From the NCBI GenBank assembly GCA_021604645.1, contig BQJJ01000014.1:1-64000 (forward strand): DNA of 64,000 nt, in the 5' to 3' direction. Both the position numbers and the translations under genes were made by a program. The notes beneath the pieces were generated by a model. That model was not told the DNA's origin, did no database searches, and saw only the letters and a list, made by a program, of their open reading frames with translations. Source of the stretch: Methyloligella sp. (GTDB lineage: Bacteria; Pseudomonadota; Alphaproteobacteria; Rhizobiales; HXMU1428-3). Shown here piece by piece: positions 1-64,000 of the stretch (its first letter is position 1; every line of letters begins with the position of its first letter).

Positions 1-1
1 G

Positions 2-16
2 TTAATCTTTTGTTAA
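2..16. promoter_or_regulatory. candidate CtrA binding site (TTAA-N7-TTAA)
   Basis: The sequence reads TTAATCTTTTGTTAA, an exact match to the full CtrA consensus TTAA-N7-TTAA known from alphaproteobacteria. It lies at the window edge, so the gene it would serve is probably outside the window. In AT-rich DNA such a match can arise by chance, so this is suggestive only. Confidence 0.35.
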
Positions 17-109
17 TATTTAAAACCAAAAACTATCCCTCCCCTAACCCATTTTTCGTCAGACCAAATCTCCAGTATTTTCTATTTAGCCACCTTAAAT
101 TTCGGCATC

Positions 110-125
110 AGTTTCACGTGGAAAG
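110..125. other. degenerate parS-like site
   Basis: The sequence contains GTTTCACGTG followed by GAAAG. Aligned to the 16-bp parS consensus it keeps the central CACGTG core but misses four outer positions. It sits about 230 bp from a perfect parS, which makes a secondary or decayed ParB site plausible. Confidence 0.35.
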
Positions 126-231
126 CAACAAGCTCCGATAAATTCCAGACTAATCCCTCTAAATCATAAAAATACGATTCCGATTTTTAGAAAAAATCCC
201 ATCGGAAAAATGGAATCTTTCTTCCAAAAAG

Positions 232-286
232 TGGGGAGGGAGTCATAAAAAATGGGGAGGGAGTCCCTTTTGCTAGGGAGGGAGTC
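232..286 (+). repeat. three G-rich repeats with 21-bp period
   Basis: The core GGGAGGGAGTC occurs three times, in units starting near 232, 253 and 274, so the spacing is exactly 21 bp, two helical turns. The first two copies share the longer TGGGGAGGGAGTC. Complementary C-rich runs lie at about 36-50 and 315-325. The array sits just before the perfect parS site. It could bind a protein on one helix face or form a G-quadruplex; its role is unknown. Confidence 0.75.
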
Positions 287-337
287 AATTTTGTTCCAAT
301 TTTGGCCAAAAGATTCCTCCCCACCACAAAATTTTCA

Positions 338-353
338 TGTTTCACGTGAAACA
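338..353. other. parS centromere site
   Basis: TGTTTCACGTGAAACA is a perfect 16-bp palindrome identical to the conserved bacterial parS consensus bound by ParB. Its place about 90 bp from the 3' end of mnmE and about 17 kb from the putative oriC fits the usual origin-proximal position of parS and suggests that parAB lies just left of the window. Confidence 0.92.
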
Positions 354-442
354 ATCACATTGGGGACTCAATTGAGATAAGTAAGGGGCTCATTCAAAAT
401 CTGTGGCATTTAAGACTCACTCTTACCCACATACATGCCACT

Positions 443-1777
443 CTATTTCCCGATACAAAATTCAATAAAGATTTTATCAAGCACGTCTTCAACATCAACC
501 TTGCCAACAAGACGGCCCAATGAAAATGCCGCCTGCCTCAAATCCTCAGCTCTAAGTTCAGTATCAACAAGATCGCCTTCAATAAAATTTTCCAGATCAA
601 GAGAACATTTTCTTAAAAGTTCGCGGTGTCGTTCACGTGTAATAACCACCGTCTCGCCCTGCCCTACTCTTTCTTGAACCGCGTCTGAAATTAGCGCAGT
701 AAGTTCATTCAAACCCACGCCTTCAGACGCAGAAATTTGCACATCCACCAGGTCTGATTTCTCATCTGGTACATTCGATAAATCACTCTTGTTCCAAACT
801 TTCAAAACTGGAATTTGATCATTGAAATTTTCATCTGATAATTGGAAATGAGGATCTATTCCATCGATCAAAAACAAGATTAATTCTGCTTTGTCAGCTT
901 GCTCAAAAGAGCGACGAATGCCCTCAAGCTCAACCTTACTTTCAGTCTCACGAATGCCCGCTGTGTCAGTTACAATGACAGGCAGTCCATCAATATCCAG
1001 TCGAACTTCAATCACGTCACGAGTGGTCCCTGCTTCATCAGAAACAATCGCAACATCACGTTTGGCAAGAGCATTTAAAAGACGAGATTTCCCAGCGTTT
1101 GGCGGGCCAACAATAACCACCCGAAATCCATCACGAACAATTTCACCACGTGATCCGTCATTTAAATACTGATCGATTTTCGCTTGAAGAGCTTGAACAG
1201 TAGGAAGAGCCTCACCTGCAATATCTTCAGGCACATCCGCTTCATCAGAAAAGTCCAGAGCAGATTCAACAAGCGCAATTGCATAAATTAAATCTGCTCG
1301 CCACCCTTCATAGAGCTTAGATGTCTCGCCTCCAAGCTGGGTTAGAGCTTGAGACTTTTGCCCCAAAGTATCAGCTGCAATTAAATCAGCTAAGCCTTCA
1401 ACTTCAATTAAATCAAGTTTGCCATTTTCAAACCCACGGCGAGAGAACTCACCACGTTCAGCCATACGACAATTATTAAAGGTGCTGAGTTTATTTAAAA
1501 CAGAACTAATAACAGCCCGGCCGCCATGGATGTGAAATTCAACAACATCCTCACCTGTAAAACTACGCGGTCCTTTAAAATAAAGAACTAAAGCTTCATC
1601 AAGAACCGAATTATCATCAGGGTCTATCAACTGGGATAAATGCGCCACTCGATCCTCTGGTATTTTCCTACAGAGTGATTTTGTAATACTGATAACCTCT
1701 GGTCCAGATACGCGAATAACAGCAACCCCAGTTGGCCCAGCGCCGCTAGATAAAGCATAAATCGTTTCCAAACTCAT
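443..1777 (-). CDS. mnmE: tRNA uridine-5-carboxymethylaminomethyl modification GTPase MnmE
   Basis: MnmE acts with MnmG to modify the wobble uridine (U34) of certain tRNAs in the cytoplasm. The protein has the N-terminal tetrahydrofolate-binding domain (about 1-120), a helical region, and a GTPase domain with P-loop GPPNAGKS near residue 224 and a DTAGIRET switch motif. It ends in the catalytic CIGK tail typical of full-length MnmE. The ORF track starts at a TTG (1789); the ATG at 1777 is preferred because it gives MSLETIYALSSG, the usual family start, with GGGGA six bases upstream. Length is 444 residues, normal for the family. The origin-proximal position next to parS and in the rho-hemE neighbourhood is typical of Rhizobiales. 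Confidence 0.97.
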   Translation of the reverse strand: MSLETIYALSSGAGPTGVAVIRVSGPEVISITKSLCRKIPEDRVAHLSQLIDPDDNSVLDEALVLYFKGPRSFTGEDVVEFHIHGGRAVISSVLNKLSTFNNCRMAERGEFSRRGFENGKLDLIEVEGLADLIAADTLGQKSQALTQLGGETSKLYEGWRADLIYAIALVESALDFSDEADVPEDIAGEALPTVQALQAKIDQYLNDGSRGEIVRDGFRVVIVGPPNAGKSRLLNALAKRDVAIVSDEAGTTRDVIEVRLDIDGLPVIVTDTAGIRETESKVELEGIRRSFEQADKAELILFLIDGIDPHFQLSDENFNDQIPVLKVWNKSDLSNVPDEKSDLVDVQISASEGVGLNELTALISDAVQERVGQGETVVITRERHRELLRKCSLDLENFIEGDLVDTELRAEDLRQAAFSLGRLVGKVDVEDVLDKIFIEFCIGK

Positions 1778-1944
1778 TCGATTCCCCAAAATAGAAAAAA
1801 CACAAAATCAAACCACGAAAGTCTAATTTAAAATCATTCTAAAGTAGACTAGTCTCCCTCATAATGATCTTTCATTTCACATAGAAGCTATCTAGTACTA
1901 TACAGAAATTATAAAATTGCCATTAACTAAAGGTTTCACCTCCC

Positions 1945-3993
1945 ATGTCATTGCCCGGAACACAAACACTGAACCAACTCGCTCAAGAAACCAGTCCCTA
2001 TCTCCTGGCACACAAAGATAACCCGGTTCACTGGTGGCCCTGGGGTGAAGAGGCTTTAAAAGAAGCTAAAAAAACCAATAAACCAATTATGATATCCATT
2101 GGCTATGCGGCCTGTCATTGGTGTCACGTTATGGCAGATGAAAGCTTCGCAGACCCTGATACAGCTAATCTGATGAACGAAAAATTCGTCAATATCAAAG
2201 TAGATAAAGAAGAACGACCTGACATTGACCATATTTACATGAGCGCTCTCGCTGAACTCGGCGAACAAACCGGCTGGCCTCTAACTATGTTTCTAACGCC
2301 AGAAGGAAAACCCTATTGGGGCGGAACATATTTTCCAAATATTCAAGGAGACGGACGCCCCTCATTCAAACAAGCTTTAGAATTCGCCGAAACCATCTTC
2401 AAAAAGGATAAAGAGGCCGTAAAGCAAAATTCAGAAAGCCTCACACAACTCATTGCTGCTGAGCGCCCTAAAATGATGGGGCCGGATATCTCGGATGATA
2501 TCCTCCTCAACATCAACCAACGCCTTGGCGATATGATGGATGGCAAACATGGCGGCTTAAGAGGTGCTCCTAAATTCCCGCAATATCCTATTTTTAATTT
2601 ACTATGGCGCATCGGTCTAAGGTTCAAACAAGACAGAGCGAAAACCGCTGTCGAAGCCCTCCTACGTTCTGTATTCCAAGGCGGAATTTATGATCATTTA
2701 GGCGGTGGTCTAGCCCGCTATGCTACAGATGAAAAATGGCTTGTTCCTCATTTTGAAAAAATGCTGTCTGATAATGCCTTAATGCTCGAACTGGCCATCA
2801 ACGTATATAAAGAGAAAAAAACACCCCTTCTAAAACAAAGAATTGAAGAGATTATAACTTGGCTTGAAAGAGATATGCTCACTTCTGAGGGAGCTTTCGC
2901 CACATCACAAGATGCAGACAGTGAAGGAACCGAAGGCAAATTCTATGTCTGGACAGTAGATGAAATCAAAGAGCTCCTAAAAGGTGAGTATGACTTCTTT
3001 TCTAAACATTACGATGTCACCACTGCAGGAAACTGGGAAAATAAAAATATACTCAATCGCCTGAAGTCAGCCGACTGGCTATCCGTCGAAGACGAAGCTC
3101 GCTTGAGCAAAGCCAGAGACATCCTATTGTCTGCCCGCAATCAAAGAGTGAAGCCAAACTTAGACGATAAAATCTTGGCCGATTGGAATGGCATGGCCAT
3201 AACATCACTCACCCTTGCCTCAGACACATTGGGCAAACCTGAATGGAGAGACCTTGCAATAAATGCTTACAACTTCATCAAAAACACAATGGATACGAGC
3301 GAAGGCCTTCACCATTCATACCGTTTAGGCAAATGCTCAAGCCCTGCAATCTACAGTGATTACGCTCAGATGATCAAAGCAGCCTTGAACCTGTATAATT
3401 CAACAGGCAATAAAAACTACGTTAATGATGCCATTAAATGGACAGAAGCACTAAACGAAGATTTCTGGTGTGAAGAATTTGGCGGATATTTCATCACTGG
3501 TAAAAATAGAAAGGATGTCATCATACGCGGCAAAACCGGCGCTGACGAAGCAGCACCAAATGGCAATGCTATAATGATGTCTAACTTAATGTCTCTGTAC
3601 CTTCTAACAAACGAAGAAAGTTACAGAGAAAAAGCCAAAAAAATCGTTCAGTGTTTCGGAAATGCGATTGCAAAAAACATCTTTTCCCATGTCAGTCTTT
3701 TAGCCGGATCAATTGATATTTTAGCAGCAGCACATATTGTTATTATCAAAACAGAAAAAGAAGACACTATTGCAGATGAAATGATTAGAGCAATTAAACA
3801 AGCCCCCGTGTCAGGCATTATCATTCAATCCATTGAACAAACAGAAACACTCCCGGAAAACTCTCCAATAAAAGAAAAAAAATTGGTTGGCGATAAAACA
3901 ACAGCCTATATTTGTGTGGGTCAAACCTGCCAACCACCAGTCACAAATAAAAAAGAACTAATAGAAAATTTAATCAAAGCTAAGCAAGCGTAA
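1945..3993 (+). CDS. DUF255 thioredoxin-like / glucosaminidase-fold protein (YyaL/SPATA20 family)
   Basis: This 682-residue protein starts with a thioredoxin-like DUF255 domain, with the family motif ACHWCHVM giving a CxxC pair at residues 57 and 60. A long alpha-helical region like (alpha/alpha)6 barrels follows. The family is widespread but its exact substrate is not established; a redox or protein-quality role is usually inferred from the CxxC. Length is full for the family. It is transcribed divergently from mnmE across a 167-bp gap. No signal peptide is visible, so it is probably cytoplasmic. Confidence 0.9.
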   Translation: MSLPGTQTLNQLAQETSPYLLAHKDNPVHWWPWGEEALKEAKKTNKPIMISIGYAACHWCHVMADESFADPDTANLMNEKFVNIKVDKEERPDIDHIYMSALAELGEQTGWPLTMFLTPEGKPYWGGTYFPNIQGDGRPSFKQALEFAETIFKKDKEAVKQNSESLTQLIAAERPKMMGPDISDDILLNINQRLGDMMDGKHGGLRGAPKFPQYPIFNLLWRIGLRFKQDRAKTAVEALLRSVFQGGIYDHLGGGLARYATDEKWLVPHFEKMLSDNALMLELAINVYKEKKTPLLKQRIEEIITWLERDMLTSEGAFATSQDADSEGTEGKFYVWTVDEIKELLKGEYDFFSKHYDVTTAGNWENKNILNRLKSADWLSVEDEARLSKARDILLSARNQRVKPNLDDKILADWNGMAITSLTLASDTLGKPEWRDLAINAYNFIKNTMDTSEGLHHSYRLGKCSSPAIYSDYAQMIKAALNLYNSTGNKNYVNDAIKWTEALNEDFWCEEFGGYFITGKNRKDVIIRGKTGADEAAPNGNAIMMSNLMSLYLLTNEESYREKAKKIVQCFGNAIAKNIFSHVSLLAGSIDILAAAHIVIIKTEKEDTIADEMIRAIKQAPVSGIIIQSIEQTETLPENSPIKEKKLVGDKTTAYICVGQTCQPPVTNKKELIENLIKAKQA

Positions 3994-4048
3994 ATAAAAA
4001 AACCATCTCACTATGTTTTACATTTCTAATCAAATGTTCCTAAACGGT

Positions 4049-4444
4049 TTAACCCATTTGTGCCCGAGCCAATTGGGTTAAACCATTATAGCCCCAACTA
4101 TCTCCAGCAACTTCATGTATCACCACATAACTCGCTTCAGCTATAGGTCCTATGATCTCTTTAAGCATCAAAGTGCTTTGTCTAATCATCTCAGACTTTT
4201 CTTCAGCAGTATTCGTCCCCTGTGTCACTTTAATATCCATATAAACAGCTGAACTTGATGACATGCTCATACGTTTGGAACCAATAGCCCAATCACCAGC
4301 TTCATAATTATCAATCCGCACTGAAGTAAGTTCCTCTTTTTTATGCATCACCTCATTCATAAGTCTTGTTGTTTCTTTAAATAATCCTTCTCTCTGTTCC
4401 TCTGTAAGTTTAGAACCGGAATGAGTAATATTAATAAACGGCAT
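4049..4444 (-). CDS. tandem-domain 4-oxalocrotonate tautomerase family protein
   Basis: The mature protein would start with Pro after Met removal (MPFINITHSG), the catalytic base of the tautomerase superfamily. At 131 residues it is twice the size of a single 4-OT subunit. The second half (from about residue 67, AVYMDIKVTQG) repeats the beta-alpha-beta pattern without the terminal Pro, so it looks like a fused pair with one active site. The substrate cannot be told from sequence. It is divergent from a LysR gene across a gap holding a perfect palindrome, suggesting control by that regulator. Confidence 0.85.
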   Translation of the reverse strand: MPFINITHSGSKLTEEQREGLFKETTRLMNEVMHKKEELTSVRIDNYEAGDWAIGSKRMSMSSSSAVYMDIKVTQGTNTAEEKSEMIRQSTLMLKEIIGPIAEASYVVIHEVAGDSWGYNGLTQLARAQMG

Positions 4445-4525
4445 GGCTAGTCTCCTTTCTTAAACACTGTTTTAAAAAAGCTAACCCACCACAAAAGATA
4501 ATAATAGTTTATTGTTTTTAAGAAT

Positions 4526-4546
4526 TAGATTAATATAATTAATCTA
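4526..4546. promoter_or_regulatory. 21-bp palindrome, candidate LysR operator
   Basis: TAGATTAATATAATTAATCTA is a perfect palindrome centred at 4536, in the divergent gap between the tautomerase and LysR genes, about 27 bp before the LysR start. LysR-type regulators usually bind interrupted dyads in exactly this position. AT-richness weakens the case, but a 10-bp perfect arm is long. Confidence 0.55.
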
Positions 4547-4572
4547 TAAAGATCGAATTGGGTTTTAAAAAT

Positions 4573-5451
4573 ATGACCTTGAATCTGGACATGGATTGCC
4601 TACGCACATTCATTACAATTAATAATCTTGGAAGTTTTGCAGACGCTGCAAACCATCTTCATCGCACAGCTCCCGCTATTAGTCTGCAAATCAAGCGCTT
4701 AGAAGATCAACTCGGCACTAAGGTCTTTCAAAAATCAGGACGCAAAATGGTTTTAAGCGCAGCTGGAGAAAATTTGCTTCATAAAGCGCAACAAATATTA
4801 GATATAAATGATGAGATCGTTTTGCGCTTATCCAAAAAGCCCTTAAAGGGAAGAATAGCGCTTGGTGTAATTCAAGATTATGCGGATAAATTCTTACCCT
4901 TCATCTTGAATAAATTTAAATCAACACATCCAGATGTTCACATCACAGTCAATGTGGACAGCACAAAAAATTTAACATCACAAATTAAAAAGGGAACACT
5001 GGACCTTGCCATCGCAATTGATAATAAATCAAATTTAAAAAAAGAAAAATTAAAGCAAGAAAAAACGATTTGGCTCTCCAAAGCCTCTCTTGAATTCGAC
5101 CTAAAAAAGCCACTGCCCCTGGTTGTTTTAGACACACCCTGCACATTTAGAGAAAATGCTATTGAAGCATTAAACAAACAAAAAAGAAGTTGGGAAATTG
5201 TGTTCACAAGCCCAAGTCTATCAGGTCTTCATGCCGCTATCGAAGCAGGTCTCGGCATAACAGCTCGAACCAAGCTTTCATATAATGAAGAAATAACACA
5301 AACCACCAAAGCTCTAAAGCTACCCAAACTCCCAACAGTTGATTTCGTAATTTATGAAAAAAAGAAACAAACTGAAAGCACAGCAATTTTCAAAAAGATC
5401 ATACAAAACGAAAGCGTGAAAATGTATAGACAAAGTATAGATGCCCTCTAG
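4573..5451 (+). CDS. LysR family transcriptional regulator
   Basis: The first 60 residues form the LysR winged helix-turn-helix, reading LRTFITINNLGSFADAANHL and then a recognition helix with AISLQIKRLEDQLG. The rest is the periplasmic-binding-protein-like effector domain. The ORF track begins at TTG 4558; ATG 4573 is chosen because it leaves the normal short lead before the helix-turn-helix (292 residues, usual LysR size). It is divergent from the tautomerase gene, the classical arrangement for a LysR and its target. The effector is unknown. Confidence 0.93.
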   Translation: MTLNLDMDCLRTFITINNLGSFADAANHLHRTAPAISLQIKRLEDQLGTKVFQKSGRKMVLSAAGENLLHKAQQILDINDEIVLRLSKKPLKGRIALGVIQDYADKFLPFILNKFKSTHPDVHITVNVDSTKNLTSQIKKGTLDLAIAIDNKSNLKKEKLKQEKTIWLSKASLEFDLKKPLPLVVLDTPCTFRENAIEALNKQKRSWEIVFTSPSLSGLHAAIEAGLGITARTKLSYNEEITQTTKALKLPKLPTVDFVIYEKKKQTESTAIFKKIIQNESVKMYRQSIDAL

Positions 5452-5527
5452 CCTTGCCATAAAGTATTCATAAGCTTAATGTACAAAGTTTGATTTTATA
5501 AATGGATTTAGAAAAACTAGTTGTCAC

Positions 5528-5980
5528 ATGGAACTTTACACACAAATCGCAGCTCTACCCTATGTCTTCACCAAAGATGAACTTTTGATTTGCTTGATCA
5601 CGTCAAGAGAAACCAAACGGTTAGTCATACCAAAAGGCTGGCCGAAACTAGGTGTATCATCTCATCAAATGGCAAGAATTGAAGCTGAAGAAGAGGCAGG
5701 CCTAATCGGGCAAATTTCAAAAGACACCATTGGCACATATAATTATAGAAAAAAACTACACACATTCGCAAACATCACTTGTGAAGTAGAGATTTATCCT
5801 CTTCATGTTTCCCACCAACTTATGGACTTTCCTGAAAACAAACAACGCAGTCTTCACTGGTTTAACCCTATAGAAGCGTCAAATAGAGTTGAAGAAAAAG
5901 AATTCTCAGAAATTCTTTTAGAAATAGAAGGTAAACTGACCAACTCACATAAAAAAATAAAGACCAAAAAAGCCAGCTAA
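5528..5980 (+). CDS. Nudix hydrolase
   Basis: This 150-residue protein carries a Nudix box in which the C-terminal half is well kept (ARIEAEEEAGLIG, matching REUxEExGU), while the first glutamate of the GX5E part is not obvious. The KGWPK segment resembles small Nudix enzymes acting on diphosphoinositol polyphosphates or dinucleotide polyphosphates, but the substrate cannot be assigned. The start ATG follows a short gap after the LysR gene. The lysine-rich C-terminus may be disordered. Confidence 0.8.
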   Translation: MELYTQIAALPYVFTKDELLICLITSRETKRLVIPKGWPKLGVSSHQMARIEAEEEAGLIGQISKDTIGTYNYRKKLHTFANITCEVEIYPLHVSHQLMDFPENKQRSLHWFNPIEASNRVEEKEFSEILLEIEGKLTNSHKKIKTKKAS

Positions 5981-6083
5981 ATGCACAAGACTTCACTTAA
6001 AGTTTTGAATAAATAGATAGCGCTACGTCTAAATTCCCTGTAAACAGACAAAAATTGGAAGTCTTGGTGGGGGGGAACCAAAA

Positions 6084-7613
6084 ATGACGGATGACAAAAG
6101 TCATGCAAATGAAGGCAAAATTTCTATTCAGAAACCTTCCTTAGATAAAGATCTTCATAAACTCAGTAAATTAGAAGACGCAACGCGCAACGCTTCCCTT
6201 CACCTTGGTTCGTCTGGCATAGCATTTTTGTTTTTAGCCCTGGCCGGTATTATCGCTGCAACCCTACTTCCAAACCAGCCTCACTCCTTAATCATCATCA
6301 TTGCCGCAATCATCGGCGGTTACATGGCACTTAATATTGGCGCAAATGATGTTGCCAACAATGTAGGCCCGGCTGTTGGCTCCAAAGCACTCACTATGTT
6401 CGGAGCCCTTATCATTGCAGCTGTGTTTGAAAGTGCTGGTGCTTTGCTAGCTGGCGGAGATGTTGTAAAAACCATTGCCAAGGGCATTATTGACCCCTCA
6501 TTGGTCAAAGATAGCCAAACCTTCATATGGGCTATGATGGCAGCCCTCCTCTCATCAGCGCTCTGGGTAAATCTGGCAACCTATTTAAGAGCACCCGTAT
6601 CAACAACACACTCAGTTGTAGGTGGTGTAATGGGCGGTGGTATCGCCGCTGTAGGCTTCAATGCAGTAAACTGGTCAACAATGTCAGCAATTGCTGCCAG
6701 CTGGGTAATCTCCCCGTTTCTCGGCGGACTTATCGCAGCCATCATATTAGCATTCATCAAAACGTTCATTATCTACCGAGAAGATAAAATTAAAGCGGCC
6801 CGCTTTTGGTTGCCAATTCTCATATCTTTAATGGCCGGCGTTTTCTCAGCCTACTTAATGACAAAGGGCTTAAAAAAGATTTGGCGCCCGTCAAGCAATG
6901 AAATCATGATTTACTCTTCACTCATTTTCATTGCAGTCTATGTAATCATGTTGCCAACAATAAAAAAACAATCTGAAAATATGGCAAATAGAAATCAGTC
7001 CCTTCGGACCCTGTTTCACTTCCCTCTCATCTGCTCAGCTGCCCTGCTCTCTTTTGCTCACGGTGCAAATGATGTGGCAAATGCCGTGGGGCCACTAGCT
7101 GCCATTCTACATGCTGTACAATTTGAAAACATCTCAGCCACTGTACGCATTCCATCATGGGTTATGCTCATAGGAGCCGTAGGAATTAGCTTAGGCTTGC
7201 TATTATACGGACCTCATCTCATCAAGATGGTCGGAGAACAAATCACCAAAATGAACCCAATGCGTGCCTTCTCAGTTGCCCTTGCAGCCGCTATCACAGT
7301 GATCATTGCTTCTGCATTTGGTCTACCAGTGAGCTCAACTCACATCGCAGTCGGCGCAGTTTTTGGTGTTGGCTTCTTTCGTGAATATTATACAGCGAAA
7401 AGTAAGCGAAGAAAAAAGTTCATTAAAAAGAACCCAAAAACTACCAAATCCGAAACAGAATTTAATATTGTAAAAAAAGAAATTCAAAGAAGAAAATTGG
7501 TAAGACGCTCTCACTTCATGGTCATTGTAACCGCCTGGGTCGTCACCGTGCCAGCAGCAGCAGTGCTGTCAGCAACCATCTTCTTTATTCTGAATACGTT
7601 CGCTCGATATTAA
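6084..7613 (+). CDS. inorganic phosphate transporter, Pit family
   Basis: Pit carriers move phosphate (as metal-phosphate) across the inner membrane with protons. The 509-residue protein shows the family's duplicated signature: GANDVANNVGP at residues 86-96 and AHGANDVANAVGP in the second half, each followed by a further PVSTTHS / PVSSTHI motif. Around ten or more hydrophobic segments are visible, with a charged cytoplasmic stretch of Lys/Arg near residue 435-475. The gene has a strong G-rich ribosome-binding region (GGGGGGGAA) just before ATG. It seems monocistronic. Confidence 0.95.
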   Translation: MTDDKSHANEGKISIQKPSLDKDLHKLSKLEDATRNASLHLGSSGIAFLFLALAGIIAATLLPNQPHSLIIIIAAIIGGYMALNIGANDVANNVGPAVGSKALTMFGALIIAAVFESAGALLAGGDVVKTIAKGIIDPSLVKDSQTFIWAMMAALLSSALWVNLATYLRAPVSTTHSVVGGVMGGGIAAVGFNAVNWSTMSAIAASWVISPFLGGLIAAIILAFIKTFIIYREDKIKAARFWLPILISLMAGVFSAYLMTKGLKKIWRPSSNEIMIYSSLIFIAVYVIMLPTIKKQSENMANRNQSLRTLFHFPLICSAALLSFAHGANDVANAVGPLAAILHAVQFENISATVRIPSWVMLIGAVGISLGLLLYGPHLIKMVGEQITKMNPMRAFSVALAAAITVIIASAFGLPVSSTHIAVGAVFGVGFFREYYTAKSKRRKKFIKKNPKTTKSETEFNIVKKEIQRRKLVRRSHFMVIVTAWVVTVPAAAVLSATIFFILNTFARY

Positions 7614-7617
7614 GGTC

Positions 7618-7656
7618 TAGATCATAAATTCAATTGTTTCATGTATTTATGATCTA
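7618..7656. terminator. hairpin between convergent genes
   Basis: TAGATCATAAAT and its exact complement ATTTATGATCTA form a 12-bp stem between the convergent pit and DUF4166 genes. It touches the DUF4166 stop codon. No long T-run follows on either strand, so it could be a weak bidirectional terminator. Confidence 0.5.
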
Positions 7657-8256
7657 TCACTGAACATTTAACCATCCACGATAAGCAATCAAACGGCCCA
7701 GAAAGGGCACAGACAGATCAATGTCAAAGGCATAACGCCCTTCATCATCTACAAACTCTTTTGTCTTACTTCTGGGTGCAAAAAACTTTGGCAAGGGAAT
7801 GTGAAAAAACCACCAACGATCAATGCTCCAAACCACCGTTTTATCTTCAACTGTTAAAACAATACCGAAACACAAGGGACCAAATCGTTCTCTTAAATAA
7901 AACCCATCTTCAGCAGTTTCATTTTTTTCATCCAAATATAAAACCGTACTAAAAAAACTTTTACCAAAATATCGAGCCCAGCTTTCACCCAAACCTTGTT
8001 TTTCAATCACTAATTTAACTGGAACTTTTGACGTTGGTGGCAAGCGAAGCAAAGTTGCAAGTGCCTGCAAGATTATATTACTCCCACGAATAACTTCAGC
8101 TTCTCCTTTAAACTCATGATGCCCAATCGCAGTATGAAAAATTTGCCACGGCTTGGGCATACTCTGAAATTGAGTTTTAAACAGTCTTTCAAACAAGGAA
8201 GTATCTAATAAAGACATTTGATTTAATGAAACTTCATTCTCAGTAAATTCATCCAT
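7657..8256 (-). CDS. DUF4166 domain protein
   Basis: The 199-residue protein resembles DUF4166, a domain found alone or at the C-terminus of saccharopine-dehydrogenase-like proteins. Recognisable traits are the SMPKPWQIFH start of the domain, an RWWFFHIPLP segment and an aromatic C-terminal GWL. Function is unknown. It overlaps the upstream DUF393 gene by 8 bp, so the two are very likely translated from one transcript and may act together. Confidence 0.75.
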   Translation of the reverse strand: MDEFTENEVSLNQMSLLDTSLFERLFKTQFQSMPKPWQIFHTAIGHHEFKGEAEVIRGSNIILQALATLLRLPPTSKVPVKLVIEKQGLGESWARYFGKSFFSTVLYLDEKNETAEDGFYLRERFGPLCFGIVLTVEDKTVVWSIDRWWFFHIPLPKFFAPRSKTKEFVDDEGRYAFDIDLSVPFLGRLIAYRGWLNVQ

Positions 8257-8710
8257 CCTGTCCCACCAATCTCTTATTTAATTCAGCAGTTGGAATAAGG
8301 CACACATCCTGTTTCCCAAATAATACATAACGGTTTCTAGCAACCCGCTCATAGAGAAAGTTGAGCAAAAACTTAGGTAAAAATTTAAAGTAAGATATGA
8401 ACCGCCACGGATATCCAACAACATTGAAAACACAAAACGCTGCAAACATCTTCTCATAAAGCTGCCCATCAACGATCACTAAATTCGTTTCATAATTTTC
8501 TGGGTCCAAATTATAGTGATTATAGAGAGCCCGACCTAACTCAGATTGAGCTGTTGCAAACACAAAGTGTTCTTCTTTATCCCGTGCTAAAACCCATTGT
8601 GCAAAAAAAGAACACAAAACACAGACTCCATCAAAAACAATTAATGGCCGTTTTCCATCCCAATCATAAAGCTCTAACTCATTCATATAACTGTAAGATT
8701 CGCGTTTCAC
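8249..8710 (-). CDS. DCC family (DUF393) thiol-disulfide oxidoreductase-like protein
   Basis: The DCC family is named for its N-terminal Asp-Cys-Cys motif, seen here as FDGVCVLCS. The family is predicted to be thioredoxin-like, but its reaction is not established. The 153-residue ORF starts with GTG at 8710, supported by GAGGGA seven bases upstream; an in-frame ATG at 8686 is an alternative. It overlaps the DUF4166 gene downstream, forming a two-gene operon. Confidence 0.85.
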   Translation of the reverse strand: MKRESYSYMNELELYDWDGKRPLIVFDGVCVLCSFFAQWVLARDKEEHFVFATAQSELGRALYNHYNLDPENYETNLVIVDGQLYEKMFAAFCVFNVVGYPWRFISYFKFLPKFLLNFLYERVARNRYVLFGKQDVCLIPTAELNKRLVGQDG

Positions 8711-8927
8711 AGTTGGTCCCTCTCAAAAGTGAAAAATAAAAAAACATACCCTGCGGCAGAATGTCGCAAATTTAAACCGTGACAAGGTCTAATTCAATCG
8801 GTAAAAACCGCTCCGCTGCTTAAAAAAATGGCTGCGTCATCCTCTAACGGCGTTTTCAAGTCACTAAGCAGTGAACTTAAAATAACGAGTTTACTATCAC
8901 TGATTTTAACTTCACAAAGAAGAGATA

Positions 8928-9530
8928 ATGTTCAAAAAAACAATCCTTACCGGGATCATCGGCGCAGCGATGTTCGTCATGCTGTCTGCCGTTCCATCTG
9001 CAAACGTGTTTACAACTCAAGCCCAAGCTGCTGGCACTGGATGTCTACCAGCCAGCATCAAAAGCCGCTTACACCAAATTAGAAAAAAGTTTGGCAAAAT
9101 CCGTATCGTATCAGCACACCGCCCAGGCGCGCGCATTGCTGGTAGCGGCAAACGCAGCTATCACGCGTCATGTCGTGCTGTAGATTTCCACCCACCACGT
9201 GGTAAATATCGCGCTGTCGCAAACTGGCTCAAAAAAGTACACAAAGGCGGCGTTGGTACATATAGCTGCGGCATGCACCATATTCACATTGATAACGGAC
9301 CAAGAGTTCGCTTCCATCATTGTGTAAACAAGCATGGATCTCCCCTCAGAAAAGGACGTAAAAAACGTTACTATTCAAAAAAGAAATACAAAAATAAAAA
9401 ACATTACGCTAAGCGCAAAAGTCATCAAAAACATTATTCACTTGGTGCTAAACATAAGAGTGCTAAACATAAAACCTATTACCCAGCACCAAAAAGCGTT
9501 TATAAAAAAACATATGTTATTTATAACTAA
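8928..9530 (+). CDS. secreted peptidase M15-like protein with Lys/Tyr/His-rich tail
   Basis: A signal peptide (about 1-34, ending QAQAA) is followed by a compact domain with HASCRAVDFH and HHIHIDNG, matching the His/Asp/His zinc-ligand pattern of M15-type D-Ala-D-Ala peptidases and DUF882-like proteins. It probably acts on peptidoglycan in the periplasm. From about residue 140 the sequence is a basic, low-complexity tail rich in Lys, Tyr and His, which may bind cell wall polymers or metal. An intrinsic terminator follows directly. Confidence 0.75.
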   Translation: MFKKTILTGIIGAAMFVMLSAVPSANVFTTQAQAAGTGCLPASIKSRLHQIRKKFGKIRIVSAHRPGARIAGSGKRSYHASCRAVDFHPPRGKYRAVANWLKKVHKGGVGTYSCGMHHIHIDNGPRVRFHHCVNKHGSPLRKGRKKRYYSKKKYKNKKHYAKRKSHQKHYSLGAKHKSAKHKTYYPAPKSVYKKTYVIYN

Positions 9531-9543
9531 AAGATTAAATACA

Positions 9544-9579
9544 TTAGGTCACATTCGAAAAAATGTGGCCTAATTTTTT
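9544..9579 (+). terminator. intrinsic terminator after M15-like gene
   Basis: A 12-bp stem (TTAGGTCACATT with AATGTGGCCTAA, one G-T wobble), a six-base loop and six T residues form a classical intrinsic terminator, 14 bp after the stop codon. Confidence 0.88.
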
Positions 9580-9703
9580 ATACATATTATCTGACAGCTT
9601 CTTACAAGTTCTTTTAATCTTTACTCAGATCTAGCACTTTCTGACACCCGCCAATTTTCAATTCACCTATGATTTATGAAACAACATTCATAGGAGAACA
9701 ATC

Positions 9704-10282
9704 ATGAAACTACTCATCACTTTGGTATTAGGAAGTTTAAGTCTCTCACTTATTTCCAGCTGTTTTGCCGCAGAATATAAAGACCAATATGGAACGACAA
9801 ATCCAATAGAGGAAAGCATCGAGTTTCAATTAGAAAATTTAAAAACATCCCCTCACAATGGAACACTCACAGTCCTATGCTGGAAAGCTCACGAATTGAG
9901 AAAAGCCAGTATGAATAAAAGAGCTCTTCCAGTTCTTTTAGAATGCGCAAAAAGAGGACACGACATATCAATGCTAGATTTAGCAAGTATGTATGAAACA
10001 GGCGCTGGTGTTAAAAGAAGTAATCAACAAGCTGCTAAATGGCTCAAAAAATCAAGCGATCGTGGTTTCAGCACAGCTCAGCTATATTATGGAATTGCTC
10101 TGTTAACCGGAAAAGGTGTTAAACAAAACATAGCTGAAGGCAAAGCACTCATTCATAGGGCAGCTGCACAAGCAGATCACCTGGCCATCAATCTCATCAA
10201 TTCAAATTATGATATTGAAAGCATCATTCCAGATGGTGATGTAAAATCAAACCAAACAGCTAAAACACACAATATAAATTAA
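9704..10282 (+). CDS. secreted Sel1-repeat protein
   Basis: The N-terminus is a signal peptide (LLITLVLGSLSLSLISSC) that might also be read as a lipobox (ISSC). The mature part has at least two Sel1-like repeats: AKRGHDISMLDLASMYETG and SDRGFSTAQLYYGIALLTG, each with the helix-turn-helix spacing and the G-x-G-V ending. Such proteins are periplasmic or membrane-anchored scaffolds for protein-protein contacts. Length is 192 residues; a terminator follows. Confidence 0.82.
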   Translation: MKLLITLVLGSLSLSLISSCFAAEYKDQYGTTNPIEESIEFQLENLKTSPHNGTLTVLCWKAHELRKASMNKRALPVLLECAKRGHDISMLDLASMYETGAGVKRSNQQAAKWLKKSSDRGFSTAQLYYGIALLTGKGVKQNIAEGKALIHRAAAQADHLAINLINSNYDIESIIPDGDVKSNQTAKTHNIN

Positions 10283-10300
10283 GAAAAAAAGCCCTCACTT

Positions 10301-10340
10301 GAAAAAGAGTTTGTAAAATTATTGTTCAAACTCTTTTTTC
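10301..10340 (+). terminator. intrinsic terminator after Sel1 gene
   Basis: GAAAAAGAGTTTG and CAAACTCTTTTTTC form a long stem around an AT-rich loop, ending in a T-run. It lies 18 bp after the Sel1 stop codon. Confidence 0.78.
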
Positions 10341-10441
10341 AAAATCAAACTCCATTACAAGCCCACCTATAGAATATTTTACAAGTTCCAAAAAAGGAGT
10401 AAGGTCTCCACCAATAATAATTAATCTTTAAAAGGTGAAAC

Positions 10442-10831
10442 TTGCTCAACTCACTAACCCTCATATTATGCTGTCAACTGGCTGGTGAACTCACCGTAAA
10501 AGCCACAGGCATAACCGCACCAGGCCCCGTCATCGGCATGCTCTTTTTACTGGTCATCTTATTATTAAAAGGGTCCGTTCAAAACGAACTAGAAACAACA
10601 GCAAATAGCCTATTAAACAATCTCTCTCTTTTGTTCGTCCCTGCCGGTGTTGGTTTAATGCTGCACTTTCAACTCATCGGAAAAGAATGGCTTCCAATCA
10701 CAATTTCACTAATCATCAGCACCATCCTAACCATCGCAATAACCGGACTAATGATGGTTTGGCTAAGCAATGACAACAGCGATGAAACTTTAAGTAAGCA
10801 AAACAATAAAAATAAAGGCTTAAACGAATGA
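10442..10831 (+). CDS. CidA/LrgA family membrane protein
   Basis: A 129-residue protein with four hydrophobic segments and the family motif GITAPGPVIGMLFLL. LrgA/CidA proteins are holin-like membrane proteins that work with LrgB/CidB in autolysis control or in small-molecule (e.g. pyruvate) transport; which role applies here is unknown. The start is TTG at 10442, preceded by AAAAGGTG about five bases upstream; no ATG gives a comparable N-terminus. It overlaps the LrgB-like gene by 4 bp (ATGA), so translation is probably coupled. Confidence 0.85.
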   Translation: MLNSLTLILCCQLAGELTVKATGITAPGPVIGMLFLLVILLLKGSVQNELETTANSLLNNLSLLFVPAGVGLMLHFQLIGKEWLPITISLIISTILTIAITGLMMVWLSNDNSDETLSKQNNKNKGLNE

Positions 10832-11544
10832 ATGAGTTCGGTGAAATTTGGGTCTACTTGAGAACCAACCCTCTCATGCACCTCACCCTCACATTGGTAG
10901 CCTATCAAATAGGAAACTGGATTTATAAAAAAACAAATCTAAACCCGCTTTTCAATCCAGTGCTAATCGCAATGATCATCATAGTGCCCGTATTGCTAAT
11001 TTCAAAAACAAGTTACGCAGACTATTTTCAAGGTGCTCAGTTTGTACATTTTCTATTAGGCCCAGCTACAGTGGCTCTAGCCATCCCTCTCTACCAGCAA
11101 TTCGAAAAAGTGAAACAATCAGCCTTTGCGATTACAGTTAGTATTTTATCCGGCTCCATAACAGCCATGCTGTCAGCCATTTTTATAGGAAAATTGCTAA
11201 ACAGCTCAACCACAGCCCTCATATCATTAGCCCCAAAATCAACCACCACACCTGTTGCTATGGGCATCACCGAACAATTGGGTGGCCTGCCATCACTAAC
11301 AGCCATCTTAGTAATTTTGACGGGGATACTTGGCGCTATGATTGGGCCGCTTATTTTAAATTTTCTAGGAATAAAAAACAAAAAAGCAAGAGGTCTTGCA
11401 ATTGGAACTGCCAGTCATGGCATAGGAACAGCCAGAGCTTACCAAATCAATAAAACAGCCGGAACATTCGCAGGTCTGGCTATGGGCCTTAACGCCCTTG
11501 CCACAGCACTACTATTGCCACTTTTATGGCATTGGCTATTTTAA
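10828..11544 (+). CDS. LrgB/CidB family membrane protein
   Basis: The 238-residue protein has about six to seven hydrophobic segments and the LrgB family signatures SLAPKSTTTPVAMGI and ASHGIGTARA. It is the partner of the LrgA-like protein encoded just upstream with a 4-bp overlap. It ends convergently with the GGDEF gene, overlapping its stop region by 4 bp. Confidence 0.92.
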   Translation: MNEFGEIWVYLRTNPLMHLTLTLVAYQIGNWIYKKTNLNPLFNPVLIAMIIIVPVLLISKTSYADYFQGAQFVHFLLGPATVALAIPLYQQFEKVKQSAFAITVSILSGSITAMLSAIFIGKLLNSSTTALISLAPKSTTTPVAMGITEQLGGLPSLTAILVILTGILGAMIGPLILNFLGIKNKKARGLAIGTASHGIGTARAYQINKTAGTFAGLAMGLNALATALLLPLLWHWLF

Positions 11545-12602
11545 ATCGCCAATTCATAGTAATCAGGTTTAGATGCCACCTTAAATTGGTTTCGTCCCTG
11601 CTCCTTGGCTTCATACATCGTCATATCAACAAGCTTAATAAAAGCAGCAACATCTGTATTAGATTTAGGAAAAATAGTAGCAGCTCCAATGCTAACGGTC
11701 GTATCCAAAGCACCAATATCAGTTTTCATCTTTAAATTTTGAACAGCTGACATCAATCGTTCTAAAGCTAAGTATAAATCCCGTTTTTCACATCCAGGCA
11801 AAATGATCAAAAATTCTTCACCACCCCAGCGACTAACAACATCAAAAGTTCTCAGCGAACCAAGCAAAGTCTCAGAAACTTTTTGCAAAACCTGATCACC
11901 AATACAATGACCAAAACTATCATTAATCTGCTTAAAGTGATCAATATCAACCATAGCAACAGAAAGAGGTGTTCCGCGTCTAACGGCATAATCCCATTCA
12001 CGGTCTAGTAAATTTTGACCACCCGCTCTATTCCATAGACGAGTTAATGGATCAATCAAAGCTGCCCGTTCAGCTTCCTTTAAATCGTGAATGAGAGAAG
12101 AGTGTGCCTCGGTTAAAGCAATATTATTTAACTCAGATTGAACCATGGCAGCCAAATCGCTTAGTAACAAAATTTGATCATCAGTCATCTCTCTTGGCGC
12201 TTGGTCAATGGCACACAAACTACCAATACGAAAATTATCACCTAACGTTAAAGGACAGCCCGCATAAAACCGAATTTTAGGATCACTAGTCACCAATGGA
12301 TTATCAAAAAATCTCTCATCTTTTAGGGCATCTGGAACAATCAATACCTCTTCTTGAAGAATAGTATGTCCACAAAAAGATACTTTTCTTGATGTCTCAG
12401 AAACATCTAAACCTTGAATAGATTTGAACCACTGCCGCTCACTATCAATCAATGAAATTGCAGCAATAGGAACATCAAGTGCCTGACAAACAATCCGTGT
12501 TATTCTCTCAAAACGTTCCTCAATCGGCGTATCTAACAGATGTAATTTTTTTAAAAACTTGAGACGCTTTTCTTCATCAATCGTATTATCTGGCTCAATC
12601 AT
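11541..12602 (-). CDS. GAF-GGDEF diguanylate cyclase
   Basis: Residues of about 20-160 form a GAF sensor domain (ITRIVCQALDVPIAAISLID, FCGHTIL, FYAGCPL), and the C-terminal half is a GGDEF domain with active-site WGGEEFLIILPG. An RxxD inhibitory site (RTFD) lies five residues before GGEEF, so product feedback by c-di-GMP is likely. The enzyme would make c-di-GMP from two GTP. The ORF begins at TTG 12614; ATG 12602 is preferred (353 residues). No signal peptide or membrane helix is seen, so it is cytoplasmic. Confidence 0.92.
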   Translation of the reverse strand: MIEPDNTIDEEKRLKFLKKLHLLDTPIEERFERITRIVCQALDVPIAAISLIDSERQWFKSIQGLDVSETSRKVSFCGHTILQEEVLIVPDALKDERFFDNPLVTSDPKIRFYAGCPLTLGDNFRIGSLCAIDQAPREMTDDQILLLSDLAAMVQSELNNIALTEAHSSLIHDLKEAERAALIDPLTRLWNRAGGQNLLDREWDYAVRRGTPLSVAMVDIDHFKQINDSFGHCIGDQVLQKVSETLLGSLRTFDVVSRWGGEEFLIILPGCEKRDLYLALERLMSAVQNLKMKTDIGALDTTVSIGAATIFPKSNTDVAAFIKLVDMTMYEAKEQGRNQFKVASKPDYYELAI

Positions 12603-12694
12603 TAAATATCCCAAAATTCACTTAGAGCAATAAAATAACTTGCTAAATCAGTTAGATATAAAATTAAAATTCTTAAATATAGTCAATCCTCAGT

Positions 12695-13144
12695 CTACGC
12701 ATTTTTTCTGAAAATATCAAAATTAAGAAAAGCAGCTACACTAACCCAAAGCAAATAAGGAATAAAAAGATAAGAAGCGACAGGAACGAGTTGGTAGGAG
12801 AAAATAATAAATAACAAAATAACGAGCCATAAAATTAAAATATCAATCAACCCAAGAAACATTTTCTTTCGGCCAAAAAATATAAAAGACCAAGCCATGT
12901 TTAAAATCAGCTGTAGTACCCAGAGAAAAAGAAGAAATCCAGCGTCGTGTTCTTCCCAAACAAACCAGCCGGCAAAAGCAATAAAAATATAAAGAACACT
13001 CCAAACCACGGGAAACATCCAGTTAGGTGGTGTCCAACTTGACTTATTTAAAGAGGCATACCACTCACCAGGTTTAAATAAACTACCGGTTGATGCAGCA
13101 GCCAAGACAAGCAACACAAAAATGAAAAGAGAAAGATAAGCCAT
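12695..13144 (-). CDS. TspO/MBR family tryptophan-rich sensory protein
   Basis: A 149-residue protein with five hydrophobic helices and the family's Trp-rich segments (KSSWTPPNWMFPVVWSVLY, AGWFVWEE, LNMAWSFIFF). TspO proteins bind porphyrins and related ligands in membranes and affect tetrapyrrole and stress responses; the hemJ-hemE genes 3 kb away may or may not be related. ATG 13144 is chosen over the upstream TTG because the N-terminus then starts at the first helix. Confidence 0.93.
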   Translation of the reverse strand: MAYLSLFIFVLLVLAAASTGSLFKPGEWYASLNKSSWTPPNWMFPVVWSVLYIFIAFAGWFVWEEHDAGFLLFLWVLQLILNMAWSFIFFGRKKMFLGLIDILILWLVILLFIIFSYQLVPVASYLFIPYLLWVSVAAFLNFDIFRKNA

Positions 13145-13240
13145 AATCAAATTTCCCGCCCAAAAAAATCACTAAACACGGGCATTCCACCTTAAAGTGA
13201 GCACCGGTTTTAGGATAAAAGGAATGGTTCAACAAAAAAT

Positions 13241-13281
13241 TAGAGCATTTCTTTGAATTCATCAAAAAGAGGAATGCTCTA
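13241..13281. repeat. TAGAGCAT-type dyad element
   Basis: TAGAGCATT and AATGCTCTA form perfect 9-bp outer arms around an imperfect inner stem (TTTGA/TCAAA-like). A second element with the same outer arms lies at 33162-33204. TAGAGCAT-type intergenic palindromes are frequent in Rhizobiales genomes. Confidence 0.7.
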
Positions 13282-13322
13282 GAAAATATAGCTTACAGGA
13301 TTTTTTAAAGATGTCGAAATCA

Positions 13323-14363
13323 TCATCCATTTAAAAATTTATCTGTGAGGCCAGCAAAAATAAACATGGTAACAAGCGAGACCAACGCTGTGAGAGATAA
13401 AACCGAAACACCCGAGAGCCCAGCCCCGACACTACAACCAACGGCCAGCACCCCACCAAATCCCATTAAAGTCGCCCCAATTAAATAACGCACAAATCCG
13501 CTTTCTTTCGTAAAGAAAGCAAACTTAAACTCTTGAGCAATCAATGAAGCCAATAATGATCCGATAAAAACGCCACCTATCATTCCAATTTCAAAACCAG
13601 GCTTAAAAGGAATGAAAGCAAATAAGCTATTTAAAGCTTCAACCGATGGACCAATAAAACTAACAGATTCAATACGAACAATATCAAAAGAAACAGACGC
13701 ATGTAGTCCGGTTAAAACCCAACCTAAAATAACAGCCAATCCAACACCAAAAGCTGTCACAAATTGCCATATGCTAAGGCGAGCTTTCACTCCAAGATAA
13801 AACGCAAAGCAAAGCAAAATCAGCCCAAAAGCTAGACCAGACCCCTCAGGCAAATAAAGAGACATATCTCGAACTGAAGGTGAGATGGAAAACAATCCTA
13901 CAATAAATGAACGAGAAGGTGCCAAAAACCCACGAATGGTTTGCTCAGCCGCAATCGCGATGAGAAACCAACTTAGCAAAGCACGAAAGTTACCTGTTGC
14001 TGATAAAATCAACAATCGGCTCGCACAACCACGGGCCAAAATCATTCCAATACCAAAAATCGCTCCCCCAATAAGAGCACCAGATAAAGAACCAGAAGCA
14101 TTCAAATACCCAATTTTTGAAATATCTATTGATTGATTAAAAAGCTGAAGTTGAGTGAGAAAAAATGCAAATGAAAAAGCTAAAAGCCAGATAGGGACCA
14201 TACGTCCCTTTTGATTGCGCCAAAATTCAACGACCGCAGATCGCAAACAAAAACGACTTTGTTGAGCAAAAACACCAAACAAAGATCCAACAAATAAACC
14301 AATATAAAAAGAAGAATAATCAGCCCCTAAAAATTCTGTCAAAGCTTCAAATTCACTAATCAT
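13323..14363 (-). CDS. YeeE/YedE family transporter (thiosulfate uptake-like)
   Basis: The 346-residue protein has nine or more hydrophobic segments and the family's conserved cysteines in QSRFCLRSA, ARGCASRLL and VGCSVGAGLSG. Members such as TsuA import thiosulfate through a chain of cysteines, so sulfur-compound uptake is the likely role. It carries both halves of the fold in one chain. No rhodanese or TusA gene is seen beside it. A 217-bp gap with an intrinsic terminator separates it from rho upstream. Confidence 0.88.
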   Translation of the reverse strand: MISEFEALTEFLGADYSSFYIGLFVGSLFGVFAQQSRFCLRSAVVEFWRNQKGRMVPIWLLAFSFAFFLTQLQLFNQSIDISKIGYLNASGSLSGALIGGAIFGIGMILARGCASRLLILSATGNFRALLSWFLIAIAAEQTIRGFLAPSRSFIVGLFSISPSVRDMSLYLPEGSGLAFGLILLCFAFYLGVKARLSIWQFVTAFGVGLAVILGWVLTGLHASVSFDIVRIESVSFIGPSVEALNSLFAFIPFKPGFEIGMIGGVFIGSLLASLIAQEFKFAFFTKESGFVRYLIGATLMGFGGVLAVGCSVGAGLSGVSVLSLTALVSLVTMFIFAGLTDKFLNG

Positions 14364-14518
14364 CTAACGATCCAAACTCACAAATAAAATTATAAACTTA
14401 ACCAGTACGAAACCAGATAGCTCTTTAGTTAAGAAAAAAGGGAAACTAAATAGTTATGAGAGATTAGTCAAATATTCAATATTCTCTAAGTAAAATAGAT
14501 GGTAGAGTAAAAAAAGAT

Positions 14519-14550
14519 AAAAAAACGCCCGGAAGATTATTCCAGGCGTT
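14519..14550 (-). terminator. intrinsic terminator of rho
   Basis: On the minus strand AACGCCTGGAA and TTCCGGGCGTT form an 11-bp stem (one wobble) with a five-base loop, followed by seven T. It lies 30 bp after the rho stop codon. Confidence 0.88.
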
Positions 14551-14580
14551 ATTCATTTAAAAAGAAAAAATAATAATGCT

Positions 14581-15843
14581 CTAAGCATTCATACTATCAA
14601 AGAAATCATTATTGCCTTTCGTTCCCTTTAACTTATCAATCAGGAACTCAATACCATCCATTGGCCCCATAGGGTTCAGGATCCGGCGTAAGACATACAT
14701 CTTCTTCAATTGCTCATCAGGTACTAGCAATTCTTCTTTCCGTGTACCAGACTTAGCAATATCAATCGCAGGGAACACCCTCTTATCAGCAACCTTACGA
14801 TCAAGAATAACCTCAGAGTTACCAGTACCCTTAAATTCTTCAAAGATAACCTCATCCATACGGCTACCCGTATCAATAAGAGCTGTTGCAATAATAGTAA
14901 GAGATCCACCCTCTTCAATATTACGAGCAGCACCAAAGAAGCGTTTCGGTCGTTGCAAAGCATTTGAATCAACACCGCCTGTTAGAACCTTGCCAGAAGA
15001 TGGAACAACAGTGTTATAAGCTCGGCCAAGCCGCGTAATCGAATCAAGCAAAATCACAACATCCCGCTTGTGCTCAACAAGACGTTTAGCTTTTTCAATC
15101 ACCATCTCAGAAACCTGAACGTGACGCGATGGCGGCTCATCAAAGGTGGAAGAAACAACTTCACCTTGCACAGAGCGCTGCATATCCGTCACTTCCTCAG
15201 GACGTTCATCAATAAGAAGCACAATCACATAACATTCAGGATGGTTCGTTGTAATTGAATGAGCAATATTTTGTAGAAGAACTGTTTTACCAGTACGAGG
15301 CGGCGCTACAATCAAAGCCCGTTGGCCTTTACCCATTGGTGAGACAATGTCGATCACGCGAGCAGACATATCTTCTGTTGGTTCTTCAATTTCCATCTTA
15401 AGCCACTCATCAGGATAGAGAGGTGTTAAATTATCAAAATGGATTTTATGTTTACCTTTATCCGGCTCTTCAAAATTAATGAGGTTAACTTTTAAAAGAG
15501 CGAAATAACGCTCACCTTCTTTAGGACTACGAATTTGTCCTTCAATCGTATCACCTGTTCGCAAACCAAAGCGACGTATTTGACTAGGGCTGACATAAAT
15601 ATCATCTGGCCCAGGTAAATAATTAGCATCAGGCGATCTTAAAAAACCAAAACCATCTTGCAAAATCTCAACAACACCAGTGCCAATAATTTCAATATTA
15701 TTGGAAGCAAGTTGTTTTAAAATAGCAAACATCAATTCCTGTTTGCGCATAGAACTGGCATTCTCAACTTCAACTTCTTCAGCGAAGGTTAAAAGTTCAG
15801 TAGGTGTTTTGACTTTAAGGTCCTGGAGTTTCATTTGATCCAT
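14581..15843 (-). CDS. rho: transcription termination factor Rho
   Basis: Rho is a hexameric RNA-dependent ATPase that ends transcription. The protein has the N-terminal [14 protein letters not shown] helical domain, the cold-shock-like RNA-binding domain ([36 protein letters not shown]), the Walker A PPRTGKT and the Q-loop/R-loop segment near [25 protein letters not shown]. The ORF track begins 96 bp upstream; ATG 15843 is chosen because it gives [10 protein letters not shown], the usual start, with GGAG upstream (420 residues, standard size). A 241-bp leader precedes it, room for autoregulatory termination. Confidence 0.97.
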
Positions 15844-16084
15844 GGAAAGGACTCCAAAAAGGATGAGAGTGATTAAGGTGAGGATGCTTAAGTAGTGGTA
15901 AAGCGCTAAATCTGAATATAAAACCAGATAAAAGCACAACGCCGATAATAGGTCTACTTACACATATTTAATGAGAATTACGATAAGATCATTAATTTTT
16001 AGTTGACAAGACCTTACCAAAATATGTGCTCCTAGAAAAGGGGCCATTCGAGGTAAAAATCAATAATTCGATGCTAATTAACCA

Positions 16085-16522
16085 TTAAAACGGTTTAAAT
16101 ATCACCAAAACCACAATAATGATCATCAAAACCGTGGGCACTTCATTAATGATTCGAAAAAATTTATCTGTCCGTTCGGATCGATCTTCAGCAAACTCTC
16201 GGCGATATTTTGCAAGCATCATATGAGCGACGGTAAGAAACACAACGAGAAGCAATTTTGCGTGAAACCAAGGCTCACTTAGAAAGCCTTGCAAATATCC
16301 AGTGAGTAATCCCGCCACCCAACTAACAATCATAGCCGGGTTCATAATATATCGAAGCAAGCGATATTCCATCACTTTAAGAGTTTCAGAAAGCTCTGAA
16401 CTTCTCTTCGTCCCAGCATGATAAACATAAAGACGGGGAAGATATAAAAGCCCGGCCATCCAAGAAATCACAGCCACAATATGAAAGACTTTAGTAAAAT
16501 CAGCCCAAAAAGAAAGATCCAT
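16085..16522 (-). CDS. hemJ: protoporphyrinogen IX oxidase HemJ
   Basis: HemJ is an inner-membrane haem protein that oxidises protoporphyrinogen IX to protoporphyrin IX. The 145-residue sequence has four hydrophobic helices and the conserved FHIVAVISWMAGLLYLPRLYVYH block with its histidine, and NEVPTVLMIIIVVLVIFKPF at the C-terminus. The ATG at 16522 follows a GAGAG sequence. It lies 39 bp downstream of hemE in the same direction, forming a haem-synthesis pair next to the origin. Confidence 0.93.
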   Translation of the reverse strand: MDLSFWADFTKVFHIVAVISWMAGLLYLPRLYVYHAGTKRSSELSETLKVMEYRLLRYIMNPAMIVSWVAGLLTGYLQGFLSEPWFHAKLLLVVFLTVAHMMLAKYRREFAEDRSERTDKFFRIINEVPTVLMIIIVVLVIFKPF

Positions 16523-16561
16523 AATCAACTCTCAAAATGATAATCAAAATCTTCGCTTAAA

Positions 16562-17599
16562 CTATCTTCGAACCAGTTTAATAAACTGCTCAACATGTTC
16601 AAGCGGTGTAAATTGCTGAATACCATGTCCTAAATTAACAATAAATGGTCCACCAGTCCAAGCTTCAAAAACCATATCAACCTGTCGTTTCAAAGCATCT
16701 CCCCCAGCCATCAAAGCCAAACTATCAACATTTCCTTGAACAGTTACCTTAGATTGCAAATGATCCCGTGCCCATTTTGGATCAATGGTTTCATCAATGC
16801 TCACACCTTGAACATCAATGGCTTCAATATAACGAGCATAAAGAGGCCCTGCACCACGAGGAAACCCGATAATTGGTATATGCGGATATTTAGAACGAAG
16901 AGCATCAACAATCCGAACAGTTGGCGCAATTACCCAGCGCTCAAATTGATCAACAGGTAAACTTCCAGCCCAACTATCAAACAATTGCAAAGCTTCAGCC
17001 CCAGCTTCAACCTGACGAGATAAATAATCAATCGACGCTTCAACCAATATATCCATTAAAGCTTGAAAAAATTCAGGATCCGAATAAGCAACCGACCTAG
17101 CCGGTGCTTGATTAACTGTTCCCTGCCCAGCAACGATATAAGTTGCCACAGTCCAGGGAGAACCGCAAAATCCAATTAATGCTGTCTCATTTGGTAAGCC
17201 TGCTCTTATCAATTTAACAGTTTCAGCAATTGAATTAAATTTCTCATCAACTTTGGAAAGATCTAACTGTTTTAATTCTTCCAAATTTGTAATCGGATTT
17301 AATCTAGGACCTTCCCCCGTTTCAAATCTAACTTCTTGTCCAAGAGCGTCAGGAACAACTAGAATATCTGCAAACAAAATAGATGCATCAAACCCGAACC
17401 GTCTTATCGGTTGTAATGTGACCTCACAAGCTAGCTCTGGATTGTAGCAAAGCTTTAAAAAACTACCTGCTTGCTCTCTTACCTTGCGATATTCATCCAA
17501 ATATCGTCCAGCTTGTCTCATCATCCAAAGAGGTGGCTTATTTAAAACTTCACCTTGGAGAGCTTTTAGAAAAATTTTATCTTCGATTTTTGTCATCAT
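16562..17599 (-). CDS. hemE: uroporphyrinogen decarboxylase
   Basis: HemE converts uroporphyrinogen III to coproporphyrinogen III in the cytoplasm. Both family signatures are present: PPLWMMRQAGRYLDEYRK near the N-terminus and GFCGSPWTVATYIVAGQG in the middle, and the length (345) is standard. Two adjacent ATG codons (17599 and 17596) could start it. hemE flanks the chromosomal origin in many alphaproteobacteria, with the AT-rich origin upstream of the gene, as here. Confidence 0.97.
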   Translation of the reverse strand: MMTKIEDKIFLKALQGEVLNKPPLWMMRQAGRYLDEYRKVREQAGSFLKLCYNPELACEVTLQPIRRFGFDASILFADILVVPDALGQEVRFETGEGPRLNPITNLEELKQLDLSKVDEKFNSIAETVKLIRAGLPNETALIGFCGSPWTVATYIVAGQGTVNQAPARSVAYSDPEFFQALMDILVEASIDYLSRQVEAGAEALQLFDSWAGSLPVDQFERWVIAPTVRIVDALRSKYPHIPIIGFPRGAGPLYARYIEAIDVQGVSIDETIDPKWARDHLQSKVTVQGNVDSLALMAGGDALKRQVDMVFEAWTGGPFIVNLGHGIQQFTPLEHVEQFIKLVRR

Positions 17600-18062
17600 T
17601 ACAATTCTTTTGGTTTCGATAACCTTCTTATCCGATGAGCTGAGCGACTTTTCAATATAAAAATAAAAGAATTTTTTTTAAAAATTGTAGTAGTTTTTAT
17701 TATGCCGTGGATTGTGAATATTAAAAATAATTGAAACCTTCTTAACAATTTTTCCAATTCATTAAATTTTAAAATTCAAATTTCTAATAAATTTATTAAA
17801 ACAAAAATCAAAAAACAAATTAGCTGAATGGATTCAATATAATTAGATCACAAAATAAAAGTGAATGATATGTGGCAAAGAATGTGTAAAACTGATTGGA
17901 TAAATTCTTTACAAAAAGAACAAATCACAGGAAGTGTAAAACCCATTAAAATTTAATTCACAAGTGATACTTTGTGGGTAACTTTTTGGACAAGTGTGAA
18001 CTTCGTGGGAATAAAATAAACACCCCCAATCAGTGTGGGGATAACATAAGACTTATCAACAT
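17600..18062. other. oriC: putative chromosomal replication origin oriC
   Basis: This 463-bp gap lies between hemE (minus) and ppsR (plus), the known origin position in Caulobacter and Rhizobiales. It has an extremely AT-rich left part (about 17650-17860), suitable for unwinding, and a right part with DnaA boxes one mismatch from TTATCCACA: TTATCAACA at 18053-18061 (plus), TTATCCCCA at 18036-18044 (minus) and TTACCCACA at 17973-17981 (minus). Weaker two-mismatch sites lie near 17871 and 17895. The flanking genes diverge from it, as expected for leading-strand coding. Confidence 0.85.
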
Positions 18063-18887
18063 ATGTTAACAGGTAATCCAAAATTCTTCCATTTGCATCT
18101 GGTCTCTGACGCAACAGGTGAAACATTAACGGCAATGTCAAAAGCCGTCACAGTTCAATATCCTGGTATAAGGGCAATAGAGCACATTCACCCCCTTGTG
18201 AGAACCAAAAGACAACTAAATAGAGTTTGCCAAATCATCGAGGCACAACCAGGTATTGTCTTACATACAATTATAAATACAGAATTATCCGCCGAACTAG
18301 ATAAACTTTGTAGTGACCTAAACATTCCAAGTATCGCAATTCTCAACCCAATTTTACAAGTTTTTGGCTCTTATTTGGGAGCACCATCTGAGCCAACAGT
18401 TGGTGGCCAGCATAGTTTGGATGCAGAATATTTTAGCCGCATCGATGCACTGAACTTCACACTGATGCATGATGATGGCCAATTACCTGAAAATTTAGAT
18501 GATGCTGACCTTTTACTCATAGGCATTAGTCGTACATCAAAAACTCCAACAAGCATCTATCTGGCAAACAAAGGTTATAAAACAACAAATTTACCACTTG
18601 TCCCATCACTCCCCCTGCCAGAAATTTTGGAAAAACCAACAACAGCATTTATTGTTGGACTGATAGCAAGTGCTGATAGAATAGCCCAAGTAAGACAAAA
18701 TAGAGTTATAGAAATGGGCGATAGTGATTTAAGTGACTATGTTGATAGAGATACAATCGCTCAGGAAATCACATTTACCCGCCGCCTATGTAGCCGCCAT
18801 GGTTGGCCAATTATTGATGTCACGCGCAGATCAATTGAAGAAACTGCTGCAGCTGTGATTAAATTATACAGTGATTACAAACGATAA
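18063..18887 (+). CDS. ppsR: pyruvate, phosphate dikinase / PEP synthase regulatory protein (DUF299)
   Basis: The DUF299 family consists of ADP-dependent kinase / Pi-dependent pyrophosphorylases that inactivate and reactivate pyruvate phosphate dikinase or PEP synthase. The 274-residue protein starts with FFHLHLVSDATGETL and has the phosphate-binding loop GISRTSKTPTSIYLANKG. It is the first gene on the right of the putative origin, and its ATG overlaps the last DnaA-box region, so its promoter lies within the origin. The gene name is used by analogy with E. coli. Confidence 0.92.
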   Translation: MLTGNPKFFHLHLVSDATGETLTAMSKAVTVQYPGIRAIEHIHPLVRTKRQLNRVCQIIEAQPGIVLHTIINTELSAELDKLCSDLNIPSIAILNPILQVFGSYLGAPSEPTVGGQHSLDAEYFSRIDALNFTLMHDDGQLPENLDDADLLLIGISRTSKTPTSIYLANKGYKTTNLPLVPSLPLPEILEKPTTAFIVGLIASADRIAQVRQNRVIEMGDSDLSDYVDRDTIAQEITFTRRLCSRHGWPIIDVTRRSIEETAAAVIKLYSDYKR

Positions 18888-18924
18888 AATTCTAAAAAGA
18901 TGTAAAATCAAGTGAGTAAATCTT

Positions 18925-19536
18925 ATGTTTGAACAACAAAAGACAAAAATCATTTTAGCTTCAAATAGTAAAATACGAGCAGAACTGCTTGAAAATACCG
19001 GCCTTTCATTTGAAATCCAACCAGCAAATGTTGATGAAGCTTCCATACGAGAAATTTTTAAAACGGAAGAAATGGATCCAGCTGATGTTGCTGAAGTTTT
19101 AGCTGAAACGAAAGCCACAGAAATTTCGAAAAAAAATCCAGATGCATTAGTTATCGGTTGTGATCAAATTTTGGCGCTGGGCGATGAAATTTTCGAAAAA
19201 CCCAAAAATAGAGATGAAGCTCAAAATGCGCTTTTCAAATTAAGAGGTAAAACTCATACTCTTATTTCAGCAATTGTTCTTGTAAAGAATAATGAAGTTA
19301 TCTGGCGTTATAGTGAAAATGCTAATTTAAAAATGCATGAATTTTCTCCTGAATTTTTAGGTCAATATATGGCCCTTTGCGGAGATAAAATTCTTTCATC
19401 CGTCGGTGCTTACCAACTTGAAAGTTTCGGCATTCATCTATTTGAAGAAATAAAAGGTGACTATTTCACTGTCCTCGGATTTCCAATCCTAGCCCTGTTA
19501 AAATTCCTACGCTCTAAAGGCTATACTAAATCATGA
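18925..19536 (+). CDS. maf: Maf family nucleotide pyrophosphatase
   Basis: Maf proteins hydrolyse non-canonical or modified nucleoside triphosphates. The 203-residue protein begins with KIILASNSKIRAELLENTGL, the family's nucleotide-binding start, and has VIGCDQILALGDEIFEKP and a central Ser/Asp region (SSVGAYQLES). It overlaps aroE by 4 bp (ATGA), so it is co-translated with it in the ppsR-maf-aroE-coaE cluster. Confidence 0.93.
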   Translation: MFEQQKTKIILASNSKIRAELLENTGLSFEIQPANVDEASIREIFKTEEMDPADVAEVLAETKATEISKKNPDALVIGCDQILALGDEIFEKPKNRDEAQNALFKLRGKTHTLISAIVLVKNNEVIWRYSENANLKMHEFSPEFLGQYMALCGDKILSSVGAYQLESFGIHLFEEIKGDYFTVLGFPILALLKFLRSKGYTKS

Positions 19537-20363
19537 CAACAAAAATTAATGCTGGAGTTATTGGCTGGCCGATTAAACAATCTCGCTCACCTTTAATCCA
19601 TGGCCATTGGTTACAAAGCCATAAAATTGACGGATCATATGAAAAAATTGCCGTCGATCCAAGCGATCTTCAAAGCTTCATAAAGAACTTAAAACTAAAC
19701 AATTTATCTGGTCTCAATGTCACCGTTCCTCACAAAGAAATGGTTTTTAAATTTGCAGATGAAGTTACTGATGATGCAAAAGCCATCGGTGCAGCTAACA
19801 CACTTTGGTTTGAAGGTGACAAATTAATTGCAGGTAATACAGATGCTTATGGATTTATCACGCATCTAAAACAAAGTGCACCTAATTGGGAAATTAATAA
19901 ACCAGCTCTAATATTAGGAGCTGGCGGCGCGGCTAGAGCGATACTCTATGCACTCATAAATGAAGGTGTTCCTGAAATAAAATTAACAAACAGAACAATT
20001 GAGCGCGCAACAAATTTAGCCAAAGAATTCGGCCCAAAAATTAAAGTCATTGAGTGGGGTGAAAAAGAAGATCATCTTGAAAATTGCGGTTTGTTAGTAA
20101 ACTCAACAAGTTTAGGTATGACAGGAAGTGCACCCTTGAAAATCAACATTAAGACACTTCCAGATACGGCCATTTGTTATGATATTGTCTACGCACCCCT
20201 AGAAACCCAATTGCTAAAAGATGCAAACACATTAGGGCTCGGCACAGTTGATGGCTTAGGTATGCTCTTACATCAAGCAGTACCTGGTTTTGAAAAATGG
20301 TTTGGCGTTCGGCCAACTGTTACAGATGAGCTACGTCAAATCATTTTAAACGATCTGAGATAA
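19533..20363 (+). CDS. aroE: shikimate dehydrogenase
   Basis: AroE reduces 3-dehydroshikimate to shikimate with NADPH in the aromatic amino-acid pathway. The N-terminal substrate domain shows KQSRSPLIHGHWL and the catalytic lysine/Asp region NVTVPHKE, with the nucleotide-binding LGAGGAARAILYAL near residue 130 and NRTIERA after it. Length 276 is normal. The start overlaps the maf stop; coaE follows after 12 bp. Confidence 0.96.
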   Translation: MTTKINAGVIGWPIKQSRSPLIHGHWLQSHKIDGSYEKIAVDPSDLQSFIKNLKLNNLSGLNVTVPHKEMVFKFADEVTDDAKAIGAANTLWFEGDKLIAGNTDAYGFITHLKQSAPNWEINKPALILGAGGAARAILYALINEGVPEIKLTNRTIERATNLAKEFGPKIKVIEWGEKEDHLENCGLLVNSTSLGMTGSAPLKINIKTLPDTAICYDIVYAPLETQLLKDANTLGLGTVDGLGMLLHQAVPGFEKWFGVRPTVTDELRQIILNDLR

Positions 20364-20375
20364 AGAGTAGAAAAT

Positions 20376-21005
20376 ATGCTGATCATCGGACTAACCGGTT
20401 CAATCGCGATGGGAAAATCAACGGTTGCCAAAATGCTTTTGAAAAATGGAATTCCAATGATCAGTGCTGATCAAATAGTACATGACCTCTATGAAGATGA
20501 AGCAGTACCTATTCTTGAAAAAGCCTTTCCTGGCAGCACTGAAAATAATCAAGTAAACAGAGAAAAACTTTTATCACTTCTATTGAAAGAAGAAGATGGT
20601 TTTAAAAAATTAGAAATTCTAATCCATCCGCTTGTCCGCCAAAAAGAATGGGAGTTTATCAAAGAAAATAAAGATAAAGGCTCTAATCTGGTCGCCATAG
20701 AAATCCCTCTCCTTTTTGAAACGGGTGCTGAGAAATTAATGGATGTAGTATTACTTGCAAGTGCACCGGCTGAAGTTCAAAAACAAAGAGTCATGGCCAG
20801 ACCAGGTATGACAACAGAGAAATTTAAAACATTACTAGCCAAACAAATGCCAGACGCAGAAAAAAGAAAAAAAGCCGACTTTATTGTTGATACGTCCTGT
20901 TCCCTCTCAGAAACAGAAGACCAACTCAAAGAAATTATTGTATTACTAAAAAACAAACAACCAAAAGCCTATGATCTATGGTTGCAGATTGAAGATGCTT
21001 TATAA
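20376..21005 (+). CDS. coaE: dephospho-CoA kinase
   Basis: CoaE phosphorylates dephospho-CoA in the last step of CoA synthesis. The P-loop is GLTGSIAMGKST at the N-terminus, followed by the ISADQIVHDLYE motif and the lid segment with RQKEWEF and IPLLFETG. Length 209 is standard. It closes the maf-aroE-coaE block; the next gap carries the first R1 and R2 repeats of the window. Confidence 0.96.
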   Translation: MLIIGLTGSIAMGKSTVAKMLLKNGIPMISADQIVHDLYEDEAVPILEKAFPGSTENNQVNREKLLSLLLKEEDGFKKLEILIHPLVRQKEWEFIKENKDKGSNLVAIEIPLLFETGAEKLMDVVLLASAPAEVQKQRVMARPGMTTEKFKTLLAKQMPDAEKRKKADFIVDTSCSLSETEDQLKEIIVLLKNKQPKAYDLWLQIEDAL

Positions 21006-21031
21006 TCATTTAAAGCAACAACAGTAACTGT

Positions 21032-21147
21032 ACGAAGAAGGAGCTCAGCCCTTTTCGGGCTGAGGGACATGGCAGCGTGAGCTGCCCGGCGCAAGTGCCG
21101 CCCCTCGGAGGCCTATGAGCTTCAGTTCATAGAATAGCCGTGAGAGA
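21032..21147 (+). repeat. R1 structured repeat, copy 1
   Basis: This copy shows all R1 parts in order: ACGAAGAAGGAG, hairpin A (CTCAGCCC/GGGCTGAG), GGACAT, hairpin B (GGCAGC/GCTGCC), hairpin C (CGGCGC/GTGCCG), CCCCTCGGAGG, hairpin D (CCTATGAGC with GTTCATAG) and the tail GAATAGCCGTGAGAGA. It lies between coaE and dnaQ. Confidence 0.9.
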
Positions 21148-21192
21148 TAAAGAGTGAAATTATTCAGCGATTAAGTCCGTAGGTAACAGCGA

Positions 21193-21226
21193 CGGTTGCC
21201 TAGTGGGCAACTGAAGGAGTACTAAA
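21193..21226 (+). repeat. R2 hairpin repeat before dnaQ
   Basis: GGTTGCC, a short loop and GGGCAACT form the inner stem, followed by GAAGGAG and ACTAAA. The GAAGGAG part of the repeat stands seven bases before the dnaQ ATG and is the ribosome binding site of that gene. Confidence 0.85.
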
Positions 21227-21922
21227 ATGAGAGAAATTGTACTTGATACAGAAACAACAGGCTTCAATGCTGATGGAGATGATAAAATCATTGAAATTGG
21301 TTGTGTTGAACTCATCAATTATATCCCATCAGGTGAAAATTATCACATCTATATCAACCCAAAGCGCGATGTTCCAATTGAAGCTCAAAATGTTCACGGC
21401 ATCACAACCGAGTTTTTAAAAGACAAACCGCTGTTTCGTGAAGTTGCTGATGGCTTCCTTGAGTTCATTCAAGAAGACACACTCATAATTCACAATGCAT
21501 CTTTTGACGTTGGATTTTTAAATGCTGAGTTAAAACGAGTAAGACGCCCGATCATCGAAATGAACCGCGTATTAGATACCTTGGCCCTGGCAAGAAGAAA
21601 ATATCCAGCAGGACCAAACAGTCTTGATGCTCTATGCCGCCGTTATAATATTGATAACTCAAACCGAACATACCACGGCGCACTGCTTGATAGTGAATTG
21701 TTAGCTGAAGTTTATTTGGAATTAAGTGGCCAAAAACAAGCCAAACTCGAATTGGCCAATGATAAAAAATCAAATGATGATCAGTTTGCAAGTGAAGGGT
21801 CAAATAAAATCCGAGCTAGAGAAAATCAACTCCCCTCAAGGCTAACCACTGAAGAAGACACAGCTCATCAAGAATTTTTAAACAGCTTCAAAACAGAACC
21901 CCTTTGGAACAAATATTCTTAA
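21227..21922 (+). CDS. dnaQ: DNA polymerase III epsilon subunit (3'-5' proofreading exonuclease)
   Basis: DnaQ is the proofreading exonuclease of the replicative polymerase. The three exonuclease motifs are clear: LDTETTGFN (Exo I), HNASFDVGFLN (Exo II) and YHGALLDSELLAEVYL (Exo III, HxAxxD type). Length 231 is normal, with a variable C-terminal part for polymerase contact. The ribosome binding site GAAGGAG is part of an R2 repeat, so translation initiation now depends on repeat sequence. Confidence 0.96.
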   Translation: MREIVLDTETTGFNADGDDKIIEIGCVELINYIPSGENYHIYINPKRDVPIEAQNVHGITTEFLKDKPLFREVADGFLEFIQEDTLIIHNASFDVGFLNAELKRVRRPIIEMNRVLDTLALARRKYPAGPNSLDALCRRYNIDNSNRTYHGALLDSELLAEVYLELSGQKQAKLELANDKKSNDDQFASEGSNKIRARENQLPSRLTTEEDTAHQEFLNSFKTEPLWNKYS

Positions 21923-21930
21923 AAATAGCT

Positions 21931-21986
21931 CCGGTTGTTGGTGGGCAACCTAAAGCGCCACTAAAAAGCAATAGCCCGTGAGAGAA
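21931..21986 (+). repeat. R2 repeat fused to an R1 tail
   Basis: GGTTGTTGGTGGGCAACC and the R2 trailer AAAGCGCCACTAAAAAG are followed by AATAGCCCGTGAGAGA, the R1 3' end. The same join is seen at 62896-62952, where R2 sits in R1 hairpin D, so this is probably a truncated R1 carrying R2. Confidence 0.8.
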
Positions 21987-22006
21987 AACACCTCATAGTT
22001 GACAAC

Positions 22007-22128
22007 ACGAAGAAGGAGTTCAGCCCACTTCGGGCTGAGGGACATGGCGAAGCGCTAGCGTAGCCCGGTGCCTAGCACCGCCCCTCGGAGGCCCAAGCGC
22101 CATAAGCGCTTGGAATAGCCGTGAGAGA
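22007..22128 (+). repeat. R1 structured repeat, copy 2
   Basis: A complete copy with hairpin A (TTCAGCCC/GGGCTGAG), a longer hairpin B (GGCGAAGCGCTAGCGTAGCC), hairpin C (GGTGCCTAGCACC) and hairpin D (CCAAGCGC/GCGCTTGG). Its tail ends 2 bp before the secB stop codon, between convergent dnaQ and secB. Confidence 0.9.
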
Positions 22129-22130
22129 AA

Positions 22131-22622
22131 TCAAGCATTACCCGTTTGAGCTTCAGTTTGCTTGCGCTGTTTATAAAGGCCAGCAAAATCAATCGGATCA
22201 AGTAGTAGCGGAGGAAAACCACCTTCATGCGTCATATCAGAAACAATGCGGCGCAAGAATGGGAAAAGAATAGATGGACAGTTGATCAGCAATAAAGGCT
22301 CAAGTGCGTCAGCTGGAATATTTTTTACGTTAAAAGCACCCGCATAAACTGCTTCTACAACATAAATGGCTCCATCATCATTAGTGGCGTTGCCTTTAAG
22401 TTCGATAGCGCTTTCATAAACATCTTCGTCAAGCTTCTTAACACTAACATTCAAATCAATTTGAAGGTTCGGGTTTTCACCAGGAGCTTTTAAAGACTGA
22501 GGAGCTTTTGGGCTTTCAAATGAGAAATCTTTTAAATATTGTCCAAGAACTTGAATACTTGGCTGTGCGGCACCGCCGTCAGCACCCGCACCATTTTGTG
22601 AACCATTTTGTTCATCAGCCAT
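22131..22622 (-). CDS. secB: protein-export chaperone SecB
   Basis: SecB keeps preproteins unfolded and delivers them to SecA. The 163-residue protein begins with a Gly/Ala/Gln-rich lead, then IQVLGQYLKDFSFESPKAPQ, the family start, and ends with the conserved NCPSILFPFLRRIVSDMTHEGGFPPLLLDPIDFAGLY block. Length and motifs are typical of alphaproteobacterial SecB. It is convergent with dnaQ; an R1 repeat abuts its stop codon. Confidence 0.96.
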   Translation of the reverse strand: MADEQNGSQNGAGADGGAAQPSIQVLGQYLKDFSFESPKAPQSLKAPGENPNLQIDLNVSVKKLDEDVYESAIELKGNATNDDGAIYVVEAVYAGAFNVKNIPADALEPLLLINCPSILFPFLRRIVSDMTHEGGFPPLLLDPIDFAGLYKQRKQTEAQTGNA

Positions 22623-22807
22623 TAGTTAGCACCTCTAAAATCATTGAAAAAATTGAAAAAAGACCAGTACGGTCCATAGTCTTCCAGCTAACATGCAAAC
22701 AATGTCTTGGCAAGAAACGAATGAAATACAAATTATGCTAAATCAGATTAAGCTTACCTAGAAATAAAGTTTTTAGAGTTTATTCAGCACTGTAATTAAA
22801 TAAATCA

Positions 22808-23371
22808 CTATATAGTCATCGATAAAATAAGTTGGGTCGAGATACCATATAGAACCAAAAGACTGATACTCATAAATAGGCCTCGTAAACTTTCATTTCC
22901 AGAAATGTAACTGTATGTGTAACCAAGACGAGCAAGAGGGAAACTCAAGCACCAAATCCAGGTCGATAGCTCAGAAGCTGAAACAAGTAATAAAATGAAT
23001 GCTAGAGCAATAAAGTAAATTGTATTTTCAGTCGTGTTACGATGAGCATTATGCCTTTTTTCTATTTCCCTGACGCCTTCTATAGGAGCATCTTCAGCTG
23101 TTACGTTATTTTTATCTCTCTCTTCAGGCGTAGCAAACATATTAAACTCAACACGTGTAAGTTCAGTCGTTGTCATAAGCCAGGTATGATTAATAATTAA
23201 AAGTAAAACAGCAATCGTGAATGCTTGAATTTGACTGGTGTTAGGTAAGGCAACCAAAATCGGATTAATGTCTAAGATAAAAAAATTAACACCTAAAGCA
23301 ATTAAAATAAGTACAAAAGGGTAAAGCGTAATCATGGTGATGACCGCTAATTTGTTCTTTTTTTCTATCAT
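22808..23371 (-). CDS. MAPEG family membrane protein
   Basis: The 187-residue protein has four hydrophobic helices and the MAPEG hallmark, a Glu and an NxxE-type cluster here seen as EKRHNAHRNTTENTIYF. MAPEG proteins (membrane-associated, eicosanoid and glutathione metabolism) in bacteria are of mostly unknown substrate, often glutathione transferases. A hydrophilic insertion of about 35 residues lies between helices 2 and 3. It is downstream of fxsA by 23 bp, in the same direction. Confidence 0.8.
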   Translation of the reverse strand: MIEKKNKLAVITMITLYPFVLILIALGVNFFILDINPILVALPNTSQIQAFTIAVLLLIINHTWLMTTTELTRVEFNMFATPEERDKNNVTAEDAPIEGVREIEKRHNAHRNTTENTIYFIALAFILLLVSASELSTWIWCLSFPLARLGYTYSYISGNESLRGLFMSISLLVLYGISTQLILSMTI

Positions 23372-23394
23372 AAAATAATTTCCAGCTAATAAAA

Positions 23395-23997
23395 TTACTT
23401 ATGCTTATTCCCTAAATCTTCATTATCATTCCAGGGAGATCCTAAACGAGATTTATCAGAAGGGTTTTTAGATTTTTTAGAGTCAGCTTCAGTAAACTCA
23501 CCATCAATAATCGGCCCATCATCCATTGAATTGGAATGACTATGATTGTTGTCCTGAAAATGAGTATCTTGAAAGTCATCTGAGCTATATTGAGAATGAG
23601 TGCCTGAAAAGGAAGCACTATTAGCAAAAAATGTGGTGCGGGGTAAAATATATTTTTTAAATACAGTGGTTGCTAAAGTACGCCGAAAGGGCGGAATAAA
23701 GAGCAAAAACCCAAAAATATCCGTGAAAAATCCTGGTGTAAGCAATAAAGCACCAGCAATAGCCAGGCAAATACCGTCAATCATTTCATCAACAGGGATC
23801 TTGCCTTCTTGAATCATCGATTGGGTGCGGAATAATACGGTCATGCCTTGATGACGCAAAAGCATAGACCCAGCAATGGCTGTCAAAATAACGACACCAA
23901 GTGTTGGCCACAGACCAATTAAAGAGCCAATTTGCATAAAACCGACAATTTCAATAATCGGTACCAGCAAAAATAAAGCAAAAAAGACCAAACCCAT
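23395..23997 (-). CDS. fxsA: FxsA family inner-membrane protein
   Basis: FxsA (suppressor of F exclusion of T7 in E. coli) is a small membrane protein. The 200-residue protein has the conserved N-terminal hydrophobic part (PIIEIVGFMQIGSLIGLWPTL), the DGICLAIAGALLLTPGFFTDIFGFLLFIPPFR block, and a hydrophilic C-terminal tail rich in Ser, His and Asp. In alphaproteobacteria it lies next to the Tim44-like gene and secB, as here. Confidence 0.9.
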   Translation of the reverse strand: MGLVFFALFLLVPIIEIVGFMQIGSLIGLWPTLGVVILTAIAGSMLLRHQGMTVLFRTQSMIQEGKIPVDEMIDGICLAIAGALLLTPGFFTDIFGFLLFIPPFRRTLATTVFKKYILPRTTFFANSASFSGTHSQYSSDDFQDTHFQDNNHSHSNSMDDGPIIDGEFTEADSKKSKNPSDKSRLGSPWNDNEDLGNKHK

Positions 23998-24349
23998 CAG
24001 GTAAAAACCTCAGTTAAACGGTAAATTACATCAAATATAGAATTTAAAGAGTTATAAATTATATAAACTTAGATTCTTCTTTTTAAAGTGTTGAATGAAC
24101 GAATAAATCTCACAATCAAATCCAAGTCATATATTTGCCAAAGCAAAGAATAATGATATGAAAGATGACTGTCAGTTTTTATATCAGAAATCAAAATGAT
24201 GAAATAAAACACTTTCCTACAAAAGAGACATATGGAAAATAAGAACAAACAACATATATATTATGTCACATTGTATAACCAACGAACAATGATCATCTGA
24301 TCATTGGAAATTTTAAGACGAAACGACCAAATAGGGTACAGGCAAAAAA
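23998..24349. other. 352-bp AT-rich divergent intergenic region
   Basis: This gap separates the divergent fxsA and Tim44-like genes and presumably holds both promoters. I see no repeats, RNA structure or confident promoter elements in it. Confidence 0.6.
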
Positions 24350-25066
24350 ATGGACAATAACGGCTTGGATATTGTTAGCGTAATATTTTTAGGTATAGCA
24401 GTCGTGATATTTTTATATCTACGCAGCATTCTAGGTAGCCGAACAGGCAATGAACGTCCCTATAATCCAGATACATCAGATCAAACTCAGTCAAAACGAG
24501 ATGACAATGTTGTCTCAATGCCGACACACCATCGTGAAAACAGAGAACCAGTACATGAACAACCTGAAATTGATATCGCTGAGCAGATTAGAAAATATGC
24601 TGAAGATGATACAGTTTTAAGTACTGGCCTGCATGAAATTGCAAACGCAGATAAGAACTTTGATCCTGAGCAATTTATGCAAGGTGCAGAACGCGCTTAT
24701 GAAATGATCATCACAGCATTTTCTGAAGGTGACAAACGAACCTTAAAGAAACTACTTGCGAAAGACGTGCTAACCGGGTTTTCAGCTGCGATTGATGAGC
24801 GTGAAGGCAAAGGCCAAAGCATGGCAACCCAATTCATAGGGTTTGATAAAGCTACAATGCTGGAAGCTGAAATTGAAAATAAACAATCTGAAATTACAGT
24901 GAAGTTTAAGTCCTCTCTCATCAGAACAGTATATGGCTCTGAAGGTGAAATCATTGAAGGTGATGAAAAAGAAATTGATAAAGTCACAGATATTTGGACA
25001 TTTGCTCGTGCCGCAAATGGCCGCGATCCAAACTGGAAATTGATCGCAACTGAATCAGAATCATAA
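24350..25066 (+). CDS. Tim44-like domain protein
   Basis: The 238-residue protein has one N-terminal membrane helix (VSVIFLGIAVVIFLYLRSIL), a charged linker, and a C-terminal Tim44-like domain (FDPEQFMQGAERAYEMIITAFSEGDKRTLKKLL ... DIWTFAR). It corresponds to alphaproteobacterial relatives of mitochondrial Tim44, which bind proteins at the inner membrane. It begins the Tim44-mltA-Smr operon; mltA starts 1 bp after its stop codon. Confidence 0.9.
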   Translation: MDNNGLDIVSVIFLGIAVVIFLYLRSILGSRTGNERPYNPDTSDQTQSKRDDNVVSMPTHHRENREPVHEQPEIDIAEQIRKYAEDDTVLSTGLHEIANADKNFDPEQFMQGAERAYEMIITAFSEGDKRTLKKLLAKDVLTGFSAAIDEREGKGQSMATQFIGFDKATMLEAEIENKQSEITVKFKSSLIRTVYGSEGEIIEGDEKEIDKVTDIWTFARAANGRDPNWKLIATESES

Positions 25067-25067
25067 A

Positions 25068-26342
25068 ATGATGGAAAAAAGCCGGTTTCCTCTTCTTTTA
25101 AAACGTTTAAGGGAAAACAATTTTTTAAAAAAAAGAGGAGTTGTTATGGGGGGACTGGCTGGTTTTATTCTTGGATTTTTCTCACTCCTATTTTTCTATC
25201 CAGATTATAGTTCGAACAATCGCTCAGAAATTAACGAGCAAAAAGCTTCAAAACGAATACTGAAATTGAAGGTAAAAAGAAGAACAATGAAGCTAAGACC
25301 CGTTAGGTTTCAAACGTTGCGCGGATGGCAACAAGATGATCATTTAGCCGCCTTCAAAGCATTTCAAAAAAGTTGCAGATATTTTCTAACCAAACAACTT
25401 CGCTCCCACTCACCAGTTAATCTCAAGCGATTTGAAATTTGCAAAAAAGCTGTTCGCTTGAATTTAACTCACAAATCTCAAGCAAAAAAATTCTTCGAAA
25501 ACTATTTTCGACCCCACCGTGTTTTATCATCCAGCTCACTTCTCACTGGCTATTATGAACCCGAAATCAAAGGCTCAAGGATAAGATCAGCTGAGTACAG
25601 CATCCCTGTATATAAACGTCCATCAGATCTAGTTTCTTTAATCAATGATAAAGACCGCGCTGCAAAAAATCATCAACTCACCTTCATGCGAAAAAAGGGT
25701 GAAAAGTTAGAACCCTTTCCAACAAGAGAAATGATCGAACAAGGCGCCTTAAATAACAAAGGTCTCGAACTTTTGTTTTTAAAAGACCAGGTCGATAGTT
25801 TCTTTATGCACATTCAAGGCTCTGCACGTATTAAACTGGATGACGGATCATACATTCGAATTGGCTATGATGGTAAAAATGGTCATCCCTATTCATCAAT
25901 CGGCCAACATTTGAAAAAGGCCTATAAGTTCCGCGGTGAGCAATTAAAATTAGAATCTGTGAAACAATGGCTTAGGGACAATAAGTCAGAAGGCCAAAAG
26001 GTCATGTGGCATAATAAGTCATATATTTTCTTTCGCGAATTGAATGATGCACAAGCAGCTGACGGCCCCTTGGGCGCTGAAGGCGTGAACTTAAGTCCAC
26101 GTAGAAGTTTAGCTGTTGATGGCAGCTATCATCAGTTAGGCTTACCGGTCTGGCTAGATGTTGGCAGTTTAAGCCATCACGGAAATTCAGGCTTTCATCA
26201 TTTGATGATTGCACAAGATGTAGGATCTGCCATTAAAGGACCAGTACGCGGTGACATATATTGGGGCTCAGGTGACAAGGCCGGACTCTTAGCCGGTGGC
26301 ACAAAACACAAAGGCCAATTTACAATCCTTTTACCGCGTTAA
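25068..26342 (+). CDS. mltA: membrane-bound lytic murein transglycosylase A
   Basis: MltA cleaves peptidoglycan glycan strands to 1,6-anhydro products. After a basic start and an N-terminal hydrophobic segment (GGLAGFILGFFSLLFF), the MltA domain shows LLTGYYEPEIKGS, FMHIQGSARIKL and the 3D-type C-terminal domain with VWLDVG, HHLMIAQDVGSAIKGPVRGDIYWGSGDKAG, which holds the catalytic aspartate. No lipobox is seen, so it is anchored by the helix rather than lipid. Length 424. Confidence 0.94.
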   Translation: MMEKSRFPLLLKRLRENNFLKKRGVVMGGLAGFILGFFSLLFFYPDYSSNNRSEINEQKASKRILKLKVKRRTMKLRPVRFQTLRGWQQDDHLAAFKAFQKSCRYFLTKQLRSHSPVNLKRFEICKKAVRLNLTHKSQAKKFFENYFRPHRVLSSSSLLTGYYEPEIKGSRIRSAEYSIPVYKRPSDLVSLINDKDRAAKNHQLTFMRKKGEKLEPFPTREMIEQGALNNKGLELLFLKDQVDSFFMHIQGSARIKLDDGSYIRIGYDGKNGHPYSSIGQHLKKAYKFRGEQLKLESVKQWLRDNKSEGQKVMWHNKSYIFFRELNDAQAADGPLGAEGVNLSPRRSLAVDGSYHQLGLPVWLDVGSLSHHGNSGFHHLMIAQDVGSAIKGPVRGDIYWGSGDKAGLLAGGTKHKGQFTILLPR

Positions 26343-26396
26343 TAATTATACAAAAAAGCAATTATAATTCTCCAGTAATCTTATATAATCATAAGC

Positions 26397-27242
26397 ATGT
26401 CTAAGAAAGATGATCATACAGGCCTCAGTTCTGAAGATGCCGCCCTATGGGAAAAAGTCACCAGAACTCTGTCTTCTTTTGGCTCAAAAGCAAAAAGTAA
26501 AAAAGATAAAATATCTTCAAAGACCCAGCCCAAAACAGCATCAGATAGTGAAGGTCAAGATCAGTTAACGAACCAAGAAGACTTTGCAGCGCTTTTATCA
26601 GAACAACAAAGTTCTAAAGAACAAAAGAGTGAAATCACAAACCAGGTTGCAATATCTGAAGATGAATTGAAAAGCACTTCAGTAAAACAAAATAAGAAAA
26701 ATCCAACACCAGCACCAACAAGAGAAGATTTCGCCGCACTGCTAGATGATCCAAATGCAGTGATTTCTACTGATAAATCTACTAAGTCAGAAAAAAACCA
26801 AAAAACCAAACCATTCATGCCTCCCTTTAGTCCGTCTACAAATCAAAGCCAAAATAAAAAATCACAACCAACCATCGAGAGCTTCAATCAAAGAGATGCC
26901 AGAAATATTTCTTCTGGCAAACAAACCATTGATGCAGCAATTGACTTACACGGATTAACTCAAGCCCAGGCAGAAACAGCTTTAAAGACCTTTTTAAAGC
27001 GCGCTCACCTTGATAATAAAAAAACGGTTTTGGTCATTACCGGCAAAGGTCAGAGCAGAAAATCCCACGAAAGATCCTTTGAACTTGGGGCACCTGAGCC
27101 AGGTATTATTAAAAGGTCAGTACCAAATTGGCTCGATGATATGCCAGATGTGGTTTTGAGTTACACCACTAGCCATTCAAGACATGGCGGTGAAGGCGCG
27201 TTATATGTGCGCTTAAGACGCTTTTCAAAACCCGGTCAGTAA
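26397..27242 (+). CDS. Smr domain protein (MutS2 C-terminal-like)
   Basis: The N-terminal two-thirds are low-complexity and hydrophilic, with two similar short motifs (REDFAALLDD, NQEDFAALLSE). The C-terminal 90 residues form an Smr domain with AIDLHGLTQAQAE, VLVITGKGQSR and SRHGGEGALYVRLRR. Smr domains are endonucleases or RNA-cleaving modules. It closes the Tim44-mltA-Smr operon known in Rhizobiales. Confidence 0.88.
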   Translation: MSKKDDHTGLSSEDAALWEKVTRTLSSFGSKAKSKKDKISSKTQPKTASDSEGQDQLTNQEDFAALLSEQQSSKEQKSEITNQVAISEDELKSTSVKQNKKNPTPAPTREDFAALLDDPNAVISTDKSTKSEKNQKTKPFMPPFSPSTNQSQNKKSQPTIESFNQRDARNISSGKQTIDAAIDLHGLTQAQAETALKTFLKRAHLDNKKTVLVITGKGQSRKSHERSFELGAPEPGIIKRSVPNWLDDMPDVVLSYTTSHSRHGGEGALYVRLRRFSKPGQ

Positions 27243-27330
27243 TAACCTCACAAATTCGTTATCAGCAGCCAATTTGATAAAAAATTAACCTTGAAAATTG
27301 ATAATGAGCTTCATAGACGCACTACTAAAC

Positions 27331-27591
27331 AGCGCGGCTGCTAGTGCGGATGCTCTGTGGGCATCTGAAGCAAAGAAAAGGCAACTTGAAGCGCAACTAA
27401 GTGAGTGCGATTGCTTCATACAGGTTTCTGGTGGGAAACCTGAAGGTCCACTAAAAAAGGCAACCTGAAGGAGCTTTGCGGCGGTTGTTAGTGCGGATGC
27501 TCTGTGAGTATTTGAAGTTAAGAAAAGACAACTGAAGCGCAACTAAAACAGCGCGGTTGCTGGTGGGCAACCTGAAGCGCAACTAAAAGAG
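27331..27591 (+). repeat. cluster of nested R2 hairpin repeats
   Basis: Four R2 units lie side by side. Three are interrupted in the hairpin loop by another R2-like unit: GCGGCTGCTAGTG opens at 27333 and its right arm GGCAACTTGAAGCGC comes only after an inserted GGATGC...GCATC unit; the same happens twice more up to 27548. The last unit (27551-27591) is simple. It fills the gap between the Smr gene and the PF12118 gene. Confidence 0.85.
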
Positions 27592-27595
27592 TCTT

Positions 27596-28459
27596 ATGAT
27601 ACTAAGTAGTGCTGGCTTTGCACCTAACCTTACTGGTCAAAATGGATTTCAATCCAAAAGTAGTGGTGAAGGTGGAGAGCAAAATAAAAGTACAGAACGA
27701 CTAAACAGTCAGGTCAATATCCAAAACGCTACAGAGCAAACTCTCTCTAGCGCAGTCTCTCCTGTTGTCAAATCAGAGAGCCTACAAAACAATCAAAATA
27801 AAAACATCAATAAACAAGCAATAGATAGCTCTCAATCGGCTCAGCTCTCAAAGCAAAATTCAAGCCCGCTAGCGGCTCCTGCAGAAGCATCCAGCAAATC
27901 TAAAGCTGACGATACTGAAGCAGTAGAAGAAAGCGGTCCAGAAGATCCTCAAGAACTAACTGAAGAAGAACAAAAACAAGTTGATGAATTAAAAAAGCGA
28001 GACGCTGAAGTGCGCGCCCATGAACAAGCACACGCAGCAGTTGGTGGCTCCTATGCCAGTGCGCCGACCTATGAATTTCAGACGGGACCTGACAATAAAC
28101 AATATGCAGTAGGCGGTGAAGTTCAAATTGATGCAGCCCCTGTTCCAAATGACCCCAAAGCAACTATAGAAAAAATGGACATTGTCATCAGAGCAGCACT
28201 AGCTCCGCAAGAGCCCTCAGCCCAGGATAAGAAGGTCGCTGCTGAAGCACAAAAAAACAGATCAGAAGCCCAAGCCGCATTGGCCAAACAACAACAATCC
28301 GAACTGGGCGGTGATGATGAAGATGAAAGCCTGAAGGCTCAAACCACCAAATCAGAAGAGTTAAAAAAGGAAGCTGAAAACAAAGCTGCTAATAATAATG
28401 ATCAAATACTTTCCGCCATTTTAGCCTACAATTCTGCCTCAAATTTAGGCATTGGTTAG
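27596..28459 (+). CDS. putative metalloprotease, PF12118 (SprA-related) family
   Basis: The 287-residue protein has a long Gln/Ser/Asn-rich N-terminal part, a Glu-rich acidic stretch (about 105-130), then the domain with VRAHEQAHAAVGGSYASAPTYEF, holding a zinc-protease-like HExxH motif, and YAVGGEVQIDAAPVPNDP. The family is annotated as a putative metalloprotease but activity is not well established. No signal peptide is seen. Its ATG follows an R2 cluster by a few bases; an R2 copy also follows downstream. Confidence 0.75.
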   Translation: MILSSAGFAPNLTGQNGFQSKSSGEGGEQNKSTERLNSQVNIQNATEQTLSSAVSPVVKSESLQNNQNKNINKQAIDSSQSAQLSKQNSSPLAAPAEASSKSKADDTEAVEESGPEDPQELTEEEQKQVDELKKRDAEVRAHEQAHAAVGGSYASAPTYEFQTGPDNKQYAVGGEVQIDAAPVPNDPKATIEKMDIVIRAALAPQEPSAQDKKVAAEAQKNRSEAQAALAKQQQSELGGDDEDESLKAQTTKSEELKKEAENKAANNNDQILSAILAYNSASNLGIG

Positions 28460-28583
28460 ATTTCCTGCACATATTTTAAGAGATCATTCCGATCTAACTC
28501 ATTCACACTTCACAACAAAAAAACTATGGCTTATAGAGAAAGAAATGAGAGTTTCTTCAGTATAGAAAGTCCCTGTTTTCATA

Positions 28584-28622
28584 GGGGTTGCCTTGTGGGC
28601 AACAGAAGGAGCTTCTAAAAGA
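28584..28622 (+). repeat. R2 hairpin repeat before lipase gene
   Basis: GGGTTGCC, loop TTGTG and GGCAACAG form the stem, followed by the trailer AGAAGGAGCTTCTAAAAG. It stands about 15 bp before the start of the lipase-like gene; the actual ribosome binding site there seems to be GGAG just after the repeat. Confidence 0.8.
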
Positions 28623-28637
28623 GTGGAGTAAAAAGTA

Positions 28638-29690
28638 ATGTTAAATGTCACCGATCAGGTTTTAACAAAAGGTAATTCATCTCTGAGGTCAAAGGGTACA
28701 TATCGGCCAAATAACAGCCGAGATAAATTTTCACTCGATAGTTTTACAACACCGTCTTTCAGTTACAAAAAAGCACTCTCACTCGCAGAAGCCAGCAAAC
28801 TAGCCTATGAAAATGAATCGATAATAAAAACCACAGCTGAAACTGGTTGGGGTTTTTCAAATTGCGATTTTATTACTGTCGGCAGCACGCAACTTTTCGT
28901 GGCTCAAACAGAGAATATCATCTTGGTAGCGTTCAGAGGAACGCAAAGCAATCTGGAAGATTGGCTTGGCAATATGGATATTCGCACCGTCTCTAAAACT
29001 TATGGCAATGTCCATAAAGGCTTTGAAGCTCACTATGTAAATATCAAGCAACAGTTAGAGACAATCCTTTCAAATTCAAATGCAGCAAATAAATCCATCT
29101 GGTTAACAGGTCATAGTTTAGGCGGCGCCATTGCAACCATCGCAGCAGCTGAACTTATGTCTAGCTATGTCATTTCAGGCATTTATACCTTTGGCCAGCC
29201 TCGCGTTGGTTTTGAAGGTTTGAGAACATTCATGGAAACCAATTATGCCGATAATTTTTTCCGGTTTGTAAACCAAGATGATCCAATCACTTTACTCCCC
29301 TGGAAAGGTGCAAGAGATTGGCAGGATGTTGGAAATCTCATTCATATGAGCGGAACAACAGCCATTTCACCGTCCATTCAAAAGTCTAGCAAGGTTGCTG
29401 GCGGTGCACCATCTCTGAGCCCAACAGAGTTTCAAAATCTTCTAAAAACCATCACGAAATTCAAGCAAGAGCTAAAAGCAAAACGCTCAAGCTTCACCCG
29501 CCCAAAATTGCGCGATAAGCCAGTTGATTACAAATGGCCAATGGACAACACAAACAAATATAAAAAGATAAAAGAAACAAAGATGAAAAACTTCGGCCAA
29601 ATGAAAGGCCAATATCTAAGCGTAGACGACCACAGCCTAGATAATTACATAGCTGCGCTACATAAGCTTAGTCTGATTCAGGTTTCTTAA
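28638..29690 (+). CDS. class 3 lipase family protein
   Basis: The 350-residue protein has an alpha/beta-hydrolase lipase class 3 domain: LVAFRGTQSNLEDWLGN, the nucleophile elbow GHSLGGA (Ser160), FGQPRVG and FRFVNQDDPITLLP with the likely catalytic Asp, and a His in LIHMSG. No signal peptide is visible, so it is probably intracellular unless exported by another route. The C-terminal 100 residues are basic and unlike the lipase domain. Confidence 0.85.
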   Translation: MLNVTDQVLTKGNSSLRSKGTYRPNNSRDKFSLDSFTTPSFSYKKALSLAEASKLAYENESIIKTTAETGWGFSNCDFITVGSTQLFVAQTENIILVAFRGTQSNLEDWLGNMDIRTVSKTYGNVHKGFEAHYVNIKQQLETILSNSNAANKSIWLTGHSLGGAIATIAAAELMSSYVISGIYTFGQPRVGFEGLRTFMETNYADNFFRFVNQDDPITLLPWKGARDWQDVGNLIHMSGTTAISPSIQKSSKVAGGAPSLSPTEFQNLLKTITKFKQELKAKRSSFTRPKLRDKPVDYKWPMDNTNKYKKIKETKMKNFGQMKGQYLSVDDHSLDNYIAALHKLSLIQVS

Positions 29691-29709
29691 TTCAAAAAAA
29701 GAAAAAGCC

Positions 29710-29744
29710 ATGCTCTTCCACAGAACCGCCTCAAGGAAGAGCAT
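29710..29744 (-). terminator. hairpin terminator between lipase and hslU
   Basis: ATGCTCTTCC and GGAAGAGCAT form a perfect 10-bp stem. On the minus strand it is followed by GGCTTTTTCTTTTTTTG, so it most likely ends the hslV-hslU transcript, although the lipase gene could also use it. Confidence 0.7.
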
Positions 29745-29785
29745 AAGTTAGCTCAAAACTATCTAATTCTAGTACTATCAATCTG

Positions 29786-29874
29786 CCGAAGACGAAAAAC
29801 GTAGGTGCACCGCACCGTCAGCGCCTAGCGCTGCCCTGCGGAGGGCGGGCACTTCGTGCCCATCGCCCGTGAGT
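29786..29874 (+). repeat. R1 structured repeat, copy 3 (diverged)
   Basis: A shorter, diverged copy: GAAGACGAA, a GGTGCACCGCACC part, hairpin C (AGCGCCTAGCGCT), CCCTGCGGAGGG, hairpin D (GGGCAC/GTGCCC) and the tail ATCGCCCGTGAG. It ends 4 bp before the hslU stop codon, between convergent genes. Confidence 0.65.
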
Positions 29875-29878
29875 AAAA

Positions 29879-31192
29879 TTAGAGAATAAACTTCGACAAG
29901 TCGGTGTTTTTCGCCAAGTCGCCAATGTTTTTCTGAACAAAGTCACCATCAATAGTCACGGTGTCTCCATCCATATCAGATGCATTAAAACTCAGCTCAT
30001 CGAGAACCCGCTCCATCACTGTCATGAGACGACGCGCACCAATGTTCTCAACATTCGCGTTCACCGCCACAGCAATATCAGCCAGAGCATCAATGGCGTC
30101 ATCAGTAAACTCGAGGGTTAAGCCTTCCGTTTTCATCAAAGCGGTATATTGCTTGATCAAGCTAGCCTTTGGTTCTGTTAAAATCCGTCTGAAATCATTA
30201 CGCTCAAGCGCTCGAAGCTCGACGCGAATAGGAAGCCGGCCCTGCAGTTCTGGTAACAGATCAGAAGGCTTCGCCACATGAAACGCACCAGAAGCGATAA
30301 ACAGAATATGATCAGATTTCACCGGACCATATTTCGTAGAAACGGTTGTTCCTTCAATAAGTGGTAGAAGATCACGCTGGACGCCCTCACGAGAAACATC
30401 ACCGCCGCGCTCTTGACGAGCACAGATTTTGTCTATCTCATCAAGAAAAACAATGCCGTCATTCTCAACCAGCTCAATGGCTTCTTGAGCAATGGTTTCA
30501 TCATCAATGAGCTTGTCAGATTCTTCTGCAATAAGCAGCTGATAAGAATCGCGAACAGTGGTGCGTTTGGTTTTTGTTTGTCCCTGAAAGGCTTTGCCAA
30601 GCATATCGGTTATATTGATCATGCCCATTTGCGCGCCCGGCATACCAGGAATATCAAAGTGCGGCATGCCGCCACCAGTGTCAGCAACTTGCACATCAAT
30701 CTCTTTTTCATCGAGTTGACCATCACGAAGTTTCCGGCGGAAATTCTCACGTGTCTCTGGTTTGGCGTCTTCACCAACTAAGGCATCAAGCACTCGTTCT
30801 TCCGCATTAACATGCGCCTTGGCTTTGACTTCAGCACGCTTTTCATCGCGAATAATACTAATGCCAGCTTCAACCAAATCCCTAACGATTTGATCAACAT
30901 CCCTCCCAACATAGCCAACTTCAGTAAACTTCGTGGCTTCGATTTTGATAAAAGGAGCGTTTGCTAATTTCGCAAGACGGCGTGAGATTTCTGTTTTACC
31001 AACACCCGTTGGGCCGATCATCAGAATGTTTTTAGGCAAAACCTCTTCGCGCATCTCATCGTCAAGCTGCTTGCGTCTCCAACGATTACGAAGCGCAATC
31101 GCAACGGCGCGCTTGGCAGCAGCCTGGCCAATGATATGGCGGTCAAGTTCTGAAACAATTTCTTTTGGTAAATAATCTTTAGATTTTGTCAT
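29879..31192 (-). CDS. hslU: ATP-dependent protease ATPase subunit HslU
   Basis: HslU is the AAA+ unfoldase that feeds substrates to the HslV peptidase. The protein has the N-terminal [32 protein letters not shown], Walker [10 protein letters not shown], the GYVGRD pore motif and Walker [11 protein letters not shown], with the C-terminal sensor and [23 protein letters not shown]. Length 437 is typical. Here it is separated from hslV by a membrane protein gene in the same direction. Confidence 0.97.
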
Positions 31193-31213
31193 GGATAAGT
31201 CTAAACGCGTCCT

Positions 31214-32302
31214 TTAATTGGCAACAGGAGGAAGTTTTTCAAAGAATTTTTGAGATGGTAAAAGTGAAAACAAGGCTTTGCGCAAGCTATACCAGCCTGT
31301 GCCGAGAGAGAGAATAAGAGCGGCTATTAAGATCATAGTAATGATCAAAGCAGCATTTCCTTCAAGATCGAATTTATAAATAATAAATCCAAGCGCTGCT
31401 GCTGCATAACCAAGAGACGATATAAGCAAAGCACGGCGATCAATGATGAGTGCGACAAGTGAGAACAGCACGAACATGGAAAGAACAATGACGACCATTA
31501 AATTAGGATTTGTCTCAGCTGTTGCTTCGTTGGCTGAAATCAATGGCTGCAAGCTCGTCCATAAAACGGAATGAGTGATGATAGGAGCAGCCAACAAATG
31601 CAGCCAAAAACCCTGGTCACTGGTTCGCTTGGTGCGATGCGGGTCTTGAACGTCAAACCACATAGCTGCTGCAAAAACCGAAAGACCAATTGCTAAGGTT
31701 ACCCAGCGCAAATAAGGAGTGATAATATCTTTACCAATCAGGGCCATGGAGCCAGCAAGGAAAAATACCGCAATGGAACCAGCAAACAATAAAACAGAAA
31801 AAGGTAATTTAAACCGAAGGAAAAATGCACCCATCGCAATAACACCAAGGCCACATATGGAAATTATACCAAGCGGCGTTGCTTTGTTTGCATTTTCTAG
31901 AAACAGAAACTCATAGCCATTAATCAAACTGTGCGAAACAAAATAAGCAAAGAAAATCGCAATGATAATACTTGGAAAATTGATACGTTTGTAAGCGGTG
32001 AGCCACTCACCAAGAAGCCAAAAAATCAGAACAGCAGTGACAGGAGCGACAAAGTTCATAAAGTCATCTCCCTTGCCAACAAGAGCAACCGCATATTTCA
32101 AGGCAAAGCCTAAAATGGCAACCCCCATGCCAATGAAAATATCATTGAAAGAGCGAAAAAATCGCGGTGCTTCATCTTCTACAGTTTGTGAGTGAGAAGC
32201 TGATGCAGCTTCAGGAGATGCGAGTGACTTTAATTCTTTCAATTGAGCATCAGTGATGATGCCATCTTGAACGGCTTTCGCCAATTGGGCTTCATTCAGC
32301 AT
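31214..32302 (-). CDS. multi-pass membrane protein inserted between hslV and hslU
   Basis: This 362-residue protein has about eleven hydrophobic segments after a soluble N-terminal part of about 60 residues ([23 protein letters not shown]), which resembles the short helical lead of DUF2157-like membrane proteins. I cannot give a function. ATG 32302 is preferred over the TTG at 32317: it follows GGAGAG and overlaps the hslV stop region by 11 bp, suggesting translational coupling. hslU starts 21 bp after its stop. Confidence 0.7.
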
Positions 32303-32852
32303 CGAGGCTCTCCACAATCACATTATCATTGGTATAAACACAAATTTCACACGCAATCTTCATGGCGCGCCGCGCAATGTCTTCAGCGCTTAAATCTTGA
32401 TCAGCCAACGCTCTTGCAGCAGACAAGGCATAATTACCGCCAGAACCAATGCCCATCATGCCCTGTTCAGGTTCAAGCACATCACCCGTGCCCGTGAGAA
32501 CAAGTGTTGTTGATTTATCAGCCACAATCATCATAGCCTCGAGGCGGCGCAAATATCTGTCGGTGCGCCAATCTTTGGCCATCTCAACAGCCGCGCGCAT
32601 AAGTTGCCCGGGATATTGCTCCAATTTGCCCTCTAGTCGTTCAAAAAGAGTGAAGGCATCAGCAGTCGCACCTGCAAAGCCGGCAATCACAGAACCATTT
32701 CCAAGAGGACGAACTTTTCTCGCATTCCCTTTAATCACAGTCGCGCCAAGGCTCACCTGGCCATCACCAGCAATCACAACTTTATCACCTTTTCGAACGG
32801 TAACAATGGTGGTGCCTCGCCAACCAGTTGGGTCATTATTCATCTCGGACAT
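32292..32852 (-). CDS. hslV: ATP-dependent protease subunit HslV
   Basis: HslV is the threonine peptidase of the HslUV complex. After a 13-residue propeptide the mature N-terminus [20 protein letters not shown] carries the catalytic Thr. Further family features are the [22 protein letters not shown] and [17 protein letters not shown] segments. Length 186 is normal. It leads the hslV-membrane protein-hslU operon. Confidence 0.97.
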
Positions 32853-33239
32853 TAAAGGTCCCTCTCAATTAAACACTGTATAGGGGTTATCCCTAGATAT
32901 TGGATGGAAATACGGCAAGGTCAAGGACTTGGCCAGATAAAAAGTTAGATAGATTAAGGTCTAAACCTAAAATCAGAGCTATTTATAGATTAGTTTCTTG
33001 TCCTGCAACAATGAAAAAGCCTAAAAATTAATTATTTACCAAATTTACTGGGTTATCACAAAGACAGAGTAACAAACTATATGATATGTAAGGTCTAAAT
33101 TTAGAGCACAATCCGACCGGAGTACAACGAGGATCGGTAAAAATGTGCGCCAAACAAATGACTAGAGCATTCAATCGGTTCCATTTGAAAAGATTATGCT
33201 CTAGCTATGGGGCTTAGACCCTATTCGGAGAAGAGTGAA
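32853..33239. other. 387-bp divergent region hslV-hisB
   Basis: This gap must hold the promoters for the hslV operon and for hisB. The only structure I can support in it is the TAGAGCAT-type dyad at 33162-33204; an imperfect CCGACC/TCGG hairpin around 33113-33138 is weak. Confidence 0.5.
33162..33204. repeat. TAGAGCAT-type dyad element upstream of hisB
   Basis: CTAGAGCAT and ATGCTCTAG form perfect 9-bp arms. The same outer arms are at 13241-13281. The element ends 36 bp before the chosen hisB ATG, so it probably lies in the hisB leader or promoter. Confidence 0.7.
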
Positions 33240-33827
33240 ATGCGATCAGCGACAATAGAGCGTAAAACCAACGAAACAGAGATAAGCACCACCATTAATC
33301 TGGATGGAACAGGTCAATATGACATTGAAACAGGTGTTGGCTTCTTTGATCACATGTTGGAACAATTGGCGCGCCACTCCCTAATGGACATAACACTGCG
33401 TTGTAAAGGTGATTTACACATTGACCAGCACCACACAGTTGAAGATTGCGGCATCGCCATGGGCCAGGCATTTACGAAAGCGCTGGGTGATAAAGCAGGC
33501 ATTACGCGCTATGGTTCATGTGATTTGCCAATGGATGAAACGCTAACACGTGTGGCGCTAGATATCTCTGGCCGGCCGTTTTTAGTGTGGCAAGTTGAGT
33601 TCAGCAAAGACAAAATCGGCGATATGGACACAGAACTCTTCAGAGAATGGTTCCAGGCCTTTCACCAACATGCAGGGATCACATTGCACGTAACAAATCT
33701 TTACGGCGATAACAACCACCACATCGCCGAAAGCAGCTATAAAGCCCTTGCAAGAGCCTTGCGTGTTGCCCTGACTATTGACGAAGCCCAAAAAGATAGA
33801 ATACCTTCAACAAAAGGAACGCTTTAG
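33240..33827 (+). CDS. hisB: imidazoleglycerol-phosphate dehydratase
   Basis: HisB dehydrates imidazole glycerol phosphate in histidine synthesis. The protein has the duplicated His-rich metal motifs: [16 protein letters not shown] / [16 protein letters not shown] and [14 protein letters not shown] / [17 protein letters not shown]. It is the stand-alone dehydratase (195 residues), without the phosphatase domain seen in enterobacteria. ATG 33240 is chosen over 33207 because GGAGAAGAG precedes it and the N-terminus then matches the family ([14 protein letters not shown]). Confidence 0.96.
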
Positions 33828-33840
33828 CGCGCAACTACAA

Positions 33841-33880
33841 AGCGCGGTTGCTAGTAAAAATTGAAGGTGCTCTAAAAGAG
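33841..33880 (+). repeat. degraded R2 repeat after hisB
   Basis: AGCGCGGTTGCTAGT is a good R2 left half, but the right arm is altered (AAAAATTGAAGGTGC) before the usual CTAAAAGAG trailer. A further trailer-like piece (GCGCAACTACAAAG) lies at 33828-33843, directly after the hisB stop codon. Confidence 0.65.
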
Positions 33881-33901
33881 TTAAAAAACAAAACAAGCTT
33901 T

Positions 33902-34012
33902 CCGATGAAGGAGCTCAGCCCATTTCGGGCTGAGGGACATGGCGTAGTCCGGTGCTTAGCACCGCCCCTCGGAGGGCCCGCAGCGAAGCTGCGGAATTGC
34001 CCGTGAGAGAGA
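33902..34012 (+). repeat. R1 structured repeat, copy 4
   Basis: A complete copy with hairpin A (CTCAGCCC/GGGCTGAG), a shortened B (GGCGTAGTCC), hairpin C (GGTGCTTAGCACC) and hairpin D (GGCCCGCAGC/GCTGCGG). The tail GCCCGTGAGAGAGAAT runs straight into the ATG of the DUF2628 gene and provides its ribosome binding site. Confidence 0.9.
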
Positions 34013-34014
34013 AT

Positions 34015-34479
34015 ATGCAAACTTATACAATACATGCCCCGATGGAAGATAGCCGCTCATTAGAAGAACGCGCACTAGACTATCAATTCATCAAAGAAGG
34101 CTTTTCAATGTGGGCTGCACTTTTCGGCCCATTTTGGTTACTGATGAAAGGCATGTGGCTTGAAACTCTAGGTTATTTTCTGGCGGCAATCGGCTTGGGC
34201 TTAGCCCTGCAACTGTTAGGCTTCAATGAAGAAGCCATCTCAGCTTTCATATGGGCCGCGAATTTCATATTCGCTCTCTTCGCGCGCGATATTGAGCGAT
34301 TGCATTATGAAAGAAGTGGGTTTAATTTGATCGGAGTGGTCAATGGCAAAACGAAAGATGAGTGCGAAGCCCGCTATTTTCGTTCATCTAATTTTCGTGT
34401 CTTAAACCCAAATGAAACAGATCAAAACAATCAAACTCAAATTCAGACAAACAATAATAAAGAGGTCTTAGAGACATGA
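34015..34479 (+). CDS. DUF2628 membrane protein
   Basis: The 154-residue protein has a cytoplasmic N-terminus and two hydrophobic regions (LFGPFWLLMKGMW and LGYFLAAIGLGLALQLL), with FSMWAALFGPFWLL typical of DUF2628. Function is unknown, but the gene is conserved between hisB and hisH in Rhizobiales. The ORF track extends 63 bp upstream into an R1 repeat; ATG 34015 is chosen because the upstream part is translated repeat. It overlaps hisH by 4 bp (ATGA). Confidence 0.85.
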   Translation: MQTYTIHAPMEDSRSLEERALDYQFIKEGFSMWAALFGPFWLLMKGMWLETLGYFLAAIGLGLALQLLGFNEEAISAFIWAANFIFALFARDIERLHYERSGFNLIGVVNGKTKDECEARYFRSSNFRVLNPNETDQNNQTQIQTNNNKEVLET

Positions 34480-35156
34480 CCTGTGTCATCATTGACTACG
34501 GCTCTGGTAATCTTCACTCCGCACTAAAATCTTTTGAACGAGCATCAAACGAGAGCGGTCTAAATAAATCCATCACCTTAAGCAACAATCCTGATGATAT
34601 CGCCAAAGCGGATCACATCGTGTTACCAGGCGTTGGCGCTTATGCTGATTGTCTAAGTGGTTTGGAGGCGATTGATGGTTTGAAAGACGCGCTTGAAGAA
34701 GCCGTGATTGAAAAGGGTCGCCCCTTTTTCGGCATCTGTGTTGGCATGCAGCTTATGAGCACTGAAGGCCATGAGTATAAAATCTCAAAAGGCTTAAACT
34801 GGATCCCAGGGCTCGTCGAAGCCATAGAACCAAACGACAAACACTTAAAAATCCCCCACATGGGCTGGAACACGCTCTCTGTACGCCCCTTCAGTTGCCC
34901 ACCAGCAACCGGGGCTGATACACACCCTGTTCTTAAAGACATCAAAACAGGTGAAGATGGCCTGCACGCTTATTTTGTCCATAGTTATCACTTCATACCA
35001 GATAACCCAGCGCATATTTTAGCCACTACAGAGTATGGCGGCGAAATCACAGCGATGGTGGCTAGAGATAATATGATCGGCACCCAGTTCCACCCAGAAA
35101 AGTCTCAGACCCTGGGCTTAAAGCTGATCAGCAATTTCTTAGGGTGGAAGCCATAA
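34476..35156 (+). CDS. hisH: imidazole glycerol phosphate synthase glutaminase subunit
   Basis: HisH releases ammonia from glutamine for HisF. The class I glutaminase features are present: the start VIIDYGSGNLHS, LPGVGAY, the nucleophile GICVGMQLM and the FHPEKSQ histidine-glutamate pair near the C-terminus. Length 226 is slightly above average because of an insertion (PFSCPPATGADTHP). Translation is coupled to the DUF2628 gene. Confidence 0.96.
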   Translation: MTCVIIDYGSGNLHSALKSFERASNESGLNKSITLSNNPDDIAKADHIVLPGVGAYADCLSGLEAIDGLKDALEEAVIEKGRPFFGICVGMQLMSTEGHEYKISKGLNWIPGLVEAIEPNDKHLKIPHMGWNTLSVRPFSCPPATGADTHPVLKDIKTGEDGLHAYFVHSYHFIPDNPAHILATTEYGGEITAMVARDNMIGTQFHPEKSQTLGLKLISNFLGWKP

Positions 35157-35239
35157 GTGATTAGCCCATTGCATATCAATGCTTTCCAAGCTACAAGCTA
35201 AGCCTTAAAACTATAACCCCCTAATAAATAGGCTAGCCT

Positions 35240-35965
35240 ATGATACTTTTCCCTGCGATTGATCTTAAAGATGGAAACTGTGTGCGCTTGATTAAAGGCG
35301 AGATGGACCAGGCAACTGTGTTTAATGAAAGCCCTGCAAACCAGGCCAAACAGTTTGAAGATCAAGGCTTTGAATATCTGCATATTGTGGATTTGAATGG
35401 CGCCTTTGCAGGGGAACCAGTTAATGGCGGCGCGGTTGATGAAATTTTGGCGGCTATCAAAATGCCGACCCAGTTGGGTGGTGGCATCAGAGATTTAAAA
35501 ACCATTGAGATGTGGTTGGAAAAAGGCATCAGCCGGGTGATCTTAGGTACCGTCGCCGTGAAAGATCCTGAGCTCGTTATTGAAGCATGCAAAAAATTTC
35601 CAGGGAAAATTGCAGTAGGCATTGATGCAAAAGACGGGTTCGTGGCTGTAGAAGGCTGGGCCGAAGTTTCTGAACTCAGCGTCATTGAGCTGGCGAAAAA
35701 GTTTGAAAACGCCGGCGTAGCAGCGATTATTTATACAGACATTGCAAGAGACGGCATCTTGGCAGGGCTGAATATGAAATCAACAGTTGAGCTTGCCAAT
35801 GCGGTCTCCATTCCAGTGATTGCTTCAGGTGGTCTGGCTTCAATTGATGATATTCATGAACTGAAAAAGCCAGAAAATGCGATCTTGGAAGGTGCCATCT
35901 CAGGCCGCGCCCTCTATGACGGTCGCCTCGACCCAGCAGAAGCCTTAGCTGTGCTGAAAGCATAA
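35240..35965 (+). CDS. hisA: phosphoribosylformimino-5-aminoimidazole carboxamide ribotide isomerase
   Basis: HisA is the TIM-barrel isomerase before IGP synthase in histidine synthesis. It begins with [20 protein letters not shown] (catalytic Asp in AIDLKDG), and has [27 protein letters not shown] and the second-half [15 protein letters not shown] (catalytic Asp) and [11 protein letters not shown] phosphate motif. Length 241 is standard. Confidence 0.97.
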
Positions 35966-35999
35966 TTTTCAAGCACTGAAAAAAATATAAATTATCTAT

Positions 36000-36111
36000 A
36001 CGAAGAAGGAGCATTGCCCTTTTTGGGCAATGGGACATGGCAGCGCTAGCTGCCCGGCGCGTTGCGCCGCACCTCGTAGGCCTGAGCGTAGCGAGGAATA
36101 GCCGTGAGAGA
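36000..36111 (+). repeat. R1 structured repeat, copy 5
   Basis: Hairpin A is a different allele, CATTGCCC/GGGCAATG, shared only with copy 6 at 37114. Hairpin B is GGCAGC/GCTGCC, C is GGCGC/GCGCC, followed by ACCTCGTAGG instead of CCCTCGGAGG, a short D (CTGAGCGTAGCGAGG) and the tail AATAGCCGTGAGAGA. Confidence 0.9.
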
Positions 36112-36186
36112 AAATAAACTTTCTTTCATAATGTATTCCTGTAAATTAAAAGTCAGGTTTAATGATATTGGTTCGGGGATTGATGA

Positions 36187-37080
36187 TTGTTGAATTTTAA
36201 CTTTCTAGCAAAGGCCTTAATTATTTTAAGTCTGAGCCTATGTTTTAGTTTCACTAATATAAGTGATGGTCAATCCAAACAAAGTGCTCGAGATTTTAAA
36301 AAACAATTCCAAACCTTTACAAAATCAGATGATGGTCAAAAGGGAAACTGGTTAGACAAAACCTCACCGTGGGCGCCTTACTTTAATTCAATAAACACTT
36401 TAGAGCGATCCAAAGAACAAATAAGTTGGGAGCAAGAAGGACGCTGCCAAAAAGTTTTAACAGCTATTCAAGCTGCTTTCATTAAAGCTCATCCAAAACT
36501 AGCAGTCATTTTTTTTAAAGGGCCAATACGACTTAATTTTGAGCGAACAATCATCCCCTATCACTCCCCTTCTTACAAACGATGTCAAATCTGGAAGAAG
36601 TTAAACGTGGTGATCGAAACAAGCAGGCGAGCAAATGTGAACTTAACCGACCCGTTTGTGAATTTACCTTACATATATTTAGGGGAAGAAAAGCCAACTA
36701 AAAAACCAAGTCAGAAAAAGATGAAGCCTGAAGATGTCAGATTGTCTAAAATTTATAAAAAAGCGGTGATTGATCTTATCTCACTAGCTACTTGCAAAAA
36801 CGATAAAATGGCTCTGAGAGATATAAACGAACTTGATATGATGAGTTATTCGAGAGTTTTTACTGAAACTGAGGCTTATTTTTTAGATGCGATTGCACAA
36901 TCAATGTCAGTTAAAACAAACCTTTATCAAAATGTAAAAATACGGTTGAGTAAAAAATACTCGCAAGATCGAGCATCTTATGACCCTCAAAAACTTTTTT
37001 TTCTGCAAACCCATCTACAAAATAACGATATGGAAAAAGCAAAAAAGTTAGTTCCTAATCTTACTAGGCACTGTAGGTGA
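36187..37080 (+). CDS. secreted protein of unknown function
   Basis: I do not recognise this 297-residue protein. It has an N-terminal signal peptide (LAKALIILSLSLCFSFTNIS) and a mature part rich in Lys with several cysteines (GRCQK, KRCQIW, ATCKND, and a C-terminal TRHCR). The start is a TTG with GGGGA upstream; no in-frame ATG is near. It interrupts the his cluster and is bracketed by two R1 repeats in direct orientation sharing a rare hairpin A allele, which suggests it arrived with or between repeats. Confidence 0.6.
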   Translation: MLNFNFLAKALIILSLSLCFSFTNISDGQSKQSARDFKKQFQTFTKSDDGQKGNWLDKTSPWAPYFNSINTLERSKEQISWEQEGRCQKVLTAIQAAFIKAHPKLAVIFFKGPIRLNFERTIIPYHSPSYKRCQIWKKLNVVIETSRRANVNLTDPFVNLPYIYLGEEKPTKKPSQKKMKPEDVRLSKIYKKAVIDLISLATCKNDKMALRDINELDMMSYSRVFTETEAYFLDAIAQSMSVKTNLYQNVKIRLSKKYSQDRASYDPQKLFFLQTHLQNNDMEKAKKLVPNLTRHCR

Positions 37081-37113
37081 TTTTTGAGTATCTAAAAATG
37101 ATAAGCTTGCTTT

Positions 37114-37230
37114 ACGAAGAAGGAGCATTGCCCTTTTCGGGCAATGGGACATGACGCCGGGGGCGTCCGGTGCTTAGCGCTGCCTCTCGGAGGCCCATGA
37201 GCTTCAGCTCATGGAATAGCCGTGAGAGAG
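37114..37230 (+). repeat. R1 structured repeat, copy 6
   Basis: Hairpin A is CATTGCCC/GGGCAATG as in copy 5; B is GACGCCGGGGGCGTC; C is GGTGCTTAGCGCTGCC; D is CCCATGAGC/GCTCATGG; tail AATAGCCGTGAGAGAG. It lies between convergent unknown genes, ending 12 bp before the stop codon of the minus-strand one. Confidence 0.9.
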
Positions 37231-37242
37231 AAAAGTAAAATT

Positions 37243-37710
37243 TTATTTCATAAACGGCACCATGCTGCGCATTACACACACATAAAAAGCAAAGTGGCAC
37301 CAAAAGGGTGTGACAGTTTTTAACTTGCTGCATTTCTCAAAATCACTCAGACAGGTAAAAGGCTGACTATCAAATTTAATGGCCTCTTCTTTGGTGAAGG
37401 GCAGTTTGGTCTCCGCTCTTTTTTTAATGTTCTCAAGCCGCGTTAAAATTTCTTTTTGGCTGTGTTTTGGGAGTGATAAAAAATTATCAACTGTAATCAA
37501 ATCTCCATCAACCGCATTTTCGAGAGTGCGCAGTTGGGTTTCAAAAACTTTTAGGTTAAATTTCTGAGCTTTTAAAATCTTCGGGGCAGATTTTTTCTCA
37601 CTGGCTTTTTTGATGGTTTCAGCAAGCTTCTGTATGGCTGGTAATGATATTTTTCTTGTTTTCAAGCCTGATACGATTTCATCGTCTTTGACTTGTTTTT
37701 TCTTAGCCAT
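37243..37710 (-). CDS. small protein of unknown function
   Basis: I do not recognise this 155-residue protein. It is Lys-rich (KKKQVKDDEIV, KKASEKKSAPKILKAQK), mostly helical by eye, and ends in a Cys-rich part (FTCLSDFEKC, FWCHFAFYVCVM). ATG 37710 is chosen over the TTG at 37722 because GGAGG lies five bases upstream. It sits in the inserted segment that splits the histidine genes. Confidence 0.6.
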   Translation of the reverse strand: MAKKKQVKDDEIVSGLKTRKISLPAIQKLAETIKKASEKKSAPKILKAQKFNLKVFETQLRTLENAVDGDLITVDNFLSLPKHSQKEILTRLENIKKRAETKLPFTKEEAIKFDSQPFTCLSDFEKCSKLKTVTPFWCHFAFYVCVMRSMVPFMK

Positions 37711-37885
37711 ATGGCCTCCCAAAAAAGAACTTCTTTTAAAATGATATGAATAACACCACTGGTGTTAGCTTATATTTAAATTGAAAATATGAACCAGATC
37801 ACAATCCATAACAAATAATTTGTTTCAAGCCAGAGCAATTGAAGGTTATGCTGTTTAAAAAATAAGCAATCACGAGGGCTGCCTA

Positions 37886-39115
37886 ATGTTAAAAACAACA
37901 ACAGAACGTGTCGAATTCACTGGAAGCACCGGAGAAAAAATCGCCGGTAAATTAGACAAACCCATTGGGCCCATTCGTACCTATGCTTTATACGCTCATT
38001 GTTTTACCTGTACAAAAGAGTTCATCGGATCACGTACAATTTGTGAGGCCTTGGCCAGTCACGGCATTGCTGTTCTTCGGTTTGATTTCACAGGGCTTGG
38101 CTCAAGTGGCGGAGATTTTGGTGAAACAAACTTTCTCTCAAATGTTCAAGACCTCATCGCGGCGTCTAAATTTATGGAAGATGAGTTAGAAGCACCATCC
38201 TTACTTATTGGGCATTCATTAGGAGGTGCTGCAGTTCTATCAGCAGCAAAACATATTGATAGCGCAAAAGTCGTTATCTCTATTGCTGCGCCAGCTGATG
38301 CCGATCATGTCATTCACAATTTCGCAGATCACGTTGAAGAGATTGAGACCAATGGATCAGCACAAGTGAAACTAGGCGGAAAAGAGCTGACCATCAGCAA
38401 GCAATTTCTAGAAGACCTCAGAGCGCAAAATGTGACGCAAGGCCTCTCAGATGTTCGCAAAGCATTTTTGATCATGCATTCACCAACAGATAATATGGTC
38501 GGGATTGAAAATGCAGGACGAATATTCGCTGCCGCCAAACACCCAAAAAGTTTTGTGTCATTAGATGAGGCAGATCACCTTCTAACCAAACCAGAAGACG
38601 CGGCTTATGTTGCTGCGAATATCAACACATGGGCCAGCCGCTATTTACCGCGTCCTGAAGATAAGAGCCAAAAATGGGAAGGCCATGTCCGCGTCTCGGA
38701 AACAAGGGCAAGTAAGTTCCAAAACTGGGTGCAAGCAGGGCCGCACGGGTTTATGGCAGATGAACCGAAATCTTATGGCGGGACTGAAACAGGCCCAACT
38801 CCTTATAACTTGTTAGCAGCCGCGCTGGGTGCCTGTACAAACATGACGCTCCGAAACTATGCAAGCTTGAAAAATTTAGAGATCGGTCAAATCAATGTTG
38901 AAGTTGAATATAGCAAAATTCATATTGAAGATTGCAATGAATGCGAGCAAAGCGAAAGTGGAAAAATAGATCAATTTGAACGCCGCATTGAAATTAAAGG
39001 CTTGAGAGACCCTGAATTAGAACAAAAACTACTCTCAATAGCAGATCGATGCCCTGTTCATAGGACATTGGAAAATCAGGCCCATATTGTAACAAATACA
39101 AAGAAAAAAACTTAA
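37886..39115 (+). CDS. alpha/beta hydrolase-OsmC fusion protein
   Basis: The first 260 residues are an alpha/beta hydrolase (HCFTCTKEF, FDFTGLGSSGG, nucleophile elbow GHSLGGA, EADHLLT with the likely catalytic His). The last 140 are an OsmC/Ohr-like domain (GPTPYNLLAAALGACTNMTLRNYA and CPVHRTLEN) with the two redox cysteines of peroxide-reducing OsmC proteins. This fusion is a known architecture; its substrate is not settled, with an organic peroxide or thioester role likely. Confidence 0.9.
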   Translation: MLKTTTERVEFTGSTGEKIAGKLDKPIGPIRTYALYAHCFTCTKEFIGSRTICEALASHGIAVLRFDFTGLGSSGGDFGETNFLSNVQDLIAASKFMEDELEAPSLLIGHSLGGAAVLSAAKHIDSAKVVISIAAPADADHVIHNFADHVEEIETNGSAQVKLGGKELTISKQFLEDLRAQNVTQGLSDVRKAFLIMHSPTDNMVGIENAGRIFAAAKHPKSFVSLDEADHLLTKPEDAAYVAANINTWASRYLPRPEDKSQKWEGHVRVSETRASKFQNWVQAGPHGFMADEPKSYGGTETGPTPYNLLAAALGACTNMTLRNYASLKNLEIGQINVEVEYSKIHIEDCNECEQSESGKIDQFERRIEIKGLRDPELEQKLLSIADRCPVHRTLENQAHIVTNTKKKT

Positions 39116-39249
39116 AAACACCTGATTTAATCATATCGAAAAAGAGTGTGATCTAAATCACTGGTTTTGCTTGTCAAACCAGGCCCTATGTTTGATAAGT
39201 AAGAAAATGGATTAAACCAAGCGTTCTAAAACAATACTGGAAGACTGAA

Positions 39250-40041
39250 ATGCTTAAAATTAGGGTGATACCCTGCCTTGATGTAAAAGATGGCCGGGTA
39301 GTAAAGGGGGTTAATTTTGTTGACCTTATTGATGCAGGCGATCCGGTAGAAGCTGCAAAAGCCTATGACGCAGCAGGTGCTGATGAGCTCTGTTTTCTAG
39401 ATATCACAGCATCATCCGATAATCGCGGAACGATCTTAGACGTCGTGCAAAGAACAGCTGAAAATTGTTTTATGCCTCTCACTGTTGGCGGAGGTGTAAG
39501 AGAAGTAGCTGACGTTCGCCGCTTACTGGAAGCAGGCGCAGATAAAGTCTCCATTAATACAGCAGCCGTTCATAACCGCGATTTTGTAAATGCAGCTTCA
39601 GAAAAATTTGGTGCGCAATGTATTGTAATTGCAATTGACGCAAAAACTGTCTCTGAAGAGGGAGAGCCCTTGCGCTGGGAAATATTCACCCATGGCGGCA
39701 GAGAGCCAACAGGTATCGATGCTGTTGAATTTGCCAAAGATATGGTGGCAAGAGGCGCTGGTGAAATTCTTCTCACATCAATGGATAGAGACGGCACCCG
39801 CCAGGGCTTTAATCTACCTCTTACCAAAGCTATCTCGGACGCAGTTTCTGTGCCTGTCATAGCATCCGGTGGTGTCGGCGATCTTGATCATCTGGTTGAG
39901 GGAGTAACAAAAGGTGGAGCAAGCGCAGTCTTAGCAGCGTCGATTTTTCACTTTGGGGACTATACAATCGGCGAAGCAAAGAGTTATATGGCCAAAAAAG
40001 GCATTGATATGCGCTTAGATGGGATCCATGCGGATGCTTAG
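39250..40041 (+). CDS. hisF: imidazole glycerol phosphate synthase cyclase subunit
   Basis: HisF forms IGP and AICAR from PRFAR using ammonia from HisH. It begins with [19 protein letters not shown] (catalytic Asp), and has [39 protein letters not shown] (second catalytic Asp) and [10 protein letters not shown]. The protein is 263 residues; after the usual MRLD end it has GIHADA, encoded by the first bases of an R2 repeat, which also supplies the TAG stop. Confidence 0.96.
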
Positions 40042-40100
40042 TGGGCAACCTGAAGGTCATAACAAATGTTTGGTTGCTAGTAGGTAGCCTGAAGTTAGAA
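40030..40100 (+). repeat. two R2 units overlapping the hisF 3' end
   Basis: The first unit, GCGGATGCTTAGTGGGCAACC, starts inside hisF: its GCGGATGCT codes the last residues and its TAG is the stop codon. The second unit, TTTGGTTGCTAGTAGGTAGCCTGAAG, follows at about 40068. Confidence 0.8.
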
Positions 40101-40109
40101 TAGAATTGT

Positions 40110-40232
40110 ACGATGAAGGAGCTCAGCCCATTTCCGGGCTGAGGGACATGGCGAAACGCCAGTGTAGCCCGGTGCCTAGTACCGCCCCTCGGAGGCCCAA
40201 GCGTTTAGCGCTTGGAATAGCCGTTAGAGAGA
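40110..40232 (+). repeat. R1 structured repeat, copy 7
   Basis: Complete copy with hairpin A (CTCAGCCC/GGGCTGAG), long B (GGCGAAACGCCAGTGTAGCC), C (GGTGCCTAGTACC), D (CCAAGCGTTTAGCGCTTGG) and tail AATAGCCGTTAGAGAGA. The tail is 3 bp from the hisE ATG and acts as its ribosome binding site. Confidence 0.9.
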
Positions 40233-40235
40233 ACA

Positions 40236-40553
40236 ATGAAAACAACATTAGAACAGCTTAGTGAAATCATTAAAGAGCGTAGAAGCTCCACCGCTGAGAA
40301 ATCATATACAAAATCATTGATTGAAGCTGGAACGGGCAAATGCGCTAAGAAAATGGGCGAAGAAGCCGTTGAAGCTGTTATTGCTGCAGTGAGTGAAGAT
40401 GATGATGCATTTAAAGAAGAAACGGCAGATTTGTTATATCATCTCTTAGTGCTTCTAGAGCAAAAAAATGTTTCTATGAAAGAAGTTGAAGATATTTTAG
40501 CCTCTCGTATGGGTTTATCTGGCCATGAGGAAAAAGCCCAACGCACACAATAA
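40236..40553 (+). CDS. hisE: phosphoribosyl-ATP pyrophosphatase
   Basis: HisE hydrolyses phosphoribosyl-ATP to phosphoribosyl-AMP, the second step of histidine synthesis. The 105-residue protein has the MazG-like helices with KMGEEAVEAVIAAVSEDDDAFKEETADLLYHLLVLL holding the metal-binding Glu/Asp residues. It is separate from HisI, as usual in alphaproteobacteria. Its leader is entirely R1 repeat. Confidence 0.96.
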   Translation: MKTTLEQLSEIIKERRSSTAEKSYTKSLIEAGTGKCAKKMGEEAVEAVIAAVSEDDDAFKEETADLLYHLLVLLEQKNVSMKEVEDILASRMGLSGHEEKAQRTQ

Positions 40554-40555
40554 AA

Positions 40556-40590
40556 AGCGGTTGCTGGTGGGCAATCTAAAGCGCATTAAA
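40556..40590 (+). repeat. R2 hairpin repeat between hisE and coaA
   Basis: AGCGGTTGC, loop TGGTG, GGCAATCT and AAAGCGC form the R2 fold, starting 3 bp after the hisE stop codon; ATTAAAAAAAG is the trailer. Confidence 0.82.
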
Positions 40591-40619
40591 AAAAGAACAC
40601 TAAAAAGGTCTCAATCAGT

Positions 40620-41573
40620 ATGCAAGACCCTATTGAATTAGATAAATCTCCCTATTTGATCATGCACCGCGATGAATGGGCAGAGCAGCGCCGTGATACG
40701 CCAATGACATTAAGTCCTGAAGATGTTGAGCGGTTAGGTGGTTTGTCAGAGCGTTTATCAACCACAGAAGTTGAAGAGATTTATCTTCCCCTTTCAAGGC
40801 TGCTAAGCCTATATGTGTCGGCTTCTCAAGAATTACATATGGTAACCAACCGCTTTTTGGGCCAAAAACAGCAAAAAATGCCCTTTATCATAGGTATTGC
40901 CGGCTCTGTTGCCTGCGGAAAAAGCACAACGGCCAGGGTCCTAAAAGCTTTGCTTGCAAGATGGCCAGATCACCCGATGGTTGATCTTATTTCTACAGAT
41001 GGTTTCCTTCTTCCAAATAAAGTTTTGGAAGATCGAGACATTATGGACCGTAAAGGCTTTCCTGAAAGTTTTGATACGAAAAAATTATTATCCTTTTTAG
41101 CTGATGTGAAAGCCGGTAAACCATCGGTAACAGCGCCAGTATATTCACACTTTGCGTATGATATATTGGAAGACCAAGAAGTGGTCATTGATAGACCTGA
41201 TATTTTAATCGTTGAAGGTTTGAATGTCTTGCAGCCCGCACGTTTGCCAAAAAATGGCAGCGGCATTCCCTTCGTTTCAGATTTTTTCGACATCTCGATT
41301 TATATTGACGCAGAAACTGACCATATTCAGGACTGGTATGTTCAAAGGTTTTGGAGATTACGCGCAACAGCGTTTCGTGACCCTGCCTCATATTTCCATA
41401 AATATTCTCTTCTTGATGAAGACGAAGTGGTCAACACAGCCACCGGAATTTGGCAAAACATCAACCATAAAAACTTGGAAGAAAATATCCTTCCAACAAG
41501 GCAAAGAGCAGACCTTATCTTGAAAAAAGCGAAAGATCATTCTGTAGAAGAAGTGATGTTACGCAAATTATAA
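40620..41573 (+). CDS. coaA: pantothenate kinase type I
   Basis: CoaA phosphorylates pantothenate, the first step of CoA synthesis. The 317-residue protein has the P-loop [27 protein letters not shown], the YSHFAYDI segment and VEGLNVLQ, all family features. coaA following hisE is the conserved Rhizobiales order. Together with coaE at 20.4 kb this gives both ends of the CoA pathway in the window. Confidence 0.96.
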
Positions 41574-41587
41574 AACTGTCAAAAACA

Positions 41588-42562
41588 TCACTTGCGTTTT
41601 TTTTCTAACGAAATTTCACTGAGCATCGGCAAATGGTCAGAGCCAATTGAAGGTCCTGCTTCAAAGCGGTGTTTTTTAATTTTCCATAGATCACTATCTC
41701 TAATAAACACATGATCAATTAAAAGGTGAGCAAACGGGAAATAAATGTCAGCATTTTTTGAAGGCCAAGATCGCTCAAACAAGCCAAACTTTTTCAACTT
41801 GTTTTCTTGAGAAAATTTCAAAAGAGCATCTGACCACGGCGTTAAATTAAAATCACCAACGAGTAGTATGGGGTTTTTAAGAGGTGTTAGATAGTTTGAT
41901 AACCACCCAAGTGCATTTGTCTTAAGTTGAGCATTATATGGCCAGTGTAAATGCACTGCTATGAGCTCAATTTTTGTATCGCCAACAGTGAGAACACCAT
42001 GTGCCATAGGTGGGTTATTATTCCCTCTGTTCCAGTGTTTAAAACTTTTGAGCTCGAAGGGAAGTTTTGAAAAAATATAAATATAATTCGGTCGTTTTGT
42101 AGTTTCATCAAAAGGTCCAGAATATTGATAGTCAGACTTTAATAAGTTAACAACATCTTCTGAAATTCCTAGAAACTCTTCTAATATTATAACATCCGGT
42201 TTTTCTTTTCTGACAAGGTCAATAAAGCTATTTGAGTCTTCATTTCCAAAATAAGCATTGAAATTCAGTAACTTAATTTTCTGACTATTCTGATTTTTTC
42301 CAGTTTCGGCAAGCGTTTCAGAAAAACTAGAATAGAAAATAAAACCATTTGATAGAAGCACAAGTAGAGCTAGTGAAAGCCAAACGGGTTTCTTAAGCCA
42401 TAAAAACACAAGAAAAGCAAAGCCAGCACAAACGAAATAATGCAATCTTAAATGATCGAATATATCGAAGGACTGGCTTTGAAAGGGACTAAATGAAATG
42501 AGTGTTAGGGCGAGTATAAGGATTGTCCCAAGACAAAAAATAAAAGAAACTGCTTTACGCAT
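41588..42562 (-). CDS. endonuclease/exonuclease/phosphatase family membrane protein
   Basis: The first 90 residues hold about three hydrophobic helices, then an EEP domain: LLNFNAYFGN, PDVIILEEFLG (metal-binding Glu), VHLHWPY, LLVGDFNLTPWSD and the C-terminal GSDHLPM (catalytic His). The active site therefore faces the periplasm if the helices insert as usual. The substrate, a phosphodiester or phospholipid, is unknown. Length 324. Confidence 0.88.
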   Translation of the reverse strand: MRKAVSFIFCLGTILILALTLISFSPFQSQSFDIFDHLRLHYFVCAGFAFLVFLWLKKPVWLSLALLVLLSNGFIFYSSFSETLAETGKNQNSQKIKLLNFNAYFGNEDSNSFIDLVRKEKPDVIILEEFLGISEDVVNLLKSDYQYSGPFDETTKRPNYIYIFSKLPFELKSFKHWNRGNNNPPMAHGVLTVGDTKIELIAVHLHWPYNAQLKTNALGWLSNYLTPLKNPILLVGDFNLTPWSDALLKFSQENKLKKFGLFERSWPSKNADIYFPFAHLLIDHVFIRDSDLWKIKKHRFEAGPSIGSDHLPMLSEISLEKKRK

Positions 42563-42590
42563 AACACTCTCATTTCAAAAAAAAATAAAC

Positions 42591-43580
42591 TTATAGCAAT
42601 TCATTCTTTTTAGCTAAGTCCACCAAATTGGCTTCTGGACGTGCCCCAATGTGAGAAATAATCTCACTTGCGGCCACTGCCCCAAGAGAGCCGCAAATGT
42701 CTAGATTTTTACCTTGCGTAAAGCCATATAAAAATCCAGCTGCATAAAGGTCACCAGCACCCGTTGTATCAACGACCGTTTCAACAGCAATGCTAGGCGC
42801 TGCCATGGTTGCATTACCATGTAAAATCATAGAGCCTTTGGCACCTTGAGTAAGCGCAGCCAGCTCCACATCATGACGCACCTGATCAGCTGCATTCGAG
42901 AAATCATCTGTTTGGTAAAGTGCTTTAATTTCATCTTCATTCGCAAAGAGAATATCAACATGGCTTTTGATAAATTTTAGAAAATCATCGCGGTGACGAT
43001 CAACACAGAATCCATCTGACAATGAAAGAGCCACGCGTTGCCCAGCCGAACTTGCAATTTCAGCAGCTTTAAAGAACGCTTCTTTCGCACGAGGCGGGTC
43101 AAACAAATAGCCCTCTAAATACGTGATTTTTGCTGACTGAACTTGTTTTTCAGAAATTTCTTCAGGGCCAAGCTCGACGCATGCCCCAAGGTAGGTATTC
43201 ATTGTCCGCTCACCATCTGGTGTCACGAATACAAGGCAACGAGCAGTTGGTGTGTTGCCTTCATTAAATGGCGTGTCGAATTTTACGCCAATGGCATTGA
43301 GGTCATGGGCAAAAACTTTACCGAATTGATCATCATCAACAACACCGATAAAACCGGTTTTACCACCAAAAGCACCAATTCCAGCGCACGTATTCGCAGC
43401 AGATCCACCAGAAATCTCAACCGCTGGCCCCATCGCATCATAAAGACGATCAGCATCGGCAGCAGAGATCAACTGCATATGCCCTTTTGGCAAATCAAAA
43501 TCTTGTAAAACTTTGTCATCACATTTAGCAATAATATCAACAATAGCATTGCCAATTCCAAGTACATCAATATCAGACAT
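42591..43580 (-). CDS. PfkB family kinase (adenosine kinase-like)
   Basis: The 329-residue protein has the ribokinase-fold signatures: GNAIVDII at the N-terminus, GGSAANTCAGIGAFGG, and the C-terminal DTTGAGDLYAAGFLYG with the catalytic Asp. In alphaproteobacteria this orthologue is usually annotated adenosine kinase, and the sequence fits that group, but sugar or nucleoside specificity cannot be proved here. It is the gene upstream of nth, with an R1 repeat in between. Confidence 0.85.
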   Translation of the reverse strand: MSDIDVLGIGNAIVDIIAKCDDKVLQDFDLPKGHMQLISAADADRLYDAMGPAVEISGGSAANTCAGIGAFGGKTGFIGVVDDDQFGKVFAHDLNAIGVKFDTPFNEGNTPTARCLVFVTPDGERTMNTYLGACVELGPEEISEKQVQSAKITYLEGYLFDPPRAKEAFFKAAEIASSAGQRVALSLSDGFCVDRHRDDFLKFIKSHVDILFANEDEIKALYQTDDFSNAADQVRHDVELAALTQGAKGSMILHGNATMAAPSIAVETVVDTTGAGDLYAAGFLYGFTQGKNLDICGSLGAVAASEIISHIGARPEANLVDLAKKNELL

Positions 43581-43799
43581 GTTACCCCGTCAATGAGCCA
43601 AATGCTCATTTCTCAAATTGAAAATCATTATTAAATTCCACCCGTTATAGGCCAGACAGCCCCCCATAAGTCAAGTCTTGAAAGGCGACTAGTCTCAAAG
43701 CTAGCCGAAAGTTTTACAAGGCTATCAATTAAAATACTCTCGGATAAAGGCGCAGTATTGTTTTTATGAATTAACCAAAACAATTTTTGAACCCTCATT

Positions 43800-43912
43800 A
43801 CGAAGAAGGAGCTCAGCCCATTTTCGGGTTGAGGGACATGGCGAAGCCCGGTGCAAGCACCGCCCCTCGGAGGCCCAAGCGCCATAAGCGCTTGGAATAG
43901 CCGTGAGAGAGA
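43800..43912 (+). repeat. R1 structured repeat, copy 8
   Basis: Hairpin A is CTCAGCCC/GGGTTGAG with one wobble, B is reduced (GGCGAAGCC), C is GGTGCAAGCACC, D is CCAAGCGC/GCGCTTGG and the tail is AATAGCCGTGAGAGAGAGA. It lies 6 bp beyond the nth stop codon, antisense to the flanking genes. Confidence 0.9.
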
Positions 43913-43918
43913 GAGACC

Positions 43919-44569
43919 CTAGCTGACAACTTTCTCATCAAAATTACAAACATCAGCAACCTCACAACGCACACAGGCCGGTTTTCGAGCTTTGCAAATA
44001 TAACGACCATGTAAAATTAGCCAATGATGAGCATGAAGAAGATAATCTTTTGGGACCCGTTTTTCTAAAGCCAGTTCAACTTCAAGTACATTTTTACCAG
44101 GCGCTAAACCAGTTCTATTAGAGACCCGGTATATATGTGTATCGACAGCTATTGTCGGATGCCCAAAAGCAACATTCATCACAACATTGGCAGTCTTGCG
44201 CCCAACACCAGGTAATTTTTCAAGCGCTTCCCTGGTTTGTGGGACTTGGCCCTCAAAATCATCCAGTATCATTTGCGACAGAGCAATGACATTCTTAGCC
44301 TTATTGCGATAAAGCCCAATAGTTTTGATATGGTTGATAAGCTTTTCTTCGCCCAAGGCGACCATTTTTTCTGGCGTATCAGCAATTTTAAAAAGATCTT
44401 TCGTCGCTTTATTCACTCCAACATCCGTTGCCTGAGCAGAAAGAGCCACAGCAACAACCAATGTATAATCATTTGTATATTGAAGCTCGGTCTCAGGCTC
44501 AGGAAGAGCCGTAGATAGGCGTTCAAACAGAGTTTCTATTTGTTTTTTGGTGAGTTTTTTAATTGTCAT
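43919..44569 (-). CDS. nth: endonuclease III
   Basis: Nth is a DNA glycosylase/AP lyase for oxidised pyrimidines. The 216-residue protein shows the helix-hairpin-helix LEKLPGVGRKTANVV with the catalytic Lys, the VDTHIYRV motif with the catalytic Asp, and the C-terminal [4Fe-4S] ligands C-x6-C-x2-C-x5-C (ICKARKPACVRCEVADVC). Complete and standard. It is divergent from the DUF2244 gene. Confidence 0.97.
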   Translation of the reverse strand: MTIKKLTKKQIETLFERLSTALPEPETELQYTNDYTLVVAVALSAQATDVGVNKATKDLFKIADTPEKMVALGEEKLINHIKTIGLYRNKAKNVIALSQMILDDFEGQVPQTREALEKLPGVGRKTANVVMNVAFGHPTIAVDTHIYRVSNRTGLAPGKNVLEVELALEKRVPKDYLLHAHHWLILHGRYICKARKPACVRCEVADVCNFDEKVVS

Positions 44570-44638
44570 CTTTTGCCGCGCGAAATTGTGAATGTCTCAA
44601 GACTTGCCAGATCGGTAACTCTGAATATACTGAACATT

Positions 44639-45214
44639 ATGAGCGATTTTACAAGACGAAATTCAGGAACAAATGAAAGAGAAAATAAACTTTCCGCGCA
44701 CTCTTCGAGAAAAAACGATGAAGAGCGATTGAAAGTTAACACTCATGAGTTCTCAGCCATGCTCACCCCTAATCGCTCGTTAAGCCCAAAAGGCTTCATC
44801 ATTTTTATGATCTGCATTTCCATAGTGTGTTTTACAACAGGACTAGTTTTCACATTAGCGGGCGCTTGGCCTGTGATGGGTTTTATGGGGCTAGATGTTT
44901 TACTGATCTATCTTGCGTTTCGAAAAAATTATAATGATTTAAAAATATTTGAAACCATAAGCCTTACCTCAAATGAACTGATATTAGAAAGAGTATACCC
45001 TTCTGGCCGTAGCCAGTCTTTTCAATATAACCCGTTCTGGGTCAAAGTGGGTATCAAAGAACATTCAAGCGGTGCTACAAAAATGCAGCTGATTTCCCAT
45101 GGTAAGGTTCTTAATTTTGGTAATTTTTTATCCGATGACGAACGCCGCGAATTCGCTTCCGTTTTAAACAGAGAAATCAACTTAGCCAAGAAAAGCCTCA
45201 ACGCGAATATATAA
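44639..45214 (+). CDS. DUF2244 membrane protein
   Basis: The 191-residue protein has a hydrophilic N-terminus, two hydrophobic helices (FIIFMICISIVCFTTGLVFTLAG and VMGFMGLDVLLIYLAF) and a C-terminal cytoplasmic part with YNPFWVKVGI. It fits DUF2244, a family conserved beside nth in alphaproteobacteria and of unknown function. The ORF track begins inside nth; ATG 44639 gives the family-type start MSDFTRR, though its ribosome binding site is weak. Confidence 0.85.
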   Translation: MSDFTRRNSGTNERENKLSAHSSRKNDEERLKVNTHEFSAMLTPNRSLSPKGFIIFMICISIVCFTTGLVFTLAGAWPVMGFMGLDVLLIYLAFRKNYNDLKIFETISLTSNELILERVYPSGRSQSFQYNPFWVKVGIKEHSSGATKMQLISHGKVLNFGNFLSDDERREFASVLNREINLAKKSLNANI

Positions 45215-45225
45215 AATGTTTAATT

Positions 45226-45339
45226 TCTCTCACGGCTATTTCAAGCGCTAAGGCGCTTGAGCCTCCGACGGGCGGCACTCGCGCCGGGCAGCTGGCGCTG
45301 CCATGTCCTTACGCCGAAAAAGCGTCACTCCTTCTTCGG
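45226..45339 (-). repeat. R1 structured repeat, copy 9 (only minus-oriented copy)
   Basis: Read on the minus strand: CCGAAGAAGGAG, hairpin A (GACGC/GCGTA, weaker), GGACAT, B (GGCAGCGCCAGCTGCC), C (GGCGCGAGTGCC), D (CTCAAGCGCC/GCGCTTGA) and tail AATAGCCGTGAGAGA. It faces away from copy 10, 47 bp to the right. Confidence 0.88.
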
Positions 45340-45386
45340 ATGGTGATATTTTTTATGAATTCATAAACACACCTAAAATTCTTCTA

Positions 45387-45500
45387 TCCGAAGAAGGAAG
45401 TGCTCTACTTCAGAGCACGAACATGGCGCCATAGGCGTCCGGTGCTAAGCACCGCACCTCGTAGGCCCGCTGCATAGCAGCGGAATAGCCGTGAGAGAGA
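45387..45500 (+). repeat. R1 structured repeat, copy 10
   Basis: Hairpin A is a new allele (GTGCTCT/AGAGCAC), B is GGCGCCATAGGCGTC, C is GGTGCTAAGCACC, then ACCTCGTAGG, D is CCCGCTGC/GCAGCGG and the tail AATAGCCGTGAGAGAGA. With copy 9 it forms a head-to-head inverted pair. Confidence 0.9.
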
Positions 45501-45522
45501 AAACAAACCTATTAAAAAATAC

Positions 45523-46059
45523 TTATTTTTTAATAGGTTCTTGCTGAAATAAACCCCAGATGTGGTCCTGGCGAAGCCAACCTTTAATTTTTTTATTCAC
45601 TGCAACATGACACCAATCCCCTGTGCAGGTGATGATATGAACAATGACCCCCTTGCCAATTTTAGCAAGCGATGTGCTATTTTTTGACGAGCTTTCAAAA
45701 AGAGAAAAATACTCAAGGGCTTTATCTTTGGGATTTAGGGTGACACCAGTGCGCCGGCGTGAAAGTAAGCTATGAAATACCCATCCCTTAGCTCCGGTTT
45801 GATCTTCAATTTCTCGCCAATTTTCGTATTCAGAAACGATTTTGACCGGTAAACCGAGTTTCTTAAACACCCATAAAATCTTATGATTACGCCCAGGTCC
45901 ACGGCGCACATTCACCAAATCAGACTTTAAGCTAACAAAACGCGGGACAGTTTCACCGCTAGGGCCAATGGTTCTCTCTAAAGCATTTGCACTTTTGCTG
46001 TAAGGTATAGAGAGCAGAAGCAAACTAGATATAAGGACAATAGCTTTAAGACGGATCAT
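45523..46059 (-). CDS. secreted bacterial SH3-domain protein
   Basis: The 178-residue protein has a signal peptide (AIVLISSLLLLSIPYSKSANA) and two SH3-like regions: FVSLKSDLVNVRRGPGRNHKILWVF with WREIEDQTGAKGWVFHSLLS, and a second ending in GDWCHVAVNKKIKGWLRQDHIWG. Such periplasmic SH3b proteins may bind the cell wall. In Rhizobiales this gene is usually found beside the 2-hydroxyacid dehydrogenase gene, as here (divergent). Confidence 0.87.
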   Translation of the reverse strand: MIRLKAIVLISSLLLLSIPYSKSANALERTIGPSGETVPRFVSLKSDLVNVRRGPGRNHKILWVFKKLGLPVKIVSEYENWREIEDQTGAKGWVFHSLLSRRRTGVTLNPKDKALEYFSLFESSSKNSTSLAKIGKGVIVHIITCTGDWCHVAVNKKIKGWLRQDHIWGLFQQEPIKK

Positions 46060-46369
46060 AAAATAGCAAACTTAATCGTGTTAAATGATTGAGAAAAAGG
46101 TAAATCAGAGCATCATATCAGGCCGGTTGCGAAGTAGGCAACTAAAGGCCACAACAAGCACCAAACTAATAATATAACTATGACCTTAATAGGACAATAG
46201 ACCGCCTATTACAATGAGCACAGATATAAATAAGATGTGATATTTGATATTCATTCATAATTTTCTCTGTAAATTAATAAATGATGTGAAAATGCCTTTC
46301 CCCAAATCAGTTCCATTTGGTACAACAGTGATAACATATAACTCATAAAATTAAATAAGGGGGGAAACC
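46060..46369. other. 310-bp divergent region SH3 gene-2-hydroxyacid dehydrogenase
   Basis: The gap holds one R2 unit (46121-46150) and a small perfect hairpin CCAAAT/ATTTGG at about 46303-46320. The rest is AT-rich and should contain both promoters. The dehydrogenase has GGGGGG-type ribosome binding sequence just before its ATG. Confidence 0.5.
46121..46150 (+). repeat. R2 hairpin repeat with GGCC outer stem
   Basis: GGCC, GGTTGC, loop, GGCAACT, AAA, GGCC: the inner stem is the usual one, while the outer stem is GGCC/GGCC in place of GCGC/GCGC, a compensated change. Confidence 0.8.
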
Positions 46370-47368
46370 ATGAATAAAGATCCACTTGTCATTGTTACCC
46401 GCAAATTACCAGATAGCATTGAAAGTCGGATGGCAGAGCTGTTTAACGTTCGCCTAAATCCGACAGATCAACCACTTTCACAAGCTGATTTAGCTGAAGC
46501 AGTGGCAGCCGCTGATATTCTGGTACCAACAGTAACAGATAAAATCACCTCTGAGATTATTGGTCATGCAAGTAACAATCTAAAATTAATCGCAAATTTT
46601 GGGGCAGGCGTTGATAATATTGACCTGGATGCCGCAAAAGACGCAAATATCATTGTCACCAATACACCAGGTGTCTTAACTGAAGATACGGCCGATATGA
46701 CAATGGCATTGATGCTAGCAGTCCCGCGCCGTCTTTTAGAAGGAGCAATCTTTCTAAATGATCCAGCAAATAAATGGGGGGGCTGGTCACCGACCTGGAT
46801 GTTAGGGCATCGCTTAAACGGTAAAGCTCTTGGCATCATTGGTATGGGACGAATAGGTCAAGCAGTGGCAAGGCGCGCCAAAGCCTTCGGTTTTAAAATA
46901 AACTATCATAACCGTCGTCCAATCTCTCAAGACATTGAAAAAGAGCTCGATGCAACATACTGGGAAAATCTCGACCAGATGCTTACACGCATGGATGTGA
47001 TCTCGGTGAATTGCCCCTCAACACCTGCGACCTATCATCTTTTGTCAGCGCGTAGGTTAAACTTGCTTAAACCCACAGCCTTCATCATCAACACCGCCCG
47101 CGGTGACATCATTGACGAAGAAGCGCTGGCCACTATCATTGAAAATGGAGCCATTGCTGGCGCTGGGCTCGATGTGTTCGAGCATGAACCGCAAATTGAT
47201 AAACGGCTCTTACATAATGAACGGGTTGTTGCCTTGCCTCATATGAGTTCAGCAACTTTGGAAAGCCGTATCGATATGGGCGAAAAAGTCATGATTAACA
47301 TCAAAGCTTACATTGATAATCATGCGCCACCAGATCGTGTTTTTCCAGCTTGTCGGCCAGTAAAATAA
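46370..47368 (+). CDS. D-2-hydroxyacid dehydrogenase (glyoxylate/hydroxypyruvate reductase-like)
   Basis: The 332-residue protein has the Rossmann motif GMGRIGQAVARRAKAFG and the catalytic triad of the family: Arg in NTARGDIIDEEAL, Glu in GLDVFEHEP and His in LPHMSSAT. It resembles glyoxylate / D-glycerate dehydrogenases of Rhizobiales, but the exact 2-keto acid is not decided by sequence. NAD(P) preference was not assessed. Confidence 0.93.
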   Translation: MNKDPLVIVTRKLPDSIESRMAELFNVRLNPTDQPLSQADLAEAVAAADILVPTVTDKITSEIIGHASNNLKLIANFGAGVDNIDLDAAKDANIIVTNTPGVLTEDTADMTMALMLAVPRRLLEGAIFLNDPANKWGGWSPTWMLGHRLNGKALGIIGMGRIGQAVARRAKAFGFKINYHNRRPISQDIEKELDATYWENLDQMLTRMDVISVNCPSTPATYHLLSARRLNLLKPTAFIINTARGDIIDEEALATIIENGAIAGAGLDVFEHEPQIDKRLLHNERVVALPHMSSATLESRIDMGEKVMINIKAYIDNHAPPDRVFPACRPVK

Positions 47369-47493
47369 GAAAAAACGATAAACTATACGCATTTGTAATG
47401 TTTCTACAGGCTTAAGCCCAATTTTAGCCCTTGTTTGGTCCCGTTTTCACCAAGTCATCATGGTTTTCTTAAACAAGTAAATTATTTGTGAGA

Positions 47494-47523
47494 ATGCGGT
47501 TGCTAGTGGGCAACCTGAAGCAT
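47494..47523 (+). repeat. R2 hairpin repeat with ATGC/GCAT outer stem
   Basis: ATGC, GGTTGC, loop TAGTG, GGCAACC, TGAA, GCAT. The outer stem differs from the common GCGC/GCGC but keeps pairing. It lies 14 bp before the VWA-gene ATG; GGGAA just after it is the likely ribosome binding site. Confidence 0.82.
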
Positions 47524-47537
47524 AAAAGGGAACCATT

Positions 47538-48914
47538 ATGACAATGCGCAAACAAGTCTCAAATTTAGTGCTTAGCGTGCCTAAAATTCTGGGCGTCGTA
47601 GCTCTAGCAGCTTTAGCCTTTACCACCACAGTTCAGGCATCCGAAGAAAGAGAGAGTTCAGACATCAAGCTTAGAACAGAGCTTGGTCAAAATTCTTACC
47701 TGGGTGACAAGGGACAGAAAACCTATCTACGTATTGACCTAGAAGGCATCCGAAAAGAAAAAACTGAACGTACACCCGTTAACATTGCTATCGTTATAGA
47801 TAAGTCAGGTTCAATGAACGGGAGTAAGCTTGCTCAAGCAAAAGAAGCCGCGATCATGGCAGTCGAGCGTTTGGGACGAGATGATTATGTATCAATCGTT
47901 ACATATAGCAGCAAAGTCGATGTGTTGATGCCGTCCACAAGGGTGACAAACACAACAGAGTTTCGCCGTCGCATTAGCTCGATTAGATCAACAGGGCAAA
48001 CGGCACTATACGCAGGCACAAAACGTGGCATCCATGAACTTGAAGCATTTCTAGATGAAAATCGCGTCAACCGTGTCATCCTACTCTCAGACGGTTTGGC
48101 AAATGTTGGCCCCTCAAAACCAAGTGACTTGGAAGCGCTGGGTCAAAGGGCTGGTGCTAAAGGCATCTCTATTACCACAATTGGATTAGGACTTGGCTTT
48201 AATGAAGATCTAATGACAAAACTCGCTTACGCAAGTGATGGTAACCATGCGTTTGTAAAACATGAGCGAGACTTGGTTGATATTTTCAACAAAGAGTTTG
48301 GTGATGTTCTTTCTGTAATCGCTCAAGATATTGAAATCATCATAGAATGCGAAGTTGGCATTCGCCCCATCCGTTTAATGGGTAGAAGAGCTGACATAAA
48401 TGGTCAAACCATACGTGTAAAATTAAATCAGCTTTATGGTGCTCAATCGAAGCACCTGATTATTGAAGCTGAGCTAGATGAGACTTATGACGAAGGCGAT
48501 CATAAATTTGCAAGAGTGACCATCGATTATCGCTCGCTGCAAAATAAATCGAGAGAAACCTTAAAGGCAGAAGCTAAAATCAATTTCACAAAATCCAAAA
48601 GCCGTGCAGCAAAAGCCGTGAATAAACGCGTGATGAGTGATGTGATCGAGCAAATTGCAACCGAGAAAAATGAAGAAGCTGTCAGCCTTAGAGATAAAGG
48701 TGACATAAAAAGAGCAAAAGAAATTTTGCAGGGCAACGCAGCCTATCTAGCAAAAGAAGCCCAAAATCTCGGTGGAGATTATGCCCCGAAATTAAAAGAC
48801 CTCGCTAAGAAAAATAGAGCAGATGCAGAAAACTTAACCGGCAACAAATGGCGCTCATCCCGCAAAGAAATGAAAGCCAGAGCCTACCGCCAGAAAACAC
48901 AGCAGTCATACTAA
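47538..48914 (+). CDS. secreted VWA-domain protein
   Basis: The 458-residue protein has a signal peptide (ILGVVALAALAFTTTVQA) and a von Willebrand factor A domain with an intact MIDAS motif (DKSGSM at about residue 95) and ILLSDGLANVGPS. After it comes a beta-rich part and a Lys/Ala-rich helical C-terminus (about 350-458), likely coiled coil. Such periplasmic VWA proteins are usually adhesion or assembly factors; the partner here is not evident. An R1 repeat follows right after the stop. Confidence 0.87.
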   Translation: MTMRKQVSNLVLSVPKILGVVALAALAFTTTVQASEERESSDIKLRTELGQNSYLGDKGQKTYLRIDLEGIRKEKTERTPVNIAIVIDKSGSMNGSKLAQAKEAAIMAVERLGRDDYVSIVTYSSKVDVLMPSTRVTNTTEFRRRISSIRSTGQTALYAGTKRGIHELEAFLDENRVNRVILLSDGLANVGPSKPSDLEALGQRAGAKGISITTIGLGLGFNEDLMTKLAYASDGNHAFVKHERDLVDIFNKEFGDVLSVIAQDIEIIIECEVGIRPIRLMGRRADINGQTIRVKLNQLYGAQSKHLIIEAELDETYDEGDHKFARVTIDYRSLQNKSRETLKAEAKINFTKSKSRAAKAVNKRVMSDVIEQIATEKNEEAVSLRDKGDIKRAKEILQGNAAYLAKEAQNLGGDYAPKLKDLAKKNRADAENLTGNKWRSSRKEMKARAYRQKTQQSY

Positions 48915-48916
48915 GT

Positions 48917-49017
48917 GGCACTTCTTCAGCGCCAGGACATGGCGCCAGGGGCGTCCGGCGCGTTGCGCCGACCCTCGGAGGGCTTGGCTGTTAAAGCAGC
49001 AGAATAGCCCGTGAGAG
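48917..49017 (+). repeat. R1 structured repeat, copy 11
   Basis: The 5' part is altered (GGCACTTCTTCAGCGCC), then GGACAT, B (GGCGCCAGGGGCGTC), C (GGCGCGTTGCGCC), ACCCTCGGAGG, D (GGCTTGGCTG/CAGCAG) and tail AATAGCCCGTGAGAGA. It starts 2 bp after the VWA-gene stop codon. Confidence 0.85.
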
Positions 49018-49031
49018 AAAATAGACCAAAT

Positions 49032-49073
49032 AAAAAACCCCTCGTGATTATATATATCACGAGGGGTTTTTTT
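49032..49073. terminator. bidirectional intrinsic terminator
   Basis: AAAAAACCCCTCGTGAT and ATCACGAGGGGTTTTTTT form a perfect GC-rich stem with A/T flanks on both sides, between the convergent VWA gene and the small membrane protein gene. Confidence 0.93.
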
Positions 49074-49104
49074 ATTTTTAACAAGTTCAAAAAATCAGCG
49101 ATTG

Positions 49105-49341
49105 CTAATTAGAATTCTCAACTTGGATACCAAACATTTCCTCGACATTAATGCCATGCGGATAGTGTTTCCATCCAATAAAAAGTGCACCAAATATAAT
49201 GGCTGCTAGAATAGCACCAGTAATTGGATTTCCGCTAAAAATGATATTAATGAAATTACCAATAAATGCGGCAACCAAAACCAATACAGACAATGTAATA
49301 ACAGTCACCCAATTAATTTGTGACCAATCAATAAAATCCAT
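49105..49341 (-). CDS. small membrane protein
   Basis: The 78-residue protein has two hydrophobic helices (WVTVITLSVLVLVAAFIGNFINIIF and ITGAILAAIIFGALFIGW). I cannot assign a family. ATG 49341 is chosen over the ORF-track start because AGGAGT stands nine bases upstream and the extension is not conserved-looking. A strong terminator follows. Confidence 0.7.
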   Translation of the reverse strand: MDFIDWSQINWVTVITLSVLVLVAAFIGNFINIIFSGNPITGAILAAIIFGALFIGWKHYPHGINVEEMFGIQVENSN

Positions 49342-49730
49342 GAAATTTACTCCTATCAACTTCCCCAATCTAGGCATGATCTTATGTCAGACGTGTGAAG
49401 TTGTCACATGCTTTTAACCACCAGACGTGGCTATTTGAACCCATATTGGAAAAATTTAAGTGAAAAAGAAAACACCATTTAGTTATTCTTATGAAATAAG
49501 AGCCTCTTTGCAGAAAAAAAAGACCAAAATTTTAGAAAAAACATTCCAATACTACTTTATTTTCTAGAGCCATCATATTATGTAATAATATAACAAATTT
49601 TTGTATGGAAACTATTCGATTAAAGGTCTAGGTTCTAACATCAAAAATAAATAACCAGTTTAAGTCCTTTAGAGACCAATTTTCTTAAACACTCTTTGGC
49701 TGTAAACACGAATTAAATCAGGGTAACCAA
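49342..49730. other. 389-bp divergent region upstream of ribA
   Basis: AT-rich sequence between the small membrane protein gene and ribA. I looked for an FMN riboswitch (conserved AGGG and GGTGAAATTCC blocks) and did not find one. No R1 or R2 copy is present. A small AT-rich hairpin lies near 49568-49590. Confidence 0.55.
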
Positions 49731-50312
49731 TTGAGTACGCTCAAAATTCTTGAAACCGTTCAACTCCCAACAGATCATGGGCACTTCATTATGTCGATCA
49801 TTTCTTATGGAGATGATTTAGAGCATATTGTCTTAGAACGCAGCTCAAATGTGAGTGAAATACCGATAATACGCATTCATTCAGAATGTATGACCGGCGA
49901 TGTCTTTCGCTCGCACCGCTGCGATTGCGGGGAACAGCTAGAGAAATCATTAAAAAAGATTGGTCAAACTGGCCACGGTTTTGTTTTTTATCTGCGTCAA
50001 GAAGGCCGAGGCATCGGCCTATTGAATAAAATGAAGGCCTATAATCTTCAAGAACAGGGCCTTGATACAGCAGAAGCCAATGAAAAATTGGGCTTTGACA
50101 TTGATTTGCGTGAATATGACATCGTCGCATCATTTTTAAAATCAAAAGATGTGGGTCATGTGAAACTGATCACCAATAACCCTGAAAAATGTGATGCATT
50201 GAGAGATGGCGGTATTGAGGTAGATCGGATCCCCTTACCAACGACAACCCATAATGCAAATGAGCGCTACAAAAGCACAAAAATGAACAAGCTCGGTCAC
50301 TACGGTCACTAG
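49731..50312 (+). CDS. ribA: GTP cyclohydrolase II
   Basis: RibA opens the GTP imidazole ring, the first step of riboflavin synthesis. The 193-residue protein has the zinc cysteines in RIHSECMTGDVFRSHRCDCGEQL (C-x10-C-x-C), the LRQEGRGIGLLNKMKAYNLQE active-site helix and LITNNPEKCDALRDGGI. It is stand-alone, without a RibB domain. The start is TTG at 49731 with AGGGTAA upstream; no ATG is available before the conserved region. Confidence 0.94.
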   Translation: MSTLKILETVQLPTDHGHFIMSIISYGDDLEHIVLERSSNVSEIPIIRIHSECMTGDVFRSHRCDCGEQLEKSLKKIGQTGHGFVFYLRQEGRGIGLLNKMKAYNLQEQGLDTAEANEKLGFDIDLREYDIVASFLKSKDVGHVKLITNNPEKCDALRDGGIEVDRIPLPTTTHNANERYKSTKMNKLGHYGH

Positions 50313-50401
50313 CGCGGTTGCTTAGTGGGCAACTGAAGCGCCACTAAGAAAGCGCGCTTGCCGCGCTGGTTGCTTAGTGGGCAATCAGAAGGAGCGCTAA
50401 A
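50311..50401 (+). repeat. two R2 units after ribA
   Basis: The first unit (AGCGCGGTTGCTTAGTGGGCAACTGAAGCGCCACTAAG) begins at the ribA stop codon. The second (about 50350-50400) has AGCGC...GAGCGCT outer arms and an extra GCGCTTGCCGCGC hairpin before the inner GGTTGC/GGCAATC stem, which looks like another nested unit. Confidence 0.82.
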
Positions 50402-50433
50402 CAAGCGGACAATTGAAAGTTCAATTTTTCCAT

Positions 50434-50555
50434 ACGAAGAAGGAGCTCATCCCCTTTCGGGATGAGGGACATGGCGAAGCGCCAGCGCAGCCCGGCGTAA
50501 GCGCCGCACCTCGTAGGCCTATGAGCTTTAGCTCATAGAATAGCCGTGAGAGAGA
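50434..50555 (+). repeat. R1 structured repeat, copy 12
   Basis: Hairpin A is CTCATCCC/GGGATGAG, a compensated variant of CTCAGCCC/GGGCTGAG. B is GGCGAAGCGCCAGCGCAGCC, C is GGCGTAAGCGCC, then ACCTCGTAGG, D is CCTATGAGC/GCTCATAG and the tail AATAGCCGTGAGAGAGA. It lies between convergent ribA and DUF1513 genes. Confidence 0.9.
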
Positions 50556-50588
50556 TAGAGAAAAAACAACCCTAAAACTCTCACTCTC

Positions 50589-51755
50589 CTATCTAACTAA
50601 AATCGCATGATTATCCCACTGGAGATGACGGGCTGTTTCAAACCGTTTAGAAACTTGAGTGCTTAAGCTCGTTTGTTCAACTTGGCCTGTACCGCTTGTT
50701 TGTACAAATTCGCTCTTAGAATGTGTTCGGGCGACCCCGCATCCATCTATTAATTTTCGCGTCCCAATAAACGTCCGATTAACGGCATCCCAATAAGAAA
50801 TAAATCCGCCACGTGGATGCGATGCAGCGATAATCTCACCTGAATTGTCAACCGTAACGGAGCCAACATAGTTTTTCATATCACGAAGAACTTCTTTGGG
50901 CGCTGCAACCAATTTAATCTCGTGCCCTCGATCATGAAACCCAATGAGAGGAGGTTGGTTTGTCTTCGGCCCTTTAAATTGGCCTCCAAAAACAACTCGG
51001 TTTTTACCAGCAACAGTAAGATGCCGGATAGACAATTGATGAAGCAAGGCAGGCAGTGTTTGCTTCTCGATCAGGGTTCCAGTGCGGCAGTCAATATAAA
51101 CCAGAGACGGCTCCATCTCAGTTAAATTTAAAATCTGTCGTCCCGTCTCCGGGCTTGTCTCAAGCCCACCATTGGCAATAACAAGTGTAATGCCATCATC
51201 AAGCAAAGCCATATCATGTGGGCCAATACCAAAACTGGAAAATTCACCAATTTGCTTATAACCTGCCGTTGCATCACGAATGCCTATAACACCAACACCA
51301 TTTTCAAAATCATTCTCAGTGGTAAACAAGAGCTTCCCATTCGGAGAAAAAACACCATGACCATAAAAATGTCGATCCTCTTTTGCAAAAAAATGAAATG
51401 GTTCTCTCGCTCTGTTTGTTGAAAAAGCAACAGCAAACCGTCCAGGGCGGCGTGCAAATGCAACGACTTCTACAGGCTGGGTAATCCGTTCGCCAAGTCC
51501 ATGCGGCCGCACAGCAACATCATGACCACGTCCAGGTAAAGCAACAGATCTTAAATCACCTGCGCTCGTAAAAAGAGCAGCCGAATATGAAGCGCTTTCC
51601 CCATTTGGTAGATGACGCCGGGCAGCGGCAAAAAGTTCTTCTGTCTTCTCTGAAGCTTGTACAGTTGGAGATAAAATAAATGCTGGTAAAGCACCGGCAC
51701 TAACTGCCAAACCAGATCGGATAAAGTCTCTTCGATTAATCGCCATCTGATGCAT
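50589..51755 (-). CDS. DUF1513 protein of the imelysin locus
   Basis: The 388-residue protein begins with a Tat signal (NRRDFIRSGLAVSAGALPAF), so it is exported folded. The body has several VFSPNGKLLFTTENDFENGVGVIGI-like repeats, as in seven-bladed beta-propellers, which is the known shape of DUF1513. The family is found with imelysins and the di-heme oxidoreductase in iron-regulated loci; its activity is unknown. Its ATG overlaps the upstream imelysin by 20 bp, with TAGGA upstream. Confidence 0.9.
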   Translation of the reverse strand: MHQMAINRRDFIRSGLAVSAGALPAFILSPTVQASEKTEELFAAARRHLPNGESASYSAALFTSAGDLRSVALPGRGHDVAVRPHGLGERITQPVEVVAFARRPGRFAVAFSTNRAREPFHFFAKEDRHFYGHGVFSPNGKLLFTTENDFENGVGVIGIRDATAGYKQIGEFSSFGIGPHDMALLDDGITLVIANGGLETSPETGRQILNLTEMEPSLVYIDCRTGTLIEKQTLPALLHQLSIRHLTVAGKNRVVFGGQFKGPKTNQPPLIGFHDRGHEIKLVAAPKEVLRDMKNYVGSVTVDNSGEIIAASHPRGGFISYWDAVNRTFIGTRKLIDGCGVARTHSKSEFVQTSGTGQVEQTSLSTQVSKRFETARHLQWDNHAILVR

Positions 51756-52923
51756 TAAATCCTAAAGGCAAATCAGCTGCGAGCGCAAAATAACGAGCAA
51801 AGCCAACATTTAAATGTGATACGGTTTTAGCAATATCTTTGAGTTGGCTTTTCGCGTTTTCATCAGCTAATACATTAAAAATCAGAAATGATTTTTTCTC
51901 AAACCCGTCGAAAGAAGCATAAATCTTTTGAAACATTTTACGAACGTGGAATTGTAAATCGACGGGCGATTTATCTAAAAGAAGTTTAAAGCCACTTTTT
52001 CGGACAAAATGATCCATAGCTTCAATATTGGTTTTGATAACTCGCAAGGAAAGTCCCGAACGCCAAAAAGCAGCACGTTTTGGTTTCGTGGTTTTTCCCT
52101 TGCGCCCAAACAGCGGTTGAATTTTCAAATCATGAATCTTTTTCATCTCAACGGTAACGGATTGATAAAATTCTAGAATGACTTCCTTGCGGTTACGATA
52201 ATGTTCATTGGTGGCTGACGGGTTTAATAATTCTTTTATTGTCGCATTCTGCTCTTTCCAACCATTATAGACCTCTGCAGAAAGTTGCTGAATATTAGCT
52301 GTTAATCTAATGCCATAATCACAACGAAAACGACCCTGTTCGTCAGCAGTAAAAAGATTTTTAAAATCTTGTGTATTACCATTGCCAAAGAGAACGAACT
52401 CAAGTGCAGTTAACCCCTGCACCGCAATCGACTTTTCAGAAAATTTTTGAGGCGAGAGAGCTTGTCTGTCCTTAGCTTTTAGTAAACGCCGAACAGCTCT
52501 TAACCCACGCCCTTTATGGTCTGGCCAATAGGCAAGCTTCTCCAACCTATAATTTTTTACAATTGGCCCAAAATGAATATGTTCAATCGCTGCAAATGAA
52601 ATCACGGTGTTAGTAAAATTCTTTTTAACCAACTCAAATTGTACTGCGCTTTGGTCTGTACAAAATTGGATCATACTCGACTTCAATTTTTGGCTGTTCA
52701 AAAAGAGAGCTTTATAGCGAGGTAAAATATGTTTCGTATATGAGTTATAAGCTAACGTCTCCAAAACCTCATCACTAGTAAGCTCACTATCAGATTTTTG
52801 AATAGGTGTTTTTGTCTCTGTCGCTGCGCTTATAGTGAAAGGCATAAACATAAGACTGATAAAAAAAACAAATAAAAAAGAGCGAAAATTTTTAAAACTT
52901 AAAACAAGCACAATGTGCCTCAT
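51736..52923 (-). CDS. imelysin family protein (second copy)
   Basis: Imelysins (peptidase M75 fold) are periplasmic proteins linked to iron uptake. The 395-residue protein has a signal peptide (FLFVFFISLMFMPFTISA), an EHIHFGP segment and TALEFVLFG, the counterparts of the GxHxxE motif region. It belongs to the more diverged group that is encoded between the di-heme oxidoreductase and DUF1513. It is not the same type as the 56-57 kb imelysin. Confidence 0.88.
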   Translation of the reverse strand: MRHIVLVLSFKNFRSFLFVFFISLMFMPFTISAATETKTPIQKSDSELTSDEVLETLAYNSYTKHILPRYKALFLNSQKLKSSMIQFCTDQSAVQFELVKKNFTNTVISFAAIEHIHFGPIVKNYRLEKLAYWPDHKGRGLRAVRRLLKAKDRQALSPQKFSEKSIAVQGLTALEFVLFGNGNTQDFKNLFTADEQGRFRCDYGIRLTANIQQLSAEVYNGWKEQNATIKELLNPSATNEHYRNRKEVILEFYQSVTVEMKKIHDLKIQPLFGRKGKTTKPKRAAFWRSGLSLRVIKTNIEAMDHFVRKSGFKLLLDKSPVDLQFHVRKMFQKIYASFDGFEKKSFLIFNVLADENAKSQLKDIAKTVSHLNVGFARYFALAADLPLGFNASDGD

Positions 52924-52966
52924 AATTTTTGTTGAGTTGAAGAGAAACTATAGCAAACCTAAAAAT

Positions 52967-54511
52967 TTAAAGCGATCGAACAAATTCCACCAGCCACATA
53001 CGTTCTGCTTTGCTAAGCTTGGAATAAGCCTCACGTGTCTTTAAAGCTTCACCACCGTGCCAAAGAATAGCTTCTTCAACAGAGCGTGCACGACCATCAT
53101 GTAGAAGGTTTTCATGACCATTAACTGTCTTGGTGAGACCAACACCCCATAAAGGCGGTGTTCGCCATTCAAAACCATCAGCTTTGCCCTCAGGTCGGTG
53201 GTCAGCAAGTCCTTCCCCCATATTATGTAATAACATATCCGTATAAGGCCAAATCAACTGCTGAGAGAGATGCTTATTTTTAGGTAGTGGTCCAGTTTTA
53301 AACGAAGGCCGATGGCAAGAGGCACACCCGATAGAATGAAACAAAGATTTGCCCTTTAAAACGCTCATCTTTTGCGGATTTCTTCTTTTCGGTACTGCTA
53401 AATTAGAGGCGTAAAAGGTGACCAAATCCAGCATTTGATCGGTGACTTCTACACCAGATTTTTTATCAACACCGTGTGGAGCTTTCAGACAGAAAGTTTG
53501 ATTAGGTGTGCAATCACCTGCTGCATTTTTATGCAGTGAAGTTGATAAGCCGATATCACCTGAAAATGCAGCTGCAGATTGTTCTTTGACAGAAGGAGAA
53601 CCAGCTTTCCAACCAAACCGACCAAGCATTATTTTTTGCTTTAAGTCAGACCAAACCATATTAGCCTTACCAGAAATTCCGTCACTATCCTGGTCATCAG
53701 GGTCTGCTAGTTTTAAAATTTCTTGAGCTGGAATTGCATCCAGCAAGCCAAGACCAATCATGGGAGGTGTAAGCCGGGGTGATATCAAAACATCCTTTTG
53801 CATCGGACCGTATTTGAGGTCAGTTGCTGAATAGTGTGGCCGTCTGAGTTGAACGGTCGTGCCATCATCTAGGGACACATCAAAATATTCATAGCGAATG
53901 TTCATATGACCTTCGCCTTGATGCCCCTGAATAGATAGATCTTGGAATTGTCCGCCATAAGTTGGTTCGGGAATAACAAGAGCACGGCTGCTTGAAATTA
54001 ATTTTTTTTGCTCAACAGTTTGCGGTGGAATTGAAAGGCGCAAAAATAGTGAGACTTGCGTGTCCTCAGGCCAATTAGCTTCGGGTGTGTGACCGCGCCC
54101 ATCTTTTAAATGGCACCGTTGACATGAGCGTGCATTAAATAAAGGTCCTAAGCCATCTGATGATTTTGTCGATGAAGGAGAGGAAACCCATAATTTTCTG
54201 AAAAGCCCATTGCCGACCTTAAAGAGAAGCTCTTTTTCAAATCCCATATTTCCAGATGAATGGGAAAAGGCATTTTTATTCTTGAAACTTTTCCGCGATG
54301 TAGCTTTGCCACCCGGTAAATGTTCACCAGGTTCAAATGGAGCAGGCACAGTTTCAGCTCTACTCTTTTGTGCCGCAATCGCTTTTTGAGCGAGTAACTC
54401 TATATCATTTAGCAGAAAGTTAGAGCAGATAAAAATAGTGGCTCCCGCAAAACTTGCGAGAGCCACCATTATCGAAACATTCAATTTTTTAATAAAGGTC
54501 ATAAAACCCAT
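52967..54511 (-). CDS. di-heme oxidoreductase (DHOR) family c-type cytochrome
   Basis: The 514-residue protein has an N-terminal signal/anchor helix and two c-type haem sites: ARSCQRCHLKDGRGH near residue 130 and SIGCASCHRPSFKTG near residue 395. It fits the family of putative thiol oxidoreductases / DHOR, found in imelysin loci, and could change the iron redox state in the periplasm (inference). ATG 54511 is preceded by AGGAACG. It is 43 bp from the imelysin gene downstream. Confidence 0.93.
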   Translation of the reverse strand: MGFMTFIKKLNVSIMVALASFAGATIFICSNFLLNDIELLAQKAIAAQKSRAETVPAPFEPGEHLPGGKATSRKSFKNKNAFSHSSGNMGFEKELLFKVGNGLFRKLWVSSPSSTKSSDGLGPLFNARSCQRCHLKDGRGHTPEANWPEDTQVSLFLRLSIPPQTVEQKKLISSSRALVIPEPTYGGQFQDLSIQGHQGEGHMNIRYEYFDVSLDDGTTVQLRRPHYSATDLKYGPMQKDVLISPRLTPPMIGLGLLDAIPAQEILKLADPDDQDSDGISGKANMVWSDLKQKIMLGRFGWKAGSPSVKEQSAAAFSGDIGLSTSLHKNAAGDCTPNQTFCLKAPHGVDKKSGVEVTDQMLDLVTFYASNLAVPKRRNPQKMSVLKGKSLFHSIGCASCHRPSFKTGPLPKNKHLSQQLIWPYTDMLLHNMGEGLADHRPEGKADGFEWRTPPLWGVGLTKTVNGHENLLHDGRARSVEEAILWHGGEALKTREAYSKLSKAERMWLVEFVRSL

Positions 54512-54555
54512 TAGAAAAACGTTCCTAAACTAGTCTTAAGTCAGACGATATTGAA

Positions 54556-55851
54556 TTAAAAATCAATACGTGCACCAGCCATGATTGTGTAGAAGTCTTC
54601 TAGACCAGGTGCAGCAACTGCATTACCAGCTCCATCTACAACATCTAGATCAACTTCATAGTGACGGTAGCCAACGTAAAGTTGCATTTCAGCAGCATCA
54701 ATATGTTGAACGATACCAAAGCCAAATACTTGAGCTTCACTACCAGTTACTGAATGCATAGCATTACCAGTGATACCACTTGCATCATCAGTTGCAAAAA
54801 TGTCGTCAAACTGACCAAATTCACCGTAAATTGCTGTTTTACCTAGTGAATTATACTGTTTAAGAATACCACCTTTGAAGTAGTAGAAAGTAGCTTCATC
54901 ACGACCAGGTTCATTGTTGAAATCTCTTTGGCCAGCAGCAAAAGTGAAGTTCAAACCTGTTGGGTTATGAAGTACAGAAATAGAGCCGTTAAGTGTGTCT
55001 AAGCTTTCTTTAGCTCCACCATTATCGCCATCTCGGTTTTCTCTGTAAGCAATGCCAGCGGCAACTTCAAATTCACCTAGCTCTTTTTCATAAGCTAAAG
55101 CAACGTCCCACATGTCATCTTCACCCCAAGATGCTGAAAGAACAAAACCAGCAATCGTAGGTGTTTCATAGCGAATGATGTTAAATGTATCACCATTAAG
55201 GTTATCAAACACATCACCAATAGTTACACCAGAAAGGGCACCATTAGAAAGACGAAGTTGGAACCCACCAGCAACATCAGGAACTGCAGAATAAGCAACA
55301 TTTTCAGTACCAGAAAGATCCATTTCAGGTGCGCCATCAGAAGATTGGTCAGCAAAGCCCCAAGTCACACGACCATATTGCTCACTTTCAATGAACATGG
55401 CTGATTGAGCAAGTTCAATAGCTGTGTCGCCATCGTCGTTAGTTTGGTCAACACCATCAGAACCAGCAGCTACGATTTCAAGTTCAATCTCATAACCAGC
55501 TGTCCAGCCTGGACGGATTTTTGCTTCACCAGAAAAGTTAATAGCACCAAGGTCGTTACCATTACTTGTTACATAAGCGTCGCTCTCGTCGCCATCATCC
55601 CAAACAAGAATGTTTTGGTTCATCCAACCAGAAACTGTTAGAGATACTTTACGATTACCTTTACGAGCAGCAGTTGCTTCAAGAGTTGCAACACGCTCTT
55701 CAAGGTCAGCACAGCAATCACCACCAAGATCTGCCGCAAGTGCTGAAGAGCTAGACAAAGTCATCACTGAAAGACCAGCAAGTGCGCATAGTCCGGCAGC
55801 AGCATGTCCCCAAGCTTTGGATTGTCTAACCATAGTTTGTCTATAAGACAT
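54556..55851 (-). CDS. alphaproteobacterial porin (Porin_2 family)
   Basis: The 431-residue outer-membrane protein has a signal peptide ending SSALA, a short coiled coil with a CC pair (DCCADLEERVATLEATAARKG), then NRKVSLTVSGWMNQ, the start of the beta-barrel, and an aromatic C-terminal GARIDF. This is the Rhizobiales Porin_2 type. It sits inside the imelysin cluster, 44 bp before DHOR, so it may help bring the iron compound in. Strong GGGGGAA ribosome binding sequence precedes the ATG. Confidence 0.93.
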   Translation of the reverse strand: MSYRQTMVRQSKAWGHAAAGLCALAGLSVMTLSSSSALAADLGGDCCADLEERVATLEATAARKGNRKVSLTVSGWMNQNILVWDDGDESDAYVTSNGNDLGAINFSGEAKIRPGWTAGYEIELEIVAAGSDGVDQTNDDGDTAIELAQSAMFIESEQYGRVTWGFADQSSDGAPEMDLSGTENVAYSAVPDVAGGFQLRLSNGALSGVTIGDVFDNLNGDTFNIIRYETPTIAGFVLSASWGEDDMWDVALAYEKELGEFEVAAGIAYRENRDGDNGGAKESLDTLNGSISVLHNPTGLNFTFAAGQRDFNNEPGRDEATFYYFKGGILKQYNSLGKTAIYGEFGQFDDIFATDDASGITGNAMHSVTGSEAQVFGFGIVQHIDAAEMQLYVGYRHYEVDLDVVDGAGNAVAAPGLEDFYTIMAGARIDF

Positions 55852-55984
55852 TTGAATTCCCCCAAATGGTTAAATTTAAGACGTTAAAATACTTTGAATA
55901 TAAAAAATTTAAGAATGTTATAGTATTACAAAAGCGCAATTGTCCACCCAGTAAATTTTAAAAACGACTCAAAGTGGTATGTTA

Positions 55985-56061
55985 GCCTCAATGTGGTGCA
56001 AATTTGTTTATGCAAAAAATTGAGGCCTGATCAAGGGCAAGAATAGGTCCCCCCTTGATCA
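55985..56061 (-). terminator. two hairpins between imelysin and porin genes
   Basis: TGATCAAGGG/CCCTTGATCA (56028-56061) is a perfect 10-bp stem. Beside it GCCTCAAT/ATTGAGGC (55985-56026) forms a second stem whose loop contains a TTTTTT run on the minus strand. Together they could end or reduce transcription from imelysin into the porin gene. Confidence 0.55.
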
Positions 56062-56082
56062 AGCTTTCAGTCACGAATGAAA

Positions 56083-57378
56083 TTATTCGGCTGAAACTTT
56101 TGAAGGATTATCAAGACTGTCTGATCCTTCAAATTCAATAGATTTCAAGTTCAAAGCAGCAACAGCTCGTTGAATAGCTTTGGTTTGATTTGTTAAACCA
56201 TCGATACTTGCTTGAACAACAGCGTTGCCTTCTTTATTCCCTTCGCCAATCATTTGGTCATAGGCTTCAACAGTTTCTGCACGCTTCACCATAGCTTTCA
56301 TAGCTGTGATCGTTGCAGCAAGCTTAGCTGTTAATTCTGCATCAGCTTTCGCATCACGCGCTTTCACCAAATCAGAAACACTTGCCCCTTTAACAACAGA
56401 GCCATCAACACGCTTGTAAGTGCCGAGGTAAACATTTTGAATGCCTAAAGCGTCATAGTAGTGAGAGTTATGAGTGTTATCTGAAAAGCAATCATGCTCT
56501 TCTTCTGGGTCGTGTAAAATCAAACCAAGTTTCATGCGCTCTCCAGCAAGCTCACCATATGAAAGTGAACCAAGACCAGTGAAAATGGTTGAAAGTACTT
56601 CATTGTCACTCTTAGCTAAAAGGCCAGTACGAGCAGCACCTTTCTCACCCCATTGAGCAACCATCCATTTTAGATCATCAATCAAAAGATTTGTTGCAGC
56701 AGTTAAGTAAGCAATACGGCGGTCACAATTGCCATTTGTACAATTTTTCAGATCGAAATCAGTGTGAGGGCGATTACCAGCACCTTTCTTAGTGCCGTTT
56801 AAATCTTGTCCCCAAAGTAAAAATTCAATGGCGTGATAACCTGTTGCCACATTAGCTTCAACATCACCAGCTTCATGTAATGTTTCAGAAATCAGCTCTT
56901 TGCTGATCTTAGTTGTATCAACTGTCTTACCACCAATTTTGATAGATTTAGCTGAAACAATATTCGCAACATAAAGGTCATTTTCATCAGATTCTGTTCC
57001 ATAATCTTTAGAAACGTAATCAATCAAACCTTCGTCTAGTGGCCAGGCATTCACTTTACCTTCCCAGTCATCCACAATCGCATTCCCAAAACGGTATGCT
57101 TCAGATTGTTGGTAAGGAACACGTGAAGCAATCCAGCTCAGACGAGCAGCTTTTAGTGTTTCAGCACTTGGAGCTTTAATGAATGCGTCAATTTTTGCTT
57201 TTAACGCTTCAGCTGTTTTTAAAGAATCTTCATATGTTGCCTGAGCAATATTCGAATAGGTTGTGACGATATCTTTTACTTTTGGTTCAGCCGCTACTAC
57301 AGCACCAGAACCAACAAAGCTTGAAAAGAGTGCAACAGCAACTCCTGTAGAAGCTTTTTGAAACAGTGTCTTTGTCAT
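56083..57378 (-). CDS. imelysin family iron-uptake protein
   Basis: The 431-residue protein has a signal peptide (VAVALFSSFVGSGAVVAA) and the M75 motif GYHAIEFLLWGQD (GxHxxE), with NRPHTDF and the LSYGELAGERMKLGLILHDPEEEHDCFSDNTHNSHYYD segment that is typical of the IrpA-like group. It is periplasmic and probably takes part in iron acquisition. The gene of the QHxxCPALxAC family ends 38 bp upstream, so the two are likely co-transcribed. Confidence 0.93.
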   Translation of the reverse strand: MTKTLFQKASTGVAVALFSSFVGSGAVVAAEPKVKDIVTTYSNIAQATYEDSLKTAEALKAKIDAFIKAPSAETLKAARLSWIASRVPYQQSEAYRFGNAIVDDWEGKVNAWPLDEGLIDYVSKDYGTESDENDLYVANIVSAKSIKIGGKTVDTTKISKELISETLHEAGDVEANVATGYHAIEFLLWGQDLNGTKKGAGNRPHTDFDLKNCTNGNCDRRIAYLTAATNLLIDDLKWMVAQWGEKGAARTGLLAKSDNEVLSTIFTGLGSLSYGELAGERMKLGLILHDPEEEHDCFSDNTHNSHYYDALGIQNVYLGTYKRVDGSVVKGASVSDLVKARDAKADAELTAKLAATITAMKAMVKRAETVEAYDQMIGEGNKEGNAVVQASIDGLTNQTKAIQRAVAALNLKSIEFEGSDSLDNPSKVSAE

Positions 57379-57416
57379 TTATAAAACGTCTCCTAAATTA
57401 AAGTAGAAATAAAATA

Positions 57417-58013
57417 CTAATTGGGAAAATGAGTTGGCTCAGCTGCCAGATGGGTGAGGGGCTGAGCAATTGAGTTAATTTGTAAAATCTGGCCTGCATC
57501 AACAAGGCCATCTGCAAAGTCTTGGGCTGCCAGTTGAGGTAAATCTATTTCGGCAGCTTCTGTAATGGCATAGACACATGCCTTTAGGGCCGGACATTCA
57601 CTGTGCTGGCAAGCGGCAATCATAGAAATAGCCACCACTTCATCATAACTAAACCCGGGCGTTACAATTTTTTCGATTTTGATCGGGCGCTTGGAAATTT
57701 TGTCCAAAGCATTAACCCAACTACCGAGTTTAGTTGATAGAACCAAGCCATCTTTCAAGCCAAAAGCTTGGATATATTGCCGGCTACACACATCGAAAAA
57801 CCGGGTATCATTTGTTTGAACGCCGCGCACCCAACACCGAAAGCCAAGTCCAACCAAACGTTCAGGTGATGCATTTAGCGTTATTGAAGTACCGCATCTT
57901 TTAACTGGCACATTTACAGGCCAATCAGATGTTAAGTCAGAAGATAAATCTTTATCCATTGATTGATGCTCATTTAAAAGAGCATCTTGAGAAACTTTAT
58001 TTTTCAGTCGCAT
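57417..58013 (-). CDS. QHxxCPALxAC family protein (paralogue of 58947-59444)
   Basis: I do not recognise this 198-residue protein as a named family. It has SPERLVGLGFRCWVRGVQTND and, in the second half, MIAACQHSECPALKACVYAITEAAE, both also present in the divergent paralogue at 58947. The His-x3-Cys-x5-Cys spacing suggests a metal site or redox pair. No signal peptide or membrane helix is seen. It lies directly upstream of the imelysin gene, so an iron-related role is likely (inference). Confidence 0.75.
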   Translation of the reverse strand: MRLKNKVSQDALLNEHQSMDKDLSSDLTSDWPVNVPVKRCGTSITLNASPERLVGLGFRCWVRGVQTNDTRFFDVCSRQYIQAFGLKDGLVLSTKLGSWVNALDKISKRPIKIEKIVTPGFSYDEVVAISMIAACQHSECPALKACVYAITEAAEIDLPQLAAQDFADGLVDAGQILQINSIAQPLTHLAAEPTHFPN

Positions 58014-58153
58014 TATAAGGTCACCATAAAATCAAAAATTTCAGGTAGACGCTAAGAAGATGGAAGGTCGCTTATATATGGATAGGATCGAATTAAGTAC
58101 AAAGATCAAAAACAACAACAAACCAAAATCATACGTCCAATAAGTTGGTTTTA

Positions 58154-58224
58154 AATAACGCGGTTGCTGGTAGGCAATCTGAAACGTTATTCAAAAATGA
58201 TTGCTCGTAGGCAATCTGGAGCGC
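58154..58224 (+). repeat. two R2 units with a changed outer stem
   Basis: The first unit has an outer stem AATAACG/CGTTATT of 7 bp around GGTTGC...GGCAATC, in place of the common GCGC. The second (58198-58224) is a shorter GATTGC/GGCAATC unit. They lie between the small ORF at 58231 and the 57417 gene. Confidence 0.82.
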
Positions 58225-58230
58225 AAAAAC

Positions 58231-58500
58231 TTAACTGCTGTTATTTGAAGGTGAACGGTCAGATCGAAGCCATGAAACAAGAGTTGCCTCTCGAAGATGT
58301 AAACCCTGATTGATAAATCCACGTTTGCTAAACCCAAAGAGGTCTTCATTCAAAGCTGATTTAATATGATGTAATGAAAAAGAAAGCTCTGAGAGTAGAG
58401 CGAGAGGTCGAAGGTCGACGCTTTTAAGATTAGTAAAGTTGAGACTAGTAAAGTTAAGACCAGAAAACGCACCCCTGGTAAGGTGATAAAATCTAAACAT
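58231..58500 (-). CDS. possible small ORF with duplicated leader
   Basis: An 89-residue ORF starting MFRFYHLTRG, preceded by TTGGAGAGAAAA, the same leader as the plus-strand ORF at 58777. No family is recognised and composition is not decisive. It is listed because of the exact match of the start region to its divergent counterpart, but it could be a decayed or non-coding leader of the 57417 gene. Confidence 0.4.
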   Translation of the reverse strand: MFRFYHLTRGAFSGLNFTSLNFTNLKSVDLRPLALLSELSFSLHHIKSALNEDLFGFSKRGFINQGLHLREATLVSWLRSDRSPSNNSS

Positions 58501-58577
58501 TTTTCTCTCCAATAATCAGGGTTCAAGGCCCTGGTATTAGACTAAATTAGCGCCCCAATGACTGCGACACTAGCTAG

Positions 58578-58606
58578 ACATAATCAAATATTCCAAACAC
58601 AGTCAA
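58578..58606 (-). promoter_or_regulatory. candidate promoter, minus strand
   Basis: On the minus strand TTGACT, 17 bp, TTATGT. It would drive the small ORF at 58500 and the downstream 57417-imelysin genes. The -10 match is imperfect. Confidence 0.4.
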
Positions 58607-58669
58607 ATAAAAAATCAATAAAACCAGCAGTTTAGAATTAATATAAATTGAAAGTAAAATTTGTAAAAC

Positions 58670-58698
58670 TTGACAAATCGAAAATGCTAAGTTGATAT
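58670..58698 (+). promoter_or_regulatory. sigma-70 type promoter
   Basis: TTGACA, a 17-bp spacer and TGATAT match the -35 and -10 boxes well. It points to the small ORF at 58777 and the 58947 gene. Confidence 0.65.
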
Positions 58699-58708
58699 GA
58701 ACACCGAA

Positions 58709-58736
58709 ATATAACCCGCCAAAAGAGGGGTTATAT
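58709..58736 (+). other. hairpin in the leader of the 58777 ORF
   Basis: ATATAACCC and GGGTTATAT form a 9-bp stem around an A-rich loop, about 10 bases after the promoter's -10 box. There is no T-run, so it is a leader or stabilising structure rather than a terminator. Confidence 0.55.
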
Positions 58737-58776
58737 CTGATTACGGGACCTTGAATCTCGTCTATTGGAGAGAAAA

Positions 58777-58950
58777 ATGTTTAACGAATTTTTGCAACGC
58801 ACACCCAAGGTGCGTTCGGTAATCTTGCATTCAATTTTGTTCTTAAAACAATTATTTGAATGCATAATTAGGCAATTCCACTCACTAACCAAGGCCTATA
58901 TGGCTACATCATTTAGCATGTCTCTCAGTATAGCGAGGGCAAGCAGATGA
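58777..58950 (+). CDS. small ORF coupled to QHxxCPALxAC gene
   Basis: A 57-residue ORF (MFNEFLQRTPKVRSVILHS...) with GGAGAG seven bases before ATG and a stop codon that overlaps the next ATG (ATGA at 58947). No family is recognised; the middle is hydrophobic but not a clear membrane helix. The coupling and the ribosome binding site support translation. It may serve as a leader peptide for the next gene. Confidence 0.55.
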   Translation: MFNEFLQRTPKVRSVILHSILFLKQLFECIIRQFHSLTKAYMATSFSMSLSIARASR

Positions 58951-59444
58951 GTGTTGAAGTAACCCATCATGTTTTAGACAAAATAAATCAGGAAAGAACA
59001 CCGATTTATTTTGCTAAAAAGCCTCAAATTAAAAAATCTCCCGAAGAATTAGTCGGCTTAGGTTTTCGTTTCTGGATGGCTGGTTATCAAAATAATGATT
59101 TCGAATTCTGGAAAAAAACCTGGGATCATTTTAACCAAACAATCGGCACATCAGCAGCAAGGACAACAGTTTCAGAGCTTGCCTCTTGGGCCCAGACTGT
59201 ACAATCATCAGCACTTAGAGACATTGAAGTCTCACTAACCGAACAAGAACAATTCGGCAGAGACGAACGTATGGCCATCACCATGGTGGCAGCTGGACAG
59301 CACAATGCTTGCCCGGCCCTTCAAGCCTGCGCTGGGGCATTACTTGGTGCGGTCGAAGTTGAAAATGTCGTTGAAGCATCAACCAATTTTGGTCATCAAT
59401 TACTTGAAAAAAAATTACTACTCACTGATATAAAAAAACTATAG
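58947..59444 (+). CDS. QHxxCPALxAC family protein (paralogue of 57417-58013)
   Basis: This 165-residue protein shares SPEELVGLGFRFWMAGYQNND, a Trp-containing SWAQ/ SWVN segment, and MVAAGQHNACPALQACAGALLGAVE with the divergent 57417 gene. The order of conserved blocks is the same over most of the length, so the two are paralogues. No signal peptide or membrane helix is seen. It could be a metal-binding cytoplasmic factor or a regulator of the imelysin locus; neither can be shown here. Translation is coupled to the small ORF upstream. Confidence 0.75.
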   Translation: MSVEVTHHVLDKINQERTPIYFAKKPQIKKSPEELVGLGFRFWMAGYQNNDFEFWKKTWDHFNQTIGTSAARTTVSELASWAQTVQSSALRDIEVSLTEQEQFGRDERMAITMVAAGQHNACPALQACAGALLGAVEVENVVEASTNFGHQLLEKKLLLTDIKKL

Positions 59445-59475
59445 TCGCGAGAGAATACAACTTCAATTTATCCGT

Positions 59476-59704
59476 ACGAAGAAAGAGCCCTGCCTTTTCG
59501 GCAGGGGGACATGACACCATGGGTGTCCGGTGCACCAGAGCAGCCCGGAAGGAGTGAAGCGAGTACGGATAAGCTGATCGAAAAGAATGCCTCCCTTCGT
59601 AGGCAGATAGTGCGGATGCGTAGTGGGCATCTGAAGCACAGCGTAGGTAAACAGTGCGGATGCGTTGTGGGCATCTGAAGCACAGCAAAAAGCCTCGAGA
59701 GAGA
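59476..59704 (+). repeat. R1 structured repeat, copy 13, composite with R3 and R2
   Basis: Hairpin A is CCTGCC/GGCAGG, B is GACACCATGGGTGTC. Hairpin C (GGTGCACC) is interrupted by module R3 (59539-59580). In the place of hairpin D stand two tandem R2 units (TGCGGATGC...GCATCTGAAGCACAGC). The tail is reduced to CCTCGAGAGAGA. Confidence 0.85.
59539..59580 (+). repeat. R3 module nested in R1, copy a
   Basis: GAGCAGCCCGGAAGGAGTGA, then GCGAGTACGGATAAGCTGATCG. It shares its order and most bases with the module at 62812, and both are placed in the loop of hairpin C of an R1 copy. Confidence 0.8.
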
Positions 59705-59866
59705 AAGAGAAAACCACAAACATTCGCCTTTCGTTGAATGTTGCATCACCTTCAAACATCGGCATGCGAAAAACTCATTTTTCACAAGAGGCTCCCAAAG
59801 ATAATCTGAAAAGTAAGACTAATCTCTACTATCAAAATAAACGAAACAAAGATAAACATGCATTAA

Positions 59867-59880
59867 ATATACATGTATAT
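59867..59880. promoter_or_regulatory. 14-bp palindrome upstream of the aldehyde dehydrogenase gene
   Basis: ATATACATGTATAT is a perfect palindrome 122 bp before the chosen ATG. It may be an operator; AT-richness limits confidence. Confidence 0.35.
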
Positions 59881-60001
59881 GTTTTGTCTTGTGACATTTG
59901 TCTGAAAAATAAAAAAACAAAAATTGGACGAATCTACAAGTGTTATTTAATGCAAAAATATGCAATATTTACAAAAATTAGGTAATCTAGGGAAGAAAAC
60001 T

Positions 60002-61540
60002 ATGGATCAGATTGTTAATACCCCAACACACGCATTAAATTTTCTTAAAGAGAAAATGAAACTAAAACCCAGATATGACAACTTTATTGGCGGTGAATGG
60101 GTTGCCCCAACAGACGGGAGATACTTTGATAATATCTCACCAATCGACGGAAATATCGTTTGTCAAATCGCCAGGTCTTCAGCAGCAGATGTAGAAAAAG
60201 CATTAGATGCAGCGCACAAAGCCAAAGATGCCTGGGCTGAAACATCACCAGCAGATAGAGCAACTGTTCTCTTAAAAATTGCTGACCGGATGGAAGCCCA
60301 CTTAACAGAAATCGCGACGATTGAAACCATCGATAACGGCAAACCAATTCGCGAAACAAAAAATGCCGATGTGCCTCTAGCCATTGATCATTTCAGATAT
60401 TTTGCCGGGTGCGCAAGAGCACAAGAAGGTGGGGTCTCAGAAATTGATAAAGATACTGTGGCCTATCATTTCCATGAGCCTCTAGGTGTAGTCGGGCAAA
60501 TCATTCCATGGAATTTCCCATTGCTGATGGCAGCATGGAAATTGGCTCCCGCTCTTGTTGCAGGTAACGCAATTGTATTAAAACCAGCTGAACAAACACC
60601 ATTTAGCATCATGGCTTTAATGGACCTGATCGGTGATCTCATCCCACCTGGGGTGTTAAACGTAGTAAACGGTTTTGGTATTGAAGCAGGCAAGCCACTT
60701 GCCACTAGCCCACGGATTGCAAAAATCGCATTTACAGGTGAGACATCCACTGGTCGTTTGATCATGCAATATGCATCTGAAAATATTATTCCATCAACTG
60801 TTGAGTTGGGCGGTAAATCACCAAACGTCTTCTTTGCAGATGTGATGGAACAAGATGATGCCTTCTTTGATAAAGCATTAGAAGGCTTTACATTGTTCGC
60901 GCTAAACCAAGGTGAAGTATGTACCTGTCCATCAAGAGCGCTTGTTCAAGCGTCGATCTATGATCAGTTTATTGAGCGTGCCATTGAGCGAGTGAATAAA
61001 ATTCAAATGGGTAACCCACTTGATGATACCACAATGATCGGTGCGCAAGCCTCATCTGACCAGTTAGAAAAAATTCTCTCTTACATAAAAATCGGTAAAG
61101 ATGAAGGCGCAAGTTTGCTAACTGGTGGTGATAGAGCGATGTTGGGTGGTAACCTTGACACTGGCTATTATGTTAAACCAACGGTTTTTGCTGGTAATAA
61201 CAACATGCGTATTTTCCAGGAAGAAATTTTCGGCCCTGTGCTTTCGGTTGCAAAATTTGAAGATGAAGCAGAAGCACTGCAAATCGCCAATGACACTATC
61301 TACGGTCTTGGTGCCGGCGTTTGGTCAAGAAACGGTTCAACTGCTTATAGAATGGGCCGAAACATTCAAGCTGGCCGCGTCTGGACAAACTGTTATCATC
61401 TCTATCCAGCCCATGCTGCGTTTGGTGGTTACAAACAATCTGGCATTGGTAGAGAAAATCATAAGATGATGATGGATCATTATCAGCAAACCAAAAACTT
61501 ACTCGTGAGCTACAGTCCAAATGCACTGGGCTTCTTCTAA
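60002..61540 (+). CDS. NAD-dependent aldehyde dehydrogenase (acetaldehyde type)
   Basis: The 512-residue protein has the ALDH signatures: [38 protein letters not shown] with the general-base Glu (about residue 265) and [14 protein letters not shown] with the catalytic Cys (about 305). The pairing with DUF779 downstream is typical of AldB/ExaC-like acetaldehyde dehydrogenases. ATG 60002 is chosen over the ORF-track start because AGGGAAG precedes it. Confidence 0.95.
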
Positions 61541-61555
61541 ACTTAAATTATTTAA

Positions 61556-61583
61556 GGCGAGACCATATGGTCTCGTCTTTTTT
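61556..61583 (+). terminator. intrinsic terminator between aldehyde dehydrogenase and DUF779 genes
   Basis: GGCGAGACC, ATAT, GGTCTCGTC and six T form a strong hairpin terminator 15 bp after the aldehyde dehydrogenase stop codon. DUF779 follows 31 bp later, so its expression would come from read-through or an own promoter. Confidence 0.88.
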
Positions 61584-61613
61584 ATGAATTTGAGAATAAG
61601 GAGATAAATAAAA

Positions 61614-61994
61614 ATGAAGACAGTAAAACTTGTCTCTATCACTGATGAAGCAATAGAATTAGTAAATGAATTAAGAGATGCACATGGTGATTTAATGTTT
61701 CATCAATCAGGCGGCTGTTGCGATGGCAGCGCCCCAATGTGCTATGTTAAAGGTGAGTTTAAAACCGGTGACGCAGATGTCTATCTTGGAGAAATCGCTG
61801 AGTGCCCTTTCTACATAGGCCGTCAACAATATGCCGCTTGGAAACATACTCATCTTATCATCGATGTTGTAGAAGGCAGGGGCAGTGGCTTTTCTCTTGA
61901 AGCCCCAAGGGGTGTGCGTTTCTTGACAAGATCAAGATTATTCACTGAAGAGGAACAAGAAATTTTAAAAGAGCAAGAACTGGCCTCACTTTAA
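61614..61994 (+). CDS. DUF779 protein
   Basis: The 126-residue protein has HQSGGCCDGSAPMCY and AECPFYIGRQQYAAWKHTHLIIDVVEGRGSGFSLEAPRGVRFLTRSR, clear DUF779 features with several conserved cysteines. The family is almost always encoded next to acetaldehyde dehydrogenase genes and may be a partner or chaperone for it; activity is unknown. A good ribosome binding site (AAGGAG) precedes the ATG. It overlaps alkB by 9 bp tail to tail. Confidence 0.92.
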   Translation: MKTVKLVSITDEAIELVNELRDAHGDLMFHQSGGCCDGSAPMCYVKGEFKTGDADVYLGEIAECPFYIGRQQYAAWKHTHLIIDVVEGRGSGFSLEAPRGVRFLTRSRLFTEEEQEILKEQELASL

Positions 61995-62648
61995 ATTTTC
62001 GATTATTTTAGCTGATCTGAAAGTAAGATTATAGCGATAAGCCCCAGTGAGTTCATGATGCCCCTCCTTTAATTTATCAATGCCATGATAGGCAAGACGA
62101 GACGCACCGCCCCATACAACAACATCACCGTGAGCAAGCTGTGTTCTTAAAGGTTTATCTGATCGTTTTAGGCCACCAAATAAAAATTTGGCCGGTAAGC
62201 CTAGAGAGACAGAAACAATGGGCTGAGAAAAATCATCCTCATCCTTGTCCTGATGCAAAGCCATCTTCGCCCCAGGCTCATAACGGTTGATCAAACAAGA
62301 ATTAGGAGTGAAGCTAGAAAAACCAGACTTTTTGGCAGCTTTCTCTGCTAATGATGAAAATCCTAAAGGCATAGAAGGCCAGGCCGTATTTGAAAGAGGG
62401 TCTAAATGATCATAGCGATAACCTCTTTTGTCAGTGATCCATCCTGCCAAACCGCAATTGGTCATAGCGACAGACATCTCCCGTCCACCCGGTGTCAACA
62501 TATGACGAAAGGGAGCTTCACTTGATACAGAATGAATAAATCTCATAAACTCTTGTTCTGAAGAAAGAGCAAACGCCTTTAATAAATAGGCTCCATCCTT
62601 AAGCTTTAAAATTCCATCATCAGTGCCTTCAAATAAATCTCTCTGCAT
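61986..62648 (-). CDS. alkB: DNA alkylation repair dioxygenase AlkB
   Basis: AlkB removes methyl groups from 1-methyladenine and 3-methylcytosine using Fe(II) and 2-oxoglutarate. The metal site HQD in MALHQDKDE, the His of AYHGID and the 2-oxoglutarate-binding RYNLTFR are present, as is NRYEPGAKM. ATG 62648 gives MQRDLFEGTDD, like known AlkB starts (220 residues), so the 15-residue extension of the ORF track is left out. Confidence 0.93.
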   Translation of the reverse strand: MQRDLFEGTDDGILKLKDGAYLLKAFALSSEQEFMRFIHSVSSEAPFRHMLTPGGREMSVAMTNCGLAGWITDKRGYRYDHLDPLSNTAWPSMPLGFSSLAEKAAKKSGFSSFTPNSCLINRYEPGAKMALHQDKDEDDFSQPIVSVSLGLPAKFLFGGLKRSDKPLRTQLAHGDVVVWGGASRLAYHGIDKLKEGHHELTGAYRYNLTFRSAKIIENLK

Positions 62649-62749
62649 GAACTCAAACTCTTTTTTACTTAGCTTTGAAAACAAGAATAACACAGCTCAA
62701 TGGGTATCTGCATCTCGCTTTTAGGAAAATTCAACAAACCTCTTGCCAT

Positions 62750-62952
62750 ACGAAGAAGGAGTGACACCTCTTTGGTGTCAGGACATGGCAGCTTAGCTGC
62801 CCGGTGCACAAGATCAGCCCGAACGGAGCGAATCGAGTACGGATAAGCTGATCGCAAGAAAAACACCGCCCCTCGGAGGCCTAAGCACTTCAAGCAGCGC
62901 GGTTGCTGGTGGGCAACCTGAAGCGCCACTAAAAAGAAATAGCCGTCAGAGA
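62750..62952 (+). repeat. R1 structured repeat, copy 14, composite with R3 and R2
   Basis: Hairpin A is TGACACC/GGTGTCA, B is GGCAGCTTAGCTGCC. Hairpin C (GGTGCAC ... ACACCGCC) contains R3 (62812-62854), and hairpin D contains a full R2 unit (GCGCGGTTGCTGGTGGGCAACC...). The tail is AATAGCCGTCAGAGA. All three families are visible in one element. Confidence 0.88.
62812..62854 (+). repeat. R3 module nested in R1, copy b
   Basis: GATCAGCCCGAACGGAGCGA, then ATCGAGTACGGATAAGCTGATC. Its ends GATCAGC/GCTGATC pair to close the module, with CCG/CGG inside. Confidence 0.8.
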
Positions 62953-62954
62953 TA

Positions 62955-63107
62955 CAAAAAGGCCGTGTAATCTTTTGAGGGATTACACGGCAAGGTTTTG
63001 CTGCTTCATAGATGAGGAGAGAGCGAGTTTTAAATCCTATCCGTTCAATTGGGGAAAGGTCAGATAAAAAATAGTCACCCCTCAAAGGAGATAATGCTTA
63101 ATCAGAG
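62955..63107 (-). ncRNA. candidate small RNA with intrinsic terminator
   Basis: On the minus strand a promoter-like TTGGCA, 17 bp, TTAATC (63114-63142) is followed by about 150 bases without a credible ORF and then a perfect 11-bp hairpin (GCCGTGTAATC/GATTACACGGC) with CTTTTTG. The transcript would contain several C/U-rich stretches complementary to ribosome binding sites (CCTCCTCT, TCTCCTTT, CTCTCTCCTC), as in trans-acting sRNAs. Its position beside a LysR gene recalls AbcR-type sRNAs, but sequence identity to them is not claimed. Confidence 0.45.
62960..62992 (-). terminator. orphan intrinsic terminator
   Basis: GCCGTGTAATC and GATTACACGGC form a perfect 11-bp stem, followed on the minus strand by CTTTTTG. 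No protein gene on that strand ends here, which is why a small RNA is proposed. Confidence 0.75.
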
Positions 63108-63183
63108 GAGGTCGATTAAATGCATTGACCAGACAATGCCAAAGAAATATAATTTAGTAAAATGAATTATTAAAAAGGTAATA

Positions 63184-63200
63184 GATGCATATTGTGCATC
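63184..63200. promoter_or_regulatory. palindrome upstream of LysR gene
   Basis: GATGCA, TATTG, TGCATC is a perfect dyad 10 bp before the LysR ATG, and a further TATGCAT follows. It may be the autoregulatory site. Confidence 0.45.
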
Positions 63201-63209
63201 ATAAAAAAT

Positions 63210-64000
63210 ATGCATTTAAAAGAATTAGACGCTAATTTAATCGTTGTCCTGGACGCTCTCTTAATGGATGCAAGTGTCACGAAAGCAGCCGCTCGTCTTG
63301 GGCGAAGCCCTTCAGCCGTTAGTCATGCATTGGCCAACTTGCGTTATATTTTCAATGACGAACTTTTTGTTCGAGCCGGTCAGCGCTTAGCGCCAACAGC
63401 CAGAGCAAAGGAACTCGCTCCGTCGGTTCATATAATAGTTTCAGGTTTGGAAAGTCTGTTGCGAAGCAAAGAGCCATTTAACCCAGGCACTCAAGAACGC
63501 ACATTTCGTTTTCACTGCCCAGAAATGGCTGAACTTTATTTCCTACCGAAATTACGCGCGCTTATTCAATCCGAAGCTCCAAACATACACATAGAAAGAA
63601 GTGTCTCTAATACAGAAATTATGTATGAAAATCTAAGGCGCGGGCAAACGGATTTTATCCTCATAGAGAATGAAATCATGGAAGATATTGTTGATATGTC
63701 TTGGCTGAAACTTAGCGAAGAGCCATACATAACACTTGTGAGTAAAAAGAGTGAATGGAAAGATAAAAAAATAACGTTAAAACATTTCCAAAATTTACCT
63801 CATGTCATAACAGATCAATCAGGTAAAAAAGCCGGAATTTTAGAACGCACTTTCATTGAAAAAGGGTTAGAGAGGCAAAATCTACTCAAAGCATCCTCCT
63901 CTTTAGCTGGTATATTAATGGCAATTGAAATGAGTGTTTTGGTCACAGTGCCACATCTTCATGCCAAATTATTGTTAAATCATGTTGCCGCTTCAGACGT
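63210..64000 (+). CDS. LysR family transcriptional regulator, cut by window end
   Basis: This gene is not in the ORF track because it has no stop in the window. From ATG 63210 it reads MHLKELDANLIVVLDALLMD, then the LysR helix-turn-helix VTKAAARLGRSPSAVSHALANLR and FNDELFVRAGQRLAPTARA, the start type of the NodD/LeuO-like group. At least 263 residues are open to the edge, so perhaps 40 residues are missing. The effector domain includes RTFRFHCPEMAELYFLP. Its target is unknown. Confidence 0.9.
   Translation, partial: MHLKELDANLIVVLDALLMDASVTKAAARLGRSPSAVSHALANLRYIFNDELFVRAGQRLAPTARAKELAPSVHIIVSGLESLLRSKEPFNPGTQERTFRFHCPEMAELYFLPKLRALIQSEAPNIHIERSVSNTEIMYENLRRGQTDFILIENEIMEDIVDMSWLKLSEEPYITLVSKKSEWKDKKITLKHFQNLPHVITDQSGKKAGILERTFIEKGLERQNLLKASSSLAGILMAIEMSVLVTVPHLHAKLLLNHVAASD

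Follow-up and report, generated by a model that had tools for sequence, protein, structure and literature searches.

In eukaryotes the IRE, which works with IRP/aconitase, is a short hairpin found in the 5' leaders of numerous iron genes and carries a CAGUGN loop with a bulged C. The leader element described here is likewise a short hairpin before many iron genes; however, its loop is C(C/U)UUGA(A/C) rather than CAGUGN and it overlaps the ribosome-binding site, features that set it apart from the IRE. In rhizobia, Irr acts via ICE sites as either an activator or a repressor, according to the available text of PMC3413700 and PMC7762939. Our locus resembles this Irr/ICE regulon in bacterial order, in the kinds of iron gene involved and in having an ICE-like palindrome upstream, but the regulon is one of a transcription factor on DNA, and a leader RNA would be an extra layer that the available text of these two papers does not mention. 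For Pelagibacter, the available text of PMC2704228 and PMC2864753 places a candidate structured intergenic region directly before sfuC (= fbpA) and proposes translational control. This too is an alphaproteobacterium with a structured candidate before a ferric-binding protein gene, although there it is a ranked intergenic region with no motif published in that text, and R1, our covariance model of the element, found nothing in 286 genomes outside Hyphomicrobiales. Finally, one of the two genes at our locus, gene A, lies in a locus of the EfeUOB/imelysin-DHOR kind (PMC3143127); the family to which it belongs, here called F, is not named as a component in the available text of that paper, and it occurs also with FbpAB and with Bfd/Bfr. 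Apart from the Pelagibacter sfuC hint we found no published version of the element in a literature coverage that was incomplete, and its novelty is provisional. It looks like an undescribed control element of the iron regulon.

The A/B locus and its paired leaders

The window, by which we mean the whole stretch of 64,000 nucleotides that was analysed, contains genes A and B with the features collected in Table 1. As a preliminary description had it, these are two divergent genes with shared sequence blocks: both open reading frames are present, the blocks align as described, and a search of the genome with B returned A (E = 7e-21, 35% identity over 128 aa) with no third copy of the family. Its placement of A directly upstream of an imelysin gene also holds, across a gap of 38 nt, and the same locus contains DHOR and a second imelysin-like gene. 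Gene B has no linked iron gene besides the A locus, and it is B's own leader that points to B as a member of the iron regulon. The porin-like gene of the locus had no Pfam match and is found in the same arrangement in three other genomes of the genus (cluster c20).

The intergenic region between A and B contains a 48-nt inverted repeat with 79% complementarity, and so A and B carry the same, near-identical leader, a feature absent from the preliminary description. Each copy of the leader ends in ATTGGAGAGAAAAATG, where a small ORF begins. Before uORF-A, the element consists of the hairpin CAGGG-CCUUGAA-CCCUG and an outer helix, CUAAU/AUUGG, that overlaps the ribosome-binding site; before uORF-B the hairpin is CGGGA-CCUUGAA-UCUCG and the outer helix CUGAU/AUUGG. 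The stretches HLTRGAF, SELS and HIKSA of uORF-A are recognisable across species of the genus. To judge by its sequence, uORF-A might encode a real small protein. Repeats were seen on either side as well: two 23-nt direct repeats TTGCTGGTAGGCAATCTGAAACG lie at 58164-58223, between uORF-A and gene A, the second of them containing a terminator-like hairpin on the minus strand, and two imperfect copies of GTGCGGATGCGT(A/T)GTGGGCATCTGAAGCACAGC were spotted by eye at 59590-59690, between B and an aldehyde dehydrogenase-like gene.

Table 1. Features of the A/B locus, with positions counted from the first letter of the window
Feature	Position	Strand	Remarks
Second imelysin-like gene	51736..52923	-	Imelysin locus
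DHOR di-haem oxidoreductase	52967..54511	-	PF06537
Porin-like gene	54556..55851	-	Called from its own sequence; between imelysin and DHOR
Imelysin (Peptidase_M75)	56083..57378	-	Downstream of A; PF09375, E = 1e-86
Gene A	57417..58013	-	198 aa; uncharacterised family member; first gene before imelysin; C-terminus ...HFPN
uORF-A	58231..58500	-	89 aa; begins directly 3' of element; stops 217 nt before gene A
Leader RNA element before uORF-A	58503..58544	-	R1 match, 55.3 bits, E 3.7e-8
Irr-box (ICE)-like palindrome	58631..58647		TTTAGAATTAATATAAA; 2 mismatches; midway between A and B leaders
Leader RNA element before uORF-B	58733..58774	+	R1 match, 54.6 bits, E 5.1e-8
uORF-B	58777..58950	+	57 aa; begins directly 3' of element; stop overlaps gene B start (ATGA)
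Gene B	58947..59444	+	165 aa; divergent paralogue of A

Structure of the element and the sites in its promoters

The consensus is a 5-bp hairpin within a leader of ~40 nt, enclosed by an outer helix in which YYRAU pairs with AUUGG, part of the ribosome-binding site AUUGGAG of the next ORF. In DNA letters, the F loci that were scanned share a CCTTGAA-loop hairpin followed at a fixed distance by ATTGGAG, a pattern kept in the genus and the order. Among 49 distinct copies, 95.1% of cells were paired in the two-helix structure; pairing was ~51% after a one-column slide and at most 52% in the slid versions, and two-sided changes numbered 37 against 7.9 +/- 2.2 after shuffling. A second alignment of 21 copies showed the same pattern (92.9% paired, slid versions at most 57%), its independence being partial as a few rows (e.g. 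L065 and L115) are identical to, or close kin of, training copies. Two-sided changes occur at four of the five pairs of the inner stem. Variation in the outer helix is mostly one-sided, C-G/U-G and G-U/A-U, because the ribosome-binding site is fixed, and support for this helix is therefore weaker than for the hairpin. RNAalifold alone predicted the inner stem and not the outer helix, and most folds of single copies contained both helices, at folding energies that were not unusual. No covariance model in Rfam matched at the element. A covarying structure that sits upstream of a start codon, overlaps the ribosome-binding site and recurs before many unlinked operons is what one expects of a cis-regulatory leader RNA, and in these features the element is a candidate of this kind.

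The 5-bp stem and 7-nt loop were also considered as a mimic of the tRNA anticodon loop. In tRNAs that loop has U33; the element mostly has C at this position, and the candidate was set aside.

Upstream of the leaders there is a second kind of site. With TTTAGAA-N3-TTCTAAA as the Irr-box (ICE) consensus and at most 2 mismatches allowed, 33 of 66 leaders have such a site upstream, where shuffles gave 0.11; most of these sites lie 116-136 nt ahead of the hairpin loop. With an ICE-like palindrome in its promoter, the A/B region would by sequence belong to an Irr (ICE) regulon. A further Irr-box-like palindrome, TTTAAAATCATTCTAAA (1 mismatch), lies at 1827-1843, at the far end of the window.

Such sites bear on the question of whether the element itself is a DNA operator, a palindrome bound as DNA by an iron-responsive transcription factor, and not a structured RNA. 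It would be logical to consider this for an inverted repeat beside iron genes, the more so with an Irr-box-like DNA site in the same promoters. However, that site means that a separate operator-like sequence is already present upstream, and the element lies at a nearly constant distance from the ribosome-binding site and the start codon, has an asymmetric and nearly invariant loop, and tolerates G-U pairs in both helices (UG at columns 6-35 in 24 of 49 copies, GU at columns 7-34 in 36 of 49). We regard an operator as quite unlikely.

Distribution of the element and candidate readers

When 121 relatives were scanned genome-wide for the pattern, with genes left out of account, 44 sites came up; the reversed control had 1. 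Where the downstream gene was read it was F, fbpA, imelysin or another iron gene, the exception being one poor match (G012). In the genome to which the window belongs, R1 returned four copies, those of A, B, fbpA (contig 11) and bfd-bfr (contig 8, E = 0.012). In the order sample, with a cut-off of E up to 0.01, it returned 89 copies in 58 of 219 genomes, and all 89 precede iron genes or F, where DUF2325, not a known iron family, is counted as iron-linked because it also adjoins F in L067. The next gene was F at 34 copies, fbpA at 32 (13 of them with F behind fbpA), imelysin at 12 and bfd at 6, some of the fbpA and bfd assignments having been made by recognisable protein sequence or gene clusters and not by a separate Pfam scan. 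Single copies stood before feoAB, a TonB receptor, cupredoxin-FTR1, DUF2325 and an IscA-type gene. Outside the order no R1 copy was found in 286 genomes, in a search whose filters lose weak matches.

Two kinds of neighbour deserve a remark of their own. Proteins with a C-terminal DUF2325 are encoded next to F (L067:7668-9098) and behind the leader element (L236:891-2114), and this family may be part of the iron regulon too. A second, more distant F-type protein is encoded behind the element at L238:1232-1825 and in L251, genomes that also have an fbpA-linked F.

It also should be considered that the hairpin might not be an iron-state switch at all, and instead serve as the target of a small RNA that acts in trans and is complementary to CCUUGAA, or more generally enhance translation or stabilise the mRNA. 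A 7-nt loop that hardly varies, beside the ribosome-binding site, is indeed a usual layout of a small-RNA target; a general enhancer, by contrast, fits poorly with the restriction of the element to iron genes. Taken together we consider these possibilities unlikely.

Another thought is that F itself, hence A and B, is an RNA-binding regulator that reads the element. The two co-occur in 43 of the 58 element-bearing genomes (odds ratio 10.7, p = 1e-12, without kinship correction), and F genes carry the element, as the genes of autoregulators do. The other 15 genomes have the element and no detectable F, however, which lowers the idea of an obligatory reader and makes F a weak candidate; moreover, most F proteins are acidic, and F is also present in genomes from other orders, whereas the R1 search of 286 genomes outside the order returned no copy of the element. 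F as reader is in our view very unlikely.

Family F and a proposed explanation

Iron genes accompany F elsewhere, as had been anticipated from this one locus. In the order sample imelysin lies within 1 kb of 34 of 86 F loci. Some loci have F flanked by an FbpA-type ferric binding protein and a permease of the FbpB type, L151 has the order fbpA-fbpB-F-imelysin, and at some loci F adjoins bfd and bfr (F-bfd-bfr in L138); others, e.g. L072 and L130, have no iron gene near F. The preliminary description had proposed a pair of intracellular iron or haem sensors or handlers linked to imelysin-DHOR uptake. Its iron link is upheld, and "intracellular" is plausible because no signal peptide is apparent when the A and B sequences are read, but the link is not specific to imelysin-DHOR, since FbpA/FbpB and Bfd/Bfr contexts occur.

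That the family could not be placed remains the case after profile searches. A and B gave nothing above cut-off in Pfam, NCBIfam and PHROG (chance-level matches only) and no sequence match among PDB chains. Ten distant relatives were likewise unmatched in Pfam and NCBIfam, a 28-sequence profile in PDB and two relatives in a plasmid collection. Neither A nor B matched the Fur/Irr or Rrf2/RirA regulator profiles, nor Fer2_BFD, the profile of Bfd, which a Bfd neighbour of an F gene does match. F is present in 30 of 61 relatives, in 77 of 219 genomes of the order (Hyphomicrobiales; about one third) and in 36 of 289 genomes of the class, own genome counted. A and B are members of an uncharacterised family that is helical by prediction, mostly acidic and probably cytosolic. 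Two distant F proteins are also encoded divergently at L084:6566-7786, in a genome of the same class but of a different order, and the divergent arrangement may thus recur.

An invariant His and two Cys had been taken to suggest a metal or haem site. In the F alignment four residues are invariant, namely R of FRxW, E of DE, Q of QH and one L; the QHxxCPALxAC motif is essentially confined to one clade of the tree (29 of 55 sequences), which includes A, B and most FbpA-linked members and of which some members lack the motif. Many F members have P-x2-C-x3-C-R-D-E-C ahead of the IAAxQH stretch, and this more widespread set of cysteines, C-x3-CRDEC, is absent from A and B. The clade-specific His/Cys set was therefore rejected as a metal site of the family. 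AlphaFold models (seven sequences as input) were all-helical and of low confidence (pLDDT 51 and 48), so they provide no fold evidence bearing on such a site. A C-terminal His is found in 35 of 65 F members against 8 of 460 neighbouring proteins (without kinship correction), and a C-terminal Asn in another 10 of 65; the gene B protein has no C-terminal His and the gene A protein ends in Asn.

These features could also belong to a regulator or redox partner of iron uptake proteins (e.g. a ferric reductase helper or Bfd-like electron donor) rather than to an iron carrier. Such a role would suit the positions that F takes, between FbpA and FbpB, within the imelysin-DHOR locus and next to Bfd/Bfr, and it would suit the Cys-rich motif of most relatives. 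Against this, A and B are without the C-x3-CRDEC cysteines, and there was no match to a ferredoxin or reductase profile, which leaves a partner role for A and B doubtful. From genomic context and residues, A and B most likely handle iron in the cytosol.

The explanation we favour, and consider rather likely, is that an iron-regulon-wide leader RNA acts on translation initiation and that A and B are cytosolic iron-handling members of the same regulon. The single Irr-box-like site probably lies between the start points of the A and B transcripts. Transcription would be set by Irr, and the leader would then tune translation initiation, the hairpin and outer helix masking part of the ribosome-binding site, either as an RNA switch or as a protein-binding hairpin, and keeping initiation low until there is a change in iron state. 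The element may act directly on fbpA and several bfd genes. For A and B its action would pass through the leader ORF: for B via the stop-start overlap with uORF-B, and for A and the imelysin operon via translation or Rho polarity, an indirect coupling because the leader ORF ends well short of gene A. Less certain than the role of the leader is that F proteins handle iron inside the cell, perhaps through Cys/His ligands and the C-terminal His; they may pass on or buffer iron from imelysin/DHOR or FbpAB, or support its release from bacterioferritin.

A bolder version, which we hold to be possible rather than probable, is a regulon-wide Hyphomicrobiales counterpart of the eukaryotic IRE system, in which a CCUUGAA leader hairpin at the ribosome-binding sites of iron uptake, iron release, Fe-S and F genes would be read by an iron-sensing protein or ligand and stacked on Irr control, with F as a novel class of proteins that handle iron in the cytosol. 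For rhizobia and their relatives, accounts of iron control have so far dealt mainly with transcription, through Irr and RirA. With a leader RNA before fbpA, imelysin, bfd, feoAB and FTR1, the whole regulon would gain a translational level of control. The element also offers a way into the function of a family that lacks annotation and is encoded in roughly one third of the sampled genomes of the order.
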